A DNA stretch of 52,557 bases. Source: Pararhodobacter sp. SW119 (GTDB lineage: Bacteria > Pseudomonadota > Alphaproteobacteria > Rhodobacterales > Rhodobacteraceae). The position numbers and the translations under genes were made by a program. Below, one piece after another: positions 1 to 52,557 of the stretch. The notes below the pieces were generated by a model, which did no database searches, was not told the DNA's origin, and saw nothing but the letters and a program-made list of their open reading frames with translations. The stretch spans positions 1-52,557 of the forward strand of contig NZ_JADDJF010000024.1 of NCBI RefSeq assembly GCF_017811755.1, read 5' to 3'. Position 1 is the first letter of the stretch. Each line of letters begins with the position of its first letter.

Positions 1-225
1 CATCCGACGACTCCTCAGAACCGACCCGGATCAGGCCGCCGATCCCTGGCGAAACTTAACCTCCAAACTGCGAAAGAATCCAAGAGTCGTGTAGTATGAA
101 GAAAGTATTGCAATCACGGCTTTTTTCTTTTTTTGTCAAAGACCTGAACTCCGGTCCGCTAGCGGACCGCCTCGTCATCGCGCGGATTCTTGCCCCAGCA
201 CGACCGTTCCGACCTCGTATCCCGG
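1..225. other. Non-coding stretch beyond the 3' end of hslU
   Basis: No convincing gene is seen. The stretch lies beyond the hslU stop codon. It has an AT-rich centre (about 85-140) and holds one copy of the T-tract/palindrome element annotated separately at 117-169. No hairpin followed by a T-run in the hslU direction is visible, so the hslU terminator is not identified. A short plus-strand reading frame at 96-335 runs into hslU antisense and is low-complexity, so it is not called. Confidence 0.6.
117..169 (+). repeat. T-tract + TCA/CCTG core + palindrome element, copy 1
   Basis: Read on the plus strand it shows a T-rich tract (C followed by seven T, then G), TCA at 136-138, CCTG at 143-146, and the perfect 18-bp palindrome CGGTCCGCTAGCGGACCG at 152-169 centred on 160/161. 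Three other gaps (21.2, 30.6 and 44.6 kb) have the same blocks at the same spacing with a different palindrome sequence. In every copy the palindrome side faces the 3' end of a gene on the opposite strand, here hslU. Neither direction makes a standard intrinsic terminator, because the T-run comes before the stem rather than after it. Function unknown. Confidence 0.6.
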
Positions 226-1527
226 TCAGAGAACGTAGCGACTCAGGTCCGCCGACCGCGATAGATCGCCGATATTCTTCTCGACGAAATCCGCGTCCAC
301 CGCGACCGACTCCCCGGCCTTGTCGGGCGCCGTGAAGCTGAGTTCCTCGAACACCCGCTCCATCACCGTGTAGAGCCGGCGCGCGCCGATGTTCTCCACC
401 GCCTCGTTGACCTCGGCGGCGATGCGGGCCAGCGCCTTGATGCCGTCCTCGGTGAAGCGGACCTCCAGCTTCTCGGTCCCCATCAGGGCGGTGTACTGCA
501 GCGTCAGCGCGTTGTCGGTCTCAGTCAGGATGCGGACGAAATCGCCCTCGGTCAGCGGCCGCAATTCCACCCGGATCGGCAACCGGCCCTGAAGCTCTGG
601 CAGAAGGTCCGAGGGTTTGGCAACGTGGAACGCGCCCGAGGCGATGAACAGGATATGGTCGGTCTTGACCGCGCCGTACTTGGTGGACACCGTCGTGCCC
701 TCGATCAACGGCAGCAGGTCGCGCTGCACGCCCTCGCGGCTGACATCGGCGCCACGGGTCTCGGCGCGGGCGCAGACCTTGTCGATCTCGTCCAGAAAGA
801 CGATCCCGTTCTGCTCCACCGCCTCCAGCGCCGCGGCCTTCACCGCCTCGTCGTCCAGCAGCTTGTCGGCTTCCTCTCCGATCAGGATGTCGTGGCTTTC
901 GGCCACGGTCATCCGCTTGCGCTTGGTGCGCCCGCCAAAGGCCTTGCCGAAGATCTCGCCCAGATTCATGCCGCCGCCCTGCGGCATGCCGGGGATCTCC
1001 ATCATCGGGAGGGCGGGACCGGGATCAGCGACCTCGACCTCGATGATCGTGTCGTCCAACTCGCCCGCGTGCAGCTTCTTGCGAAAGAGGTCGCGCGTAC
1101 CGGCTCGCGCCTCGGTCCCGGCGATGGCGTCGAGCACGCGTTCCTCGGCGTTCGCCTGCGCCCGGGTGCGCACGTCCTCGCGCATGTGCTCGCGGGTCAT
1201 GGCGATGGCGGCGTCCATCAGGTCGCGGATGATCTGCTCGACATCGCGGCCGACATAGCCGACTTCGGTGAACTTCGTGGCCTCGACCTTCAGGAAGGGG
1301 GCCTTGGCCAGTTTCGCAAGCCGGCGGCTGATCTCGGTCTTGCCGACGCCGGTGGGACCGATCATCAGGATGTTCTTCGGATAGACCTCCTCGCGCAGGG
1401 CGGGGTCCAGTTGCTTGCGCCGCCAGCGGTTGCGCAGCGCCACGGCCACCGCCCGCTTGGCCGGCGCCTGGCCGATGATGAAGCGGTCGAGTTCGGAGAC
1501 GATCTCGCGCGGGGTCAGGTCGGTCAT
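226..1527 (-). CDS. hslU: HslU, ATPase subunit of the HslUV protease
   Basis: AAA+ unfoldase that feeds substrates into the HslV peptidase chamber in the cytoplasm. The 433-aa product has the family's usual length. Visible motifs are Walker A GPTGVGKT (residues 57-64), the pore-loop motif GYVGRD (90-95), the inserted I-domain (about 110-230), Walker B FLDEIDK (244-250), and a C-terminal tail ending SRYVL of the kind that docks between HslV subunits. The ATG overlaps the hslV stop by 4 bp (1524-1527), so the two subunits are probably co-translated from an hslV-hslU transcript. Identification is essentially certain. Confidence 0.97.
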
Positions 1528-2081
1528 TTGCGGATGCTCTCCACGGTCAGGTTGCCGTTGGTGTAGACGCAGATCTCGGCGGCGATGGCCATGGCCTTGC
1601 GCGCGACCTCTTCGGCGGAATGGTCGGTTTCCATCAGCCCGCGCGCGGCGGCGAGCGCGAAGTTCCCGCCCGAGCCGATGGCGGTGACGTCGTGTTCGGG
1701 CTCCAGCACGTCGCCGGCGCCGGTGATGACATAAAGGTCGGCGCCGTCGGTGACGATCAGCATGGCCTCCAGGTTGCGCAGGTACTTGTCAGTGCGCCAG
1801 TCCTTGGCCAGTTCGACGCAGGCGCGGGCCAGTTGCCCGGGCGAGGCCTCGAGTTTCTTTTCCAGCCGTTCGAGCAGCGTGAAGGCGTCCGCGGTCGAGC
1901 CGGCGAACCCGGCGACGACTTCGCGCCCGTCCTTGCCCAGACGGCGCACCTTGCGGGCCGAACCCTTGATCACCGTCTGGCCGAGGCTGACCTGCCCGTC
2001 GCCAGCAACCACCACTTCGCCCCCGCGGCGCACGGCAAGGATCGTCGTGCCGTGCCAGCCGGGAAAGTCGTCCTTCGTCAT
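1524..2081 (-). CDS. hslV: HslV, peptidase subunit of the HslUV protease
   Basis: Proteasome-like N-terminal threonine peptidase, 185 aa. The mature N-terminus should be the first Thr of the TTILAVRR motif. That puts the catalytic Thr at residue 12 after an 11-residue propeptide ([11 protein letters not shown]), whereas in E. coli only Met is removed. The glycine motifs GDGQVSLG and [11 protein letters not shown] are typical of the family. It is the first gene of the hslV-hslU pair, and its start diverges from tsaE across a gap of about 100 bp (2082-2183) that should hold both promoters. Confidence 0.97.
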
Positions 2082-2183
2082 GTGCTGCCCCTCTCTTCAG
2101 GTTGCGCCCTATATGGCCGCGCGCCCTGCAAAGGACAACCCGGCCCTCTGGCAGGCCCGGCGCGTGGACGCTAAGGTGCCGGC

Positions 2184-2639
2184 ATGACGTCCCTTCCCCT
2201 CCCCGATCGACACGCGACCGAACGGCTGGCGCGCCGTCTGGCGCCGCGTCTGCGCGCGGGCGATGTGCTGCTGCTGGAGGGGCCGATCGGCGCGGGCAAG
2301 ACGCATTTCGCCCGCGCGCTGATCAAGGCGCTGATGCCGGTGGCCGAGGAGGTGCCCTCGCCCACCTTCACGCTGGTCCAAGTCTATGACGGGCCGGGTT
2401 TCCCGATCTGGCACGCCGACCTCTACCGCCTTACGGACCCCGAGGAAGCGGTGGAGCTGGGCCTGGCCGAGGCGTTCGAGACCGCGCTCTGCCTGGTCGA
2501 ATGGCCCGAGCGGCTGGGCCCCTGCCGGCCGCCCAATGCCCTGACCCTGCGCCTGTCGCATGCGCCCGGGGACAGCCGAGAGGTCGAACTGATCGCCGAC
2601 GGGGCGGGCTGGTCGGAGCGGCTGGAGGGGTTGGCGTGA
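2184..2639 (+). CDS. tsaE: TsaE, ATPase for tRNA t6A37 synthesis
   Basis: P-loop ATPase that supports TsaB/TsaD in adding threonylcarbamoyl to A37 of ANN-decoding tRNAs. The 151-aa product has Walker A GPIGAGKT (33-40), the switch motif SPTFTLVQVY, then HADLYRL and VEWPERL, all hallmarks of the YjeE/TsaE family. The stop codon overlaps the GTG start of addB by 4 bp, so the two are translationally coupled. In many alphaproteobacteria an aminoglycoside-phosphotransferase-like kinase (AmgK) and a nucleotidyltransferase (MurU) lie between tsaE and addB; they are absent here (see findings). Confidence 0.95.
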   Translation: MTSLPLPDRHATERLARRLAPRLRAGDVLLLEGPIGAGKTHFARALIKALMPVAEEVPSPTFTLVQVYDGPGFPIWHADLYRLTDPEEAVELGLAEAFETALCLVEWPERLGPCRPPNALTLRLSHAPGDSREVELIADGAGWSERLEGLA

Positions 2640-5584
2640 TCTTCGGCCCCTCGGACGGCGCGCGGGTCTTTGCCGAAGCCCCGGGCACGGATTTCGCCGC
2701 TGCGGTGTCGCGTGGCCTGCGCAACCGACTGGCCGGCCAGCCGCCCGAGGCGATGGCGCGCATCGAGGTGTTGGTGAACACCAGTCGACTGCAGGCGCGC
2801 CTGCGGGCGGCGCTGATGGCGCAGGGGCCGGGCTTTCTGCCGCGCATCCGCCTGATCGCCGCGCTGGACGACACCGGCCTTGATACACCGCGCGCGGCGC
2901 TGCGCCGGCGGCTGGAACTGGCGCAACTCATCCGCGGGCTGCTTGCCGCCGACCCGACCCTTGGCCCGCGGCACGCGGCCTTTGCCCTGGCCGACAGCCT
3001 GGCGGCGCTGCTGGACGAGATGCAGGCCGAGGGCGTGGCGCTCTCGGCGCTGGACCGTCTGGACGTCAGCCAGCATTCGCAGCACTGGGACCGGTCGCTG
3101 CGCTTCATCCGGCTGGTCGCGCGCTACCTTGCCCCCGGCGCGTTGCGCGACCGTCAGGGGGCGCAACGCGCCGCGATCGAGGCGCTGGTGGCCAGCTGGG
3201 CCGAGGCGCCGCCCGCGCATCCGGTAATCGTGGCGGGCTCGACCGGGTCGCGCGGGATGACGGCGCTTCTGATGCGGGCGGTCGCACAGCTGCCGCAAGG
3301 GGCCTTGATCCTGCCCGGGTTCGACTTCGACATGCCGGCGGATGTCTGGCCCGAACTCGACGATCCGCTGCAGTCCGAGGATCACCCGCAGTATCGCTAC
3401 GCGGCACTCCTGCGTACGCTCGATATCGAAGCGGGCCAGGTCGCGCCCTGGGCCGGAGCCGCCGCGCACGATCCGGCGCGCAACCGCGTGATCTCGCTCT
3501 CGCTGCGCCCGGCCCCGGTCACCGACCGCTGGCGGGCCGAGGGTGCGGGACTGGGGAATCTTGAAACCGTCCTGGCCAGAACAGACCTGATCGAAGCGCC
3601 CGACCCGCGGACCGAGGCGCTGGCCATCGCGCTGATCCTGCGCAATGCCGCCGAGACTCGCCGCAGTGCAGCGCTGATCACCCCCGACCGGTTGCTGGCG
3701 CGACAGGTGACCGCCGCGCTTGACCGATGGCAGTTGCGCCCCGACGATAGCGCGGGCCGGCCACTGGCACTGTCGGCGCCAGGGCGCTTCCTGCGGCAGG
3801 TCGCGGCCTGCTTGCGTCACATGCCCGATGCGCGGTCGCTGGTCGCGCTGCTGAAGAATCCCATCGCCCACTCCGCCGACGGGCGCGGGCCGCATCTGAA
3901 CCACTTGCGCGACCTCGAACTCTGGCTCCGGCGAAAGGCCCTTCCGTTTCCGACCGCGCCGGACCTCGTCCGCTGGGCCGGCGAGGACGTCGGGCGCCGC
4001 ATCTGGCTCGACTGGCTGCTGCCCCTGCTGTCGCCCCCCGATCCCTGCGCGCATGCGCTATCCGACTTGGTCGACCGGCACCTGACACTGGCCGAACGGC
4101 TCGCTGGAGGGGTGCGCAAAGGGACGACAGACCCCGGCAGCGGCGAGTTGTGGCTACGCGAACCCGGGCGGCGTGCGCAGACGCTCATGGCGGACCTGTC
4201 CGCCGCGGCGGCGCATGGCGGCGAGGTCACGGGCGCCGACTATGTCGCGCTGCTCGATGGCCTGCTGGCCGGCCAGTCGGTGCGCGAAAGCGCCGAGTCG
4301 CATCCCGACATTCAGATTCTGGGCACGCAGGAAGCGCGCTTTCACGGGGCCGATCTGGTCGTGTTGGGCGGGTTGAACGAGGGGGTCTGGCCGCAGGTCC
4401 CCGCGCCCGACCCCTGGTTCAATCGACGCATGCGCCTGGATGCCGGGCTGCTGCTGCCGGAACGCCAGGTCGGGCTTTCGGCGCACGATTTCCAGCAGGC
4501 CGCGGGCGCCGCCGAAGTCGTCTTCACGCACGCCCGCCGCAACGCCGAGGCCGAAACCGTGCCGTCCCGCTGGATCAACCGGCTGCAGAACCTGATCGCC
4601 GGCCTTCCGGCGCAGCAGGGCCCCGCGGCATTGCAGGCGATGCGCGCGCGCGGGCAGGTCTGGCTCGACCTCGCCGCGCGCTTTGATCGCGACCTGCGCG
4701 CGGTGCCCGATGCGGTGGCGCGGCGCCATCCCCGTCCCGCCCCCGCGCCCCCTGCCGCGGCGCGCCCGCGCGAACTGCCGGTCACCGCCGTCAAGGACCT
4801 GATCCGCGACCCCTACACGATCTACGCGCGCTACATCCTTGGTCTGCGGCCGCTGGACGCGCTGAGCGCCGAGCCGGATGCACGCCTGCGCGGGGTTGTC
4901 CTGCACGAGCTTTTCGACCGCTTCACGCGCGCCCATCCCCCCGGTACAGCCGCCGATCCAGCCAACTTGCTGGCGATGGCCGACGCCGTCCTGTCAGAGT
5001 ACGTGCCCTGGCCGGCAGCGCGAATGCTGTGGCGAGCCCGGCTTGCCCGCGTGGCGGAGGATTTCATCCGATGGCACAGCGGCCTGAGCGGCGCGCCCAT
5101 TCTGATCGAGCAGAAGGGCGCGCTGACCTTGCCGGACCCGCCCTTCACATTGACCGGACGGCCCGACCGTATCGACCGCCTGCCGCATGGTGCGCTGCAG
5201 ATCTTCGACTACAAGACCGGTGACCCGCCCACGAAGGCGCAGCAGGAAGCCTTCGACAAGCAATTGATCCTTCTGACGATGATGGCCGAAGACGGCGCCT
5301 TTCCGGGGCTTGACCCCGCGCCTGTGGACCGCGCCGAGTTCGTTGGCGTCGGCACCCGGTTCAAGCTGAGCGCGGCCGAGATCGACCCCGAAGCCCTCGC
5401 CCGCCACCGCGAAGGACTGCGCCGCCTTTTGCACGACTACATGTCCCCGCGGCAGGGATACATCGCCCGTCGCGCCGCGAAGAAGGACAGCGATCGCAGC
5501 GACTATGACCAGCTTTCGCGCCGGGGGGAATGGCAGGTCACCGACACCGAGGAAACCTTCCGGGTGGGCGATCACGATGGATGA
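2636..5584 (+). CDS. addB: AddB, alphaproteobacterial double-strand-break repair subunit
   Basis: Partner of AddA in the helicase-nuclease that resects DNA double-strand breaks for RecA. About 982 aa. The GTG at 2636 is preferred: it overlaps the tsaE stop (GTGA), and upstream in-frame codons only translate tsaE out of frame. The C-terminal half carries a RecB-type nuclease core ending in FDYKTG (about residues 857-862), preceded by LTGRPDRIDRL. No classical Walker A is apparent near the N-terminus, as expected for the alphaproteobacterial AddB subtype, where AddA supplies helicase activity. It overlaps addA by 8 bp. Confidence 0.93.
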   Translation: MIFGPSDGARVFAEAPGTDFAAAVSRGLRNRLAGQPPEAMARIEVLVNTSRLQARLRAALMAQGPGFLPRIRLIAALDDTGLDTPRAALRRRLELAQLIRGLLAADPTLGPRHAAFALADSLAALLDEMQAEGVALSALDRLDVSQHSQHWDRSLRFIRLVARYLAPGALRDRQGAQRAAIEALVASWAEAPPAHPVIVAGSTGSRGMTALLMRAVAQLPQGALILPGFDFDMPADVWPELDDPLQSEDHPQYRYAALLRTLDIEAGQVAPWAGAAAHDPARNRVISLSLRPAPVTDRWRAEGAGLGNLETVLARTDLIEAPDPRTEALAIALILRNAAETRRSAALITPDRLLARQVTAALDRWQLRPDDSAGRPLALSAPGRFLRQVAACLRHMPDARSLVALLKNPIAHSADGRGPHLNHLRDLELWLRRKALPFPTAPDLVRWAGEDVGRRIWLDWLLPLLSPPDPCAHALSDLVDRHLTLAERLAGGVRKGTTDPGSGELWLREPGRRAQTLMADLSAAAAHGGEVTGADYVALLDGLLAGQSVRESAESHPDIQILGTQEARFHGADLVVLGGLNEGVWPQVPAPDPWFNRRMRLDAGLLLPERQVGLSAHDFQQAAGAAEVVFTHARRNAEAETVPSRWINRLQNLIAGLPAQQGPAALQAMRARGQVWLDLAARFDRDLRAVPDAVARRHPRPAPAPPAAARPRELPVTAVKDLIRDPYTIYARYILGLRPLDALSAEPDARLRGVVLHELFDRFTRAHPPGTAADPANLLAMADAVLSEYVPWPAARMLWRARLARVAEDFIRWHSGLSGAPILIEQKGALTLPDPPFTLTGRPDRIDRLPHGALQIFDYKTGDPPTKAQQEAFDKQLILLTMMAEDGAFPGLDPAPVDRAEFVGVGTRFKLSAAEIDPEALARHREGLRRLLHDYMSPRQGYIARRAAKKDSDRSDYDQLSRRGEWQVTDTEETFRVGDHDG

Positions 5585-8500
5585 GGCGACCCGGCGCCAG
5601 ATCCGGGCGGCGGAGCCGTCCGCCACGACCTGGCTGTCGGCGAATGCCGGCTCGGGCAAGACGCGGGTGCTGATCGACCGCGTCGCGCGGTTGTTGCTGC
5701 GCGGGGTGGCGCCGCAGCGCATCCTCTGCCTGACCTATACCAAGGCCGCCGCGGCCGAGATGCAGAATCGCCTTTTCGCACGGCTGGGCGACTGGGCGAT
5801 GAAGGACGACGCGGACCTATCCGCGGCGCTGCACGACCTGGGCGAGACGGTCATCGACCCCGACCTTCTGGCCCGCGCGCGGCGGCTTTTCGCCCGCGCG
5901 CTGGAAACTCCGGGCGGGTTGAAGATACAGACGATTCACGCCTTCTGCGCGGCACTCCTGCGCCGCTTCCCCCTGGAAGCCGGCGTTGCGCCCGACTTTG
6001 CCGAGGCCGATCCGCGCAGCCTGCTGGCGCTGCGCATGGAACTGCTGGACGACCTGGCCGCGGGCGACGAGGCGCCACGGTTGCAGGCATTGGCCGCCAG
6101 GATCGGCGAGGGCACGCTGCTGTCGCTTCTGACCGAATTGAGCCGTTTCCGGGATGCGTTTCGCCCCAATGCGCCGGCGGCCGACCTGAACGCGCTGTTC
6201 GATTTGCCGCCGGGTTTCGACGATGCCGCGCTTGCCGCGCAGGTCTTCGCCGGCGACGAAGTCGAAATGGCCCGCGTGCTGTTGCCGCATCTGCGCGCCG
6301 GCAAACCGACCGACCTCAAACTCGCTGACGCGCTTTCCCCCCTCATCCATCGTGTCGCGCTAGACGATCTGCCGCGACTAGAAGGCGCGCTGCTGTTTGG
6401 CAAATCCGCGAAGGAAGCCTTCACCGCGAAGGGCGCTCGATTGCCGACGAAAGACTTGAGAGCGAAGCTGGAACGGGCCGAGCCGGTGGCGCTGGCCGCG
6501 CTGGATGCGCTTGGAGATCGCATAGAGGCCGCGCGTGCGCTGAGACAGCGGCTGGAGGCCTTCGAGCGCGCGACGGCGCTTCACGGGTTTGCGCGTGACT
6601 GGATGCGCGCGGCGGAAGCGGCGAAAGCGGAGCGCGGCTGGCTGGAGTTCGACGACCTGATCGTGCGCGCGCGCGATTTGTTGGGCGACCCGTCGGTCGC
6701 GCAATGGGTGCTCTACAAGCTGGACGGGGGGATCGATCATATCCTGATCGACGAAGCACAGGATACCAGCCCCGAGCAGTGGCAGGTGATCGGGCATCTG
6801 GCGCAGGAATTCACCGCCGGCCAGGGCGCACGCGAGGCCGTGCGCACGATCTTCGTTGTCGGTGATCGCAAGCAGTCGATCTATTCCTTCCAGGGCGCCG
6901 ATCTGCGCGGCTTCGACCGGATGCAGGGCGAATTCGACGCCCGCTTCGCCGCGGTCGGTCCCGGGATGCAGCGGCTGGAACTGACGCATTCGTTCAGGTC
7001 CTCGGAAGCGATTCTGCGTCTGGTCGACACCTGCTTCGCCCCCGACCCGCAGGAAAACGGACTGGGCGGCGGCGTTGCGCACCTTGCCTTTCAGACCGAG
7101 TTGCCGGGACGCGTCGACCTCTGGCCGATGGTGGAACCGGCCGAGAAGCCCGCGCCAGGGGACTGGGACGTCCCCCTCGACCGGCCAAGCGAGGAGCATC
7201 ACGAACTCACGCTCGCCCGGCAGATCGCGCGCGAGATCGCCGCCATCCTCGCCTGCGGCGAACGGATTGCCACGAAGGACGGGTGGCGCACGGTCGGCCC
7301 GGGCGATTTTCTGGTTCTCGTGCGTCGCCGGCGACTGCTGTTTCACGAGATCATCCGCGCCCTCAAGGCCGAGGGATTGCCGGTGGCGGGCGCCGACCGG
7401 TTGGTGCTGACCGAAGAACTGGCCGCCCAGGACCTGATTGCGCTTCTTCGCTTCCTGGCGCTGCCCGAAGATGACCTGTCGCTTGCCTGCGCGCTGCGCT
7501 CGCCGCTTTTCGGCTGGTCCGAGGACCGGCTGTTTCGGCTGGCCCACGGGCGCGGAAAGCAGTTCCTTTGGGAACGCCTGCGCGCTGCTGCCGGTGCCGA
7601 AGAAACCGTCGCGGTGCTGCAGGACCTTCGCGATCAGACCGATTTCCTGCGTCCCTACGAACTGATCGAGCGCGTGCTGACCCGGCACGAGGGCCGCCGA
7701 CGCCTGTTGTCCCGCTTCGGGATCGAGGTCGAGGACGCGCTGGAAGCCTTTGTCGCGCAGGCGCTGGTCTACGAGATCGAGGAAATCCCGACGCTGGACG
7801 GATTTCTGGGCTGGCTAACCGCCGCCGATGTCGAGGTCAAGCGTCAGTCGGAAGCGGCCGGCGGGCGCATCCGGGTCATGACCGTTCACGGAGCGAAGGG
7901 GCTGGAGGCGCCGGTGGTCGTGCTGCCCGACACCGCCGACCGGCGTGACCCGGAACGTGCTGCGCTGCGCGACGTCGCCGGCCAGCCGATCCTTCGCCTG
8001 CCAGCCGAGGACGCCCCCGAGGTGCAGATCGTCGCGGATGAAGCGGCCCGCGCGCGCCGGCGCGAAGAATCCGATCGCCTGCTCTATGTCGCGCTGACAC
8101 GGGCCGAACGCTGGCTGATCATTGCCGGCGCCGGCAAGGCCGCGGATCAGGCCGGCTGGTACGCCCGGATAAAAGCCGGCATGGAGGCCCTGAACGCAGA
8201 GGCACAGGATTTCCCGCCAGGTCCCGGGTCTCGGTTTGAATCCGGCGCTTGGCCCGCGCCCGCTCCCGCGCCGCGGGTCGTCGCGCAGGTGACAGACGAT
8301 ACCGACCTGGATCATCTTTCGCGCCCGCTGCCCGTGCCCGCGACGCGAACGCTTGCCATCAGCCCCAGCGCCCTCGGGGGCGCGAAGGCGCTGCCGGGAG
8401 AGGCCGGCGCGACCGAAGAAGAGGCGCTTAAACGCGGGCGCATGATGCATCTTCTGCTGGAGCACCTGCCCGCCGCCGCACCGGGCGACCGTCCTGCGCG

Positions 8501-8942
8501 CGCCGAGGCCCTGCTTGCGCCCTTCGATGCGCCTCCGGTCGAGGTCGCGCGCTGTCGGGACGAAGCCGAGGCGCTGATGAACAACGACACGCTGCGCCCG
8601 GTGTTCGCGCAGGACACGCTGGCCGAGGTCGCGCTGTCCGGCCTCTGGCATGATCGACTGATCTGGGGCGTGATCGACCGCTTGCAGATCACCGCCGATC
8701 ACGTCCTTGCGATCGATTTCAAGACGAACCGAGTAGTGCCCGCGACGCCAGCCGAGGTGCCGGAGGGCTTGCTGCGCCAGCTTGGCGCCTATGTCCACCT
8801 GCTGCGTCCGCTTTATCCCGACCGGCGGATCGAGGCCGCGATTCTCTGGACCGCGACGGCAAAACTCATGCGGCTCGACAACGCAGCCCTTGCCGCCGCA
8901 CTGGACCGGGCCGCCCTTGACCCCGAAGTCGCGGCTTCATAG
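5577..8942 (+). CDS. addA: AddA, UvrD-type helicase and nuclease subunit
   Basis: Helicase-nuclease subunit of AddAB, about 1121 aa. The ATG at 5577 is chosen because the Walker A motif ANAGSGKT then falls at residues 22-29, as in the family; the open frame extends further upstream only inside addB. Other UvrD/Rep motifs in order are [44 protein letters not shown] and [12 protein letters not shown]. The C-terminus has a PD-(D/E)XK nuclease (GVIDRLQ followed by AIDFKTNR). It overlaps addB by 8 bp, and trxA follows after 53 bp. Confidence 0.95.
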
Positions 8943-8995
8943 TTGTCAGGAGAGGCGCCTCGGCGCGTGATTTACCCCGAAAGCGGAGACATCCC

Positions 8996-9316
8996 ATGGC
9001 CACCATTCCCGTCACCGACGCGACCTTCGACGCCGAAGTGCGTAACAGCTCGATCCCGGTCGTCGTCGATTTCTGGGCGGAATGGTGCGGACCCTGCAAG
9101 CAGATCGGCCCGGCGCTGGAAGAACTTTCGACCGAATACGAAGGCCGGGTGAAGATCACCAAGGTCAACGTCGACGAGAACCCGCAAGTGACCGCGGCGA
9201 TGGGTATCCGGGGCATACCGGCGCTGTTTCTGGTGAAGGATGGCCAGATCGTGTCGAACAAGGTCGGCGCGGCGCCCAAGGCCGCACTTGCCAGCTGGAT
9301 CGACGCGTCGATCTGA
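8996..9316 (+). CDS. trxA: Thioredoxin
   Basis: Classic 106-aa cytoplasmic thioredoxin that reduces protein disulfides using thioredoxin reductase. The active site WCGPC lies at residues 30-34 and the cis-proline loop reads RGIPALF. A GGAG-like ribosome site precedes the ATG. It follows addA by 53 bp in the same direction, the usual addBA-trxA order of alphaproteobacteria, and converges on the PAS-domain gene, leaving only about 25 bp between the two stops. Confidence 0.97.
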
Positions 9317-9341
9317 TCACTGGATCCGCGGCTCCGTGGTA

Positions 9342-11018
9342 TCAGACCCCGGCGTGCTGGGGGGCTGACGGCGCGGGCGACGTCTGCTTTGACGAGAGCC
9401 TGCCCTTGCCCGCGGAAGCGGCAGGGGGACGGTTTTGGTGCGTGACAGGTGCGCGCGCCTCGGCACTATCCAACGCGGCCAATTCTGCCAACGGCTCGAA
9501 CACGACAAGCAGGGCACTGTTCGTGGCGCGACGTGCCCGCAGCATCATCTGCCGCCCGACCTTCAGCCGGACCACACCCGCGACCACGCCCTGATCCGTC
9601 TGCGGCCTCGCCAGCGCCGCGACCCCGGCCCACAGGTCGCTATCCTCGCATTGCAGACGCCACGCACCCAGCGCTTCTCGCAGGGTCACGACGGCCATCG
9701 ACTCCTCGATCTTCTGGCCCCAGAGGCGGCCGAAGGCGGCGTTCGTCAGGACCAGCTGCCCGTTGGCGGAAAAGACGGCGACGGCCGCTTCCAGCAAATT
9801 CAACGCGGCCTGCCCGGTTTCAAGTTCCGCCCGAAAATTCCGCGAGAGATAGACTTCGGAGCTGATGTCCTCGAGCATGAAGGCCAGGGCGCCATCGGGA
9901 TGGGGCCTGACCGACACCCGGAAGGTCTGCCCCGACGGCAGCGACCAGGTCTCCTCGAATTCGCGCGGCTCGCCGCTGCTCTCACAATCGGTGAGGCGCC
10001 GCGCCCAACTCGAATAGTCCCGCGGCTCGGGCAGGATGCGCTTTCCGCGCATCCGGTTCAGGAAACCTTCCATCCCGGGGCGCGACAGCAGGAACTCGGG
10101 TTCAAGCCCGGTCAACTGGCTCAATGCCGGGTTGAAAAGCTGAAGACGGCGATGTCGGTCGAAGACCGCAAGGCCGATCGGCAGCGTGGCGAAGGTCTTG
10201 GTGAGCGTCTGGATAAACGATTGCCGTGCGCTTTCCGCCAGGTGCGCGGCATCGGCCGGGACGGCGAAAACCAGTTGGCCCTTCTCATCGGCCTCGCGCT
10301 GCAGATCGAACCAGGCAACGCGCCCCCCCGGCAGCGCCAGCGACACCCGCTCGACCCGCCCGGCCTCGCTTCCGGGGAACAACGACGGCAAGGGCCAGCT
10401 GATCGCGCCGCCATAGCCGGCTTCGATCAGCTGATGCAGGTAGGCACCATTTGCCCAGATCACCTGTCCCTGCGCGTTCTCGCGCCAGGTCGGGATCGGC
10501 GAAAGGTCCGACACGCCGCGCAGTACGGCAAGTTCCTCTTCCAGCGCGCGATGGCTCAGACGATCCAGCATCACGCCGCCCTCCTCGGCCGCGGTATCGG
10601 CCAACGTCAGGCGCGCGGTCCCGTCAAGCCATTCCGCAAGCAGCGAAAGCCCCGAACCGTCCTTCGCCGTCAACTCCAGGCGGCGCCGCTGCGCAAGCGT
10701 CGCCAGACGCTCCGCCAGATCGGGAAAGCCGGCTGCGAGATAGCGTGACAGACGCGCCCAGGCGACGCCTTCGCCGGGGATATCGCCCGCCGTGCCGGCC
10801 AACGACGAAAGCAGGGCCTCGCCGCGGTCGTTGGCGTCGACCAGAACCCGATCGCTGAAAAGGAAAACAGCATCCAGCCGGTTTCCACCCAGTTTCGCCT
10901 GCGGCACGCGCGAGGGCATCTTCAAAAGCCCCGCCGCAATCAGAACCACCGCCAGCGCCGTCGCGGCAGAGGTCGCAAGCACAACGAGCGCGGAAGTCAG
11001 GCTGCTGTCCATCATCAA
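9342..11018 (-). CDS. Membrane-anchored multi-PAS protein, DivL-like candidate
   Basis: 558 aa. One N-terminal transmembrane segment (about residues 8-32) is followed by several PAS-like sensory regions: one near 180-230 (PIPTWRENAQGQVIWANGAYL), one near 295-350 (LPIGLAVFDRHRRLQLFNPALSQLTG) and one near 415-460 (LEAAVAVFSANGQLVLTNAAFGRLWG). The C-terminal tail is Ser/Pro/Ala-rich. No histidine-kinase H-box or ATPase box is visible, so it should sense or bind partners rather than phosphorylate. In Rhodobacter, DivL is described as a PAS-domain protein acting in the CckA-ChpT-CtrA relay. The architecture and a perfect CtrA box 57 bp upstream make DivL a reasonable but unproven identity. Confidence 0.72.
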   Translation of the reverse strand: MMMDSSLTSALVVLATSAATALAVVLIAAGLLKMPSRVPQAKLGGNRLDAVFLFSDRVLVDANDRGEALLSSLAGTAGDIPGEGVAWARLSRYLAAGFPDLAERLATLAQRRRLELTAKDGSGLSLLAEWLDGTARLTLADTAAEEGGVMLDRLSHRALEEELAVLRGVSDLSPIPTWRENAQGQVIWANGAYLHQLIEAGYGGAISWPLPSLFPGSEAGRVERVSLALPGGRVAWFDLQREADEKGQLVFAVPADAAHLAESARQSFIQTLTKTFATLPIGLAVFDRHRRLQLFNPALSQLTGLEPEFLLSRPGMEGFLNRMRGKRILPEPRDYSSWARRLTDCESSGEPREFEETWSLPSGQTFRVSVRPHPDGALAFMLEDISSEVYLSRNFRAELETGQAALNLLEAAVAVFSANGQLVLTNAAFGRLWGQKIEESMAVVTLREALGAWRLQCEDSDLWAGVAALARPQTDQGVVAGVVRLKVGRQMMLRARRATNSALLVVFEPLAELAALDSAEARAPVTHQNRPPAASAGKGRLSSKQTSPAPSAPQHAGV

Positions 11019-11074
11019 TCCAGTCGAGAATTCCCGCAGGCGCGGGCCGATGCTCGAAGCGTTCTCTATTCTGG

Positions 11075-11090
11075 TTAAGCGGCCATTAAC
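11075..11090 (-). promoter_or_regulatory. Perfect CtrA-type box upstream of the PAS gene
   Basis: TTAA, seven bases, TTAA followed by C (plus-strand TTAAGCGGCCATTAAC) matches the alphaproteobacterial CtrA consensus TTAA-N7-TTAA exactly. It lies 57 bp upstream of the ATG of the minus-strand PAS gene, in the 99-bp gap after regB, a position suited to promoter control. Binding is inferred from the motif only. Confidence 0.6.
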
Positions 11091-11117
11091 GGGGATCTGC
11101 CCGGTATTGACTATTTT

Positions 11118-12584
11118 CTAGTCAGGCGACGATCCGCCGATGCTCGGATCGAGCGGGAGATTGGCTCCCAGGCGCGGGCGCGGCGCGGCGACGATCGCCG
11201 TTCGCGGCCACGACACCTCGGCAATCGCACCGGCCCATTCCCCTGCATGATCGCCGTCATCGACAGCGGAGCCCGTGCCATTGCGAAACCGCAGCCTGGC
11301 GCCCGACCGTTCCAGCAAGGTCTTGGCGATGAAAAGACCCAGTCCCATCCCCTCGTATTCCGGTCGATGGCTGCGGAGCGCCGCCGGCCGGCGCGCGCGC
11401 AGGTAGGGATCGCCGATCCGGCCCAGCAGATCGGGTGGATAGCCCGGACCATCGTCCATGACGCGCAGTCTGATCGTCGACTCGTCCCACTCGGCGTCGA
11501 TGCGGATCCGGTTTTCCGCGAAATCGACCGCATTCTGGATCAGGTTGCGAAGGCCATGGATGATCTCGGGTCGGCGCCAGATCTCGGGCATGCGCGGATC
11601 GGCGTCACCCAGAGCGCGATGGACGAAGCGCAACTCCTTGCCGCGGGCGGCATGCGGCGCGGCAGCCTCGGTCACGACCGCCTCCAGCGGCGCCTGATGC
11701 AGATGCGGATCGTCCTTTCCCGCCTGTCCCATCGAGTGGAGGATCTTTCGGCAGCGGTCGGCCTGTTCGCGGATCAGCGTCGCATCGGCCCGCTGGTCGG
11801 CGTCTTCCAGCGTGTCGATCAGTTCCGAACTCGCCAGCTTGATCGTCGCCAGCGGTGTACCCAGTTCGTGCGCGGCAGCCGCAACTACGGCGGTCAGATC
11901 GGTCAGCTTCTGTTCGCGAGCAAGCGCCATCTGCGTCGCCAGAAGCGCCTCGGTCAGCGCGTGCTTTTCTATGGCGACACTGCGCGAATAAAGCCCGATG
12001 AAGGCGATGCCGGTCAGAATCGCCAGCCATTGCCCGACCAGCAGCAGCGTCGGTATCACGACCGGCAGGCCGCCGCGCAGGATCAATGGCTCATGGCTGA
12101 CGGCCAGAAGCGATGCCAATGCGGCCGCGATCCCCCCGATGGCCAGCGTGGAGCGCAACCTCAGCGCGGTTGCGGCGATCGTGACCGGCGCCAGCAGCAG
12201 AAGCGCGAACGGGTTCGACAACCCGCCCGTCAGAAACAACAGGACCGACAACTGCGTCGTGTCGAAGATCAGGGTCAGCAGCACCTCGCCTTCGGACAGA
12301 CGGCGGTTCGGCGGAAAGACGAACTCGCTCAGTAGGTTCGAGGCAATCGAAACTGCGACAACAAGGTAGGCTAGCGGGATGGAAAAACTGAGACCCAGAC
12401 CGAAATGCGCGATCGTGATCGCCAGGAACTGGCCCAGCACCGCAATCCAGCGCACCCGCGTCAGGGTTTGCAGGCGCACCCAGTGCATGTCGGCATCGTA
12501 ATTCGTGAGCCTGACGGGGTAGCGTGCCAAGGGGCGTCCTGTTGTCGCGGAAAGTCCTGGCCGCATTGTTAGTGCTCGACGCAT
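11118..12584 (-). CDS. regB: RegB/PrrB-type redox sensor histidine kinase
   Basis: Membrane kinase that phosphorylates RegA when oxygen is low or the quinone pool is reduced. About six transmembrane segments lie in residues 45-200, including the quinone-sensing loop motif GGLSNPF (120-126). The H-box AAAHELGTPLATIKL has phospho-acceptor His239. The redox-active cysteine of the family is kept (Cys278, in QADRCRKILHSMG). N-box LRNLIQNAVDFA and G-boxes DDGPGYP and GMGLGLF follow. The start is uncertain: ATG at 12584 leaves only 36 bp before divergent senC, while in-frame ATGs at 12566 and 12488 (MHWVRL) are also plausible. It diverges from senC-regA, the standard Rhodobacter arrangement. Confidence 0.95.
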   Translation of the reverse strand: MRRALTMRPGLSATTGRPLARYPVRLTNYDADMHWVRLQTLTRVRWIAVLGQFLAITIAHFGLGLSFSIPLAYLVVAVSIASNLLSEFVFPPNRRLSEGEVLLTLIFDTTQLSVLLFLTGGLSNPFALLLLAPVTIAATALRLRSTLAIGGIAAALASLLAVSHEPLILRGGLPVVIPTLLLVGQWLAILTGIAFIGLYSRSVAIEKHALTEALLATQMALAREQKLTDLTAVVAAAAHELGTPLATIKLASSELIDTLEDADQRADATLIREQADRCRKILHSMGQAGKDDPHLHQAPLEAVVTEAAAPHAARGKELRFVHRALGDADPRMPEIWRRPEIIHGLRNLIQNAVDFAENRIRIDAEWDESTIRLRVMDDGPGYPPDLLGRIGDPYLRARRPAALRSHRPEYEGMGLGLFIAKTLLERSGARLRFRNGTGSAVDDGDHAGEWAGAIAEVSWPRTAIVAAPRPRLGANLPLDPSIGGSSPD

Positions 12585-12620
12585 CGGGCATCAAGAACCG
12601 CTCAAGGATCGGAGAGTCTG

Positions 12621-13241
12621 ATGATTCGCTACTACAGCATCGGCGCGGCCGCTTTCGTGGCGGTGCTGCTGGGCGTCCTGGGTTGGCTGGTTTTGGCGGA
12701 TCGCGATGGCGACCGATTTGCCCAGTGCCGCGCAACGTCCATCGCAGGCGGATCCGGATCGATCGGCGGCCCGTTCGAACTGATCGACCAGACCGGACGC
12801 ACGGTGACCGAGGCCGACGTGCTTTCAGAACCGGCGCTGATCTACTTCGGCTACACGTTCTGCCCGGATGTCTGCCCTCTCGACACCGCGCGCAATGCGC
12901 TCGCCGTGGAGCTGTTGGAGGAGCGCGGCCACAACCTCCGCCCCGTCTTCATCTCGGTCGACCCCCGGCGCGACACGCCAGAGGTGCTGGCAGAGTTCGC
13001 GAGCATCTTTCATCCCCGGATGATCGGACTGACCGGCAGTGAGGCGCAGGTTCGTGCCGCGGCGCGCGAATACCGGGCCTTCTACAACGTCCACGAGGCC
13101 GAGGATGACTTCTACCTCGTCGACCATTCGACCTTCACCTATCTGATGCTGCCCGGCGAAGGCTTCGTCGAGGTCTTTCGCCGCGACGACACCGCACCCG
13201 ACATGGCCGACCGGATCGCCTGTTTCCTGGACAGGCTTTGA
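12621..13241 (+). CDS. senC: SenC/PrrC, Sco1-type copper chaperone
   Basis: Membrane-anchored Sco1/SenC protein needed for copper delivery to cytochrome c oxidase; in Rhodobacter it also tunes RegB/PrrB signalling. 206 aa, with a transmembrane anchor at about residues 8-27 and a thioredoxin fold facing the periplasm. The copper-binding CxxxC is FCPDVCP (Cys81 and Cys85), and the conserved His169 lies in VDHSTFTYL. A GGAGAG ribosome site precedes the ATG. It is divergent from regB and is followed 66 bp later by regA. Confidence 0.94.
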   Translation: MIRYYSIGAAAFVAVLLGVLGWLVLADRDGDRFAQCRATSIAGGSGSIGGPFELIDQTGRTVTEADVLSEPALIYFGYTFCPDVCPLDTARNALAVELLEERGHNLRPVFISVDPRRDTPEVLAEFASIFHPRMIGLTGSEAQVRAAAREYRAFYNVHEAEDDFYLVDHSTFTYLMLPGEGFVEVFRRDDTAPDMADRIACFLDRL

Positions 13242-13307
13242 ACCCGGCGGATTCTGCCCTACGTCCGCGCTGCACCCAGTTCGACACCGCGTCACAGGAG
13301 TAGCGAG

Positions 13308-13865
13308 ATGTCCGATCCGCAAACACCCGATATCGGCCCCGACCGGTCCCTGCTGCTGGTCGACGATGACGAGGTGTTCCTGAAGCGTCTGGCCCGCGCC
13401 ATGGAGCGGCGCGGTTTCGAGCCGCACACCGCGACAAGCGTTGCCGCCGGCAAGGCCGCCGCGCAGGCAACTCCACCGGCCTACGCGGTCATCGACCTGC
13501 GCCTCGAAGACGGCAATGGCCTCGATGTCGTCGAGGCGTTGCGAGCGCGTCGCCCGGACGCGCGCATCGTCGTGCTGACCGGTTATGGCGCCATCGCGAC
13601 AGCGGTCGCCGCGGTGAAGATCGGCGCGACGGATTACCTGTCGAAGCCCGCCGATGCCGACGAGGTGGTCAACGCGCTGCTCAATCATGCCGACGGCACC
13701 CTGCCCGCCCCGCCGGAAAACCCGATGTCGGCGGACCGGGTGCGCTGGGAACACATCCAGCGCGTGTTCGAACAATGCGACAGGAACGTGTCCGAAACCG
13801 CGCGACGGCTCAGCATGCATCGGCGAACGCTTCAGCGCATTCTCGCCAAGCGCAGCCCTCGCTAG
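13308..13865 (+). CDS. regA: RegA/PrrA global redox response regulator
   Basis: DNA-binding response regulator of the RegBA system, controlling photosynthesis, respiration and carbon or nitrogen fixation genes in relatives. 185 aa. The receiver domain has the acidic pocket LLLVDDDE (about 16-22), phospho-acceptor Asp63 (VIDLRLEDG) and Lys113 (LSKPAD). A Fis-type helix-turn-helix ends the protein (NVSETARRLSMHRRTLQRIL), matching the highly conserved family C-terminus. Its stop overlaps that of the convergent HD-domain gene by 4 bp. A CAGGAG ribosome site is present. Confidence 0.97.
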   Translation: MSDPQTPDIGPDRSLLLVDDDEVFLKRLARAMERRGFEPHTATSVAAGKAAAQATPPAYAVIDLRLEDGNGLDVVEALRARRPDARIVVLTGYGAIATAVAAVKIGATDYLSKPADADEVVNALLNHADGTLPAPPENPMSADRVRWEHIQRVFEQCDRNVSETARRLSMHRRTLQRILAKRSPR

Positions 13866-14467
13866 GCGCGCCGCCGGTCGAGTTCCGACATCAGGGCGCC
13901 GTGGCGCGCCATGAACGCCGCGCGCACCTCGACCGGGGGGCGCGGCACGATCGACAGGGTTTCGACCACGCCAGCCGGTGGCTTGCCGAAAAAGCGGTCA
14001 GCCTCGGCAGCGTTGAACCCCGCGATCTCGACAGCCTCGAGCCAGGCGGAAATGCGGTCGGCCCGCTTGATCAGCGACTTGACCTTTGGCGGCAGTTCCG
14101 CCGGCAGCCCAAAGCGCAGATGTACCGCCACCGACAGCCGCGCATCCAATGCCCCGTAGCCCGGGCCGACCGCGGCCTTCACCGGCGAGATCATGTCGCC
14201 GATGACGTACTCCGGCGCATCGTGCAGCAGCGCGGCCAGGCGCCATCGCGGCTCCGTCTTTGGCTCCAGACGACCCACCAGGTGCTCGACCAGAAGCGAA
14301 TGCTCCGCCACGGAATAGGGAAAGTCGCCATGCGTCTGCCCGTTCCAGCGCGCGACGAACGCCAGGCCATGCGCGATGTCTTCAAGTTCGATATCGACGG
14401 GAGTCGGGTCTAGCAGATCCAGCCTGCGACCCGAAAGCATGCGCTGCCATGCGCGGGGTTGTTTCAT
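13862..14467 (-). CDS. HD-domain phosphohydrolase (YfbR-like)
   Basis: About 201 aa, starting at MKQPRAWQRML (an in-frame codon 18 bp upstream is an alternative). The HD metal-binding motifs are visible as SVAEHSLLVEHL and ALLHDAPEYVIGD, followed by a distal LIKRADRISAW. This pattern matches the YfbR/YedJ-type HD hydrolases, some of which are 5'-deoxynucleotidases; the substrate here is not determined. The gene is convergent with regA, with overlapping stops. The product is probably cytoplasmic, with no signal peptide or membrane segment. Confidence 0.8.
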   Translation of the reverse strand: MKQPRAWQRMLSGRRLDLLDPTPVDIELEDIAHGLAFVARWNGQTHGDFPYSVAEHSLLVEHLVGRLEPKTEPRWRLAALLHDAPEYVIGDMISPVKAAVGPGYGALDARLSVAVHLRFGLPAELPPKVKSLIKRADRISAWLEAVEIAGFNAAEADRFFGKPPAGVVETLSIVPRPPVEVRAAFMARHGALMSELDRRRA

Positions 14468-14551
14468 CGGTGCGGCGGGGCCCAAATTCCTGTCCGCAGC
14501 ATCGATAGCGCGCGTGTCGCGCGCGGTAAACCCGGGCCGCGGGTGATGGAA

Positions 14552-15130
14552 CTATACCGACAGCACCCAGATCGCCGCGATCGCGCCCACCAGCGCCGCG
14601 CCCAACCCGGCCAGCGCGCCCACGAGGAAGCGACGCAGATCAAACCGCAAATGGCGCGGGGACTGAACGGCGACTGTCGTCCCGGCCGCGACAGGGTCGT
14701 CGCCGCCGCCTCCGTCGGATACATTCTGCGATGGCTCGGACGGAATGGGGCGGCTCAGCGTCCGCAGGCTCTGGCGCAAGCGCTCGGCGACCTCGTCGCG
14801 GGTGGGGGCGTTGCCCTCGGCACCGGCACGAAAGCCCTGCGCGAACGGACGGCGCGTGGCCCGCCCGCCTTCATGCGCCTCGGCCTCGGCCATCAGGCGG
14901 TCGATATCGATCGCGGCGATGCGTCCATTCCCCGCGCGCAGAAGGGTGGCGCCGCCTGCGCCCTCGGTCATGTCCGACGCAGAAGCCAGATCCAGACCAT
15001 CACGGCGCAATCGCCGGCGGCTGCGCAGATCCAGCCATTTCCCGGTCAGCACCGCCTTGCGCGGCGGCAGGCGTGGCGGCTCTTTCGGATTGCGCAAGAT
15101 CCCGACTCGCGCCTGCCGATCCAGTCGCAT
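14552..15130 (-). CDS. Hypothetical protein with a C-terminal membrane anchor
   Basis: Not recognised. The first sensible ATG (15130) gives about 192 aa. Residues 1-60 are basic (ILRNPKEPPRLPPRKAVLTG). A middle block LRAGNGRIAAIDIDRLMAEAEA looks helical. A Gly/Asp-rich linker (SDGGGGDDP) is followed by a single transmembrane helix (FLVGALAGLGAALVGAIAA) a few residues from the end, so it would be a tail-anchored protein with the bulk in the cytoplasm. The secB terminator upstream implies its own promoter. The opposite-strand frames here are low-complexity and less protein-like. The start is uncertain, because the open frame extends to 15499. Confidence 0.5.
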   Translation of the reverse strand: MRLDRQARVGILRNPKEPPRLPPRKAVLTGKWLDLRSRRRLRRDGLDLASASDMTEGAGGATLLRAGNGRIAAIDIDRLMAEAEAHEGGRATRRPFAQGFRAGAEGNAPTRDEVAERLRQSLRTLSRPIPSEPSQNVSDGGGGDDPVAAGTTVAVQSPRHLRFDLRRFLVGALAGLGAALVGAIAAIWVLSV

Positions 15131-15278
15131 CTGCTGCCTGGAAAACGCAATCTGCGCAGTTGCACCGATGTCTTCTGATAGATTGGCCACGACCCTGTAT
15201 CCCACGCATACGGCTTGTCCGATCCGAGCCTTGCGCAAGAGTGTTAAGAAGTCGCGACCTTGCTCCCGGCCTTTGGCA

Positions 15279-15304
15279 TGAAAAAGGGCCGCTGACGCGG
15301 CCCC
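15279..15304 (-). terminator. Intrinsic terminator of secB
   Basis: On the minus strand a perfect 7-bp GC stem (GGGCCGC / GCGGCCC) with the 4-base loop GTCA is followed directly by a run of five T. It begins about 20 bp beyond the secB stop codon, and is a textbook Rho-independent terminator. Confidence 0.85.
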
Positions 15305-15324
15305 TTGCTTCCCTTCTGGCTGCC

Positions 15325-15900
15325 TCAGGCGGCAGGTGCGGCGCCGCCGCCGGCCTGGCCTTTCTGGCTCTGGCGCGCCAGTTCCTGACGGTAAAGCGCC
15401 ATGAAATCGATCAGGTCGAGGTTCAGGGCCGGGAAACCCCCGTCGCGGGTGACATCGCTGATGATGCGCCGCGCGAAGGGGAACAGGATGCGCGGGCACT
15501 CGATCAGCAGGAAGGGGTGCATTTGTTCCTGCGGGACACCCTCGATATGGAACACGCCACCGTATTCAAGCTCCACCAGGAACAGGGTCTTGCCGTCTTC
15601 CTTGGTCTTCGATTCGATGCGGAACTTGCTGATCACCTCGAACTGATGCTCGGTATCGCGCTTGCGCGCATCCAGGCTGACCTGAACCTGAATGTCGGGC
15701 TGGCCCTGCGGCAAGGTCATATTGTTCTGCGCAACAGCGTTTTCGAAGGACATGTCGCGAACGAACTGCGCCAGTACCTGCACCTTCACCTGCGGCTGGC
15801 CTGCCGCCTGTGCACCGGCCTGCGCGCCCGCCTGTCCGGCCGCCGGCGCCGCCGCGCCATTGCCGCCATTGCCATTGTCGCCCTTGCCATTCTCGGCCAT
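15325..15900 (-). CDS. secB: SecB, protein-export chaperone
   Basis: Tetrameric cytosolic chaperone that keeps preproteins unfolded and hands them to SecA. 191 aa, longer than the roughly 155-aa E. coli protein because residues 1-36 are a Gly/Asn then Ala/Gly/Gln-rich low-complexity leader. The folded core then starts VKVQVLAQFVRDMSFENAV and keeps the signature ECPRILFPFARRIISD. It is followed by a clear intrinsic terminator and preceded by fxsA 58 bp upstream, on the same strand. Confidence 0.95.
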   Translation of the reverse strand: MAENGKGDNGNGGNGAAAPAAGQAGAQAGAQAAGQPQVKVQVLAQFVRDMSFENAVAQNNMTLPQGQPDIQVQVSLDARKRDTEHQFEVISKFRIESKTKEDGKTLFLVELEYGGVFHIEGVPQEQMHPFLLIECPRILFPFARRIISDVTRDGGFPALNLDLIDFMALYRQELARQSQKGQAGGGAAPAA

Positions 15901-15958
15901 GGAATACTCCTGATTGGATCCTGTTTCGGCGTTTGTCTAGCAGGTCACCGCGGACGCC

Positions 15959-16420
15959 TCAATGGTCGCGGCGATCGTCGATCCGCGGCTTCGGTTCGGG
16001 CTCTTCCCGGGCCTCGAACTCGCCCTCGATGATATCGCCCTCGGGGTGGGGCCGGGCTTGCAGATGCACCTCCTGGACCTTCACCCGCGTCTTCAGCGCC
16101 CGAAGGATCGCGCGCTGTACCGGCGGCAGCAGCAGGACCAGACCCACGGCATCGGTCAGAAAGCCCGGCAGGATCAGCAGGATGCCCGCAACGATCTGGA
16201 ACGCGCCCTGGGCCAGGAACGTACCCGGCGACAGCCCCTGCAGACCCTGATGCATGACCTGCGACGCACGCGCCTTGTTGGCGCGCAGGATCAGCACGCC
16301 CGACAGCCCGCCCAGCACGATCAGTGCCAGCGTCGGCCACAAGCCGATGCGCCCGCCGATGACGATGAACAGCGCGATCTCGATCAGCGGCAGGACAAGA
16401 AAGACAAGCACAAGAGGCAT
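15959..16420 (-). CDS. fxsA: FxsA family membrane protein
   Basis: About 153 aa from MPLVLVFLVLPLIEIALF; further upstream in-frame codons exist but precede the hydrophobic start typical of FxsA. It has about three or four membrane segments with the conserved motifs PLIEIALFIVIGGRIG and ILLILPGFLTDAVGLVLLLPP, then a charged cytoplasmic C-terminus. E. coli FxsA, when overproduced, blocks exclusion of phage T7 by the F plasmid; its normal role is unknown. The gene diverges from the Tim44-like gene (113 bp between starts) and is co-directional with secB. Confidence 0.9.
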   Translation of the reverse strand: MPLVLVFLVLPLIEIALFIVIGGRIGLWPTLALIVLGGLSGVLILRANKARASQVMHQGLQGLSPGTFLAQGAFQIVAGILLILPGFLTDAVGLVLLLPPVQRAILRALKTRVKVQEVHLQARPHPEGDIIEGEFEAREEPEPKPRIDDRRDH

Positions 16421-16533
16421 CTCTGCGCTCCTTCCGGGCGCTTGTGGTGGACTCGGACTGTGTGGCACCTTACATAGCAGAGCAACGCGCGCAACATGCT
16501 GCGCGCCCCCGATGCGACCGCCCCGAGGACTCG

Positions 16534-17193
16534 ATGGATTCTGCCGTGATTCAACTGCTCGTATTGGCTGGAATAGCCGTTTTTCTGATCCTCAGGCTGC
16601 GCAGTGTGCTCGGCACCCGCGAAGGCTATGAACGCCCGCCCGAAGCCCTGCCGGGAACCAAGGCGCCGAACCGCCGCGGCTTCGACGTGATCGATGGCGG
16701 CGCGGACGAGGACATTACCGATCACGTTTCCGCGGGGTCGCCCCAGGCCAAGGCGCTGGCCGAGATGAAGCGGATCGAGCCGGATTTCAACGTGAGCGAA
16801 TTCCTGCAGGGCGCCCGCGGCGCCTACGAGATGATCCTCATGGGCTTCGAGAAGGGCAACATGGACGAACTGGTGCCGTTCCTGTCCCGCGACGTCTTCG
16901 AAAGCTTCGACGAGGTCGTCCAGTTGCGCGAGCGCGAGGGCCTCAAGGTCGACGCGAATTTCGTCGGCGTGCGTGAAGTCGAACTCGCCGATGCCGCCTT
17001 CGACACCGAGCGCAAGGAAGCCGAAGTCACCGTCCGTTTCGTGGGCGAATTGACCTCGGTCGTGCGCAACAAGGAGGGCGAGATCGTCGAGGGCGATCCG
17101 AACACGATCAAGCAGCAACGCGACATCTGGACCTTCGCGCGGGTGATGGGGTCGGACAACCCGAACTGGAAGCTGGTCGCCACCGGCGGCTGA
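16534..17193 (+). CDS. Tim44/TimA-like membrane-associated protein
   Basis: About 219 aa, starting at MDSAVIQLLVLAGIAVFLI. An N-terminal transmembrane helix (about 5-22) is followed by a linker and a C-terminal Tim44-like domain of the NTF2-like fold (about 75-219: EFLQGARGAYEMILMGFEKGN through DIWTFARVMGSDNPNWKLVATGG). Bacterial homologues (TimA) sit on the inner membrane and are thought to relate to the mitochondrial import subunit Tim44. It diverges from fxsA and is followed by smr after 45 bp. A lytic transglycosylase gene (mltA) usually found between these two in relatives is missing. Confidence 0.9.
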   Translation: MDSAVIQLLVLAGIAVFLILRLRSVLGTREGYERPPEALPGTKAPNRRGFDVIDGGADEDITDHVSAGSPQAKALAEMKRIEPDFNVSEFLQGARGAYEMILMGFEKGNMDELVPFLSRDVFESFDEVVQLREREGLKVDANFVGVREVELADAAFDTERKEAEVTVRFVGELTSVVRNKEGEIVEGDPNTIKQQRDIWTFARVMGSDNPNWKLVATGG

Positions 17194-17238
17194 TCCGCAC
17201 CCGACCAGGGGACGGAGACGACGGCAGAGGGGGCTTCG

Positions 17239-17832
17239 ATGCCGCGCCGGTTGAGCGACGAAGACCGCGAGATCTGGCAGCGCGTCGCCCGCACCACCCG
17301 CCGCCTGCAAGCCTCGCCCGACCCGGCGGTCAGCGCGCGACAGTCGCCCGTGCCCGACCCGGGGGCTGAACCCCCGCGTGCGCGGCTTATGACTTCGCTC
17401 CTGCCTCCCTCCCCACCATCCCTTCGCCCGCAACTGGATCTCGCCCCTTCTGTCTCGGCGGAACTGGCGCGCGCGCCGGTGCGCATGGACCGGCGCACGC
17501 ACGACCGCATGAAGCGCGGCAAGCTCGACCCCGAGGCGCGGATCGATCTGCACGGCATGACCCTTGGCCAGGCGCAGCCGGCGCTTTCGGGCTTCGTCCT
17601 GTCGGCACGCGCCCGGGGACTGCGGCTGGTGCTGGTGATCACCGGCAAGGGGCGCACGCGGCCGGCCGATGACCTGGGCCCCATCCCCCGCCGCCCCGGC
17701 GCCCTGAAGATCGAGGTGCCGCGCTGGCTGCGCAGCCCGCCGCTCGCCCCCGCCGTCCTGGAGGTGCGCGAGGCGCATCACCGCCACGGCGGCACCGGCG
17801 CCTACTACGTCTACCTGCGCAAACCGGCCTGA
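17239..17832 (+). CDS. Smr-domain protein
   Basis: 197 aa. The N-terminal half is Pro/Arg-rich and probably disordered. The C-terminal Smr domain (about 95-195) contains the conserved IDLHGMTLGQA and LVLVITGKG motifs and ends with the family's HHRHGGTGAYYVYLRK. Smr domains are nicking endonucleases linked to MutS2, recombination or ribosome rescue, but stand-alone alphaproteobacterial versions are uncharacterised. The gene lies in a plus-strand run with the Tim44-like gene upstream and ilvA 48 bp downstream. Confidence 0.9.
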   Translation: MPRRLSDEDREIWQRVARTTRRLQASPDPAVSARQSPVPDPGAEPPRARLMTSLLPPSPPSLRPQLDLAPSVSAELARAPVRMDRRTHDRMKRGKLDPEARIDLHGMTLGQAQPALSGFVLSARARGLRLVLVITGKGRTRPADDLGPIPRRPGALKIEVPRWLRSPPLAPAVLEVREAHHRHGGTGAYYVYLRKPA

Positions 17833-17880
17833 AACGGAAATAGCGGTTTCCCCGCCCGCGTTTCGCGCCTAGATGGGCGC

Positions 17881-19128
17881 ATGACCGATTTCGCCACCGC
17901 CGCCCGCCACGCCAGCGATGCCCTGCGCCAGCTTTTCCCGCCGACGCCGCTGCAACGCAACGACCATCTGAGCCAGCGCTTCGAGGCCGATATCTGGCTC
18001 AAGCGCGAGGACCTGACGCCGGTGCGGTCCTACAAGCTGCGCGGCGCCTTCAACGCCATGCGCAAGGTGATGGCCGCCCATCCCGACCAGCGCATATTCG
18101 TCTGCGCCAGCGCCGGCAACCACGCGCAGGGCGTCGCCTTCGCCTGTCGGCATTTCGGCGTGCAGGGCGTGATCTTCATGCCCGTCACCACCCCGCAGCA
18201 GAAGATCGCCAAGACCCGCACCTTCGGCGGCGACGCGGTCGAGATCCGGCTGACCGGCGACTATTTCGACCGCGCGCTCGCCGCCGCGCAGGCCTATTGC
18301 GCCGAGACGGGGGGCCATTTCCTGTCGCCCTTCGACGATGCCGACGTGATCGAGGGTCAGGCCAGTGTCGGGGTCGAGATCCTCGAACAGCTCGGCGGCA
18401 TGCCCGATCTGCTGGTCCTGCCGGTGGGCGGCGGCGGGCTGGCGTCGGGCGTCCGGCGCTACCTGCACACGCAGCCAAACCCCTGCGCCATGCGCTACAT
18501 CGAGCCCGAAGGCGGGGCGAGCCTTGTCGCCGCGCTGCAGGCCGGCGGGCCGGTCACCCTGCCCCGCGTCGACAGCTTCGTCGACGGCGCCGCGGTCGCC
18601 CGGATCGGGACGCAGACCTACGCGCAGCTTGCCGATATCGACCCCGTTGACGTCCTTCAGGCGCCCGAGGACCGGATCTGCGTCACCATGCTGGACATGC
18701 TGAATGTCGAGGGGATCGTGCTGGAACCGGCTGGCGCCCTTGCCGTCGACGCGCTGCCCGACCTGGCCGATCTGATTCGCGGCAAGTCCGTGGTCTGCGT
18801 CACCTCCGGCGGCAACTTCGACTTCGAGCGGCTGCCCGAGGTCAAGGAACGCGCGATGCGCTTTTCCGGCGTGAAGAAGTATTTCATCCTCCGGTTGCCG
18901 CAGCGCCCCGGCGCCCTGCGCGATTTCCTCGAGATTCTGGGCCCGGACGACGACATCGCCCGCTTCGAATACCTGAAGAAATCGGCGCGCAACTTCGGCA
19001 CCGTGCTGATCGGGATCGAAACGTCGGATGCCGCGAATTTCGCCCGCCTCTTCGCCCGCATGGATGAGGCGGGCTTCACCTGGCGCGACATCACCCTGGA
19101 CGAGACCCTCGCTGGATTTCTGGTCTGA
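17881..19128 (+). CDS. ilvA: Threonine ammonia-lyase (threonine dehydratase)
   Basis: PLP enzyme converting L-threonine to 2-oxobutanoate, the first step towards isoleucine. 415 aa. The PLP lysine lies in RSYKLRGAFN (about residues 48-57), the glycine loop is PVGGGGLAS, and serine/threonine binding is indicated by SAGNHAQG. The C-terminal 80 residues (FILRLPQRPGALRDFLEILG) form a single ACT-like regulatory domain, consistent with isoleucine feedback. The length fits the shorter biosynthetic form rather than the roughly 510-aa E. coli IlvA with two ACT-like domains. Confidence 0.93.
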   Translation: MTDFATAARHASDALRQLFPPTPLQRNDHLSQRFEADIWLKREDLTPVRSYKLRGAFNAMRKVMAAHPDQRIFVCASAGNHAQGVAFACRHFGVQGVIFMPVTTPQQKIAKTRTFGGDAVEIRLTGDYFDRALAAAQAYCAETGGHFLSPFDDADVIEGQASVGVEILEQLGGMPDLLVLPVGGGGLASGVRRYLHTQPNPCAMRYIEPEGGASLVAALQAGGPVTLPRVDSFVDGAAVARIGTQTYAQLADIDPVDVLQAPEDRICVTMLDMLNVEGIVLEPAGALAVDALPDLADLIRGKSVVCVTSGGNFDFERLPEVKERAMRFSGVKKYFILRLPQRPGALRDFLEILGPDDDIARFEYLKKSARNFGTVLIGIETSDAANFARLFARMDEAGFTWRDITLDETLAGFLV

Positions 19129-19140
19129 CGCCTGCTTTGA

Positions 19141-19467
19141 TCACGCGGCGCGGGTGGCCAGGCCCTTCTTCAGTTCGGCGACCGAATCATCATAGCTTGA
19201 TATGATCTTTGACAATTCGACATCCTCGGGAGCGCCGGCGGCGGCCTGGGCCTCGCCTTCGGCGCAATGCTCCGCGAAACGGTCGAACCCGAGGTTGAGC
19301 GCGGCGCCCTTCAGAAAGTGCAGATCGGCCTGATATCGCGCGGGCTCGGGCGACTTCCGCAAGCGGGCGATGACCTCGCCGGCTTCCTCGAGGAACATCG
19401 CGACGACCTCGTCGAACGCCTCGTCCATTTCCGCCTTGAGCTCTTCCACATGCGGCCAGTTGATCAT
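19141..19467 (-). CDS. Hpt-domain phosphotransfer protein
   Basis: About 108 aa, taking MINWPHVEELKAEMDEAFDEV as the start, because residues further upstream are unlike a protein N-terminus. A four-helix Hpt domain with the phospho-accepting His is visible in LHFLKGAALNLGFDRFAEHC. Such proteins shuttle phosphate between receiver domains in multistep relays. It diverges from the receiver-PP2C gene at 19597, which makes that receiver its most likely partner. The shared upstream region holds a near-CtrA box. Its stop lies 12 bp from that of convergent ilvA. Confidence 0.88.
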   Translation of the reverse strand: MINWPHVEELKAEMDEAFDEVVAMFLEEAGEVIARLRKSPEPARYQADLHFLKGAALNLGFDRFAEHCAEGEAQAAAGAPEDVELSKIISSYDDSVAELKKGLATRAA

Positions 19468-19553
19468 CGCGGCTCTCCGAACGCTCCCGCGCGGAACGAT
19501 ACAACTCCCGAGCGAGAAAAACCAGAACAATGAAAACAAATACAATTGGCTGG

Positions 19554-19569
19554 TTTAGCGGTTGTTAAC
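19554..19569 (+). promoter_or_regulatory. Near-consensus CtrA box between the Hpt and receiver-PP2C genes
   Basis: TTTA, seven bases, TTAAC (TTTAGCGGTTGTTAAC) differs from the CtrA consensus TTAA-N7-TTAA at one position. It sits 28 bp upstream of the ATG of the receiver-PP2C gene and about 87 bp upstream of the divergent Hpt start, so it could act on either. It also argues against the upstream TTG at 19546 as the translation start. Confidence 0.4.
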
Positions 19570-19596
19570 ATCGAGCCAGCAGAAAAATCCGAACTC

Positions 19597-20898
19597 ATGC
19601 GCCAGGTGATATCGGTGACTGCACCGCTCCCCAAGATCGAACTGCCCGAGTTCGACACCTCGACCCGCGCGATCCGCAACGTGTTGGTCGTCGACGACTC
19701 GCGTGCCCAGCGGCATCTGCTGGCGACCAGCATCCGCTGCTGGGGTTTCAACGTGCTGCAGGCCGCCTCGGGGCTGGAGGCCCTGGCGCTCTGCCAGCGG
19801 ATGGAGATCGATCTGGTCCTGTCCGACTGGATGATGCCGGGCATGAACGGGATCGATTTCTGCCGCGCGCTGCGCAACCTCGATTCGGACCGCTACATCT
19901 ATTTCATCCTGCTCACCTCGAAATCGGACAAGGCGGCGGTGGCCGAGGGGCTGGAAGTCGGCTCTGACGATTTCCTTTCGAAACCGGTCGACGCAGGCGA
20001 GTTGCGCGCCCGGATCAGCGCCGGCGAGCGCGTGCTGGCGATGGAGCGCGAACTGCGCGCCAGCAACCAGTTGCTGACCGACGCGCTGATGCAGCTTCGC
20101 ACCCTCTACGACTCGCTCGACCGCGACCTGACCGAAGCGCGCGCGCTGCAACTCTCGCTTCTGCGCGATCGCCAGCAGCGCTTCGATCGCGGTCTGGCAA
20201 GCATGTTGCTGCGCCCCAGCGGCCATGTCGGCGGCGACATGGTGGGCTGTTTCGGCATCAACGCGGACCTGATCGGCCTCTATTCCTTCGATGTCTCCGG
20301 CCACGGGGTCGCCTCGGCGCTGATGACCGCGCGCGTCGCGGGGCTTCTGTCCGGGGCGTCGGCCGAGCACAACATCGCCATCGGACCCGGTCCCGATGGC
20401 CCGGTGGGGCGCAGTCCGGCAGGGATCGCCACCGACATGAACACCCTTGTGCTGTCCGAGATCGAGACCGAACGCTACCTGACCCTCGCCTATGCCGAGA
20501 TCGACCAGCGCACCGGTCGCGTGCGCATGGTGCAGGCGGGTCATCCGCATCCTGTGGTCCAGCACCTCGACGGCGGGCTCAGCTTCCTGGGCGACGGCGG
20601 GTTACCGATCGGCCTGATCGACGGGGCAAGCTACACGGGATTTGAGACGCGCCTGCGCGCGGGCGAACGGCTGATCCTGCTGTCGGACGGGATCACCGAA
20701 TGCCCCGATCCCGGGGGTGAAGAACTGGGCCATGAGGGCCTGACGCGTATCCTGACGCATCTGGCCGATCTGCGCGGCGAAGACCTGCTCGAAGGTCTAC
20801 TCGACCATCTCTCGCGCTGGTCGGGCACCGAGGATTTTCCCGACGACATCTCCATCGCGGTCTTCGAATTCGATGGCGCCGAGGTCCCGACGGATTGA
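19597..20898 (+). CDS. Response regulator fused to a PP2C/SpoIIE phosphatase (RbaY-like)
   Basis: 433 aa from the ATG at 19597 (a TTG at 19546 would add 17 residues). The receiver domain (about 27-145) has NVLVVDDSRAQ, phospho-acceptor Asp77 (DWMMPGMNG) and the conserved Lys (FLSKPVD). A coiled-coil linker (about 150-190) follows, then a PP2C/RsbU phosphatase domain (about 200-425) with GGDMVGCF, FDVSGHGVASALMT, DGITECPD and PDDISIAVF. This architecture is that of partner-switching phosphatases such as RsbU and R. capsulatus RbaY, which act on a STAS anti-anti-sigma factor; no rsbV/rsbW-type genes lie in this window. An Hpt gene diverges from it. Confidence 0.9.
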   Translation: MRQVISVTAPLPKIELPEFDTSTRAIRNVLVVDDSRAQRHLLATSIRCWGFNVLQAASGLEALALCQRMEIDLVLSDWMMPGMNGIDFCRALRNLDSDRYIYFILLTSKSDKAAVAEGLEVGSDDFLSKPVDAGELRARISAGERVLAMERELRASNQLLTDALMQLRTLYDSLDRDLTEARALQLSLLRDRQQRFDRGLASMLLRPSGHVGGDMVGCFGINADLIGLYSFDVSGHGVASALMTARVAGLLSGASAEHNIAIGPGPDGPVGRSPAGIATDMNTLVLSEIETERYLTLAYAEIDQRTGRVRMVQAGHPHPVVQHLDGGLSFLGDGGLPIGLIDGASYTGFETRLRAGERLILLSDGITECPDPGGEELGHEGLTRILTHLADLRGEDLLEGLLDHLSRWSGTEDFPDDISIAVFEFDGAEVPTD

Positions 20899-21283
20899 AC
20901 GTAGCGGCCAAGCCCTGAGAGCCTTCACACTCCCGGCGCTCGACCTTCCGCCAGCCGTTCCTTGCGAACCCGCCCCCGATCGACCCGGCCGCTTCGGCAC
21001 TTGCTTCGGTCGCCTCGCGGGCCGGCCTTTCGCGCGGCAGACACGCCGCGCTAACTCCGGTTCGAATGGCGCCTGACGGTCGGCAGGTGCCTTTGGCCGC
21101 AGCATCGTCGCAGCCTCAGGAGCAGGTAAACAAAAGGTTGCGGTAACAACTATTTTCTTTTTTTATCAGTATCTTGAATGATTGTTCGCATGCGAACACA
21201 CCCGTTTTCACCCGGATTCGGCACGCTCCAAGGTCAGCGCAGCGGTTCGTTCCGCTGGAACGGGGCCGCAGTTTCGGACCGGT
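20899..21283. other. 385-bp gap between the PP2C and parE 3' ends
   Basis: No gene is supported. The left part (20899-21120) is GC-rich without good codon structure. The right part is AT-rich from about 21125 to 21185 and contains copy 2 of the T-tract/palindrome element. A GGTTCGAAT string near 21058 resembles a tRNA T-loop but has no matching stems. Confidence 0.6.
21134..21198 (+). repeat. T-tract + TCA/CTTG core + palindrome element, copy 2
   Basis: Plus-strand order: GGTTGC, a T tract (C then seven T, then A), TCA at 21166-21168, CTTG at 21173-21176, and the perfect 16-bp palindrome TGTTCGCATGCGAACA at 21183-21198. The T-tract and TCA line up base for base with copy 1 at 121-138, apart from an A/G change. 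The palindrome faces the parE 3' end (stop 86 bp away). It resembles parS only in its outer TGTT/AACA bases. Function unknown. Confidence 0.65.
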
Positions 21284-23236
21284 TCAAACGTCCAGTTCCT
21301 CGACGAAACGGGCGTTCTCGGTGATGTACTGGAAGCGCAGTTCCGGCCGTTTGCCCATCAGCCGCTCGACCAGATCACCGGTCTCGCCAGGCTCGTCCTC
21401 GTCGATGGACACCCGGATCAGCTTGCGGGTCGCCGGGTTCATCGTCGTGTCCTTCAGGTCCTTGGCATCCATCTCGCCGAGGCCCTTGAAGCGGCTCACG
21501 TCGATCTTGCCCTTGCCACCCAGCCCCTTCTCCAGCCAGGCCGCCTTCTCCGCCTCGTCCAGCGCATAGATCCGCTTCGCCCCTTGCGTCAGCCGGAACA
21601 GTGGCGGGCAAGCCAGGTAGAGGTGCCCGTGATCGATCAGCGGCCGCATCTGCGTGAAGAAGAACGTCATCAACAGCGCCGCGATATGCGCCCCGTCGAC
21701 ATCGGCATCGGTCATGATGATGATCTTCTCGTAGCGCAGATCATCCAGCCGGAACTTCGTGCCCAGCCCCACCCCCAGCGCCTGGCACAGATCGCTGATC
21801 TCGGCGTTTTGCCCCATCTTGCCCGAGGCCGCGCCGAGCACGTTCAGGATCTTGCCCCTCAGCGGCAACAGCGCCTGCGTCTTTCTTTCGCGCGCCATCT
21901 TCGCCGACCCGCCCGCCGAGTCCCCCTCGACGATGAACAGCTCCGTCCCCTCGCGCCCAGCGGCCGAGCAATCGACCAGCTTGCCGGGCAGGCGCAGCTT
22001 CTTCGTCGCGGTCTTGCGCTGGGTCTCCTTCTCGGCGCGGCGGCGCAGGCGTTCCTCGGACCGGAGCACCAGATAGTCGAGGATCGCGCCCGCCGATTTC
22101 GGATCCGACGCGAGCCAATTGTCGAAGTGATCGCGCACCGCCCCCTCGACCAGACGCGCGGCCTCGGCCGTGGCCAGCCGGTCCTTGGTCTGGCCCACGA
22201 ATTCTGGCTCGCGGATGAAGCACGACACCAGCGCGCAGCCGCCCGCCGCCATGTCCTCGCGAGTGATCTGCGCGGCCTTGCGGTTGCCGGCGCGTTCGCC
22301 ATGCGCGCGGATGCCCTTCAACACCGCCGCCCAGAAGCCTGCCTCGTGCGTGCCGCCTTCGGGCGTGGGGACGGTGTTGCAGTAGGACTGCACGAACCCG
22401 TCGCGCGCCGGCGTCCAGTTGATCGCCCATTCGACCTGGCCGGGTACGCCGAACTTCTCCTCAAAACTCACGCGGCCGGCAAAGGGCTTGTCGGCATAGG
22501 TCTGATCGCCGCCCAACTGCTCCTGCAGGTAATCCGCCAGCCCTCCGGGAAAGCGAAAGGTGGCCTCCATCGGTGTGTCGCCGTCCGGCAGCGCCGATTT
22601 CCAGCGGATCTCGACCCCGGAAAAAAGATAGGCCTTCGACCGCGCCATGCGAAACAGCCGCGCCGGCTTGAACCGGTGATGGCCGAAGATCTCCTCGTCG
22701 GCATGGAAGGTCACGGTCGTGCCGCGCCGGTTCGGCGCCGGGCCGACCTGCTGCACCGGCCCCTGCGGCTTGCCGCGCGAAAACTCCTGCACATAGAGCT
22801 GCCGGTTGCGCGCCACCTCGACGCGCAGGTGATCGCTCAGCGCGTTGACGACCGACACCCCCACGCCGTGCAACCCGCCCGAGGTTTGGTAGGCCTTACC
22901 CGAAAACTTGCCCCCCGAATGCAGTGTGCACAGGATCACCTCCAGCGCCGACTTGTCGGGAAATTTCGGATGCGGGTCGATGGGGATGCCCCGGCCGTTG
23001 TCGCGGATGGTCAGCGCATGATCGGCGTGCAATTCGATCTCGATGCGGCTAGCATGTCCCGCCACTGCCTCGTCCATCGCGTTGTCCAGGATCTCGGCCA
23101 CCAGATGGTGCAGCGCGCGTTCATCCGTGCCGCCGATATACATCCCCGGCCGCTTGCGCACCGGCTCCAGGCCTTCCAGGACCTCGATGGAATGGGCATC
23201 GTAGCTGTCGGTCGCGCCGGCAAGAAGGTCGGACAT
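21284..23236 (-). CDS. parE: DNA topoisomerase IV subunit B
   Basis: ATPase subunit of topoisomerase IV, which decatenates daughter chromosomes together with ParC. 650 aa. The GHKL ATPase motifs are EILDNAMDEA (about 48-57), DNGRGIP and QTSGGLHGVG; the transducer domain is followed by TOPRIM motifs EGDSAGGSAK and DADVDGAHI. The QTSGGLHGVG wording and overall length favour ParE over GyrB, which usually runs to about 800 aa. The gene stands alone, with a weak hairpin upstream separating it from the permease gene. Confidence 0.93.
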   Translation of the reverse strand: MSDLLAGATDSYDAHSIEVLEGLEPVRKRPGMYIGGTDERALHHLVAEILDNAMDEAVAGHASRIEIELHADHALTIRDNGRGIPIDPHPKFPDKSALEVILCTLHSGGKFSGKAYQTSGGLHGVGVSVVNALSDHLRVEVARNRQLYVQEFSRGKPQGPVQQVGPAPNRRGTTVTFHADEEIFGHHRFKPARLFRMARSKAYLFSGVEIRWKSALPDGDTPMEATFRFPGGLADYLQEQLGGDQTYADKPFAGRVSFEEKFGVPGQVEWAINWTPARDGFVQSYCNTVPTPEGGTHEAGFWAAVLKGIRAHGERAGNRKAAQITREDMAAGGCALVSCFIREPEFVGQTKDRLATAEAARLVEGAVRDHFDNWLASDPKSAGAILDYLVLRSEERLRRRAEKETQRKTATKKLRLPGKLVDCSAAGREGTELFIVEGDSAGGSAKMARERKTQALLPLRGKILNVLGAASGKMGQNAEISDLCQALGVGLGTKFRLDDLRYEKIIIMTDADVDGAHIAALLMTFFFTQMRPLIDHGHLYLACPPLFRLTQGAKRIYALDEAEKAAWLEKGLGGKGKIDVSRFKGLGEMDAKDLKDTTMNPATRKLIRVSIDEDEPGETGDLVERLMGKRPELRFQYITENARFVEELDV

Positions 23237-23307
23237 GGGCTGCTCGAGTCGTTTGTTCTGATTGGCCCATCAGTAGACCACCGACCCGCCCTTGGCGCAA
23301 GACTTGG

Positions 23308-23336
23308 GGGGCGCGCAACCATAGGCTGCGCACCCC
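23308..23336 (-). terminator. Hairpin between the permease gene and parE
   Basis: On the minus strand a 10-bp stem (GGGGTGCGCA with TGCGCGCCCC, one G-T pair) has a 9-base loop just past the permease stop. No T-run follows, so it is at best a weak or Rho-assisted terminator, or an mRNA-stabilising hairpin. The bases just after it on the minus strand (AAGTCTTGCGCC, then AAGGGCGGGT) resemble the direct repeats at 52471-52515. Confidence 0.4.
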
Positions 23337-23342
23337 TATTCC

Positions 23343-24410
23343 CTACAAAGCCACCCAGAACTGGAACGCCAGACCCGCCGCAAACGCGCCGGACAGCGAC
23401 AGCGCCAAGTAGAGCGCGAAGACCGGCGGGCGGACCAGCGCCCAGACCGCGATGGCCGCGGGGATCGAGGTCACGCCACCTGCGATCAGGAAGGCCATGC
23501 CCGCCCCCGGCGTCATGCCCTGCCCGATCAGCCCGCCGATCAGCGGCAGCGCGGCGTAGCCGTTCAGATAGGCCGGCACTCCGACCAGCGTCGCGGTGAC
23601 GATCGGCGAAAGCCCCTGCCCGCCCAGCGTCGTGGTGACCAGTTCTGCCGGGATCCAGGCCAGCATCAGGCTTTCCAGCAGGAAGGCCAGGGTCAGCCAT
23701 TTCGCCAGGAAAAGCGTGATCGACAGCGCCTCGTTACGAAACTTCTGCACACGCGCCGGCTCGATCCAGAAACGCCACAGGACCGGTCGCGGCGCGCGGA
23801 CGCGGTTGCCGCCACAGCCGCCGTCGCCGATCCCCGGGCGCAGCGGCGTCGTCAGCGCCCCGGTGCCCAGCATCACATGTACCACCACGCCGCCGGCCGC
23901 GCCGAGGGCAATGGCGGCAAGCGTCTTGGCCAGCGCAAACTCCACCCCCAGCACCCCCGCGGTCAGCACGAACATCGACGGGTCCATCAGCGGCGAGGCC
24001 AGCCAGAACGCCATGACCGGCGCCAGCGGCACCCCCATCGCCAGCAGCGCCGCAATCAGCGGGATTACCCCGCACGAGCAGAAGGGCGACAGCGCCCCCG
24101 CCAGCGCCCCCAGCGCGATCATCGTCGCCGGCGCCCCGGTAAAGGCGCGCGCGATCAACTCGTCGGCGCCGGTCGCCCCCGCCCAGCCGGCCATCACGAC
24201 CGACAGCAACAGGAACGGCGCGATCTTGACCAGCGACGCCAGAATGAAGCGAACCGACGCGTCGGCCTGCCCAAGGTCGAAAACGGTCACCGCCGCCAGG
24301 ATTGCGGCCGCGGCAAGCCAGACGCGCTGTTTGCGCCAGAACGCACCGCACCGCCAGGCCGGCGCGGCGGGGATCGGAGTGACATCAGTCATATCGACAT
24401 CTCCAGTCAT
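23343..24410 (-). CDS. COG0701 (DUF318) permease, ArsP-like candidate
   Basis: 355-aa polytopic membrane protein with eight or more hydrophobic segments. The signature SPFCSCGVIPLIAALLAMG, with paired cysteines in a membrane helix, and the repeated GVPAYLNGYAALPLI half identify the DUF318/COG0701 permease family. Members near ArsR regulators include ArsP exporters of trivalent organoarsenicals, while others are of unknown substrate. The upstream arsR ends 24 bp before it, so the two form an operon. The initiator could be the ATG at 24410 or the one at 24392. Transport specificity is inferred from context only. Confidence 0.82.
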   Translation of the reverse strand: MTGDVDMTDVTPIPAAPAWRCGAFWRKQRVWLAAAAILAAVTVFDLGQADASVRFILASLVKIAPFLLLSVVMAGWAGATGADELIARAFTGAPATMIALGALAGALSPFCSCGVIPLIAALLAMGVPLAPVMAFWLASPLMDPSMFVLTAGVLGVEFALAKTLAAIALGAAGGVVVHVMLGTGALTTPLRPGIGDGGCGGNRVRAPRPVLWRFWIEPARVQKFRNEALSITLFLAKWLTLAFLLESLMLAWIPAELVTTTLGGQGLSPIVTATLVGVPAYLNGYAALPLIGGLIGQGMTPGAGMAFLIAGGVTSIPAAIAVWALVRPPVFALYLALSLSGAFAAGLAFQFWVAL

Positions 24411-24434
24411 GTAGTTTTTTCAGGTCAAAAAAAC

Positions 24435-24755
24435 TCAGGCCGCGTCGGTGCGCGTGGTTACCCCGGTGCAGCAGTTTTCGGTCAGGTAGGTCAGTGTCCG
24501 GCGCATGGCATCGTAGTTGGCGCGATTCACGACCTCGCGCCCCCGGCGTTCCTGAATCACGAGATCCGCCGCCACCAAGGCGTTCAAATGATGCGCCAGC
24601 GTCGAAGGGGCGAGCCCCAGATGCGCGCCGATCTCGCCCACCAGCATCCCATCCTCGCCCGCCTGAACCAGCAAGCGGAAGATGGCGAGACGGGCATCAT
24701 GCCCCAGCGCGGCCAGCGCGCGGACGGTCGGGGAAAAAGCGGCATCCTGATTCAT
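24435..24755 (-). CDS. ArsR-family metalloregulator with a C-terminal vicinal Cys pair
   Basis: 106 aa from MNQDAAFSPTVRALAALGH. The winged-helix recognition region is EIGAHLGLAPSTLAHHLNAL (41-60). The metal site is not the ELCVCDL type; instead vicinal Cys95 and Cys96 (TENCCTGV) sit near the C-terminus, at the same numbers as in Acidithiobacillus ferrooxidans ArsR, which binds As(III) there together with Cys102. Position 102 here is Arg, so a third thiol ligand is missing. A perfect AT-rich palindrome overlaps the promoter, consistent with autorepression. It forms an operon with the downstream permease. Confidence 0.9.
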   Translation of the reverse strand: MNQDAAFSPTVRALAALGHDARLAIFRLLVQAGEDGMLVGEIGAHLGLAPSTLAHHLNALVAADLVIQERRGREVVNRANYDAMRRTLTYLTENCCTGVTTRTDAA

Positions 24756-24761
24756 GCTGCC

Positions 24762-24789
24762 AATATAACTATATTTCTGGTTTTGTAAA
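24762..24789 (-). promoter_or_regulatory. arsR promoter with an overlapping palindromic operator
   Basis: On the minus strand TTTACA (-35, 24784-24789) and TATATT (-10, 24762-24767) are 16 bp apart. The perfect 14-bp palindrome AATATAACTATATT (24762-24775) covers the -10 box, a typical ArsR operator position. Transcription would start at or next to the A of the ATG (24755), and no ribosome site is visible in between, so the transcript may be leaderless. Confidence 0.6.
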
Positions 24790-24793
24790 GACG

Positions 24794-25840
24794 TCACCCG
24801 ATGTCGCGGAAACAGCGGAAGCCCAGATGGTAGTTACGGTGACTGCGCGAATCCAGCACGCGACTGCCATGCCAGAACGGTGCGCGCCAACGCGCCCAGT
24901 GTTCATGCGCGCGGATCTGGTCCCAGATGAACCACGATCCCTTCATCTCGGTCACGCCCAGGGTCTGGGACCCGCGACTGGCCATCTGGTCCTCGGCTAG
25001 CGGCAGGTTCATGTGCTCGGCGGCATTTCCGTCGATGTCGTAGACCCCCAGCGGGCTGCGACACTGCGGAAAAGCCCCGGTCGGATAGGTGTTCGACCCA
25101 CAGGTGCGCCAGTTGCCCCCGTCGCAGCCCGAGGATTTGGAACTGCCCGTGGCGCAGACGCCCGCGCGCCAGTCACCGATCGAATACTGCCCGCGCGTGC
25201 CGGCATGGCGCTCGTTGTGCCAGCGGCGCATGGTGTTCACCGCCGGGCTTGCCCCCATTCCACGTACCCGGTCGAACGGGTAGTCGGGCGCCAGCAGCCT
25301 ACCCGCCGCCGCGCCCTCCCATTCATGCGCGTCGCCCATTCGCGCGCCCTCGGCGGCACATAGCAGGGCCGCCTCGCGCGCGGTGACCCAGACGACCGGA
25401 TAGGCCAAGGGCACGTTGGGATATTCGAACATCTGCGCGCAGACCGTCGCGTCCTCGGGTCGCTGGGTCGCCGGATCGTAAAGCGGCACTTCCCAGGGGC
25501 GTCCGCAGATCCGCTCGTACTGGCGGTCGCGGTAGCTGCGGCGCACGCTCTCGACCGTGCCGCCCAGGCGCGCGGCGGCCTGTTCGGGCGTCATCGGATG
25601 ACGGGTGATCGTCGGGTTGCCCTGCCCGATGAATTGCGACCCGGCGAAGATCTCGCGCACCCGCGCCATCGTCGCGTTCGACAGCCCGCGCTCGGCCTGC
25701 ATCTCGCGCAGCATGCGCTCGTTGTTCTCGGCGAGGGTCTGCGCCGCCGCCTGGGGCGCCAACGGGGCCGTCAGCGCCAGTGCCGCCGCGACGGCCACCG
25801 CAGCAACCTGCGCGATCACTCCATGTCCGGGATACTTCAT
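24794..25840 (-). CDS. Secreted SUMF1/FGE-domain protein
   Basis: 348 aa with a clear Sec signal peptide (hydrophobic 9-28, likely cleavage after AAA near residue 33). The mature part has the sulfatase-modifying-factor fold pattern: YPVVWVTAREAALLCAAEGARM, DAHEWEGAAAG, GVYDIDGNAAEHM and a terminal YHLGFRCFRD. About ten cysteines suggest disulfides in the periplasm or outside. Related domains generate formylglycine, make ergothioneine, or serve as non-catalytic modules such as PvdO; the catalytic copper-binding Cys pair of true FGE is not evident, so the activity is uncertain. The gene follows the 575-aa secreted protein gene by 10 bp (operon) and ends just upstream of the arsR promoter. Confidence 0.82.
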   Translation of the reverse strand: MKYPGHGVIAQVAAVAVAAALALTAPLAPQAAAQTLAENNERMLREMQAERGLSNATMARVREIFAGSQFIGQGNPTITRHPMTPEQAAARLGGTVESVRRSYRDRQYERICGRPWEVPLYDPATQRPEDATVCAQMFEYPNVPLAYPVVWVTAREAALLCAAEGARMGDAHEWEGAAAGRLLAPDYPFDRVRGMGASPAVNTMRRWHNERHAGTRGQYSIGDWRAGVCATGSSKSSGCDGGNWRTCGSNTYPTGAFPQCRSPLGVYDIDGNAAEHMNLPLAEDQMASRGSQTLGVTEMKGSWFIWDQIRAHEHWARWRAPFWHGSRVLDSRSHRNYHLGFRCFRDIG

Positions 25841-25850
25841 CGTGACCCCC

Positions 25851-27578
25851 TCAGCGCCGCAGCAGATAGATGAAATCGCGGTTGTCGGCGTATTCGACGA
25901 AGCGCGCCATCAGCCGCCCGTCGCGCCCCCGCGTGTCCGATCCGGCCATGCGCCGGTCCAGGTGGTGGATCTGCAACGCGCCCGTCGCATCCGTTCGCGT
26001 GTAGATCGCGGCATAGGTCAGATCGAGCGAGTTCATGTCCAGAAGCATCGCGTGCTGGCACCCATAGGCCTGAAACGTGCGCGCCATCCCCGAGGGCGTG
26101 ACGGACGAAAACACCGCGTAGATCAGGAAGGACCGCCCCTCGGCCTCGCGCAGGCAGGCGCCGGCGCGCAGCGTGCGCAGCTGCGCCTCGGCCGAGCCCG
26201 ACCAGTTGCCGCCCATCCAGTCGCGCACCAGACGGCCGGGCACCGGCTCGCCGGTCTCGGGGTGCGGCTCGATCAACGGCACGCCGTTCTGGCGCGCGAA
26301 ACGCACGCGCGGCAACAGTTGTGCGTCCGTTTCGCGCCAAGCGCGCATGCCGATGGTGCCGTCGTTCAGCGCATAGATCGTGGCCAGTCCCGGCTGCAGG
26401 CGGCTCAGCACCGTGCCATGGACCACGAAACCGTAGTGATGCCCGTGGTTGCTGGTCGCCATCGGCCCGCGCCGCCAGGCCGCATGCTCGCGCTTGAAGC
26501 CCCCGGCGAAGATCGCCGCGACCCGGTCGGTCAGCGCCGGGCTCAGCATCCCGGTCCGTGCCAGCGGCGCGGTGGTGGAAAACCCGTCCGGACCCGGCAG
26601 CGAGGCGTTGCGCCCGGCGCCGGAAGGCCGGGGCGACCAGTTCACCGCCGGATGGTCGGTGCCGACCTCGTAGCCCAGTTCGAAATGCGCCAGGTCGAAA
26701 CCGAAGAGCCAGACATCGGCGCGGTTCTCGACCCCGTCCAGACCCGCCGCCTCGCCCCGGCGCGACAGGATCTCGCGGTCGATCATGCCCGGCTGCACGA
26801 CGCTGGCGTAGACCCCCGGCGCATCGGCGACGGCGTACCACGCCCCTGCCTCCATCTGCCGGCCCGAGGCGCCGACCAGTTCCACATCCAGATTGGCCCG
26901 CATCACCGGATGCGATGCCAGCCGCGCGCGCCCCAGCGCCTCGACCACATCGCCCGCGTCGGTGCCGTCGAGCGTCGCGCTCGTCTGCATCCAGGCGTCG
27001 CGGTAGAACGTATCCTTGACCAGCGTCACGATGTTCTCGCCGAAGGGGACATAACCGCGCAGGAACTCCGCCACCGCCTCGCGCCCGGTGCGCGAACCGG
27101 ACCCCGGACTGCGCAGATAGAGCCGCCCGTCGCAGATCGGCGCATAGGGCAGCCCGGTGGCGGCGGCCTCGTCCAGCGCGCCTTCCCACGGCCGGCAGGT
27201 CACGTCGCCGGCCTCCGACGCGACGATCAGCGCCGGCAGCGCGCCGGTGTCCAGCGTGACCGAGAAGATCTCGGGTGCCGCGTTTTCCAGATGCCAGACC
27301 CGCGCCTCGCGCCCGGTCTCCAGCACGAACCAGTCCTGGACGCGCGCGTTCAGCACCGTCAGGCGAACCGGCGTGCCGTCCTCCAGCACCGCGCTGCGGC
27401 TGGCGCGGAACGGCAGGAAATCCACCACCGACCGGCGCACGGGCTCGTTGAAGGCGGCGAATTGCGCGGCGCGGTCGCCGGCGGGCATGTACCAGTCGCC
27501 GGCCGCCAACACGCCGGGAAGAAGGGCGACCATCGCCGCCGTCAGAAGGGGCCGCAGGTCGGGTCGTGAAATGCGCAT
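25851..27578 (-). CDS. Large secreted protein, faintly phosphodiester-glycosidase-like
   Basis: 575 aa from the ATG at 27578, which has a GGAG ribosome site. A signal peptide is visible (LLTAAMVALLPGVLAAG, about residues 10-26). No family is recognised with confidence. The C-terminal third (FAGGFKREH, MATSNHGHHYGFVVHGTV, TIYALNDGTIGMRAW, GCQHAMLLDMNSLD) is loosely similar in layout to the NAGPA/DUF2233 phosphodiester glycosidase domain. The middle part has many aromatic residues and a large beta-rich pattern. It is the first gene of a two-gene unit with the SUMF1-like protein, which starts 10 bp downstream, so both are probably exported together. It diverges from fumC. Confidence 0.75.
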   Translation of the reverse strand: MRISRPDLRPLLTAAMVALLPGVLAAGDWYMPAGDRAAQFAAFNEPVRRSVVDFLPFRASRSAVLEDGTPVRLTVLNARVQDWFVLETGREARVWHLENAAPEIFSVTLDTGALPALIVASEAGDVTCRPWEGALDEAAATGLPYAPICDGRLYLRSPGSGSRTGREAVAEFLRGYVPFGENIVTLVKDTFYRDAWMQTSATLDGTDAGDVVEALGRARLASHPVMRANLDVELVGASGRQMEAGAWYAVADAPGVYASVVQPGMIDREILSRRGEAAGLDGVENRADVWLFGFDLAHFELGYEVGTDHPAVNWSPRPSGAGRNASLPGPDGFSTTAPLARTGMLSPALTDRVAAIFAGGFKREHAAWRRGPMATSNHGHHYGFVVHGTVLSRLQPGLATIYALNDGTIGMRAWRETDAQLLPRVRFARQNGVPLIEPHPETGEPVPGRLVRDWMGGNWSGSAEAQLRTLRAGACLREAEGRSFLIYAVFSSVTPSGMARTFQAYGCQHAMLLDMNSLDLTYAAIYTRTDATGALQIHHLDRRMAGSDTRGRDGRLMARFVEYADNRDFIYLLRR

Positions 27579-27814
27579 TGTCTGAACGTCTCCTGAAACT
27601 GTCCCCAGCCTGCCGAAATCCACCGATTCAGGCAACCGTCGAGAATGTGAACACCCGCCCTGACCGAGCCGCCGCGCCCCCTTCCATGCCACCCCGGCAA
27701 GGTTGATATTCCGCTAACCGCTTCGTCCGCCCCCGAACGCCCCTTCCTCCCCGCGCGCGATTGATTTTCCCCCGCCAGCCCCCTAGGAGAAGCCGAACCA
27801 TCGAGGAGACGCAG

Positions 27815-29209
27815 ATGACCGCCACCCGCACCGAGACCGACAGCTTCGGCCCGCTCGAGGTTCCCGCCGACAAGTACTGGGGCGCGCAAACGCAGCGATC
27901 CATCCAGAACTTCCCCATCGGCTGGGAGCGTCAGCCGGTGCCGATCATCCGCGCGCTCGGCGTCATCAAGAAGGCCTGCGCCGAGGTCAACAAGTCCTTC
28001 GGCGACCTGGACGGCGACCTGGCACAGGCGATCACCGCCGCCGCACAAGAGGTGATCGACGGCAAGTTCGACGACAACTTCCCGCTGGTCGTCTGGCAGA
28101 CCGGCTCGGGCACGCAGTCGAACATGAACGCCAACGAGGTCATCGCCAACCGCGCGATCGAGATCATGGGCGGGCAGATGGGATCGAAGAAACCCGTGCA
28201 CCCGAACGACCACTGCAACATGGGTCAGTCGTCGAACGACACCTTCCCCACCGCGATGCATGTCGCCATCGCCATGCAGGCCCGCGACGTGCTGCTGCCG
28301 GGGCTGGAAAAGCTGCACGCCGCGCTGGCCGCCAAGTCCGAGGAATTCAAGGACATCATCAAGATCGGCCGCACCCACACGCAGGACGCCACACCCCTGA
28401 CACTGGGCCAGGAATTCGGCGGCTACGCGCATCAGGTCGCCAAGGGGATCGAGCGGGTGAAGGCCTGCCTGCCCGACATCCATGAACTGGCCCAGGGCGG
28501 CACCGCGGTCGGCACCGGCCTAAATACCCGCAAGGGCTTCGCCGAGAAGGTCGCGGCCGAGATCGCCGCCATCACCGACCTGCCCTTCGTCACCGCGCCC
28601 AACAAGTTCGAAGCACTCGCCGCGCATGACGCGATGGTCATGTTCTCGGGCGCGCTGAAGACCGTGGCCGCAAGCCTCTTCAAGATCGCCAACGACATGC
28701 GGCTTCTCGGCTCCGGCCCGCGCTCGGGCCTGGGCGAGCTGATCCTGCCGGAAAACGAGCCCGGGTCGTCGATCATGCCCGGCAAGGTCAACCCGACCCA
28801 GGCCGAGGCGCTGACCATGGCCTGCGCGCATGTCATGGGCAATGACGCCGCCGTCGGCTTTGCCGGCAGCCAGGGCCATTTCGAACTCAACGTCTACAAC
28901 CCGATGATGAGCTATAACGTCCTGCAATCCATGCAGCTTCTGGGCGATGCGGCCGCCAGCTTCACCGACAACATGGTCGTCGGCACGCAAGCAAACACCG
29001 CGCGGATCGAGAAGCTGATGAAGGAATCGCTGATGCTGGTCACGGCGCTGGCCCCCACCATCGGCTACGACAACGCCACCAAGGTCGCCAAGACCGCGCA
29101 CAAGAACGGCACCACGCTGCGCGAGGAAGCCATCGCCCTGGGCTTCGTCGACGGCGAGACTTTCGACCGCATCGTTCGGCCCGAGGACATGATCGGCCCC
29201 AGGGACTGA
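27815..29209 (+). CDS. fumC: Class II fumarate hydratase
   Basis: Iron-independent, tetrameric fumarase of the TCA cycle, interconverting fumarate and malate. 464 aa from the ATG at 27815, preceded by GAGGAG. Family signatures are [28 protein letters not shown] and the catalytic loop [13 protein letters not shown]. The product is cytoplasmic. The 236-bp gap to the divergent secreted-protein gene should carry its promoter, but no clear box was identified there. Confidence 0.97.
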
Positions 29210-29270
29210 GCCCCCTGTCCTCACCGCCCTACCCGAGCGACTGGAAAACTGCCGGTCGGCCAGAATTTCT

Positions 29271-29299
29271 TTGGTCCGATCGCCTTCCAGAGGTATGAT
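29271..29299 (+). promoter_or_regulatory. Sigma-70-type promoter for the GDSL esterase gene
   Basis: TTGGTC (29271-29276) and TATGAT (29294-29299) are exactly 17 bp apart and 28 bp upstream of the ATG at 29328. This gives the esterase gene its own promoter after fumC. Confidence 0.55.
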
Positions 29300-29327
29300 A
29301 AAGGCCGGTTAGCCAAGGGGGGGTGAG

Positions 29328-30347
29328 ATGAAGTCTCAATTTCTTGGAATGGTCGTCAGCGCCGCCGTGGGTTTCGGTGTCCTGTCAATCCAGGCACAAC
29401 CGGTCACGGCCGAGCCGGTTCGTTACGAGGCGGCCTTCGTCTTCGGCGACAGCCTGAGCGATCCAGGCAACCTCTTCGCTCTGACCGAAGCGCTGACCGG
29501 CACCGGTCAGCCAGGTTTTCCCTATTTTCAGGGGCGTGTCTCGGACGGTCCGGTCTGGGCGGAATATCTGGCCAGCGACTTCGCAGCGAGGGGCCTGCCC
29601 TTCCGAAACTACGCCTTTGCCACCGCCCAGGTGGTCAGACCGCCCGTGGACCCGACCGATCTGACCACGCAGCTGCCCATCCACCTCGATGACCAGCTCG
29701 CCCTTTTCGAGTTGGAGGCCCTGGGCGGCATCCCCGAGCGCTCGGTGGCTCTGGCCTGGCTCGGATCGAACGATGCTTTCCGCATCATATCGGAGGCGGG
29801 CAGGCAAATCGGGGACGGGACCGAGATCCCCATCGCGGTTGCGAACGCAGTTCTCTCTGCCAACGCCGTCGCCGAACAGCTTCTGTCCCGGCTTTCGCTC
29901 CTTGTCCCGGCGGGAATTCGCGATCTGGTGCTTTTCAACCTGCCCGATCTCGGCCGGACGCCGAACTACCTCGGGACCGCAGGCGCGCCCCTCGCGACGC
30001 TCGTCACGGACACGTTCAACGCGCGGCTTGCGGCGGGCAGTGTCGACGGGCTGAACCTGCGCAGATTCGACCTGGCCGGGCTCTTCGACGCCCTGCTCGA
30101 ATCACCCGATGAGTTCGGCATCACCTCGCTCGAACCCTGCTTCGTCACAACCCCAACCCCAATGCTCTGCGATGACCCTGGGCAACGCGCCTTCTTCGAC
30201 CTTATTCATCCCGCCGGCCGCGTTCACGCCGCGCTCGCCGACGAAGTGCGAACGCTGGTCGCGCCGATCCCGCTCCCGGCGGCGGCATGGCTCCTGCTGG
30301 CCGGGCTGGCCGGGCTGGGCGCGATAGGGATGCGCCGGGGCGGATGA
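29328..30347 (+). CDS. Secreted GDSL/SGNH esterase with a VPLPA-type sorting tail
   Basis: 339 aa. It has a signal peptide (about residues 1-28), then the SGNH hydrolase blocks: block I FVFGDSLSDPGN with the nucleophile Ser, block III WLGSNDAF, and block V DLIHPAGRVH with Asp and His. Block II is divergent (FRNYAFATA). The C-terminus ends IPLPAAAWLLLAGLAGLG then a basic MRRGG, matching the VPLPA variant of PEP-CTERM sorting signals recognised by exosortase-type enzymes. It therefore probably acts as an exported lipase or esterase. A good promoter precedes it, and its stop overlaps the DUF4169 start (ATGA). Confidence 0.9.
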   Translation: MKSQFLGMVVSAAVGFGVLSIQAQPVTAEPVRYEAAFVFGDSLSDPGNLFALTEALTGTGQPGFPYFQGRVSDGPVWAEYLASDFAARGLPFRNYAFATAQVVRPPVDPTDLTTQLPIHLDDQLALFELEALGGIPERSVALAWLGSNDAFRIISEAGRQIGDGTEIPIAVANAVLSANAVAEQLLSRLSLLVPAGIRDLVLFNLPDLGRTPNYLGTAGAPLATLVTDTFNARLAAGSVDGLNLRRFDLAGLFDALLESPDEFGITSLEPCFVTTPTPMLCDDPGQRAFFDLIHPAGRVHAALADEVRTLVAPIPLPAAAWLLLAGLAGLGAIGMRRGG

Positions 30348-30550
30348 CGGGTCGGGTCGTCAACCTGCGCCAGCGCCGCAAGCAGGCCGCGCGCGCCGAG
30401 GCCCGCGCCGCGGGCGACGCGAACGCCGCCCTGCACGGCCGCAGCAAGGCCGAGAAAGCGCTGAGCCAGGCCCGCACCGACAAGGCCGCACGCGACCTTG
30501 ACGCGCATCGCCGCGACCGCCCGCCAGGGCCGACCGACACCGCCCGCTGA
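30344..30550 (+). CDS. Small DUF4169 family protein
   Basis: 68 aa. Highly charged, Ala/Arg-rich helical protein with the family opening VVNLRQRRKQAARAEARAAGD and NAALHGRSKAEK. Function unknown; DUF4169 genes are typically found beside fumC in alphaproteobacteria. Its ATG overlaps the esterase stop, so it is translationally coupled to a gene that is not its usual neighbour. Confidence 0.8.
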   Translation: MTGRVVNLRQRRKQAARAEARAAGDANAALHGRSKAEKALSQARTDKAARDLDAHRRDRPPGPTDTAR

Positions 30551-30828
30551 TCGGCGCCAGGGCGCGCAGGCCTACGATTCCAGGGGCGTGTGCACGCGTG
30601 CACATCGGTGCAAGACCCTGATAAGTAAGGCAAAGAGTTTTTCTATTAACCGGATTGAAACCCGCGCCTCATGGCGTCGCGCGCCGTTCTCGGTTCGGGC
30701 GGCGCGGGCTCGGGCCCCATCAAGGGACCCTCGCCCGCCGGCGGCCCGCGGCCGCCGATTGTGCCCTGCCGCGACGGACAGGACCACCCGGCAGGGCCAG
30801 ACATGGCGCAGGGCCCGGCGCGAAGGCT
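30551..30828. other. 278-bp gap between the DUF4169 and cmk 3' ends
   Basis: Convergent gap. The left half holds copy 3 of the T-tract/palindrome element (30589-30653). The right half is GC-rich with no supported gene. No intrinsic terminator for cmk was recognised. Confidence 0.6.
30589..30653 (-). repeat. T-tract + TCA/CTTG core + palindrome element, copy 3
   Basis: Read on the minus strand: CCGGTTAA (30653-30646), 21 bases including CTCTTT, TTATCA (30624-30619), CTTG (30614-30611), then the perfect 16-bp palindrome TGTGCACGCGTGCACA (30604-30589). The distance from TTATCA to the palindrome centre is the same 28 bases as in copies 1 and 2. The CCGGTTAA block 21 bases ahead is shared with copy 4. 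The palindrome faces the DUF4169 3' end, 39 bp away. Confidence 0.65.
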
Positions 30829-31434
30829 TCAGCGCCGGGACAGGCGCGCGGCGACCCGCTCGATGGCGCGCCTGACCGCGGCCTCGATGCTCAGCTCTGA
30901 CGTGTCCAGGATGATCGCGTCCGTCGCCGGCCGCAACGGGGCGTCGGCACGCCCCATGTCGCGGGCATCGCGGGACCTGACCTGCTCCAGAACCTCCTCC
31001 AGGCTCTCCGGCGCAGCGGCGCCACCCGCCTCCAGCCAGCGCCGGCGGGCACGGATTTCCGAACTGGCGGTGACGAACAGCTTCACCTCGGCAGCCGGGC
31101 AGATGACGGTGCCGATATCCCGCCCATCCAGCACCGCGCCGCCTTCCCGCCGCGCGAATTCGCGCTGGAACGCGACCAGCGCCCGCCGCACCTCGGGCAG
31201 GGCCGCGACGCGGCTCGCCGCCTCGCCCGCGGCAAGGCTGCGCAGGTCGTCCCGCTGCAGATCGTTCAGCGTCAGGGCGCGGGCGGCGGCAACCGGATCG
31301 CCGCCCTTGATGCCGACCGCCCGGTAAAGCAGCCCGGTATCGAGATGCGCGAAGCCGAAATGCGCGGCGACCGCACGGGCGATGGTACCCTTGCCCGCCG
31401 CCGCCGGCCCGTCGATGGCGACTGTGAACCTCAT
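30829..31434 (-). CDS. cmk: Cytidylate kinase
   Basis: Phosphorylates CMP and dCMP with ATP. About 201 aa from the ATG at 31434; a GTG three codons upstream is an alternative. The P-loop [15 protein letters not shown] lies at the N-terminus, followed by [11 protein letters not shown] and the domain [20 protein letters not shown]. It follows aroA by about 80 bp, the common aroA-cmk order, but the ribosomal protein S1 gene (rpsA) that usually follows cmk is not here. A convergent DUF4169 gene lies beyond it instead. Confidence 0.95.
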
Positions 31435-31515
31435 CGACGCCACACTGCCGCGGACCGGTGCGCCCCGCGCCCCGGTGCCTGCGCCACGCCCGACCGAACG
31501 CCGCCCCGCACCGCC

Positions 31516-32865
31516 CTATCCCTCGCGCCGGATCGCGGCGCCGAGCCCCTGCATCAGCGGCTCGAAGACGGGAAACGAGGTGGCGATGGGGCCGCCGTCA
31601 TCGACGCGGATCGCCGCCTTCGCCGCCAGCCCGAGGACCAGAAACGCCATGGCGATCCGGTGGTCGAGCCGGCTTTCGACCGTCGCGCCGCCCGGCACGC
31701 CGCCCGCGCCCCTGCCGTGGACGATCAGCGTGTCGGCATCCTCCTCGACCGTCACGCCGCAGGCTTCCAGCCCGCGCGCCATCGCGTCGATCCGGTCGCT
31801 TTCCTTGACGCGCAATTCCTTGACGCCGCGCATGACCGTCGACCCTTCGGCACAAGCGGCCACCACCGCCAGCACCGGAAACTCGTCGATCATGCTCGCC
31901 GCGCGCGCCGCCGGCGTCTCGATCCCGCGCAGCGCCCCGCTATGGCGCACGCGCAGGTCGGCCACGGGTTCGCCGCCTTCCTCGCGCGGGTTCTCGAAGA
32001 CCAGGTCGGCGCCCATCTCGACCAGCGTGGTGAACAACCCGTTGCGCGTCGGGTTCTGGCTGACGCCGGGCACGGTGATCTCGGACCCCGGGACCAGCAG
32101 CGCCGCGCAGACCGGAAACGCGGCCGAGGACGGATCGCGCGGCACCGCCACCGCCTGCGGGCGCAACTCGGGCTGGCCGGTCAGGGTGATCACCCGCCCC
32201 TCGGGCCCGTCGGCGACCGTGACCTCGGCGCCGAAGCCGCGCAGCATCCGCTCGGTATGATCGCGCGTCGCTTCGGGCTCGATCACCACGGTCTGGCCCG
32301 GCGCGTTCAGCCCCGCCAGCAGCACCGCCGATTTCACCTGCGCCGAGGGCACCGGTAGCGCATAACGCACCGGCACCGGATCGGCCGCGCCGACCACGGT
32401 CATCGGCAACCGCCCCCCAGCCCGCCCCCAGGCCCGCGCGCCGAACAGCGCCAGCGGATCGGTCACGCGTCCCATCGGCCGGCGGTTCAGGCTCGCGTCG
32501 CCGGTGAAGGTCGCGGCGATCGGGGTCGTCGCCATCGCCCCCATGATCAGGCGCACACCGGTGCCGGAATTGCCGCAGTCGATCACCCGGTCCGGCTCGG
32601 CAAAGCCGCCGACGCCGACGCCGGCCACCGTCCAGTCGCCGGGGCCATGGCGGGTGACGGTGGCCCCGAACGCCCGCATCGCCGCGGCCGTGTCCAGCAC
32701 GTCCTGTCCCTCCAGCAACCCGGTGATCCGCGTCTCGCCCACCGCCAGTGCGCCCAGGATCAGCGCCCGGTGGCTGATCGACTTGTCGCCCGGCACCTCG
32801 GCCACGCCCGACAGCGGGCCCGAGGCTTCGGAAATCATTGGAATCGGGGTCTCGGATGCGGACAT
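31516..32865 (-). CDS. aroA: EPSP synthase (3-phosphoshikimate 1-carboxyvinyltransferase)
   Basis: Shikimate-pathway enzyme joining PEP and shikimate 3-phosphate. 449 aa. The opening [32 protein letters not shown] matches the alphaproteobacterial class II subtype to which Agrobacterium CP4 belongs. At the site equivalent to E. coli Gly96, where CP4 has Ala, this protein has Gly ([11 protein letters not shown]). Catalytic residues lie in DEFPVLAV and [13 protein letters not shown]. It is upstream of cmk, probably co-transcribed, and follows acr3 by 60 bp on the same strand. Confidence 0.95.
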
Positions 32866-32925
32866 GCGCGCCTCGGTGCTGCTTTGTCCGCCTGATAGCG
32901 CAGCGCCCCCGGCGCGTCCATGCCG

Positions 32926-33948
32926 TCAGCTGGCCGGAAAGCGCCCGCGCGTGCGGTTGGCAAAGGCCACCAGCGACAGCATCACCGGCACCTCGACCAG
33001 CACACCCACCACCGTCACCAGCGCCGCGCCCGAATTCAGGCCGAAAAGCCCGATGGCGACCGCGACCGCCAGTTCGAAGAAGTTCGACGTGCCGATCAGC
33101 GCGCAGGGGGCGGCGACGTTGTGCGGCACGCGCCAGGCCCAGGCCCACCCATAGGCCAGCGCGAAGATCCCATAGGACTGGATCAGGATCGGCGTCGCCA
33201 GCAGCAGGATCAGAAGCGGGCTTTCCAGGATCACATGCCCCTGAAACCCGAAAAGCAGCACCACCGTCAGCAGAAGCCCGGCGATCGAGACGGGCTTGAT
33301 CCGCGCGGTAAAGGCCGACACCGCGGCCTCACCGCCCCGCCGGGTCAGCGCCGCGCGCGTCAGCGCGCCGGCGATCAGCGGAATGACGACATAGAGGACG
33401 ACCGACAGCACCAGCGTCTCCCACGGCACCGACAGATCGGTCAGCCCCAGCAGCAGCGCAACGATCGGCGCGAAGGCAAAGATCATGATCACGTCGTTGA
33501 GCGAGACCTGCACGAGCGTGTAGTTCGGATCGCCCCGCGTCAGGTTCGACCACACGAAGACCATCGCCGTGCAGGGGGCCGCGCCCAGCAGGATCAGCCC
33601 GGCGATGTACTGGCCCGCATCGGTCGGGTCGATCCAGCCGGCAAAGACGTAGTGAAAGAAAAGCACCCCAAGCGCGGCCATGGTGAAGGGCTTGATCAGC
33701 CAGTTCACGACGACGGTGATCACCAGCCCCTTCGGGCGCTCGCCCACGCGGCGCAGCGCGGTGAAATCCACCGCCACCATCATCGGATAGACCATCGCCC
33801 AGATCAGCACCGCGACGATCAGGTTGACCGAGGCATATTCCAGCCCCGCCAGAACCCCGAAGACGCCGGGCATCAGGTTGCCCAGCACCACGCCCGCAAC
33901 GATGCAGATCGCCACCCAGACCGAGAGATACCGCTCAAACCCGCCCAT
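32926..33948 (-). CDS. acr3: ACR3-family arsenite efflux transporter
   Basis: 340-aa inner-membrane protein with about ten transmembrane segments. The conserved cysteine of ACR3 lies in [14 protein letters not shown] (Cys126), and the conserved acidic residue in [18 protein letters not shown]. The family exports As(III), and sometimes Sb(III), using proton-motive force. It lies apart from the arsR-permease pair and next to no arsC, an unusual isolated position between aroA and an Lrp-type regulator. The start ATG at 33948 gives the typical N-terminus. Confidence 0.92.
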
Positions 33949-34006
33949 GACGCCCTCTTTGCAGTTGCAGCATATGCGCAGGAATGCGGGGCGAACGGAA
34001 CCCCGT

Positions 34007-34459
34007 TCAGGCGCGCTCGTCCTTGGGCGACCCCATCACCACGTAGCTGGTCAGCGCAGAAACCTGCGCCAGCGTGCCCAGCACCTCGGTGTGGAAATGC
34101 TTGTAGGCGACAAGGTCCGCGACCTCGACCCTCAGCAGGTATTCGACCGCGCCGGTGATGTTGTGGCATTCGCGCACCTGCGGCGCCAGGCGCATGGCGC
34201 GTTCGAAATCCTCCTGCGCGGTCTTGGTATGGATCGAGAGGCCCACGGTGACATAGGCGACAAACCCGATCCCCAGCTTCTCACGGTCGATCACCGCGCG
34301 GTAGCCGGCGATCACGCCGCGACGCTCCAGGTCCTGCACGCGCCGTAGGCAGGCCGAGGGCGACAGGCCTACGCGCTCTGCCAGCTCCAGGTTCGGGATC
34401 CGCCCCTCGCGCGCGAGGATGCGCAATATCCGCTCGCTTATCTGGTCCATGTCGCTCAT
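34007..34459 (-). CDS. Lrp/AsnC-family transcriptional regulator
   Basis: About 150 aa from [20 protein letters not shown] (other in-frame ATGs at 34450 and 34468). The N-terminal helix-turn-helix is [20 protein letters not shown], and the C-terminal RAM/AsnC effector domain contains [22 protein letters not shown]. Such proteins sense amino acids as dimers to octamers. It diverges from a LysE-type exporter gene across 91 bp, a recurrent pairing that suggests it controls amino-acid export. Confidence 0.92.
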
Positions 34460-34550
34460 GAATTGCATTTCATCATCTATAGCCACAACCTTTGCAACCC
34501 GATTGCGCCCGCTTCGCCCTAATCTTTGCGCGCCAACCGGAGTCCGCCGC

Positions 34551-35219
34551 ATGTCCGCCGACCTCTTTCTCGCGCTCGTTGCGTTTGCCTTCGTCTCGTC
34601 CATCACGCCGGGGCCGAACAACCTGATGCTGCTCGCCTCGGGGGTGAACTTCGGCTTTCGCCGGACCCTCCCGCACATGCTGGGCATCGGGATCGGCTTC
34701 ACGGTGATGGTCGCGCTGGTGGGCATCGGGCTCGCCGGGGTCTTCGTGGCCTGGCCGCCGGCGCGCTGGATATTGCAGACGGTGTCGGTGGTCTACCTGC
34801 TGTGGCTGGCGTGGAAGATCGCCCATGCCGCGCCGCCCGCCTCCGATCCCCAGGCGCGGGGCACGCCGCTGACTTTCCTGCAGGCCGCGGCCTTTCAATG
34901 GGTCAACCCCAAGGCCTGGACGATGGCCCTGGGCGCGGTCGCGCTCTATGCGCCGGGGCAGGAAGTGGTCGCCGTCCTCTGGGTGGCGGGGGTGTTCGGG
35001 CTGGTCAACCTGCCCTGCGTCTCGGTCTGGACGGTGCTCGGGCTCAGCGCCCGCCGCCTGCTGGCGCAGCCCGCGCGGCTGCGGGTCTTCAACCGTGCGA
35101 TGGCGCTGGTTCTCGTCGCCTCCCTCTGGCCGGTGCTGGCCGGGACCGGCGGGGATGCGGCGACCGCCGCCCGTCCCGCCGCCCTGACCGGCACCCTTGC
35201 GCCAGCGGCGGGCGGCTGA
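34551..35219 (+). CDS. LysE/RhtB-family amino-acid exporter
   Basis: 222-aa inner-membrane exporter with about six transmembrane segments. The family signature FVSSITPGPNNLMLLASGVNFG lies at the N-terminus and FQWVNPKAWTMALGA in the middle. Substrate not known; the divergent Lrp-type gene is its probable regulator. The stretch after its stop (35220-35396) contains a long-looped inverted repeat (GGGCTTC ... GAAGCCC) that may end transcription, and the first copy of the 11-bp-unit repeat. Confidence 0.92.
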   Translation: MSADLFLALVAFAFVSSITPGPNNLMLLASGVNFGFRRTLPHMLGIGIGFTVMVALVGIGLAGVFVAWPPARWILQTVSVVYLLWLAWKIAHAAPPASDPQARGTPLTFLQAAAFQWVNPKAWTMALGAVALYAPGQEVVAVLWVAGVFGLVNLPCVSVWTVLGLSARRLLAQPARLRVFNRAMALVLVASLWPVLAGTGGDAATAARPAALTGTLAPAAGG

Positions 35220-35288
35220 GAGCTGGGCTTCAGGTCACGTCGCACGACGGATCGGGACAGACTGCCCGAAGCCCCTTTCCATATGATA

Positions 35289-35372
35289 AGCGGACCGTTC
35301 GTTACTGCCATACGCTTGCCATACGCTTGCCAGCCCCTTGCCATACGCCTGCCAGCACCCTGCTGGCGGGCC
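35289..35372 (+). repeat. Dispersed repeat of 11-bp units, copy A
   Basis: Five contiguous 11-bp units starting TGCCA run from 35306 to 35360: TGCCATACGCT twice, TGCCAGCCCCT, TGCCATACGCC and TGCCAGCACCC. They are flanked by an ACCGTTCG block on the left and TGCTGGCGGG on the right. The whole block recurs in inverted orientation at 47932-48014 with a handful of substitutions. It lies in the gap between convergent lysE-type and mazG genes. It is not a CRISPR, because there are no spacers. Confidence 0.75.
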
Positions 35373-35396
35373 CCATGGGGCGAAATCCGGTTGGTT

Positions 35397-36212
35397 TCAC
35401 CCCCCCTTTTCGGCCCGCTTGGCGGCATCCCAAAGCCCGTCCATCTCCTCCAGCGAGCTGTCCTCCGGCCGCCGACCCTGCGCCCCCAGCGCCGCCTCGA
35501 TGGCCCGGAACCGGCGCGCAAACTTCTCGTTCGCGCCCCGCAGCGCCGCCTCCGGATCGACGCCGAGATGGCGCGCGAGATTGGCCATGACGAACAGCAA
35601 ATCTCCATATTCTTCAGCGACTTCCGCGGGTCCAAGCTGATCGCGCGCAGCCACCAGTTCGCCCGCCTCCTCGGCAATCTTGTCGACCACCTGCGCCGCG
35701 TCAGGCCAGTCGAACCCCACCCGCGCCGCGCGTTTCTGCAGCTTGACCGCGCGCGTCAGACCCGGCAGCGCCAGCGGCACATCGTCCAGCACGCCCCCCT
35801 GCGCCCGCGCCGCCCGCTCCGCCGCCTTCTGCGCCTCCCAAGCCTCGGTCTGCCCCGCCGCACTGCGCATCTCCCCATCCCCAAACACATGCGGATGCCG
35901 CGCAATCATCTTCTCCGAAATCGCCTCAATAACCTCTGCCAGATCGAAATGCCCCGCCTCCTCAGCCATTTGCGCGTGATAGACCGACTGAAACAGCAGA
36001 TCGCCCAACTCGCCCTTCAGCGCCGCCCAGTCCCGCCGCGCAATCGCGTCTGCGACCTCGTAGGCCTCCTCGATCGTGTAGGGCGCAATGGTGTGGAAAT
36101 CCTGCTCCAGATCCCAGGGGCACCCCCCCTCGGGCGCGCGCAGGCGGCGCATGATCTCGGCCAGCCGGCGCATCCCCTGCCCCGCATCACGCATCGATGA
36201 ATCCTCAGCCAT
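35397..36212 (-). CDS. mazG: MazG, nucleoside triphosphate pyrophosphohydrolase
   Basis: Housecleaning enzyme that hydrolyses NTPs to NMP and PPi. About 271 aa from MAEDSSMRDAGQGMRRL (an ATG six codons in is also possible). There are two MazG domains; the N-terminal one contains RAPEGGCPWDLEQDFHTI and EEAYEVADAI, with the EExxE/ExxD metal site in GELGDLLFQSVYHAQMAEE. The C-terminal one has EEAGELVAARD and EEYGDLLFVMANLARHLG. It is convergent with the LysE-family gene. Confidence 0.94.
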   Translation of the reverse strand: MAEDSSMRDAGQGMRRLAEIMRRLRAPEGGCPWDLEQDFHTIAPYTIEEAYEVADAIARRDWAALKGELGDLLFQSVYHAQMAEEAGHFDLAEVIEAISEKMIARHPHVFGDGEMRSAAGQTEAWEAQKAAERAARAQGGVLDDVPLALPGLTRAVKLQKRAARVGFDWPDAAQVVDKIAEEAGELVAARDQLGPAEVAEEYGDLLFVMANLARHLGVDPEAALRGANEKFARRFRAIEAALGAQGRRPEDSSLEEMDGLWDAAKRAEKGG

Positions 36213-36308
36213 GGCCCGCCCTGCGCTTCCCTCGTCGCCGGTATCGCCGATGGCCAGCCGCGAGTCCACCGCTGGACAGCATGCCGGCATCCAAGCCTAC
36301 AGTCAGGC

Positions 36309-36353
36309 AAAGCAGAAAGGGGCGCGGCGGGTACTCTTTCCCAGCCACGCCCC
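36309..36353 (-). terminator. Intrinsic terminator of gltA
   Basis: On the minus strand a 10-bp stem (GGGGCGTGGC with GCCGCGCCCC, one G-T pair) with a 15-base loop is followed by TTTCTGCTTT. It starts about 28 bp past the gltA stop codon. Confidence 0.75.
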
Positions 36354-36381
36354 TCAATTCTTGGAACCCAGAGTGCTGCGT

Positions 36382-37677
36382 TCAGCGATCCTCGACCTCA
36401 GCGTAGTCACGCCGCGCCTCGCCGACGTACAACTGGCGTGGCCGGCCGATCTTCTGCTGCGGATCGCCGATCATTTCCTTCCACTGCGAAATCCAGCCAA
36501 CGGTCCGGCTCAGCGCGAAGATCGGCGTGAACATCGAGGTCGGGAATCCCATCGCCTCGAGTATGATGCCCGAATAGAAGTCGACGTTGGGATAAAGCTT
36601 CTTGGAAACGAAATACTCATCCTCCAGCGCGATCCGCTCCAGTTCCTTGGCGACGGCCAGCGTCTCGTTGTTCTCGATTCCCAGCAGGCCCAGCACCTCA
36701 TCGGCGCTTTCCTTCATCACCTTCGCGCGCGGGTCGAAGTTCTTGTAAACCCGGTGGCCGAAACCCATCAGGCGGAAGGAGTCATCCTTGTCCTTGGCGC
36801 GTTTAATATACTCTGGGATCCGGTCGACCGAGCCGATCTCGCGCAGCATTTCCAGGCAGGCCTGGTTCGCCCCGCCATGCGCCGGCCCCCAGAGGCAGGC
36901 AATGCCGGCCGCTATGCAGGCGAAGGGATTGGCCCCGGATGAACCCGCCAGCCTTACGGTGGATGTCGAGGCGTTCTGCTCGTGATCGGCGTGCAGCATC
37001 ATGATCCGGTCCATGGCCTTGGCCAGGATCGGATCGACCACATAGTCTTCCGCCGGAACCGAAAAGCACATGTTCAGAAAATTCCCGGCATAATCGAGCG
37101 AGTTGCGCGGGTAGACGAAGGGCTGGCCGATGGAATACTTGTAGGCCATCGCCGCGATCGTCGGCACCTTCGCCAGAAGCCGTATCGCGGCGACCTCGCG
37201 CTGCCAGGGATCATTGATGTCGGTCGAGTCGTGATAGAAGGCCGACATCGCGCCGACCACGCCGACCATCGTCGCCATCGGGTGCGCGTCACGCCGAAAC
37301 CCGCGGAAGAAGTTGTGCATCTGTTCATGCACCATCGTGTGACGGGTCACACGAGTCTCGAAGTCATGAATCTGCTGAGCATCGGGCAATTCGCCGTAGA
37401 GAAGCAGATAGCAGACTTCCAGGAAATGCGACTTCTCAGCCAGTTGCTCGATCGGGTAGCCGCGATAAAGCAATTCGCCCTTGTCGCCGTCTATGTAGGT
37501 GATCGAGCTTTCGCAGGCGGCGGTTGAGGTGAAGCCGGGATCGAACGTGAAGACATCGCCTTCTGCATAGAGCTTGCGGATGTCGATGACGTCCGGCCCT
37601 GCCGAAGGCGAATACATTGGCATTTCCAGCGTCTTGTCGCCGAAAGAGAGCTTCGCAGTTCCAGTGGTTTTCGCCAT
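36382..37677 (-). CDS. gltA: Citrate synthase
   Basis: Condenses acetyl-CoA and oxaloacetate at entry to the TCA cycle. 431 aa from [21 protein letters not shown]; upstream in-frame codons overlap gltX. Conserved blocks are [11 protein letters not shown], the catalytic-His region around [15 protein letters not shown], and [15 protein letters not shown]. The length and the N-terminal beta-sheet domain fit the hexameric, NADH-regulated type I form of Gram-negative bacteria. It follows gltX by 26 bp and ends at a clear terminator. Confidence 0.96.
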
Positions 37678-37703
37678 CGCTTTCCCTCGCCTTGCGGTGT
37701 TGT

Positions 37704-39143
37704 TCAGCTGTCCGGCGCGCCGGACCCTTCCGTCTTGTCGCCTCCGGCCCTTGCATCGGCCAGTCGCGCCAGTGTCTCGTCGCGTCCCAGAATCAGCATC
37801 ATGTCGAAAACGCTTGGCGAAACCATGCGCCCGGCAAGGGCAGCCCGCAATGGCTGGGCCAGTTTGCCGAGGCCCATCCCGCGCGCAGCAGCGCATTCGG
37901 TTACGAGTGCTTCGAGCCTGTCGCGTTCCCAGCTAGCATTTTGCAGATGCGGCGTCAATTCTGACAGTATACTATGGGATACTGAATCCAGCGATGCAGC
38001 CGCTTTCGCATCCGGAGAAAGCGGGCGCTGCGTCAGGATAAAGTGCGCCCTTTCAAGTATTTGTCCGTAACTCTTCGCACCGTCTTTCAGCACCGGGATG
38101 GCCTTCAACAACGCCGGACGCTGGACCTCGGTCAGCGCCGGCGCCCCCGTCGCAGCCAGGTACGCTTCCAGTTCTTGCAGCACCGCAGCATTCTCCATCG
38201 CGGAAAAATGCAGCCCCGTCAGGTGATCCAGCTTCTTCAGATCCAGCCGCGACGGTGCCCGGTTGATGCCGCCCAGATCGAACCATTCCCTCGCCTCGAC
38301 GTCGGTGAAGAACTCGGCATCACCATGGCTCCAGCCCAATCGCGCCAGATAGTTGCGCAGCGCGGCGGCGGGGTAGCCCATGCGCTGATACTCCTCGATG
38401 CCCAAAGCGCCATGGCGCTTCGACAGCTTCTTGCCATCGGGACCGTGGATCAGCGGGATATGCGCCCACTGCGGCTCCTTCCAGCCCATCGCACGGTAGA
38501 TCTGGGCCTGTCGCGCGGCGTTGTTCAGGTGATCGTCTCCCCGGATGACATGCGTGATTCCCATGTCGCGATCGTCCACGACGACGGCCAACATGTAGGT
38601 CGGTGTCCCATCGGCGCGTAACAGCACCATGTCGTCCAGTTGCTCGTTGCGAAAGACCACCCGCCCCTGCACCGAATCCTCGATCACCGTCTCACCCTCG
38701 CGCGGCGCCTTAAGCCGGATCACATGGGGCCTGTCGGGCGCTGTCGACGGGTCGGCGTCGCGCCAGGGACTGACATAAAGGGACGAACGGCCCTCGACGC
38801 GCGCGGCCTCGCGGAACGCCTCGATCTCCTCCTGCGTGGCGTAGCAGCGATAGGCATGTCCCGCCGCCAGCATCGCGCGCGCGACCTCGGCATGCCGGTC
38901 GGCGCGGGCGAACTGACTGATCGCCTCGCCATCCCAGTCAAGCCCCAGCCATTTCAATCCCGACAGGATAGCCGCAGTCGCCTCCGGGGTGGAGCGCGCA
39001 CGGTCGGTATCCTCGATCCGCAGCAGAAACTTGCCGCCCCTGCCGCGCGCGTAAAGCCAGTTGAAAAGCGCGGTCCGGGCCCCGCCGATATGAAGGAACC
39101 CAGTGGGTGACGGCGCGAAACGGGTGACGACAGGCCCCGACAT
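37704..39143 (-). CDS. gltX: Glutamyl-tRNA synthetase
   Basis: Class I aminoacyl-tRNA synthetase, 479 aa. The HIGH motif appears as [20 protein letters not shown] near the N-terminus and the KMSKS motif as [10 protein letters not shown]. Many alphaproteobacteria have two GltX copies and mischarge tRNA-Gln; which copy this is cannot be told from the window. It is co-directional with gltA and divergent from comEC, with a 94-bp AT-rich gap (39144-39237) containing TTAC/TTAAC strings. Confidence 0.95.
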
Positions 39144-39237
39144 ATTTTCTTTACCTTTCGGTTACCGTTAACTTTCTGGAAACCATTACGCGGCTAGGCT
39201 GCCTCAGCACTAGGCAATCACGCAGGCGAGAACAAGT

Positions 39238-41394
39238 GTGCTGAGCAAGGCACCTCCCTCGTGGCCCGCGGCGGGCATCTGGCTCGCGCGGGCCGCTACT
39301 GCCATTGCGGCGACGCCCCTGATCGCGTTGGCCGCCGCGCGCGGACAACTTTTCCCCTTCGTACCGGTTTTCCTGGGACTTGGAATCGGGCTCTATTTTG
39401 CGCTAAGGGCAGAACCTTCGTTCAACCAATGGCTTGCGCTTGCAACGACGTGTGGCGGACTGTCCCTTTCCGCTTGGCGCGGCCCCGAGGCCCTGCGCCC
39501 GGTCGCCTTGGCGCTGGCCTTGGTTGGCGCCGGTACCTGTGTTGCGGGATGGCGGTCGCATGCAGTTACCGCGCCTGTTCTGGAGTGGCGCTACTACGGC
39601 CCCGTAGAGGGACGCATTGTGACCATCGACCGCTCAGGTTCGGATGCGATGCGCTTGGCGCTGGACCAGGTTGTCCTGGATAATCTGGAGCCGGATCGCA
39701 GCCCAGAAAGGGTGCGCGTGTCCCTGCATGGTCGCGCGGCTGAAGGTCCGCTCGATATCGACCCAATGCCGGGGATGCGCGTCATCATGACCGCGCACCT
39801 TTCACCGCCCGGTGGCCCGGTCGAACCTGGCGGCTTCGATTTCCGGCGGCTGGCCTGGTTCGATCGTCTCGGCGGCGTGGGATACACCCGCACACCTGTC
39901 CTGGCGCTGGAGGCGCCCGCGGACGACTGGGCGCTCGCCATCACCAGGCTGCGCATGCACATGAGCGCGGGGCTGCGCGACCGGATTGCCGGCGAGTCGG
40001 GCGGTTTCGTTGCAGCCATTCTCACCGGCGACCGTTCGGGTGTGGGGCTGGAGACAACCGAAGCGCTTCGCCGATCAAACCTCGCTCATGTGCTGGCAAT
40101 TTCGGGGCTTCACATGGGGCTACTGACCGGCGTCGTCTACGGCGCGCTACGCGGAGCGATGGCACTTTTTCCGATCATCGCGCTCCGCCTCCCCATCCGC
40201 AAGATTGCCGCCGTCGGCGCTCTGGCGGCGGCAAGTTTCTATCTTGTCCTCTCGGGGGGAAACGTGGCGACGCAGCGCGCCTTCGTGATGGCCGCGGTCA
40301 TGCTTGGTGCGGTGCTGCTGGATCGCCGTGCGCTGTCGCTCAGATCTGTCGCTCTGGCCGCTATCCTGATCCTTCTCTGGCGACCAGAAGCATTGCTCTC
40401 GCCGGGCTTCCAGATGTCATTTGCGGCTACGGTCGCGCTGGTCGCGGTTTTTCAGACAATCCGCAGGCAACGCGCCCGGATGCTGGCTGCCCAGGCCCGA
40501 GGCGCAGAGCGGCGGCGATTACCGCGCTGGCTGCTCGGTCTCGGTTCCATCGCGCTCTGTTCCCTTGTGGCGGGGATGGCGACCGCGCCGGTGGCGGCAG
40601 CGCATTTCCACCGGATGGCGGAATACGGACTCCTCGCAAACCTGCTGTCGATGCCGCTGATGGGGACTGTGGTCATGCCCGGCGCGGTGTTGGCCGCCGC
40701 GCTCTGGCCTTTAGGCCTTGAAGGTCCGGGCTTGTGGATGATGGAAATGGGCACGCGCTGGATCCTGGCCGTCGCGCACTGGGTCGGGGGGCTTGAGGGC
40801 GCGGTGCGTCCGCTACAGGCGCCGCCGGGATGGGTGTTGCCCACGGTCGCGCTGGGGATGCTGTGGCTTATCCTGTGGCCCGGACGAACACGTCTGGTGG
40901 GGGCGCTTGTCGCGTTGACGGCGATGGGCGGTTGGACCCAGGCCGAGCGCCCCGCGGTCCTGATCGCGGAATCCGGCGGGCTGATCGGCGTGATGACCCC
41001 CTCGGGGCGCGCACTCAGCCGGCCGCGTGGCGACGGCTTCATCGCCCGAAACTGGCTCGAAGCCGACGGCGACGCGGCCGAGCAGTCCGAGGCGGCTGCC
41101 CGGCCCGCTTTCGACGATGTCGAGGGCGGCAGGCGCATCGTGATCGGAGGGGAAACCTGGGTGAGTCTGACCGGAACCCGTTCTCCGGACGCGCTGAACG
41201 CGATCTGCGCTGACGGGATCAACGTGGTGGCGAACGTCGAATTGCCCAAGCATGCCCCCGGCGACTGTCGGTTGCTCGACCCCGGCAGGCTCTCCCGGAC
41301 AGGCGCACTGGCCGCGTATCACAGCCCCGCAGGTCTTGTCTGGATGGAAGCAAAAGCGATAGCTGGACGGCGTCCGTGGACGCAAGGTCACTAA
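39238..41394 (+). CDS. comEC: ComEC/Rec2-type DNA uptake channel protein
   Basis: 718 aa, GTG start. N-terminal hydrophobic segments lead to an OB-like periplasmic domain (about 110-220), then the competence membrane core with the signature LAHVLAISGLHMGLLTG and about eight further membrane helices. The C-terminal 150 residues lack the HxHxDH metallo-beta-lactamase motif of Bacillus ComEC, so this is the shorter form. The family carries single-stranded DNA across the inner membrane, and in R. capsulatus it serves gene-transfer-agent uptake. It converges on nadK with only 6 bp between the stops. Confidence 0.92.
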   Translation: MLSKAPPSWPAAGIWLARAATAIAATPLIALAAARGQLFPFVPVFLGLGIGLYFALRAEPSFNQWLALATTCGGLSLSAWRGPEALRPVALALALVGAGTCVAGWRSHAVTAPVLEWRYYGPVEGRIVTIDRSGSDAMRLALDQVVLDNLEPDRSPERVRVSLHGRAAEGPLDIDPMPGMRVIMTAHLSPPGGPVEPGGFDFRRLAWFDRLGGVGYTRTPVLALEAPADDWALAITRLRMHMSAGLRDRIAGESGGFVAAILTGDRSGVGLETTEALRRSNLAHVLAISGLHMGLLTGVVYGALRGAMALFPIIALRLPIRKIAAVGALAAASFYLVLSGGNVATQRAFVMAAVMLGAVLLDRRALSLRSVALAAILILLWRPEALLSPGFQMSFAATVALVAVFQTIRRQRARMLAAQARGAERRRLPRWLLGLGSIALCSLVAGMATAPVAAAHFHRMAEYGLLANLLSMPLMGTVVMPGAVLAAALWPLGLEGPGLWMMEMGTRWILAVAHWVGGLEGAVRPLQAPPGWVLPTVALGMLWLILWPGRTRLVGALVALTAMGGWTQAERPAVLIAESGGLIGVMTPSGRALSRPRGDGFIARNWLEADGDAAEQSEAAARPAFDDVEGGRRIVIGGETWVSLTGTRSPDALNAICADGINVVANVELPKHAPGDCRLLDPGRLSRTGALAAYHSPAGLVWMEAKAIAGRRPWTQGH

Positions 41395-41400
41395 CGCACC

Positions 41401-42213
41401 TCATACAAACTGTTCTCGGATCAATCGTTCTTCCAGCCCGTGGCCAGGGTCGAAAAGCAGACGGTGCCGAACCTCTGGTTCCGATCGGATATCGACGACC
41501 GCAACATCGCGCACCGATTGCGCATCGGCATCGGCCATCACGGGCCGTTTCGCGGGATTGATCACCTCGATCCGAACCCGGGCTGTCTTGGGCAACAAGG
41601 CCCCCCGCCAGCGCCTCGGGCGGAAGGCTGCCATCGCTGTCAACGCCAGCACGTCGGACCCTATTGGCAGGATCGGCCCGTGGGCAGAGTAGTTGTAGGC
41701 TGTCGAACCGGCTGGTGTTGCCAGCAAGGCCCCGTCGCAGACCAGTTCGTCCAGTCGCACCCGTCCGTCGACACTGATCCTGAGGCGCGCCGCCTGTGGA
41801 CCTTGGCGCAGCAGGGAAACCTCGTTGATTGCAAGCGCCTCATGCACGGCACCTTCAACCGTGGTCGCGCGCATGAAGAGCGGGTTGAGCACCGCTTCCT
41901 CGGCGTTTTCCAGTCGCTCGGGCAGGTTGTCGGTGGCATACGCGTTCATCAGAAACCCGACGGTCCCGCGATTCATTCCGTAAACCGGGACCCCCAGCGC
42001 CTGGGTCTTGTGCAACGCTTCCAGCATGAAGCCGTCCCCGCCGAGCGCCACGATTACCTGCGCCTTCTCGAGGGGCACCTCGCCATACCGGGCGGCCAGC
42101 GTCGTTCGTGCCTCCTGCGCTTCGTCGCTGCTGCCTGCCAGAAATGCGATCGCCTTCGGTTTGTCCGCGTCCGTCGATGCCAACTCTGCCTCCTGCCTTG
42201 GGGGTGACATCAT
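41401..42213 (-). CDS. nadK: NAD kinase
   Basis: Makes NADP from NAD and ATP. About 270 aa from MMSPPRQEAELAS (an ATG one codon later is equivalent; the open frame extends to 42300). Diagnostic motifs are VIVALGGDGFMLEAL, YGMNRGTVGFLMN, AINEVSLLR and ATPAGSTAYNYSAHGPI. It diverges from glyA across about 140 bp. Confidence 0.92.
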   Translation of the reverse strand: MMSPPRQEAELASTDADKPKAIAFLAGSSDEAQEARTTLAARYGEVPLEKAQVIVALGGDGFMLEALHKTQALGVPVYGMNRGTVGFLMNAYATDNLPERLENAEEAVLNPLFMRATTVEGAVHEALAINEVSLLRQGPQAARLRISVDGRVRLDELVCDGALLATPAGSTAYNYSAHGPILPIGSDVLALTAMAAFRPRRWRGALLPKTARVRIEVINPAKRPVMADADAQSVRDVAVVDIRSEPEVRHRLLFDPGHGLEERLIREQFV

Positions 42214-42352
42214 GGTGGTGGAGGGGCTATTGGCAAGGACCGTATTGGACCTGACTTCGCTTGCGGCCAAGAATGCGGCGCTTTCGGCGCTTTCAGACAC
42301 CTGCCGGTTGCGCTAGATATCTGCCAACCCCAACCCGGCGCGGGAGAGCGAC

Positions 42353-43654
<1,302 letters not shown>

Positions 43655-43750
43655 GTGCGGCGCTTTAGGCCTGCGGGTCCTCGTCCATTGCGTCGCCCGG
43701 GGCCGTTTGCGGTTCATGGCATCGTCGCCCAGAGCTGAGCCGGAGAACCC

Positions 43751-44530
43751 ATGTTGAATATCCTGCGACAGGAAAGCGATGGGGGCGCGCCCGCGTTGCT
43801 TATCGTCCACGGGCTGTTCGGCTCCGCCCGGAACTGGGGGGCGGTGGCGAAGCGGCTGTCGGCGCGTGGTCCGGTTCTGGCGGTCGACATGCGAAATCAT
43901 GGCGAGAGCCCGCACGCCGACAGCCATGACTATCCCTACATGGCGGGCGATCTGGCCGAGGTGATCGAGGCCGAAGGCGGGCCGGTGGATGTGCTGGGCC
44001 ATTCGATGGGCGGCAAGGCGGCGATGCGGCTGGCGTTGGAGCGGCCGGAGCTGGTGCGGAGGCTGGTCATCGCGGATATCGCGCCGGTGGGCTACGGGCA
44101 CAGCCAGAGCCAGCATATCGCGGCGATGCGGGGCCTGCGGCTGGAAGGCCTGACAAGCCGCGCCGAGGCCGACAGGCGGCTGGCCGAGACGGTCGATGAC
44201 CCGGGCCTGCGCGCCTTCTTCCTGCAATCGCTCGACCTGAAGGCCGACCCGCCGCGCTGGCGCCTGAACCTTGACGTGCTGGCGGCCGAGATGGACCGGA
44301 TCATCGGCTGGCCGGAAGCCGGTGACCTGCCCCCGTTCGACGGCCCGACCCTGTTTCTGGCGGGGGCCGAGTCGGACTACGTGCGGGCCGAGCATCGCGG
44401 CGTCATCCGGGCGCTGTTTCCGAGCGCCCGTTTCGCGCGCATCCCCGGCGCGGGACACTGGCTGCATGCCGAGAAGTCGAAGGAATTTGCCGAGGCGGTG
44501 CGGGTCTTTCTGGATGCACCGGAAGGGTGA
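43751..44530 (+). CDS. Alpha/beta-fold hydrolase (YbfF-like esterase)
   Basis: 259-aa cytoplasmic hydrolase. It has the oxyanion motif IVHGLFGSARNWG, DMRNHGESPH, the nucleophile elbow LGHSMGGKAAM, an acidic residue in LFLAGAESDYV and the catalytic His in IPGAGHWLHAEK. The wording is close to the YbfF/ABHD11 esterase group, which acts on short acyl esters or thioesters; the true substrate is unknown. It is preceded by a 96-bp gap after glyA. Confidence 0.9.
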   Translation: MLNILRQESDGGAPALLIVHGLFGSARNWGAVAKRLSARGPVLAVDMRNHGESPHADSHDYPYMAGDLAEVIEAEGGPVDVLGHSMGGKAAMRLALERPELVRRLVIADIAPVGYGHSQSQHIAAMRGLRLEGLTSRAEADRRLAETVDDPGLRAFFLQSLDLKADPPRWRLNLDVLAAEMDRIIGWPEAGDLPPFDGPTLFLAGAESDYVRAEHRGVIRALFPSARFARIPGAGHWLHAEKSKEFAEAVRVFLDAPEG

Positions 44531-44551
44531 GCAAGGGGTTGAATCGCGCCG

Positions 44552-44617
44552 CTGCGCAAATTGCGCAGAGGCAGCAAGTCATTGAAACACCTAGAAAAGA
44601 GAAAAAATCTTAACCGG
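44552..44617 (-). repeat. T-tract + TCA/CTTG core + palindrome element, copy 4
   Basis: Minus-strand order: CCGGTTAA (44617-44610), 21 bases including a T-rich tract with CTCTTTT, GTTTCA (44588-44583), CTTG (44578-44575), then the palindrome CTGCGCAA-T-TTGCGCAG (44568-44552, arms of 8 with one central base). TCA, CTTG and the palindrome fall at the same offsets as in copies 1-3, with the centre shifted by half a base. It lies in the convergent gap between the hydrolase gene (stop 22 bp away) and fmt. Confidence 0.65.
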
Positions 44618-44692
44618 ATTTCAACCTGTGTAAACGGGCCAGACGCACCGCGCCGAAGCGTACCGGGCCCCGGTTGCCGGTCGGCGGCGGGC

Positions 44693-45595
44693 TCAGGCGA
44701 GGCGTGTTCCGGGCGGCAGGTCGAGGCCGCGCAACAACTCGGCCGCCTGCATCGGACGACCGCCGGCGCGCTGCGCCTCGGTGATGGCGACGGCACCGGT
44801 CCCGCAGGCGATGGTGAGGCCGGAAAGGACCTCGCCCGGACGCCCCTGCCCGGCGACGGCGCGGGCGTTCAGAAGCTTCAGCCGGCCAGCGGGCGTGTCG
44901 CACCATGCGCCCGGATAGGGCGATAGGCCGCGGATCTGGCGGGCGACAGCCTCGGCGGGCCGGGTCCAGTCGATGTGCGCCTCGGACTTGTCGATCTTGG
45001 CGGCGTAGGTCACGCCTGCCTCGGGCTGGGGTTGCGGGGTCAGGTCGGGCAGCCGGGCGAGCGCCGCGAGGATCAGCGTCGCGCCGATCACCGCCAGACG
45101 GTCGTGGAGGGTGCCGGTGGTGTCATCGGGCCCGATTGGCGTTGCCTCGGACAGCAGGACCGGGCCCGTGTCGAGCCCGGCCTCCATCTGCATGATCGAG
45201 ATGCCCGTCTCGGCATCGCCCGCCATGATCGCGCGATGAATCGGCGCAGCACCCCGCCAGCGCGGCAGAAGCGAGGCGTGAATGTTGAGGCAGCCATAGC
45301 TTGGCGCGTCCAGCACGGGCTGCGGCAGGATCAGTCCATAGGCCGCGACCACCGCGACATCGGCGCCGAGCGCGGCGAAGGCGGCCTGTTCGTCGGCGCC
45401 CTTCAGGCGCGCCGGGTGGCGCACCGCCAGCCCCAGCACCTCGGCCCGCGCCTGCACGGGGGTGGGGCGGGCCTTCTTGCCCCGTCCTGCGGGGCGCGGC
45501 GGCTGGCAATAGACGGCCAGAACCTCATGCGCGGCGGCGAGCGCCTCCAGCGCCGGGACGGCGAAATCGGGCGTGCCCATGAAGACGACCTTCAT
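44693..45595 (-). CDS. fmt: Methionyl-tRNA formyltransferase
   Basis: Formylates Met-tRNA(fMet) using 10-formyl-THF. 300 aa. N-terminal [18 protein letters not shown] and the catalytic motif [25 protein letters not shown] with [17 protein letters not shown] are diagnostic; the C-terminal tRNA-binding domain follows. Its start overlaps the stop of the second deformylase gene by 4 bp, giving a def-def-fmt operon for adding and removing the formyl group. Confidence 0.96.
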
Positions 45596-46098
45596 GCCAG
45601 CGCCATCTCGCGCAGCGTCGTGGCGGCGGCGGCGCGTGCGTCCTCATCCATCAGGTCGATGATCAGCCGGCCGTTCAGATGGTCCAGTTCATGCTGCGCG
45701 CAGATCGCCTCGGCGCCGGACAGGCGTTCGGTGCGGTGCAGCCCGTCCAGATCGCTCCAGCGCAGCGTGACCTCGGCCGGCCGGGCGACGCTGGCCGGCA
45801 CGCCGGGGATGGAAAGGCAGCCTTCGATCCCGGTCCACTCGACTTCGGAGGCCTCGATGATCTCGGGGTTGAGGAAGACGCGGGGGCTGCGCGTGCCTTC
45901 CTTCCAGGTCACGTCGATGACGAACAGCCGCAGCATCACGCCCACCTGCGGCCCGGCCAAGCCGCGGCCCGGCGCGGCGTACATCGTCTCCAGCATGTCG
46001 TTGGCAAGGGTGCGCGTTTCGTCCGTGATCGCCGCAATTGGAATCGCAACGCGGCGCAGGCGTGGGTCGGGAAAACGCAGGATGGGCAGGATCGCCAT
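45592..46098 (-). CDS. Peptide deformylase, variant copy
   Basis: 168 aa. Metal-binding motifs are intact: EGCLS (motif II) and QHELDHLNG (motif III). Motif I reads GRGLAGPQ instead of GIGLAAPQ: an Arg replaces a hydrophobic residue and Gly replaces Ala, though the Gln is kept. It may be an active deformylase with altered specificity or a back-up enzyme. It starts 3 bp after the stop of the upstream def gene and overlaps fmt by 4 bp. It is clearly a diverged paralogue of that neighbour. Confidence 0.9.
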
Positions 46099-46101
46099 GC
46101 C

Positions 46102-46623
46102 TCAGGCTCGCGCCTTTTCGCGCTTGAGCTTTTGCATCCGGCGGGTGATGATCTGGCGCTTGATCGGGCCGAGGTAGTCGATGAAGAGCCGGCCGTTCAG
46201 ATGATCCAGTTCATGTTGCGCGCAGGTGGCCCACAGCCCCTCGAACTCCTCCTCCTGCACTGTACCGTCCAGCGCGGTCCAGCGCATCCGCACCTTTTCC
46301 GGTCGGGTCACCTCGGCGTAGTGTTCGGGGATGGAGAGGCAGCCTTCCTCGTAGGTCGCGGTGTCCTCCGATTTCCAGGTGATCTCGGGGTTGATCAGGA
46401 CCATCGGGCGTGGCTTCGCGTCCTCTTCCTTCACGCAATCCATCACGAAAAGGCGGGTCAGCACACCGACCTGCGGCGCGGCCAGCCCGATGCCCGGCGC
46501 GTCGTACATCGTCGCCAGCATGTCATCGGCCAGGCGGCCGATTTCGGGCGTGATGCGCTCGACCGGCTTGGTGACGGTCTTCAGGCGCGGGTCGGGATGG
46601 ATCAGGATCGGGCGAAGGGTCAT
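46102..46623 (-). CDS. def: Peptide deformylase, canonical copy
   Basis: 173 aa from MTLRPILIHPDPRL. It removes the N-formyl group from nascent proteins. All three motifs are canonical: GIGLAAPQVG, EEGCLSIPEH and QHELDHLNG (His-Glu-x-x-His metal site). A basic C-terminal tail (RRMQKLKREKARA), as in E. coli Def, could contact the ribosome. It is the first gene of the def-def-fmt operon, divergent from the MalY-like gene across about 100 bp. Confidence 0.96.
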   Translation of the reverse strand: MTLRPILIHPDPRLKTVTKPVERITPEIGRLADDMLATMYDAPGIGLAAPQVGVLTRLFVMDCVKEEDAKPRPMVLINPEITWKSEDTATYEEGCLSIPEHYAEVTRPEKVRMRWTALDGTVQEEEFEGLWATCAQHELDHLNGRLFIDYLGPIKRQIITRRMQKLKREKARA

Positions 46624-46727
46624 GGCAGGCATTTAGGCGATGGCCCGGGGTTGCGCAACGGGTGGCGGGGGTTGCGCCGGCGGCGCGGAGCGGCAAATGT
46701 GCAGCCATGATGCGAACGGGGGCACCG

Positions 46728-47921
46728 ATGAGTTTCGACGACATGAGCACGAGTTTCGACGAGGTGATCGAGCGCAGGGGCACCCATTCGGGCAAGTGGG
46801 ACCAGATGGAGGCCCGCTATGGCGTGAGCGCGCGCGACGGCATCCCGATGTGGGTGGCCGACATGGATTTCCGCCCGCCCCAGGCCGTGCGCCACGCGCT
46901 GGAGCGGATGATCGGGAACGGGATCTTCGGCTACTACGGCGACGACCGCGCCTATCTCGACGCGATCGGCTGGTGGATGCAGACCCGCCACGACTGGCAG
47001 ATCCAGCCCGATTGGGTCTTTACCACGCACGGGCTGGTCAACGGTACCGGCCTGACATTGCAGGCATTTACAGAGCCCGGCGACGGGATCGTGATGTTCA
47101 CGCCGGTCTATCACGCCTTCTTCCGGGTGATCCGGGCGGCGGGGCGGGAGGTGGTGGAATGCCCGCTGGTCGAACGCGACGGGCGGATGACCATGGATTT
47201 CGACGCCTATGACGCGCAGATGACCGGGCGCGAGAAGATGGTGATCCTCTGCTCGCCGCACAACCCCGGCGGGCAGGTGTGGGCGGCGAAGGAGTTGCGC
47301 GGCCTGGCCGATTTCGCGCGCCGGCACGACCTGATCCTGGTCTCGGACGAGATCCACCACGACCTGGTGATGCCGGGCCACCGGCACACCGTCATGGCCA
47401 ATGCGGCGCCCGAGATCATGGACCGGCTGGTGATGATGTCGGCCACGACGAAAACCTTCAATCTGGCCGGCGGGCATACCGGCAATGTCATCATCGCCGA
47501 CGAGGTGCTGCGCAAGCGGTTCGCCAACACATTGGCCGCGCTGGGTATTTCGGCGAACTCCTTCGGCATCGAGATGGCGCGCGCCGCCTACAGCCTCGAA
47601 GGCGCCGCCTGGGTCGACGCGCTTTGTGCCTATCTGGACGGCAACCGGCGGATCTTCGAGGAGGGGTTGCGCGCGATCCCCGGCGTGAAGGTCACGCCCC
47701 TGCAGGCGACCTATCTGGAATGGGTGGATTTCCGCGCCCTGGGCATGGAGGAGGCCGAAATCCGCCGCCGGATCGAGGGCGCGGCGCGGATCGCGGCGAA
47801 CCACGGCGAGACCTTCGGAAAGGGCGGCGCTGGGTTCCAGCGCTTCAACATCGCGACGCCGCGGGCGCGGGTGAAGGAAGCGGTGGAGCGGCTGCAGGCG
47901 GCGTTTTCGGACGTGCAGTAG
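46728..47921 (+). CDS. MalY/PatB-type PLP-dependent C-S beta-lyase
   Basis: 397 aa from MSFDDMSTSFDEVIERRGTH. A fold-type I aminotransferase-like enzyme: GIPMWVADMDFRPPQAV, FGYYG, the motif SPHNPGGQVW, SDEIHHDLVM, and the PLP lysine in SATTKTFNLAGGHTGN. MalY/PatB members cleave cystathionine or other S-conjugates to pyruvate, ammonia and a thiol; related proteins are annotated as aminotransferases. Which substrate applies is not visible. No terminator was identified after it. The dispersed repeat starts 10 bp past the stop. Confidence 0.9.
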   Translation: MSFDDMSTSFDEVIERRGTHSGKWDQMEARYGVSARDGIPMWVADMDFRPPQAVRHALERMIGNGIFGYYGDDRAYLDAIGWWMQTRHDWQIQPDWVFTTHGLVNGTGLTLQAFTEPGDGIVMFTPVYHAFFRVIRAAGREVVECPLVERDGRMTMDFDAYDAQMTGREKMVILCSPHNPGGQVWAAKELRGLADFARRHDLILVSDEIHHDLVMPGHRHTVMANAAPEIMDRLVMMSATTKTFNLAGGHTGNVIIADEVLRKRFANTLAALGISANSFGIEMARAAYSLEGAAWVDALCAYLDGNRRIFEEGLRAIPGVKVTPLQATYLEWVDFRALGMEEAEIRRRIEGAARIAANHGETFGKGGAGFQRFNIATPRARVKEAVERLQAAFSDVQ

Positions 47922-47931
47922 GGCCCAAATT

Positions 47932-48014
47932 ACCCACCGGCAGGGTGCTGGCGGGCGTATGGCAAGGGGCTGGCAAGCATATGGCAAACGTATGGCAGTT
48001 CCGAACGGTGCGGT
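47932..48014 (-). repeat. Dispersed repeat of 11-bp units, copy B
   Basis: Inverted second copy of the block at 35289-35372. On the minus strand the units read TGCCATACGTT, TGCCATATGCT, TGCCAGCCCCT, TGCCATACGCC, CGCCAGCACCC and then TGCCGGTGGG, preceded by ACCGTTCGGAAC. Most positions agree with copy A. It lies between the malY-like stop and the truncated 3' end of the IS remnant. Confidence 0.75.
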
Positions 48015-48029
48015 AGGGAATTGGCAGGG

Positions 48030-48450
48030 ATCGTATCCGCTTGACCTTCAACGCGTCTCGGAACCAGTCGGCATCAGATCCACGGTCCGCGAGCAGCCAT
48101 TCAGTGGCAGGCAGGCTGCTCAACAGGGCTGCCGCGCCGGTGTCGTCGCTGACCTGGCCCGACGTCATGAAGAACCGCAACGGCCGACCTTTCGCATCCG
48201 TGACGGCGTGTGGCTTCGTGTTCAGCCCGCCCTTCGTCCACCCGATCAGACGCCCGCGTTGACCGTCAGGCCCCGCTATTTCGCCCGCAGGCTCGAGGCC
48301 GTGCGATGCACTTTCAGGTAGACGGTTTCAGCCGCGCCATCTGCTCCTCGGTCAGCCAGAAAAGATTGCTCATCATCACCTCCGTCCGCTCGGGGAGATT
48401 GAATCACGCACGCCCAGCGGCCTCAAGCGAAACAACAGGTCCTGACCCTA
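48030..48450 (-). pseudogene. IS5-family transposase remnant
   Basis: On the minus strand the reading starts MSNLFWLTEEQMARLKP at 48373 and jumps straight to a mid-protein segment (YLKVHRTASSLRAK) that ends in a stop. It continues in another frame as GRLIGWTKGGLNTKPHAVTD and RFFMTSGQVSDDTGAAALL, with the DDE-region string LLADRGSDADWFRDALK, then breaks off. These are typical of IS5-group transposases. An internal deletion, a frameshift and a missing C-terminus make it dead. An AGGGTCAGGACCTGTT string near 48434-48449 may be the surviving left terminal end. Confidence 0.8.
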
Positions 48451-48640
48451 GTCACGGTATTTCCAGACGTGATCATCACCCAGAAGCTTGTGTCGTTCCG
48501 ATCTGGCAGGAAATCGCTCGATCGATTAGGGTCGAGGGGTTCGGATTCGGTGTCTGAGCGTGACGCTGGCAGGGCTCGTGCTGGTGGGTGGAAGACGCGG
48601 CGGGGTCTGCTACTCGGTAGCAAGTGAACTCTGAAAACCA

Positions 48641-48680
48641 CCGGAAATCGCCGGAAATCGGGGAGAATCACAGGAAATCC
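48641..48680 (+). repeat. Short tandem repeat upstream of dusA
   Basis: CCGGAAATCG occurs twice in tandem (48641-48660), followed by degraded relatives (GGGAGAATCA and CAGGAAATCC). It ends about 37 bp upstream of the dusA ATG. Role unknown; it could simply be a small slippage repeat. Confidence 0.5.
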
Positions 48681-48717
48681 GCTCAGTGGCTTACAACTTG
48701 AATGGCTATCTAAGTTT

Positions 48718-49707
48718 ATGAAATCAAATGTAGAACTCGCATCACGGCTTTCCGTGGCCCCGATGATGGACTGGACCGACCGGCATTGCCGCTATTTTCA
48801 CCGGCAACTGAGCGGGCGGACGCTGCTCTATACCGAAATGGTCACATCGGCGGCACTGATCCGCGGCGGGGCCCGGCATCTTCTGGCGTACGATCCGGCC
48901 GAGCAGCCGCTGGCGCTGCAACTCGGCGGATCCGACGCGGCGGAACTGGCGCAGGCGGCCCGGATCGGTGCCGAAGAAGGGTATGCCGAGGTGAACCTGA
49001 ATGTCGGCTGCCCGTCCGACCGGGTGCAATCGGGCTGTTTCGGGGCGATGCTGATGCGCGAGCCTGAGCGCGTCGTGGACTGCGTAAGCGAGATGTCCGC
49101 CGCCAGCCACGCCGAAATCACGGTCAAATGCCGCATCGGCGTCGATGACCAGATCCCCGAGGAAGTGCTGCCGCGATTCCTAGACATGCTGCGATCCGCC
49201 GGGGTCAGGCGCGTGATCATCCATGCCCGCAAGGCCTGGCTGCAGGGCCTTTCGCCGAAGGAAAACCGCGAGGTTCCGCCGCTGGACCATGGGCTGGTTC
49301 TGGCAATGAAGCGTGCTTTCCCCGACCTTTCGATCTGCATCAACGGCGGCATCGAGACGCTTGATCAGGCAATGGATTTCCTGCGTGAGGGATTGGACGG
49401 CGTGATGGTCGGGCGCGCCGCGTACCATCATCCGGCCGCGATCCTGCTAGGCGCGGACCGGCGCATCCATGGCTTGGCGGACAGGGATATCACGCCCACC
49501 GACGCGGCGCTGGCAATGCGGCCCTATATCGCCCGTCACCTTTCCCAGGGGGGGCGGCTGGGTGCTGTCACACGCCATATGCTGGGGCTTTTTTCCGGCC
49601 GTCCGGGCGCGCGCGCCTGGCGACGGGCGCTGTCGGAAGCCCCGAACGGCGGGTTGGCCGAGTACGACAACGCGCTCCAATCGCTTGTTCATCGAGCGGC
49701 CGCATGA
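48718..49707 (+). CDS. dusA: tRNA-dihydrouridine synthase A-like protein
   Basis: Flavin enzyme reducing uridine in the tRNA D-loop (U20/U20a in DusA). 329 aa. FMN-barrel motifs are SVAPMMDWTDRHCRYFHR, LYTEMVTSAALIRGG, LQLGGSDAAELA, NLNVGCPSDRVQSG, TVKCRIGVDD, IIHARKAWLQGLSPKENR and MVGRAAYHHP. The usual catalytic-Cys context FGACLM reads FGAMLM here, with a Cys four positions earlier (GCFGAMLM), see findings. It is the first gene of an operon; its stop overlaps the next start (ATGA). Confidence 0.93.
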   Translation: MKSNVELASRLSVAPMMDWTDRHCRYFHRQLSGRTLLYTEMVTSAALIRGGARHLLAYDPAEQPLALQLGGSDAAELAQAARIGAEEGYAEVNLNVGCPSDRVQSGCFGAMLMREPERVVDCVSEMSAASHAEITVKCRIGVDDQIPEEVLPRFLDMLRSAGVRRVIIHARKAWLQGLSPKENREVPPLDHGLVLAMKRAFPDLSICINGGIETLDQAMDFLREGLDGVMVGRAAYHHPAAILLGADRRIHGLADRDITPTDAALAMRPYIARHLSQGGRLGAVTRHMLGLFSGRPGARAWRRALSEAPNGGLAEYDNALQSLVHRAAA

Positions 49708-51092
49708 GAGCGCGCGCGCTGGCCCTTGCCGCGCTTCTGATGAGCGCCTGTGCCGTTCCGCAGGACGCTGCCCGGCTCAACGACGCCGTCTCGCCGCTGC
49801 CAGTGGCGCAGATCTTCGATCCGGGCGCACCGCGCGCACTGCCGGCGGCGCGAGCGAACAGGGACATGGTGCGTGATTTCATGGAACTCGGGTTCCGGAT
49901 GGAAAGCGGGCGCCCGATCCCGCAATTCTCGCGCTATGAGGGGCCGGTTCTGGTTGTTCTGAACGGAAGCGTACCGGCGCGCGCGCAGATCGACCTCGAC
50001 CGCCTGATCGCCCGTCTGCGCAACGAAGCGGGCATCGACATCGCGCGCGCACCGGGCAATCGAACCGAGCCGGGGCAGAACACCCTCGCGATCGAATTTC
50101 TGACCCAGAACGAGATGCGCCGGGCCGTGCCGAACGCGGCCTGTTTCGTGGTCCCCAACGTCACGTCATGGTCCGAGTTCACCGCCAACCGGCGCAGCCC
50201 GAGCATCGACTGGACGCGCGTCGCGCAACGCCGTCAGACGGCTGTCTTCATTCCGATCGACACGACGCCGCAGGAGATCCGCGACTGCCTGCACGAGGAG
50301 GTCGCACAGGCGCTGGGGCCGCTCAATGACCTTTATCGTCTGCCCGACAGCGTCTTCAACGACGACAATTTCCAGACCACCCTGACCGGGTTCGACATGC
50401 TGATCCTGAGGGCGTGGCACGCGCCGGAACTGGCCCCCGGCATGGCGCCCGAAGCAGTTGCCGCGCGCCTGCCGGCGATCCTTGACCGATTGAACCCGGC
50501 GGGACGACGGCCCGGAGCACCCGACCCCGGACCCACCCCCCGCGACTGGATCGAGGCGATCGAGACAACGCTGGGCGCGGGCGCCAGCACGGCGCAGCGC
50601 CGCGCCGCGTCACAGCGGGCGGTGCAGATTGCCGGAGGCGAGGGCTGGCGCGGACCTCGCCTGGCGCTCAGCCTGTTTCTGGCGGCGCGTCTAGCCACGC
50701 GCGATGAGGGCAACGCCGCGTTCTCGGCGCTTCTGGCGGCCGGGGAAATCTATCGTAGATTGCCGGGCGGCGAGGTTCATGCCGCCCATGTCGACATGCA
50801 CATGGCCGTGCAGGCGCTGGCGGCGGGTCAGTACGACCTTGTCGTCACGCTGACCGAACGGGCCCGGCCCTACGCGAACCGGACCGAGAACGCCGCCTTT
50901 CAGGCGTCGCTTGCGTTTCTTCAGGCCGAGGCGCTGGAGCAGCGCGGCGAGGCGACGCGCGCGGCCCGCCTGCGCATCGACTCCCTGCCCGCGGCGCGGT
51001 ATGGGTTCGGCTCGCCGGCCGCGGTGCAGGCGCGGCTGGACGAGGTGGTGCGGCTGGGCGCCTTCTCGCGCAGGTTGGCGGCGGTCGAGTGA
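49704..51092 (+). CDS. DUF2927 lipoprotein
   Basis: 462 aa. Lipoprotein signal with lipobox LMSAC, so Cys16 would be lipidated and the protein is in the periplasm, probably on a membrane. A DUF2927 domain covers about residues 50-260 (RDMVRDFMELGFRMESGR, ACFVVPNV, CLHEEVAQALGPLNDLYRLPDS). The HEEVAQ string resembles a metalloprotease-like HExxx helix, but a full zinc site is not proven. The C-terminal part is helical and TPR-like (about 290-460). It overlaps dusA by 4 bp; the small membrane protein gene follows 29 bp later. Confidence 0.88.
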   Translation: MRARALALAALLMSACAVPQDAARLNDAVSPLPVAQIFDPGAPRALPAARANRDMVRDFMELGFRMESGRPIPQFSRYEGPVLVVLNGSVPARAQIDLDRLIARLRNEAGIDIARAPGNRTEPGQNTLAIEFLTQNEMRRAVPNAACFVVPNVTSWSEFTANRRSPSIDWTRVAQRRQTAVFIPIDTTPQEIRDCLHEEVAQALGPLNDLYRLPDSVFNDDNFQTTLTGFDMLILRAWHAPELAPGMAPEAVAARLPAILDRLNPAGRRPGAPDPGPTPRDWIEAIETTLGAGASTAQRRAASQRAVQIAGGEGWRGPRLALSLFLAARLATRDEGNAAFSALLAAGEIYRRLPGGEVHAAHVDMHMAVQALAAGQYDLVVTLTERARPYANRTENAAFQASLAFLQAEALEQRGEATRAARLRIDSLPAARYGFGSPAAVQARLDEVVRLGAFSRRLAAVE

Positions 51093-51121
51093 TCCGGGCA
51101 GAACGCAAAGGGTAGTCAGGC

Positions 51122-51286
51122 ATGATCATCATCGCTGGCCTTGTCGGGGGCGCGATCTGGGGCGCGTTGAGCGCGCGGCGACGCAAGGGCAATCGGCTGG
51201 ACATGCTGCAATACGCCGCGGTCGGCGGTATCGTCGGGGCGTTGGCCGGGGTTGTCGCCACGATCGCGATCGAACGGATGATCTGA
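51122..51286 (+). CDS. 54-aa membrane protein
   Basis: Not recognised as a named family. The reading frame gives two predicted membrane helices (IIIAGLVGGAIWGAL and AVGGIVGALAGVVATIAI) separated by a basic loop SARRRKGNRLDM. The glycine-zipper-like GxxxG spacing suggests helix packing. Its TGA shares one base with the ATG of the vWA gene (TGATG), so translation is coupled. The position inside a tight operon and the clean hydrophobic pattern support a real gene. Confidence 0.7.
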   Translation: MIIIAGLVGGAIWGALSARRRKGNRLDMLQYAAVGGIVGALAGVVATIAIERMI

Positions 51287-52470
51287 TGTTCCTGCCCTTC
51301 TACGACAACCTTCGCAAGCACGCCGTGCCGGTCAGCCTGCGCGAATACCTGGGCTTTCTGGAGGCGCTGCAGGCGGGGTTGGCGCAGTTCGATGCCGAGG
51401 GATTCTACTATCTCGCGCGGACGACGATGGTGAAGGACGAGCGCCACATCGACCGCTTCGACCGGGCGTTCGCGGCCAGTTTCAAGGGGTTGGATGCCAT
51501 CGATCCGGCCGCGGTCGTCGAGGTGCTGGACCTGCCGGCAGAGTGGCTGGAAAAGATGATGGAAAAGAACCTGAGCCCGGAGGAGCGCGCGAAGATCGAG
51601 GCGCTGGGTGGGTTCGAGAAGCTGATGGAGACGCTGAAGAAGCGGCTGGAGGAACAGAAGGGCCGGCATCAGGGCGGCAGCAAATGGATCGGGACGGGGG
51701 GCACCTCGCCCTTCGGCGCCTATGGCTACAACCCCGAGGGTGTGCGCATCGGGCAGAAGGAGGGGCGGCACGGGCGCGCGGTAAAGGTCTGGGACAAAAG
51801 GGAGTTTCGTGACCTTGACGACAGCGTGGAGCTGGGGACGCGCAACATCAAGGTGGCGTTGAAGCGGCTGCGGCGGTGGGCGCGGGAGGGGGCGGCGGAG
51901 GAGCTGGACCTGGACGGGACGATCCGGGCAACGGCGGAGCATGGGTATCTGGACGTCAAGACGCGGCCGGAGCGGCGCAACGCGGTGAAGGTGCTGCTGC
52001 TGCTGGACATCGGCGGGTCGATGGATGCGCATGTGCGGGTGGTGGAGGAATTGTTCAGCGCCGCGCGGATCGAGTTCAAGCATCTGGAGCACTATTACTT
52101 CCACAACTGCCTTTATGAATTCGTGTGGAAGAACAACGCGCGGCGCTGGTCCGAGCGGACCCCGACTTGGGAGGTGCTGCGCACCTATGGGTCTGATTAC
52201 AAGTGCATTTTCGTGGGCGATGCGTCGATGTCGCCCTACGAGATCGCCTATGTGGGCGGCGCCAACGAGCACTGGAACGAAGAGTCCGGCGCGACCTGGC
52301 TGGCGCGGGCGCGGGCGCAGTGGCCGGACCATCTGTGGATCAATCCGACGCCCGAGGGGTACTGGCCGCACACCCAGTCGATCGCCATGATTCGCGAGAT
52401 TCTTGAGGATCGGATGGTCCCGATGACGCTGGACGGGCTGGGCCGGGGGATGCGTTTGCTGGCGCGCTGA
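51286..52470 (+). CDS. CoxE-like von Willebrand factor A domain protein
   Basis: 394 aa. The N-terminal helical part (FLPFYDNLRKHAVPVSLREYLGF) and a charged middle (EKNLSPEERAKIEALGGFEKL, GTGGTSPFGAYG) lead to a C-terminal vWA domain from about residue 235. The metal-ion-dependent adhesion site reads DIGGSM rather than DxSxS. CoxE-type vWA proteins usually act with a MoxR-type AAA+ ATPase in assembling metalloenzymes or other complexes; no such ATPase is in the window, though the end of the window cuts off what follows. No signal peptide, so probably cytoplasmic. It is the last visible gene of the dusA operon. Confidence 0.88.
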   Translation: MFLPFYDNLRKHAVPVSLREYLGFLEALQAGLAQFDAEGFYYLARTTMVKDERHIDRFDRAFAASFKGLDAIDPAAVVEVLDLPAEWLEKMMEKNLSPEERAKIEALGGFEKLMETLKKRLEEQKGRHQGGSKWIGTGGTSPFGAYGYNPEGVRIGQKEGRHGRAVKVWDKREFRDLDDSVELGTRNIKVALKRLRRWAREGAAEELDLDGTIRATAEHGYLDVKTRPERRNAVKVLLLLDIGGSMDAHVRVVEELFSAARIEFKHLEHYYFHNCLYEFVWKNNARRWSERTPTWEVLRTYGSDYKCIFVGDASMSPYEIAYVGGANEHWNEESGATWLARARAQWPDHLWINPTPEGYWPHTQSIAMIREILEDRMVPMTLDGLGRGMRLLAR

Positions 52471-52515
52471 GGCGGGTTAACGGAGTCTTGCAAGGGCGGG
52501 TTAAAAAAGTCTTGC
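52471..52515 (+). repeat. Pair of 21-bp direct repeats after the vWA gene
   Basis: GGCGGGTTAA, three variable bases, then AGTCTTGC occurs at 52471-52491 and again at 52495-52515: 18 of 21 positions identical with a 24-bp period. It begins immediately after the vWA stop codon. It may be an operator or promoter array for the next gene outside the window. Confidence 0.6.
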
Positions 52516-52557
52516 GGGGTCTGGCAGCGCCTGGCGCGATTTCGGCGAAAACCCCTT

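What the first reader, a model, noticed from the sequence alone, without database searches (positions are those of the whole stretch)
21134..21198. Recurrent intergenic element with a spacing-locked, sequence-variable palindrome (four copies)
Gaps at about 117-169 (+), 21134-21198 (+), 30589-30653 (-) and 44552-44617 (-) share one layout: T-rich tract, a hexamer ending TCA, four bases, C(T/C)TG, then a perfect palindrome. Counting from the first base of the TCA hexamer, the palindrome centre falls at 28/29 in three copies and at base 29 in the fourth. The arms differ completely (CGGTCCGCT, TGTTCGCA, TGTGCACG, CTGCGCAA), so pairing is kept while sequence is not. That is covariation expected of an RNA hairpin or cruciform, not of one protein operator. 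In every copy the palindrome faces the 3' end of an opposite-strand gene (hslU, parE, DUF4169, hydrolase), and the T-run precedes rather than follows the stem, so it is not a standard terminator. I do not know a described family with this design.
Basis: seen in the sequence. Interest (0 to 1): 0.75.

Follow-up and report, generated by a model that had tools for sequence, protein, structure and literature searches.

The report
IHF-site palindrome repeats between converging genes
The four look-alike gaps belong to a family of roughly 300 small DNA repeats that one bacterial lineage keeps mostly between genes running towards each other, each combining a likely site for the DNA-bending protein IHF with a near-perfect mirror-image sequence whose letters differ from copy to copy; this matters because it hints at a control element read by symmetry rather than by sequence.

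Summary
The four copies belong to an ~85-bp family: 113 copies in 1.61 Mb of this genome (about 317 extrapolated); abundant in 3 of 18 same-genus genomes. At dyad positions 2-7, 925 of 936 pairs match although letters vary; a scan that ignores the palindrome, trained on G014, gives 79 of 85 hits with six of six pairs (control 1 of 170). At orthologous gaps 13 of 42 pairs changed, all on both sides. Elements lie in 60 of 112 convergent gaps (80 bp or longer), 19 of 271 tandem, 1 of 164 divergent; 16 of 16 double elements have palindromes outward. Near-absent G-T pairs (2 of 936), pairing into the centre and no downstream U-run favour DNA-level symmetry over an ordinary RNA terminator. Best reading: a lineage-specific 3'-end element, RIB/BIME-1-like, forming an IHF-bent complex that insulates converging genes. 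Architecture is shown; IHF binding and function are inferred. Tandem orientation (11 to 9) and turnover (6 of 13 orthologous gaps empty) speak against a fixed polar terminator.

The parts
91..175 (+). element copy 1 (whole 85-nt unit)
   Evidence: R2 62.0 bits, (copy is in the model's alignment)
95..120 (+). copy 1 upstream box (type GCAATCACGG)
   Evidence: alignment A4
134..146 (+). copy 1 IHF-consensus site (2 mismatches to WATCARNNNNTTR, by eye), preceded by T-tract 121-133
   Evidence: sequence; family statistic
152..169 (+). copy 1 palindrome, 9-bp arms, faces hslU 3' end
21121..21205 (+). element copy 2 (whole unit; the finding given)
   Evidence: R2 75.2 bits, highest of the 150 scored, (copy is in the model's alignment)
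21125..21149 (+). copy 2 upstream box (two half-boxes 11 bp apart)
21164..21176 (+). copy 2 IHF-consensus site TATCAGTATCTTG (exact, by eye), T-tract 21151-21164
   Evidence: sequence; family statistic
21183..21198 (+). copy 2 palindrome, 8-bp arms, faces parE 3' end (gene 21284-23236, minus strand)
30582..30666 (-). element copy 3 (whole unit)
   Evidence: R2 70.6 bits, (copy is in the model's alignment)
30643..30662 (-). copy 3 CtrA-like box GGTTTCAATCCGGTTAATAG
30611..30623 (-). copy 3 IHF-consensus site TATCAGGGTCTTG (exact, by eye)
   Evidence: sequence
30589..30604 (-). copy 3 palindrome, 8-bp arms, faces the DUF4169 gene
44546..44630 (-). element copy 4 (whole unit)
   Evidence: R2 42.2 bits, (copy is not in the model's alignment)
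44609..44626 (-). copy 4 CtrA-like box GGTTGAAATCCGGTTAAG
44575..44587 (-). copy 4 IHF-consensus site TTTCAATGACTTG (1 mismatch, by eye)
   Evidence: sequence
44552..44568 (-). copy 4 odd-centred palindrome 8-1-8, faces the alpha/beta hydrolase gene

Best explanation
A lineage-specific dispersed 3'-end DNA element of about 85 bp. Shown: the order and spacing are CtrA-like direct-repeat box (about -66 to -47), T-rich tract (-40 to -28), IHF consensus (-27 to -15), then a 12-16 bp dyad centred at 0 with pattern G-Y-N-C-R-M / K-Y-G-N-R-C whose halves match almost perfectly while several positions are free. Many linker positions carry almost no information, yet linker length is kept within about 1-2 bp. 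Inferred: IHF binds and bends the DNA so that what sits on the box and on the dyad meets in one phase-locked nucleoprotein complex. Inferred: between converging genes the complex blocks or insulates the two transcription units (an IHF roadblock, with the dyad as stall or cruciform point and possibly as a 3' hairpin in the transcript), much as RIB/BIME-1 elements are thought to act in E. coli. Inferred: the family spread long ago in one clade of the genus and is now held by selection.
For: 113 copies in 1,609,789 bases, about 317 per genome by extrapolation. IHF consensus at a fixed offset with at most 1 mismatch in 123 of 170 copies versus 0.1% of shuffles (consensus and upstream A-tract seen in passages of PMC9820253). 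CtrA-like box: at most 3 of 11 mismatches to TTAAC-N5-GTTAAC in 102 of 170 versus 4 of 170 shuffled (motif seen in passages of PMC7232146). Dyad: 925 of 936 pairs complementary; with the palindrome left out of the search, 79 of 85 hits have 6/6 pairs versus 1 of 170 control places. Information is 0.00-0.12 bits at -46 to -41, -33 and -19 but 1.4-1.9 at -52, -24, -23, -17, -16, -15: unconstrained positions are randomised while motif and spacing stay, which suggests selection. Convergent gaps 60/112, tandem 19/271, divergent 1/164. Double elements 16/16 with palindromes outward. Two orthologous copies lie above the 99th percentile of random pairs and differ in the dyad only by both-sided changes.
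Against: No binding or transcript data; every protein is inferred from motifs. Tandem gaps show no polarity (11 versus 9), unexpected of a terminator for the palindrome-side gene. 52 of 112 convergent gaps of 80 bp or longer carry no element. Turnover: of 13 orthologous G014/G000 gaps, 7 share at least one element and 6 are empty in G000; at parE itself G008 and G014 carry an element in the opposite orientation, and G014 has none within 190 nt of hslU. Ends facing a palindrome do not differ clearly from other ends in canonical terminators, so replacement of terminators is not shown. Why a complex should demand matched halves without fixed sequence is unexplained.
Confidence: 0.42

Rival explanations
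1. The palindrome is an RNA hairpin: a 3'-end or terminator structure of the palindrome-side transcript; IHF site and box are secondary.
For: In 67 convergent cases the palindrome end lies a median 29 nt from the palindrome-side gene versus 101 nt from box to the box-side gene, and is the closer in 52; 16/16 outward pairs; both-sided changes.
Against: Wobble pairs 2 of 936; pairing at +-2 and mostly +-1, and odd centres of which 12 of 14 are CAA-N-TTG; consensus after the stem is NTYYGGCAAG, no U-run; RNA folds of the four window copies z -0.97, -1.43, +0.32, -3.71; 9 of 20 tandem copies point the palindrome at a 5' end.
Confidence: 0.27
2. A selfish REPIN/MITE-like repeat (inverted pair as the mobile unit, single units as remnants) tolerated in convergent gaps because promoters are absent there.
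For: Presence/absence at orthologous gaps, 6 of 13 empty in G000, e.g. about 16 bases in G000 against about 100 in G014 at L239 (gap lengths by eye); three carriers among 18 same-genus genomes; back-to-back pairs.
Against: No near-identical copies: maximum 0.81 over 54 nt among 4,950 G000 pairs; motif kept where linkers are randomised; no Y1 (RAYT-type) transposase found in G008 or G014 (estimated 82% and 92% complete); pair spacing varies 141-233 bp.
Confidence: 0.2
3. A recombination or integration site: box, IHF site and dyad resemble arm-type sites, H' site and core inverted repeat of an integrase att site (resemblance recalled, not tested).
For: Same order of parts, and a direct repeat 11 bp apart in the box.
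Against: No recombinase was searched for except PF01797; exact pattern of the type-A box plus IHF core has no match in viral contigs.
Confidence: 0.06
4. Chance or alignment artefact.
Against: A scan without the palindrome gives 85 hits above 14 against none in reversed sequence, 79 of them with perfect dyads.
Confidence: 0.01

Closest known systems
E. coli RIB/RIP elements (BIME-1: two inverted REPs with an IHF site between)
   Same: IHF site plus palindromes, at 3' ends of transcription units, dispersed copies, inverted pairs (BIME-1/IHF statement seen in a passage of PMC2817692; Boccard and Prentki 1993 seen only as a title in its reference list, the paper is not held)
   Different: Each unit here carries its own IHF site and a CtrA-like box; REP palindromes are conserved in sequence (recalled), this dyad is not; no RAYT-type transposase found in two of three carriers
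REP/REPIN with RAYT
   Same: short palindrome beside a constant part, back-to-back pairs
   Different: no Y1_Tnp match in G008 and G014; GTAG/CGTC tags (known from titles and abstracts) not seen in the consensus
Caulobacter CIR (CerM) and Neisseria Correia/NEMIS repeats
   Same: about 110-155 bp repeats; the Neisseria 155-bp form carries an IHF site (passages of PMC2229807)
   Different: CIR repeats are marked by GANTC sites and the Neisseria ones are MITEs with terminal repeats; a sequence-free dyad is not mentioned in the passages seen
Unnamed intergenic repeat of same-genus G017 (CCCCCGAGGATATTT...GTTAAC-N5-GTTAAC)
   Same: convergent gaps, GTTAAC boxes in the middle, half-units facing outward
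   Different: no R2 match in G017; an IHF core or free dyad was not searched for there

Membership tests
RIB/BIME-1 (REP-IHF-REP) | IHF consensus inside the element | tested here: met
   123 of 170 with at most 1 mismatch at fixed offset; binding itself untested
RIB/BIME-1 (REP-IHF-REP) | extragenic, at 3' ends | tested here: met
   67 of 88 flanked elements in convergent gaps, 20 tandem, 1 divergent
RIB/BIME-1 (REP-IHF-REP) | palindromes of conserved sequence (REP; recalled) | tested here: not met
   free positions 5, 6, 3, 2 with matched partners
RIB/BIME-1 (REP-IHF-REP) | two inverted palindromes around one IHF site | tested here: not met
   one dyad per IHF site; 14 of 113 G000 copies sit in close pairs
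REP/REPIN | associated RAYT (Y1) transposase | tested here: not met
   PF01797 in G000 and G006 only, of 18; none in G008 or G014, both incomplete
Intrinsic (Rho-independent) terminator | G+C-rich stem followed by U-run | tested here: not met
   T-tract precedes the stem in element orientation; in the other direction the consensus NTYYGGCAAG follows
Structured RNA | compensatory changes, usually with wobble intermediates | tested here: inconclusive
   both-sided changes yes; wobble 2 of 936
Rfam families | match at gathering score | tested here: not met
   0 matches in the window (only gathering thresholds, only the window)
CtrA binding site | TTAAC-N5-GTTAAC | tested here: inconclusive
   first half degenerate; at most 3 of 11 mismatches in 102 of 170 versus 4 of 170 shuffled
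IHF binding site in vivo | occupancy | not testable with these tools
   needs ChIP or gel shift

The most novel reading that the evidence does not exclude
A chromosomal element recognised by duplex-level symmetry rather than sequence: a dyad whose halves must match each other while the letters are free, phase-locked by an IHF bend to a CtrA-like box, used some 300 times as an insulator between converging genes. The outer (8, 6, 5) and inner (3, 2, 1) parts of the half-site vary almost independently (of nine outer-inner pairs only 5 with 2 shows association), so a set of paralogous dimers is an unlikely reason for the matching.
Probability: 0.3. Interest if true: 0.85.

Novelty: new variant of a known kind. 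Interest (0 to 1): 0.62.

Why it matters
How bacteria with few U-run terminators separate converging transcription units is an open question; here 60 of 112 sampled convergent gaps of 80 bp or longer carry one standard device. The variable but matched dyad offers some hundreds of natural compensatory variants in one genome, so DNA-level and RNA-level models of palindrome function can be tested directly. If IHF and a CtrA-like regulator do bind, a global regulator would touch hundreds of gene ends.

Tried and rejected
Plain pattern TTTTT-N5-20-CYTG: 332 matches against 239 for the reversed control, too loose to be useful. Sigma-70 promoter reading of CTTG: dropped by eye. RAYT-driven REP: not supported. 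Palindrome as a pre-existing host hairpin beside an inserted unit: an early impression from 27 copies that palindrome type follows box type weakened with 155 (GCTAGC is 3 of 5 in box type B); not decided. KOPS-like strand polarity: only glanced at (mixed strands on C1), no statistic. Paralogous-dimer operators: argued against by near-independence of outer and inner modules. A gene caller with 64-76% coverage was discarded for the dynamic-programming one (86-90%); searches used a first caller on C1 and the window only, and mis-called at least the gene beside copy 4. An idea, written in the notebook, that the arms of the G017 element are strictly paired was dropped: gap 182881 has unlike arms. 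Prior description: searches listed no paper that by title or abstract describes this element in Rhodobacteraceae (open-licence PMC only).

Literature: PMC7232146, PMC2817692, PMC2229807, PMC9820253 and PMC12306157 were seen by passages and listing abstracts; PMC3733652, PMC1525189, PMC2267715, PMC8040213 and the rest only in search listings.

Rows dropped: one search used 155 of 171 copies, 156, 100 G000 by 56 G014, 170; the 14 odd-centred copies were left out of pair statistics and listed apart. L029 (partial), L008, L030 and window copy 4 were left out of A4. One search examined 49 G014 gaps: 13 had an ortholog in the G000 sample, the rest were short-flanked, unmatched or not adjacent. In one search the eighth pair (one odd centre) was not counted. 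G014 regions were chosen by their strong elements, not at random.

Full report
Observation. The four copies are present as described. A covariance model from three of them (R1) gave 103 own-genome matches at E up to 10. The refined model R2 matched all 150 candidates that the tool scored in the 4.51-Mb genome; 1,323 had been nominated, so 150 is a floor.

Copy number. I read 1,609,789 bases of the genome (window; contig C1 to base 400,000; C105, C138, C116, C149, C127, C160; 60 kb of C2) and scanned them without that cap: 113 elements, about 317 by extrapolation. The weakest accepted copies score about 19 bits; fragments at 14-18.5 bits were left out. Copies near the edge are less certain.

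Distribution. Eight genomes outside the genus have 1-3 matches at E 0.004-0.1, which I take as chance. Filters were the stricter ones, so weak copies may be missed. An exact pattern scan of genome contigs gave 15 stretches, all in two Rhodobacteraceae MAGs, CSSed165cm_500 (11) and CSSed165cm_288 (4) (near records may be left out). Contig lengths suggest that G014 is CSSed165cm_500; inference. A slightly relaxed form of the pattern has no match in viral contigs.

Anatomy, counted from the dyad centre over 155 even-centred copies. Box AAAG-GTTTCA-N4-GGTTAA at about -68 to -47, in two registers one base apart; T-rich tract, 47% T and 69% A+T at -40 to -28; WATCARNNNNTTR at -27 to -15; a short A/G-rich stretch; the dyad; a C-rich flank. 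IHF: 42 of 170 copies fit exactly and 81 with one mismatch; shuffled letters reach one mismatch or fewer in 0.1%. The consensus and upstream A-tract are stated in PMC9820253 (passages). Box: against the D. shibae CtrA motif TTAAC-N5-GTTAAC (PMC7232146, passages), 21 of 170 copies have two mismatches or fewer and none of 170 shuffled controls. The first half-site is usually TTTCA, so 'CtrA-like' is a resemblance.

The dyad. Positions 4 (C) and 7 (G) are nearly invariant; 6 is Y, 3 is R, 2 is A or C, 5 is any base. At positions 2-7, 96-100% of pairs are complementary where independent halves predict 35-62% at the variable positions. Of 936 pairs 2 are wobbles and 9 other mismatches. The tool's count on A4 (27 copies) gives 97.9% paired cells against 77.9% in shuffles and at most 56.6% in slid versions. 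Because R1 and R2 reward pairing, I repeated the search without the palindrome: a weight matrix from 58 G014 copies, positions -70 to -15 only, gives 85 hits above 14 in the G000 sample and none in the reversed sequence, 82 of them already in the R2 set. 79 of the 85 have six of six pairs within two bases of the expected centre, against 1 of 170 control places. The G014 training copies were themselves found with R2, but their palindromes are not in the matrix.

Orthologous sites. Of 49 G014 gaps, 13 have an orthologous gap in the G000 sample. Seven share at least one element, each in the same orientation (L197, L200, L224, L227, L236, L240, L242 at 3111); six are empty in G000 (L196, L229, L231, L233, L239, L242 at 5098; L229 aligns poorly). 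At L239 the gap is about 16 bases in G000 and about 100 in G014 (by eye). At the site of the finding, parE, G008 and G014 have an element in the opposite orientation, 13 other same-genus genomes show none by eye; at hslU, G008 has one in the same orientation and G014 none within 190 nt. Among seven compared even-centred pairs, 29 of 42 dyad pairs are unchanged, 13 changed on both sides, none on one side. Only L200 (0.80) and L240/41821 (0.76) exceed the 99th percentile of random pairs in framework identity, so for the others independent gain is possible.

Location. With the better gene caller (home-made, 86-90% coding) elements lie in 60 of 112 convergent gaps of 80 bp or more, 19 of 271 tandem and 1 of 164 divergent; none in shorter gaps. 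This used 91 elements (1.217 Mb), 88 with both flanks. Gap length and presence are not independent, since an element lengthens its gap. In convergent cases the palindrome is nearer its gene in 52 of 67. Where two elements lie within 250 bp, all 16 pairs (7 in G000, 9 in G014) have boxes inward and palindromes outward. Against polarity, 9 of 20 tandem copies have the palindrome towards a 5' end, among them one between a thiolase and a reductase-like gene (names by eye).

Function. Canonical terminators: 4 of 66 convergent ends facing a palindrome, 8 of 52 facing a box, 9 of 106 without element; tandem ends 0 of 11, 1 of 8 and 16 of 252; shuffled 12 of 249. A second count gives G000 21 of 224 convergent ends (shuffled 7) and 17 of 271 tandem (shuffled 5); G017, without the element, 17 of 91 tandem (shuffled 1) and 2 of 34 convergent (shuffled 2). 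So such terminators exist but are few, and I cannot show that elements replace them. Linker positions have lost almost all information while motifs and spacing remain, which is hard to explain without selection on a phase-locked complex. From this I infer an IHF-bent complex that insulates converging genes, at 0.42.

DNA or RNA. For RNA: position after stop codons in most cases, outward pairs, covariation. Against: near-absence of wobble, pairing into the centre, standard tetraloops in 1 of 157, no U-run, and ordinary folding energy in three of four window copies. A mutational account (one arm templating correction of the other) would also match arms, though not readily at positions 1-2. IHF is reported to bind four-way junctions (PMC9820253, listing abstract and passages), which would suit a cruciform; a lead only.

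Novelty. No Rfam match in the window. The nearest described kind is RIB/BIME-1; the element meets it in IHF site and location and fails it in conserved palindrome sequence and layout. Literature searches covered open-licence PMC only.

Noticed in passing
L247-L266 (G017, first 400 kb), e.g. gaps after 73290, 88892, 163798, 296036, 322559: A different symmetric convergent-gap repeat: CCCCCGAGGATATTTNNN plus one of a few tags (GAGCAAAGA, GACAGATGAT, GACAGAAAATG) facing a central GTTAAC-type box; by pattern 7 in convergent and 3 in tandem gaps.
   Followed up: partly
G002, G004, G005 and others of the genus: Pattern TATTTNNNNNNAAGATG: 17 matches in G002, 32 in G004, 10 in G005, 7 in G012, against 1, 0, 0 in G000, G008, G014; but several same-genus genomes without the present element also have 0-1 (G006, G009, G010, G015, G016, G017), so replacement of one repeat by another is only a thought.
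   Followed up: partly
G000 sample, gene ends facing gaps of 80 bp or more: Canonical U-run terminators are few: 21 of 224 convergent and 17 of 271 tandem ends (shuffled 7 and 5).
   Followed up: no
G000 C35:63425-63682 and C143:10-93: Y1 (IS200/RAYT-like) transposase matches in this genome and not in the other two carriers; no link to the element shown.
   Followed up: no
G000 C138 142982, C1 28324, C116 179439; L197 2232, L198 1216: Copies with long arms (13-15 bp) in which the palindrome extends into the A/G-rich linker, so that the flank mirrors the element.
   Followed up: no
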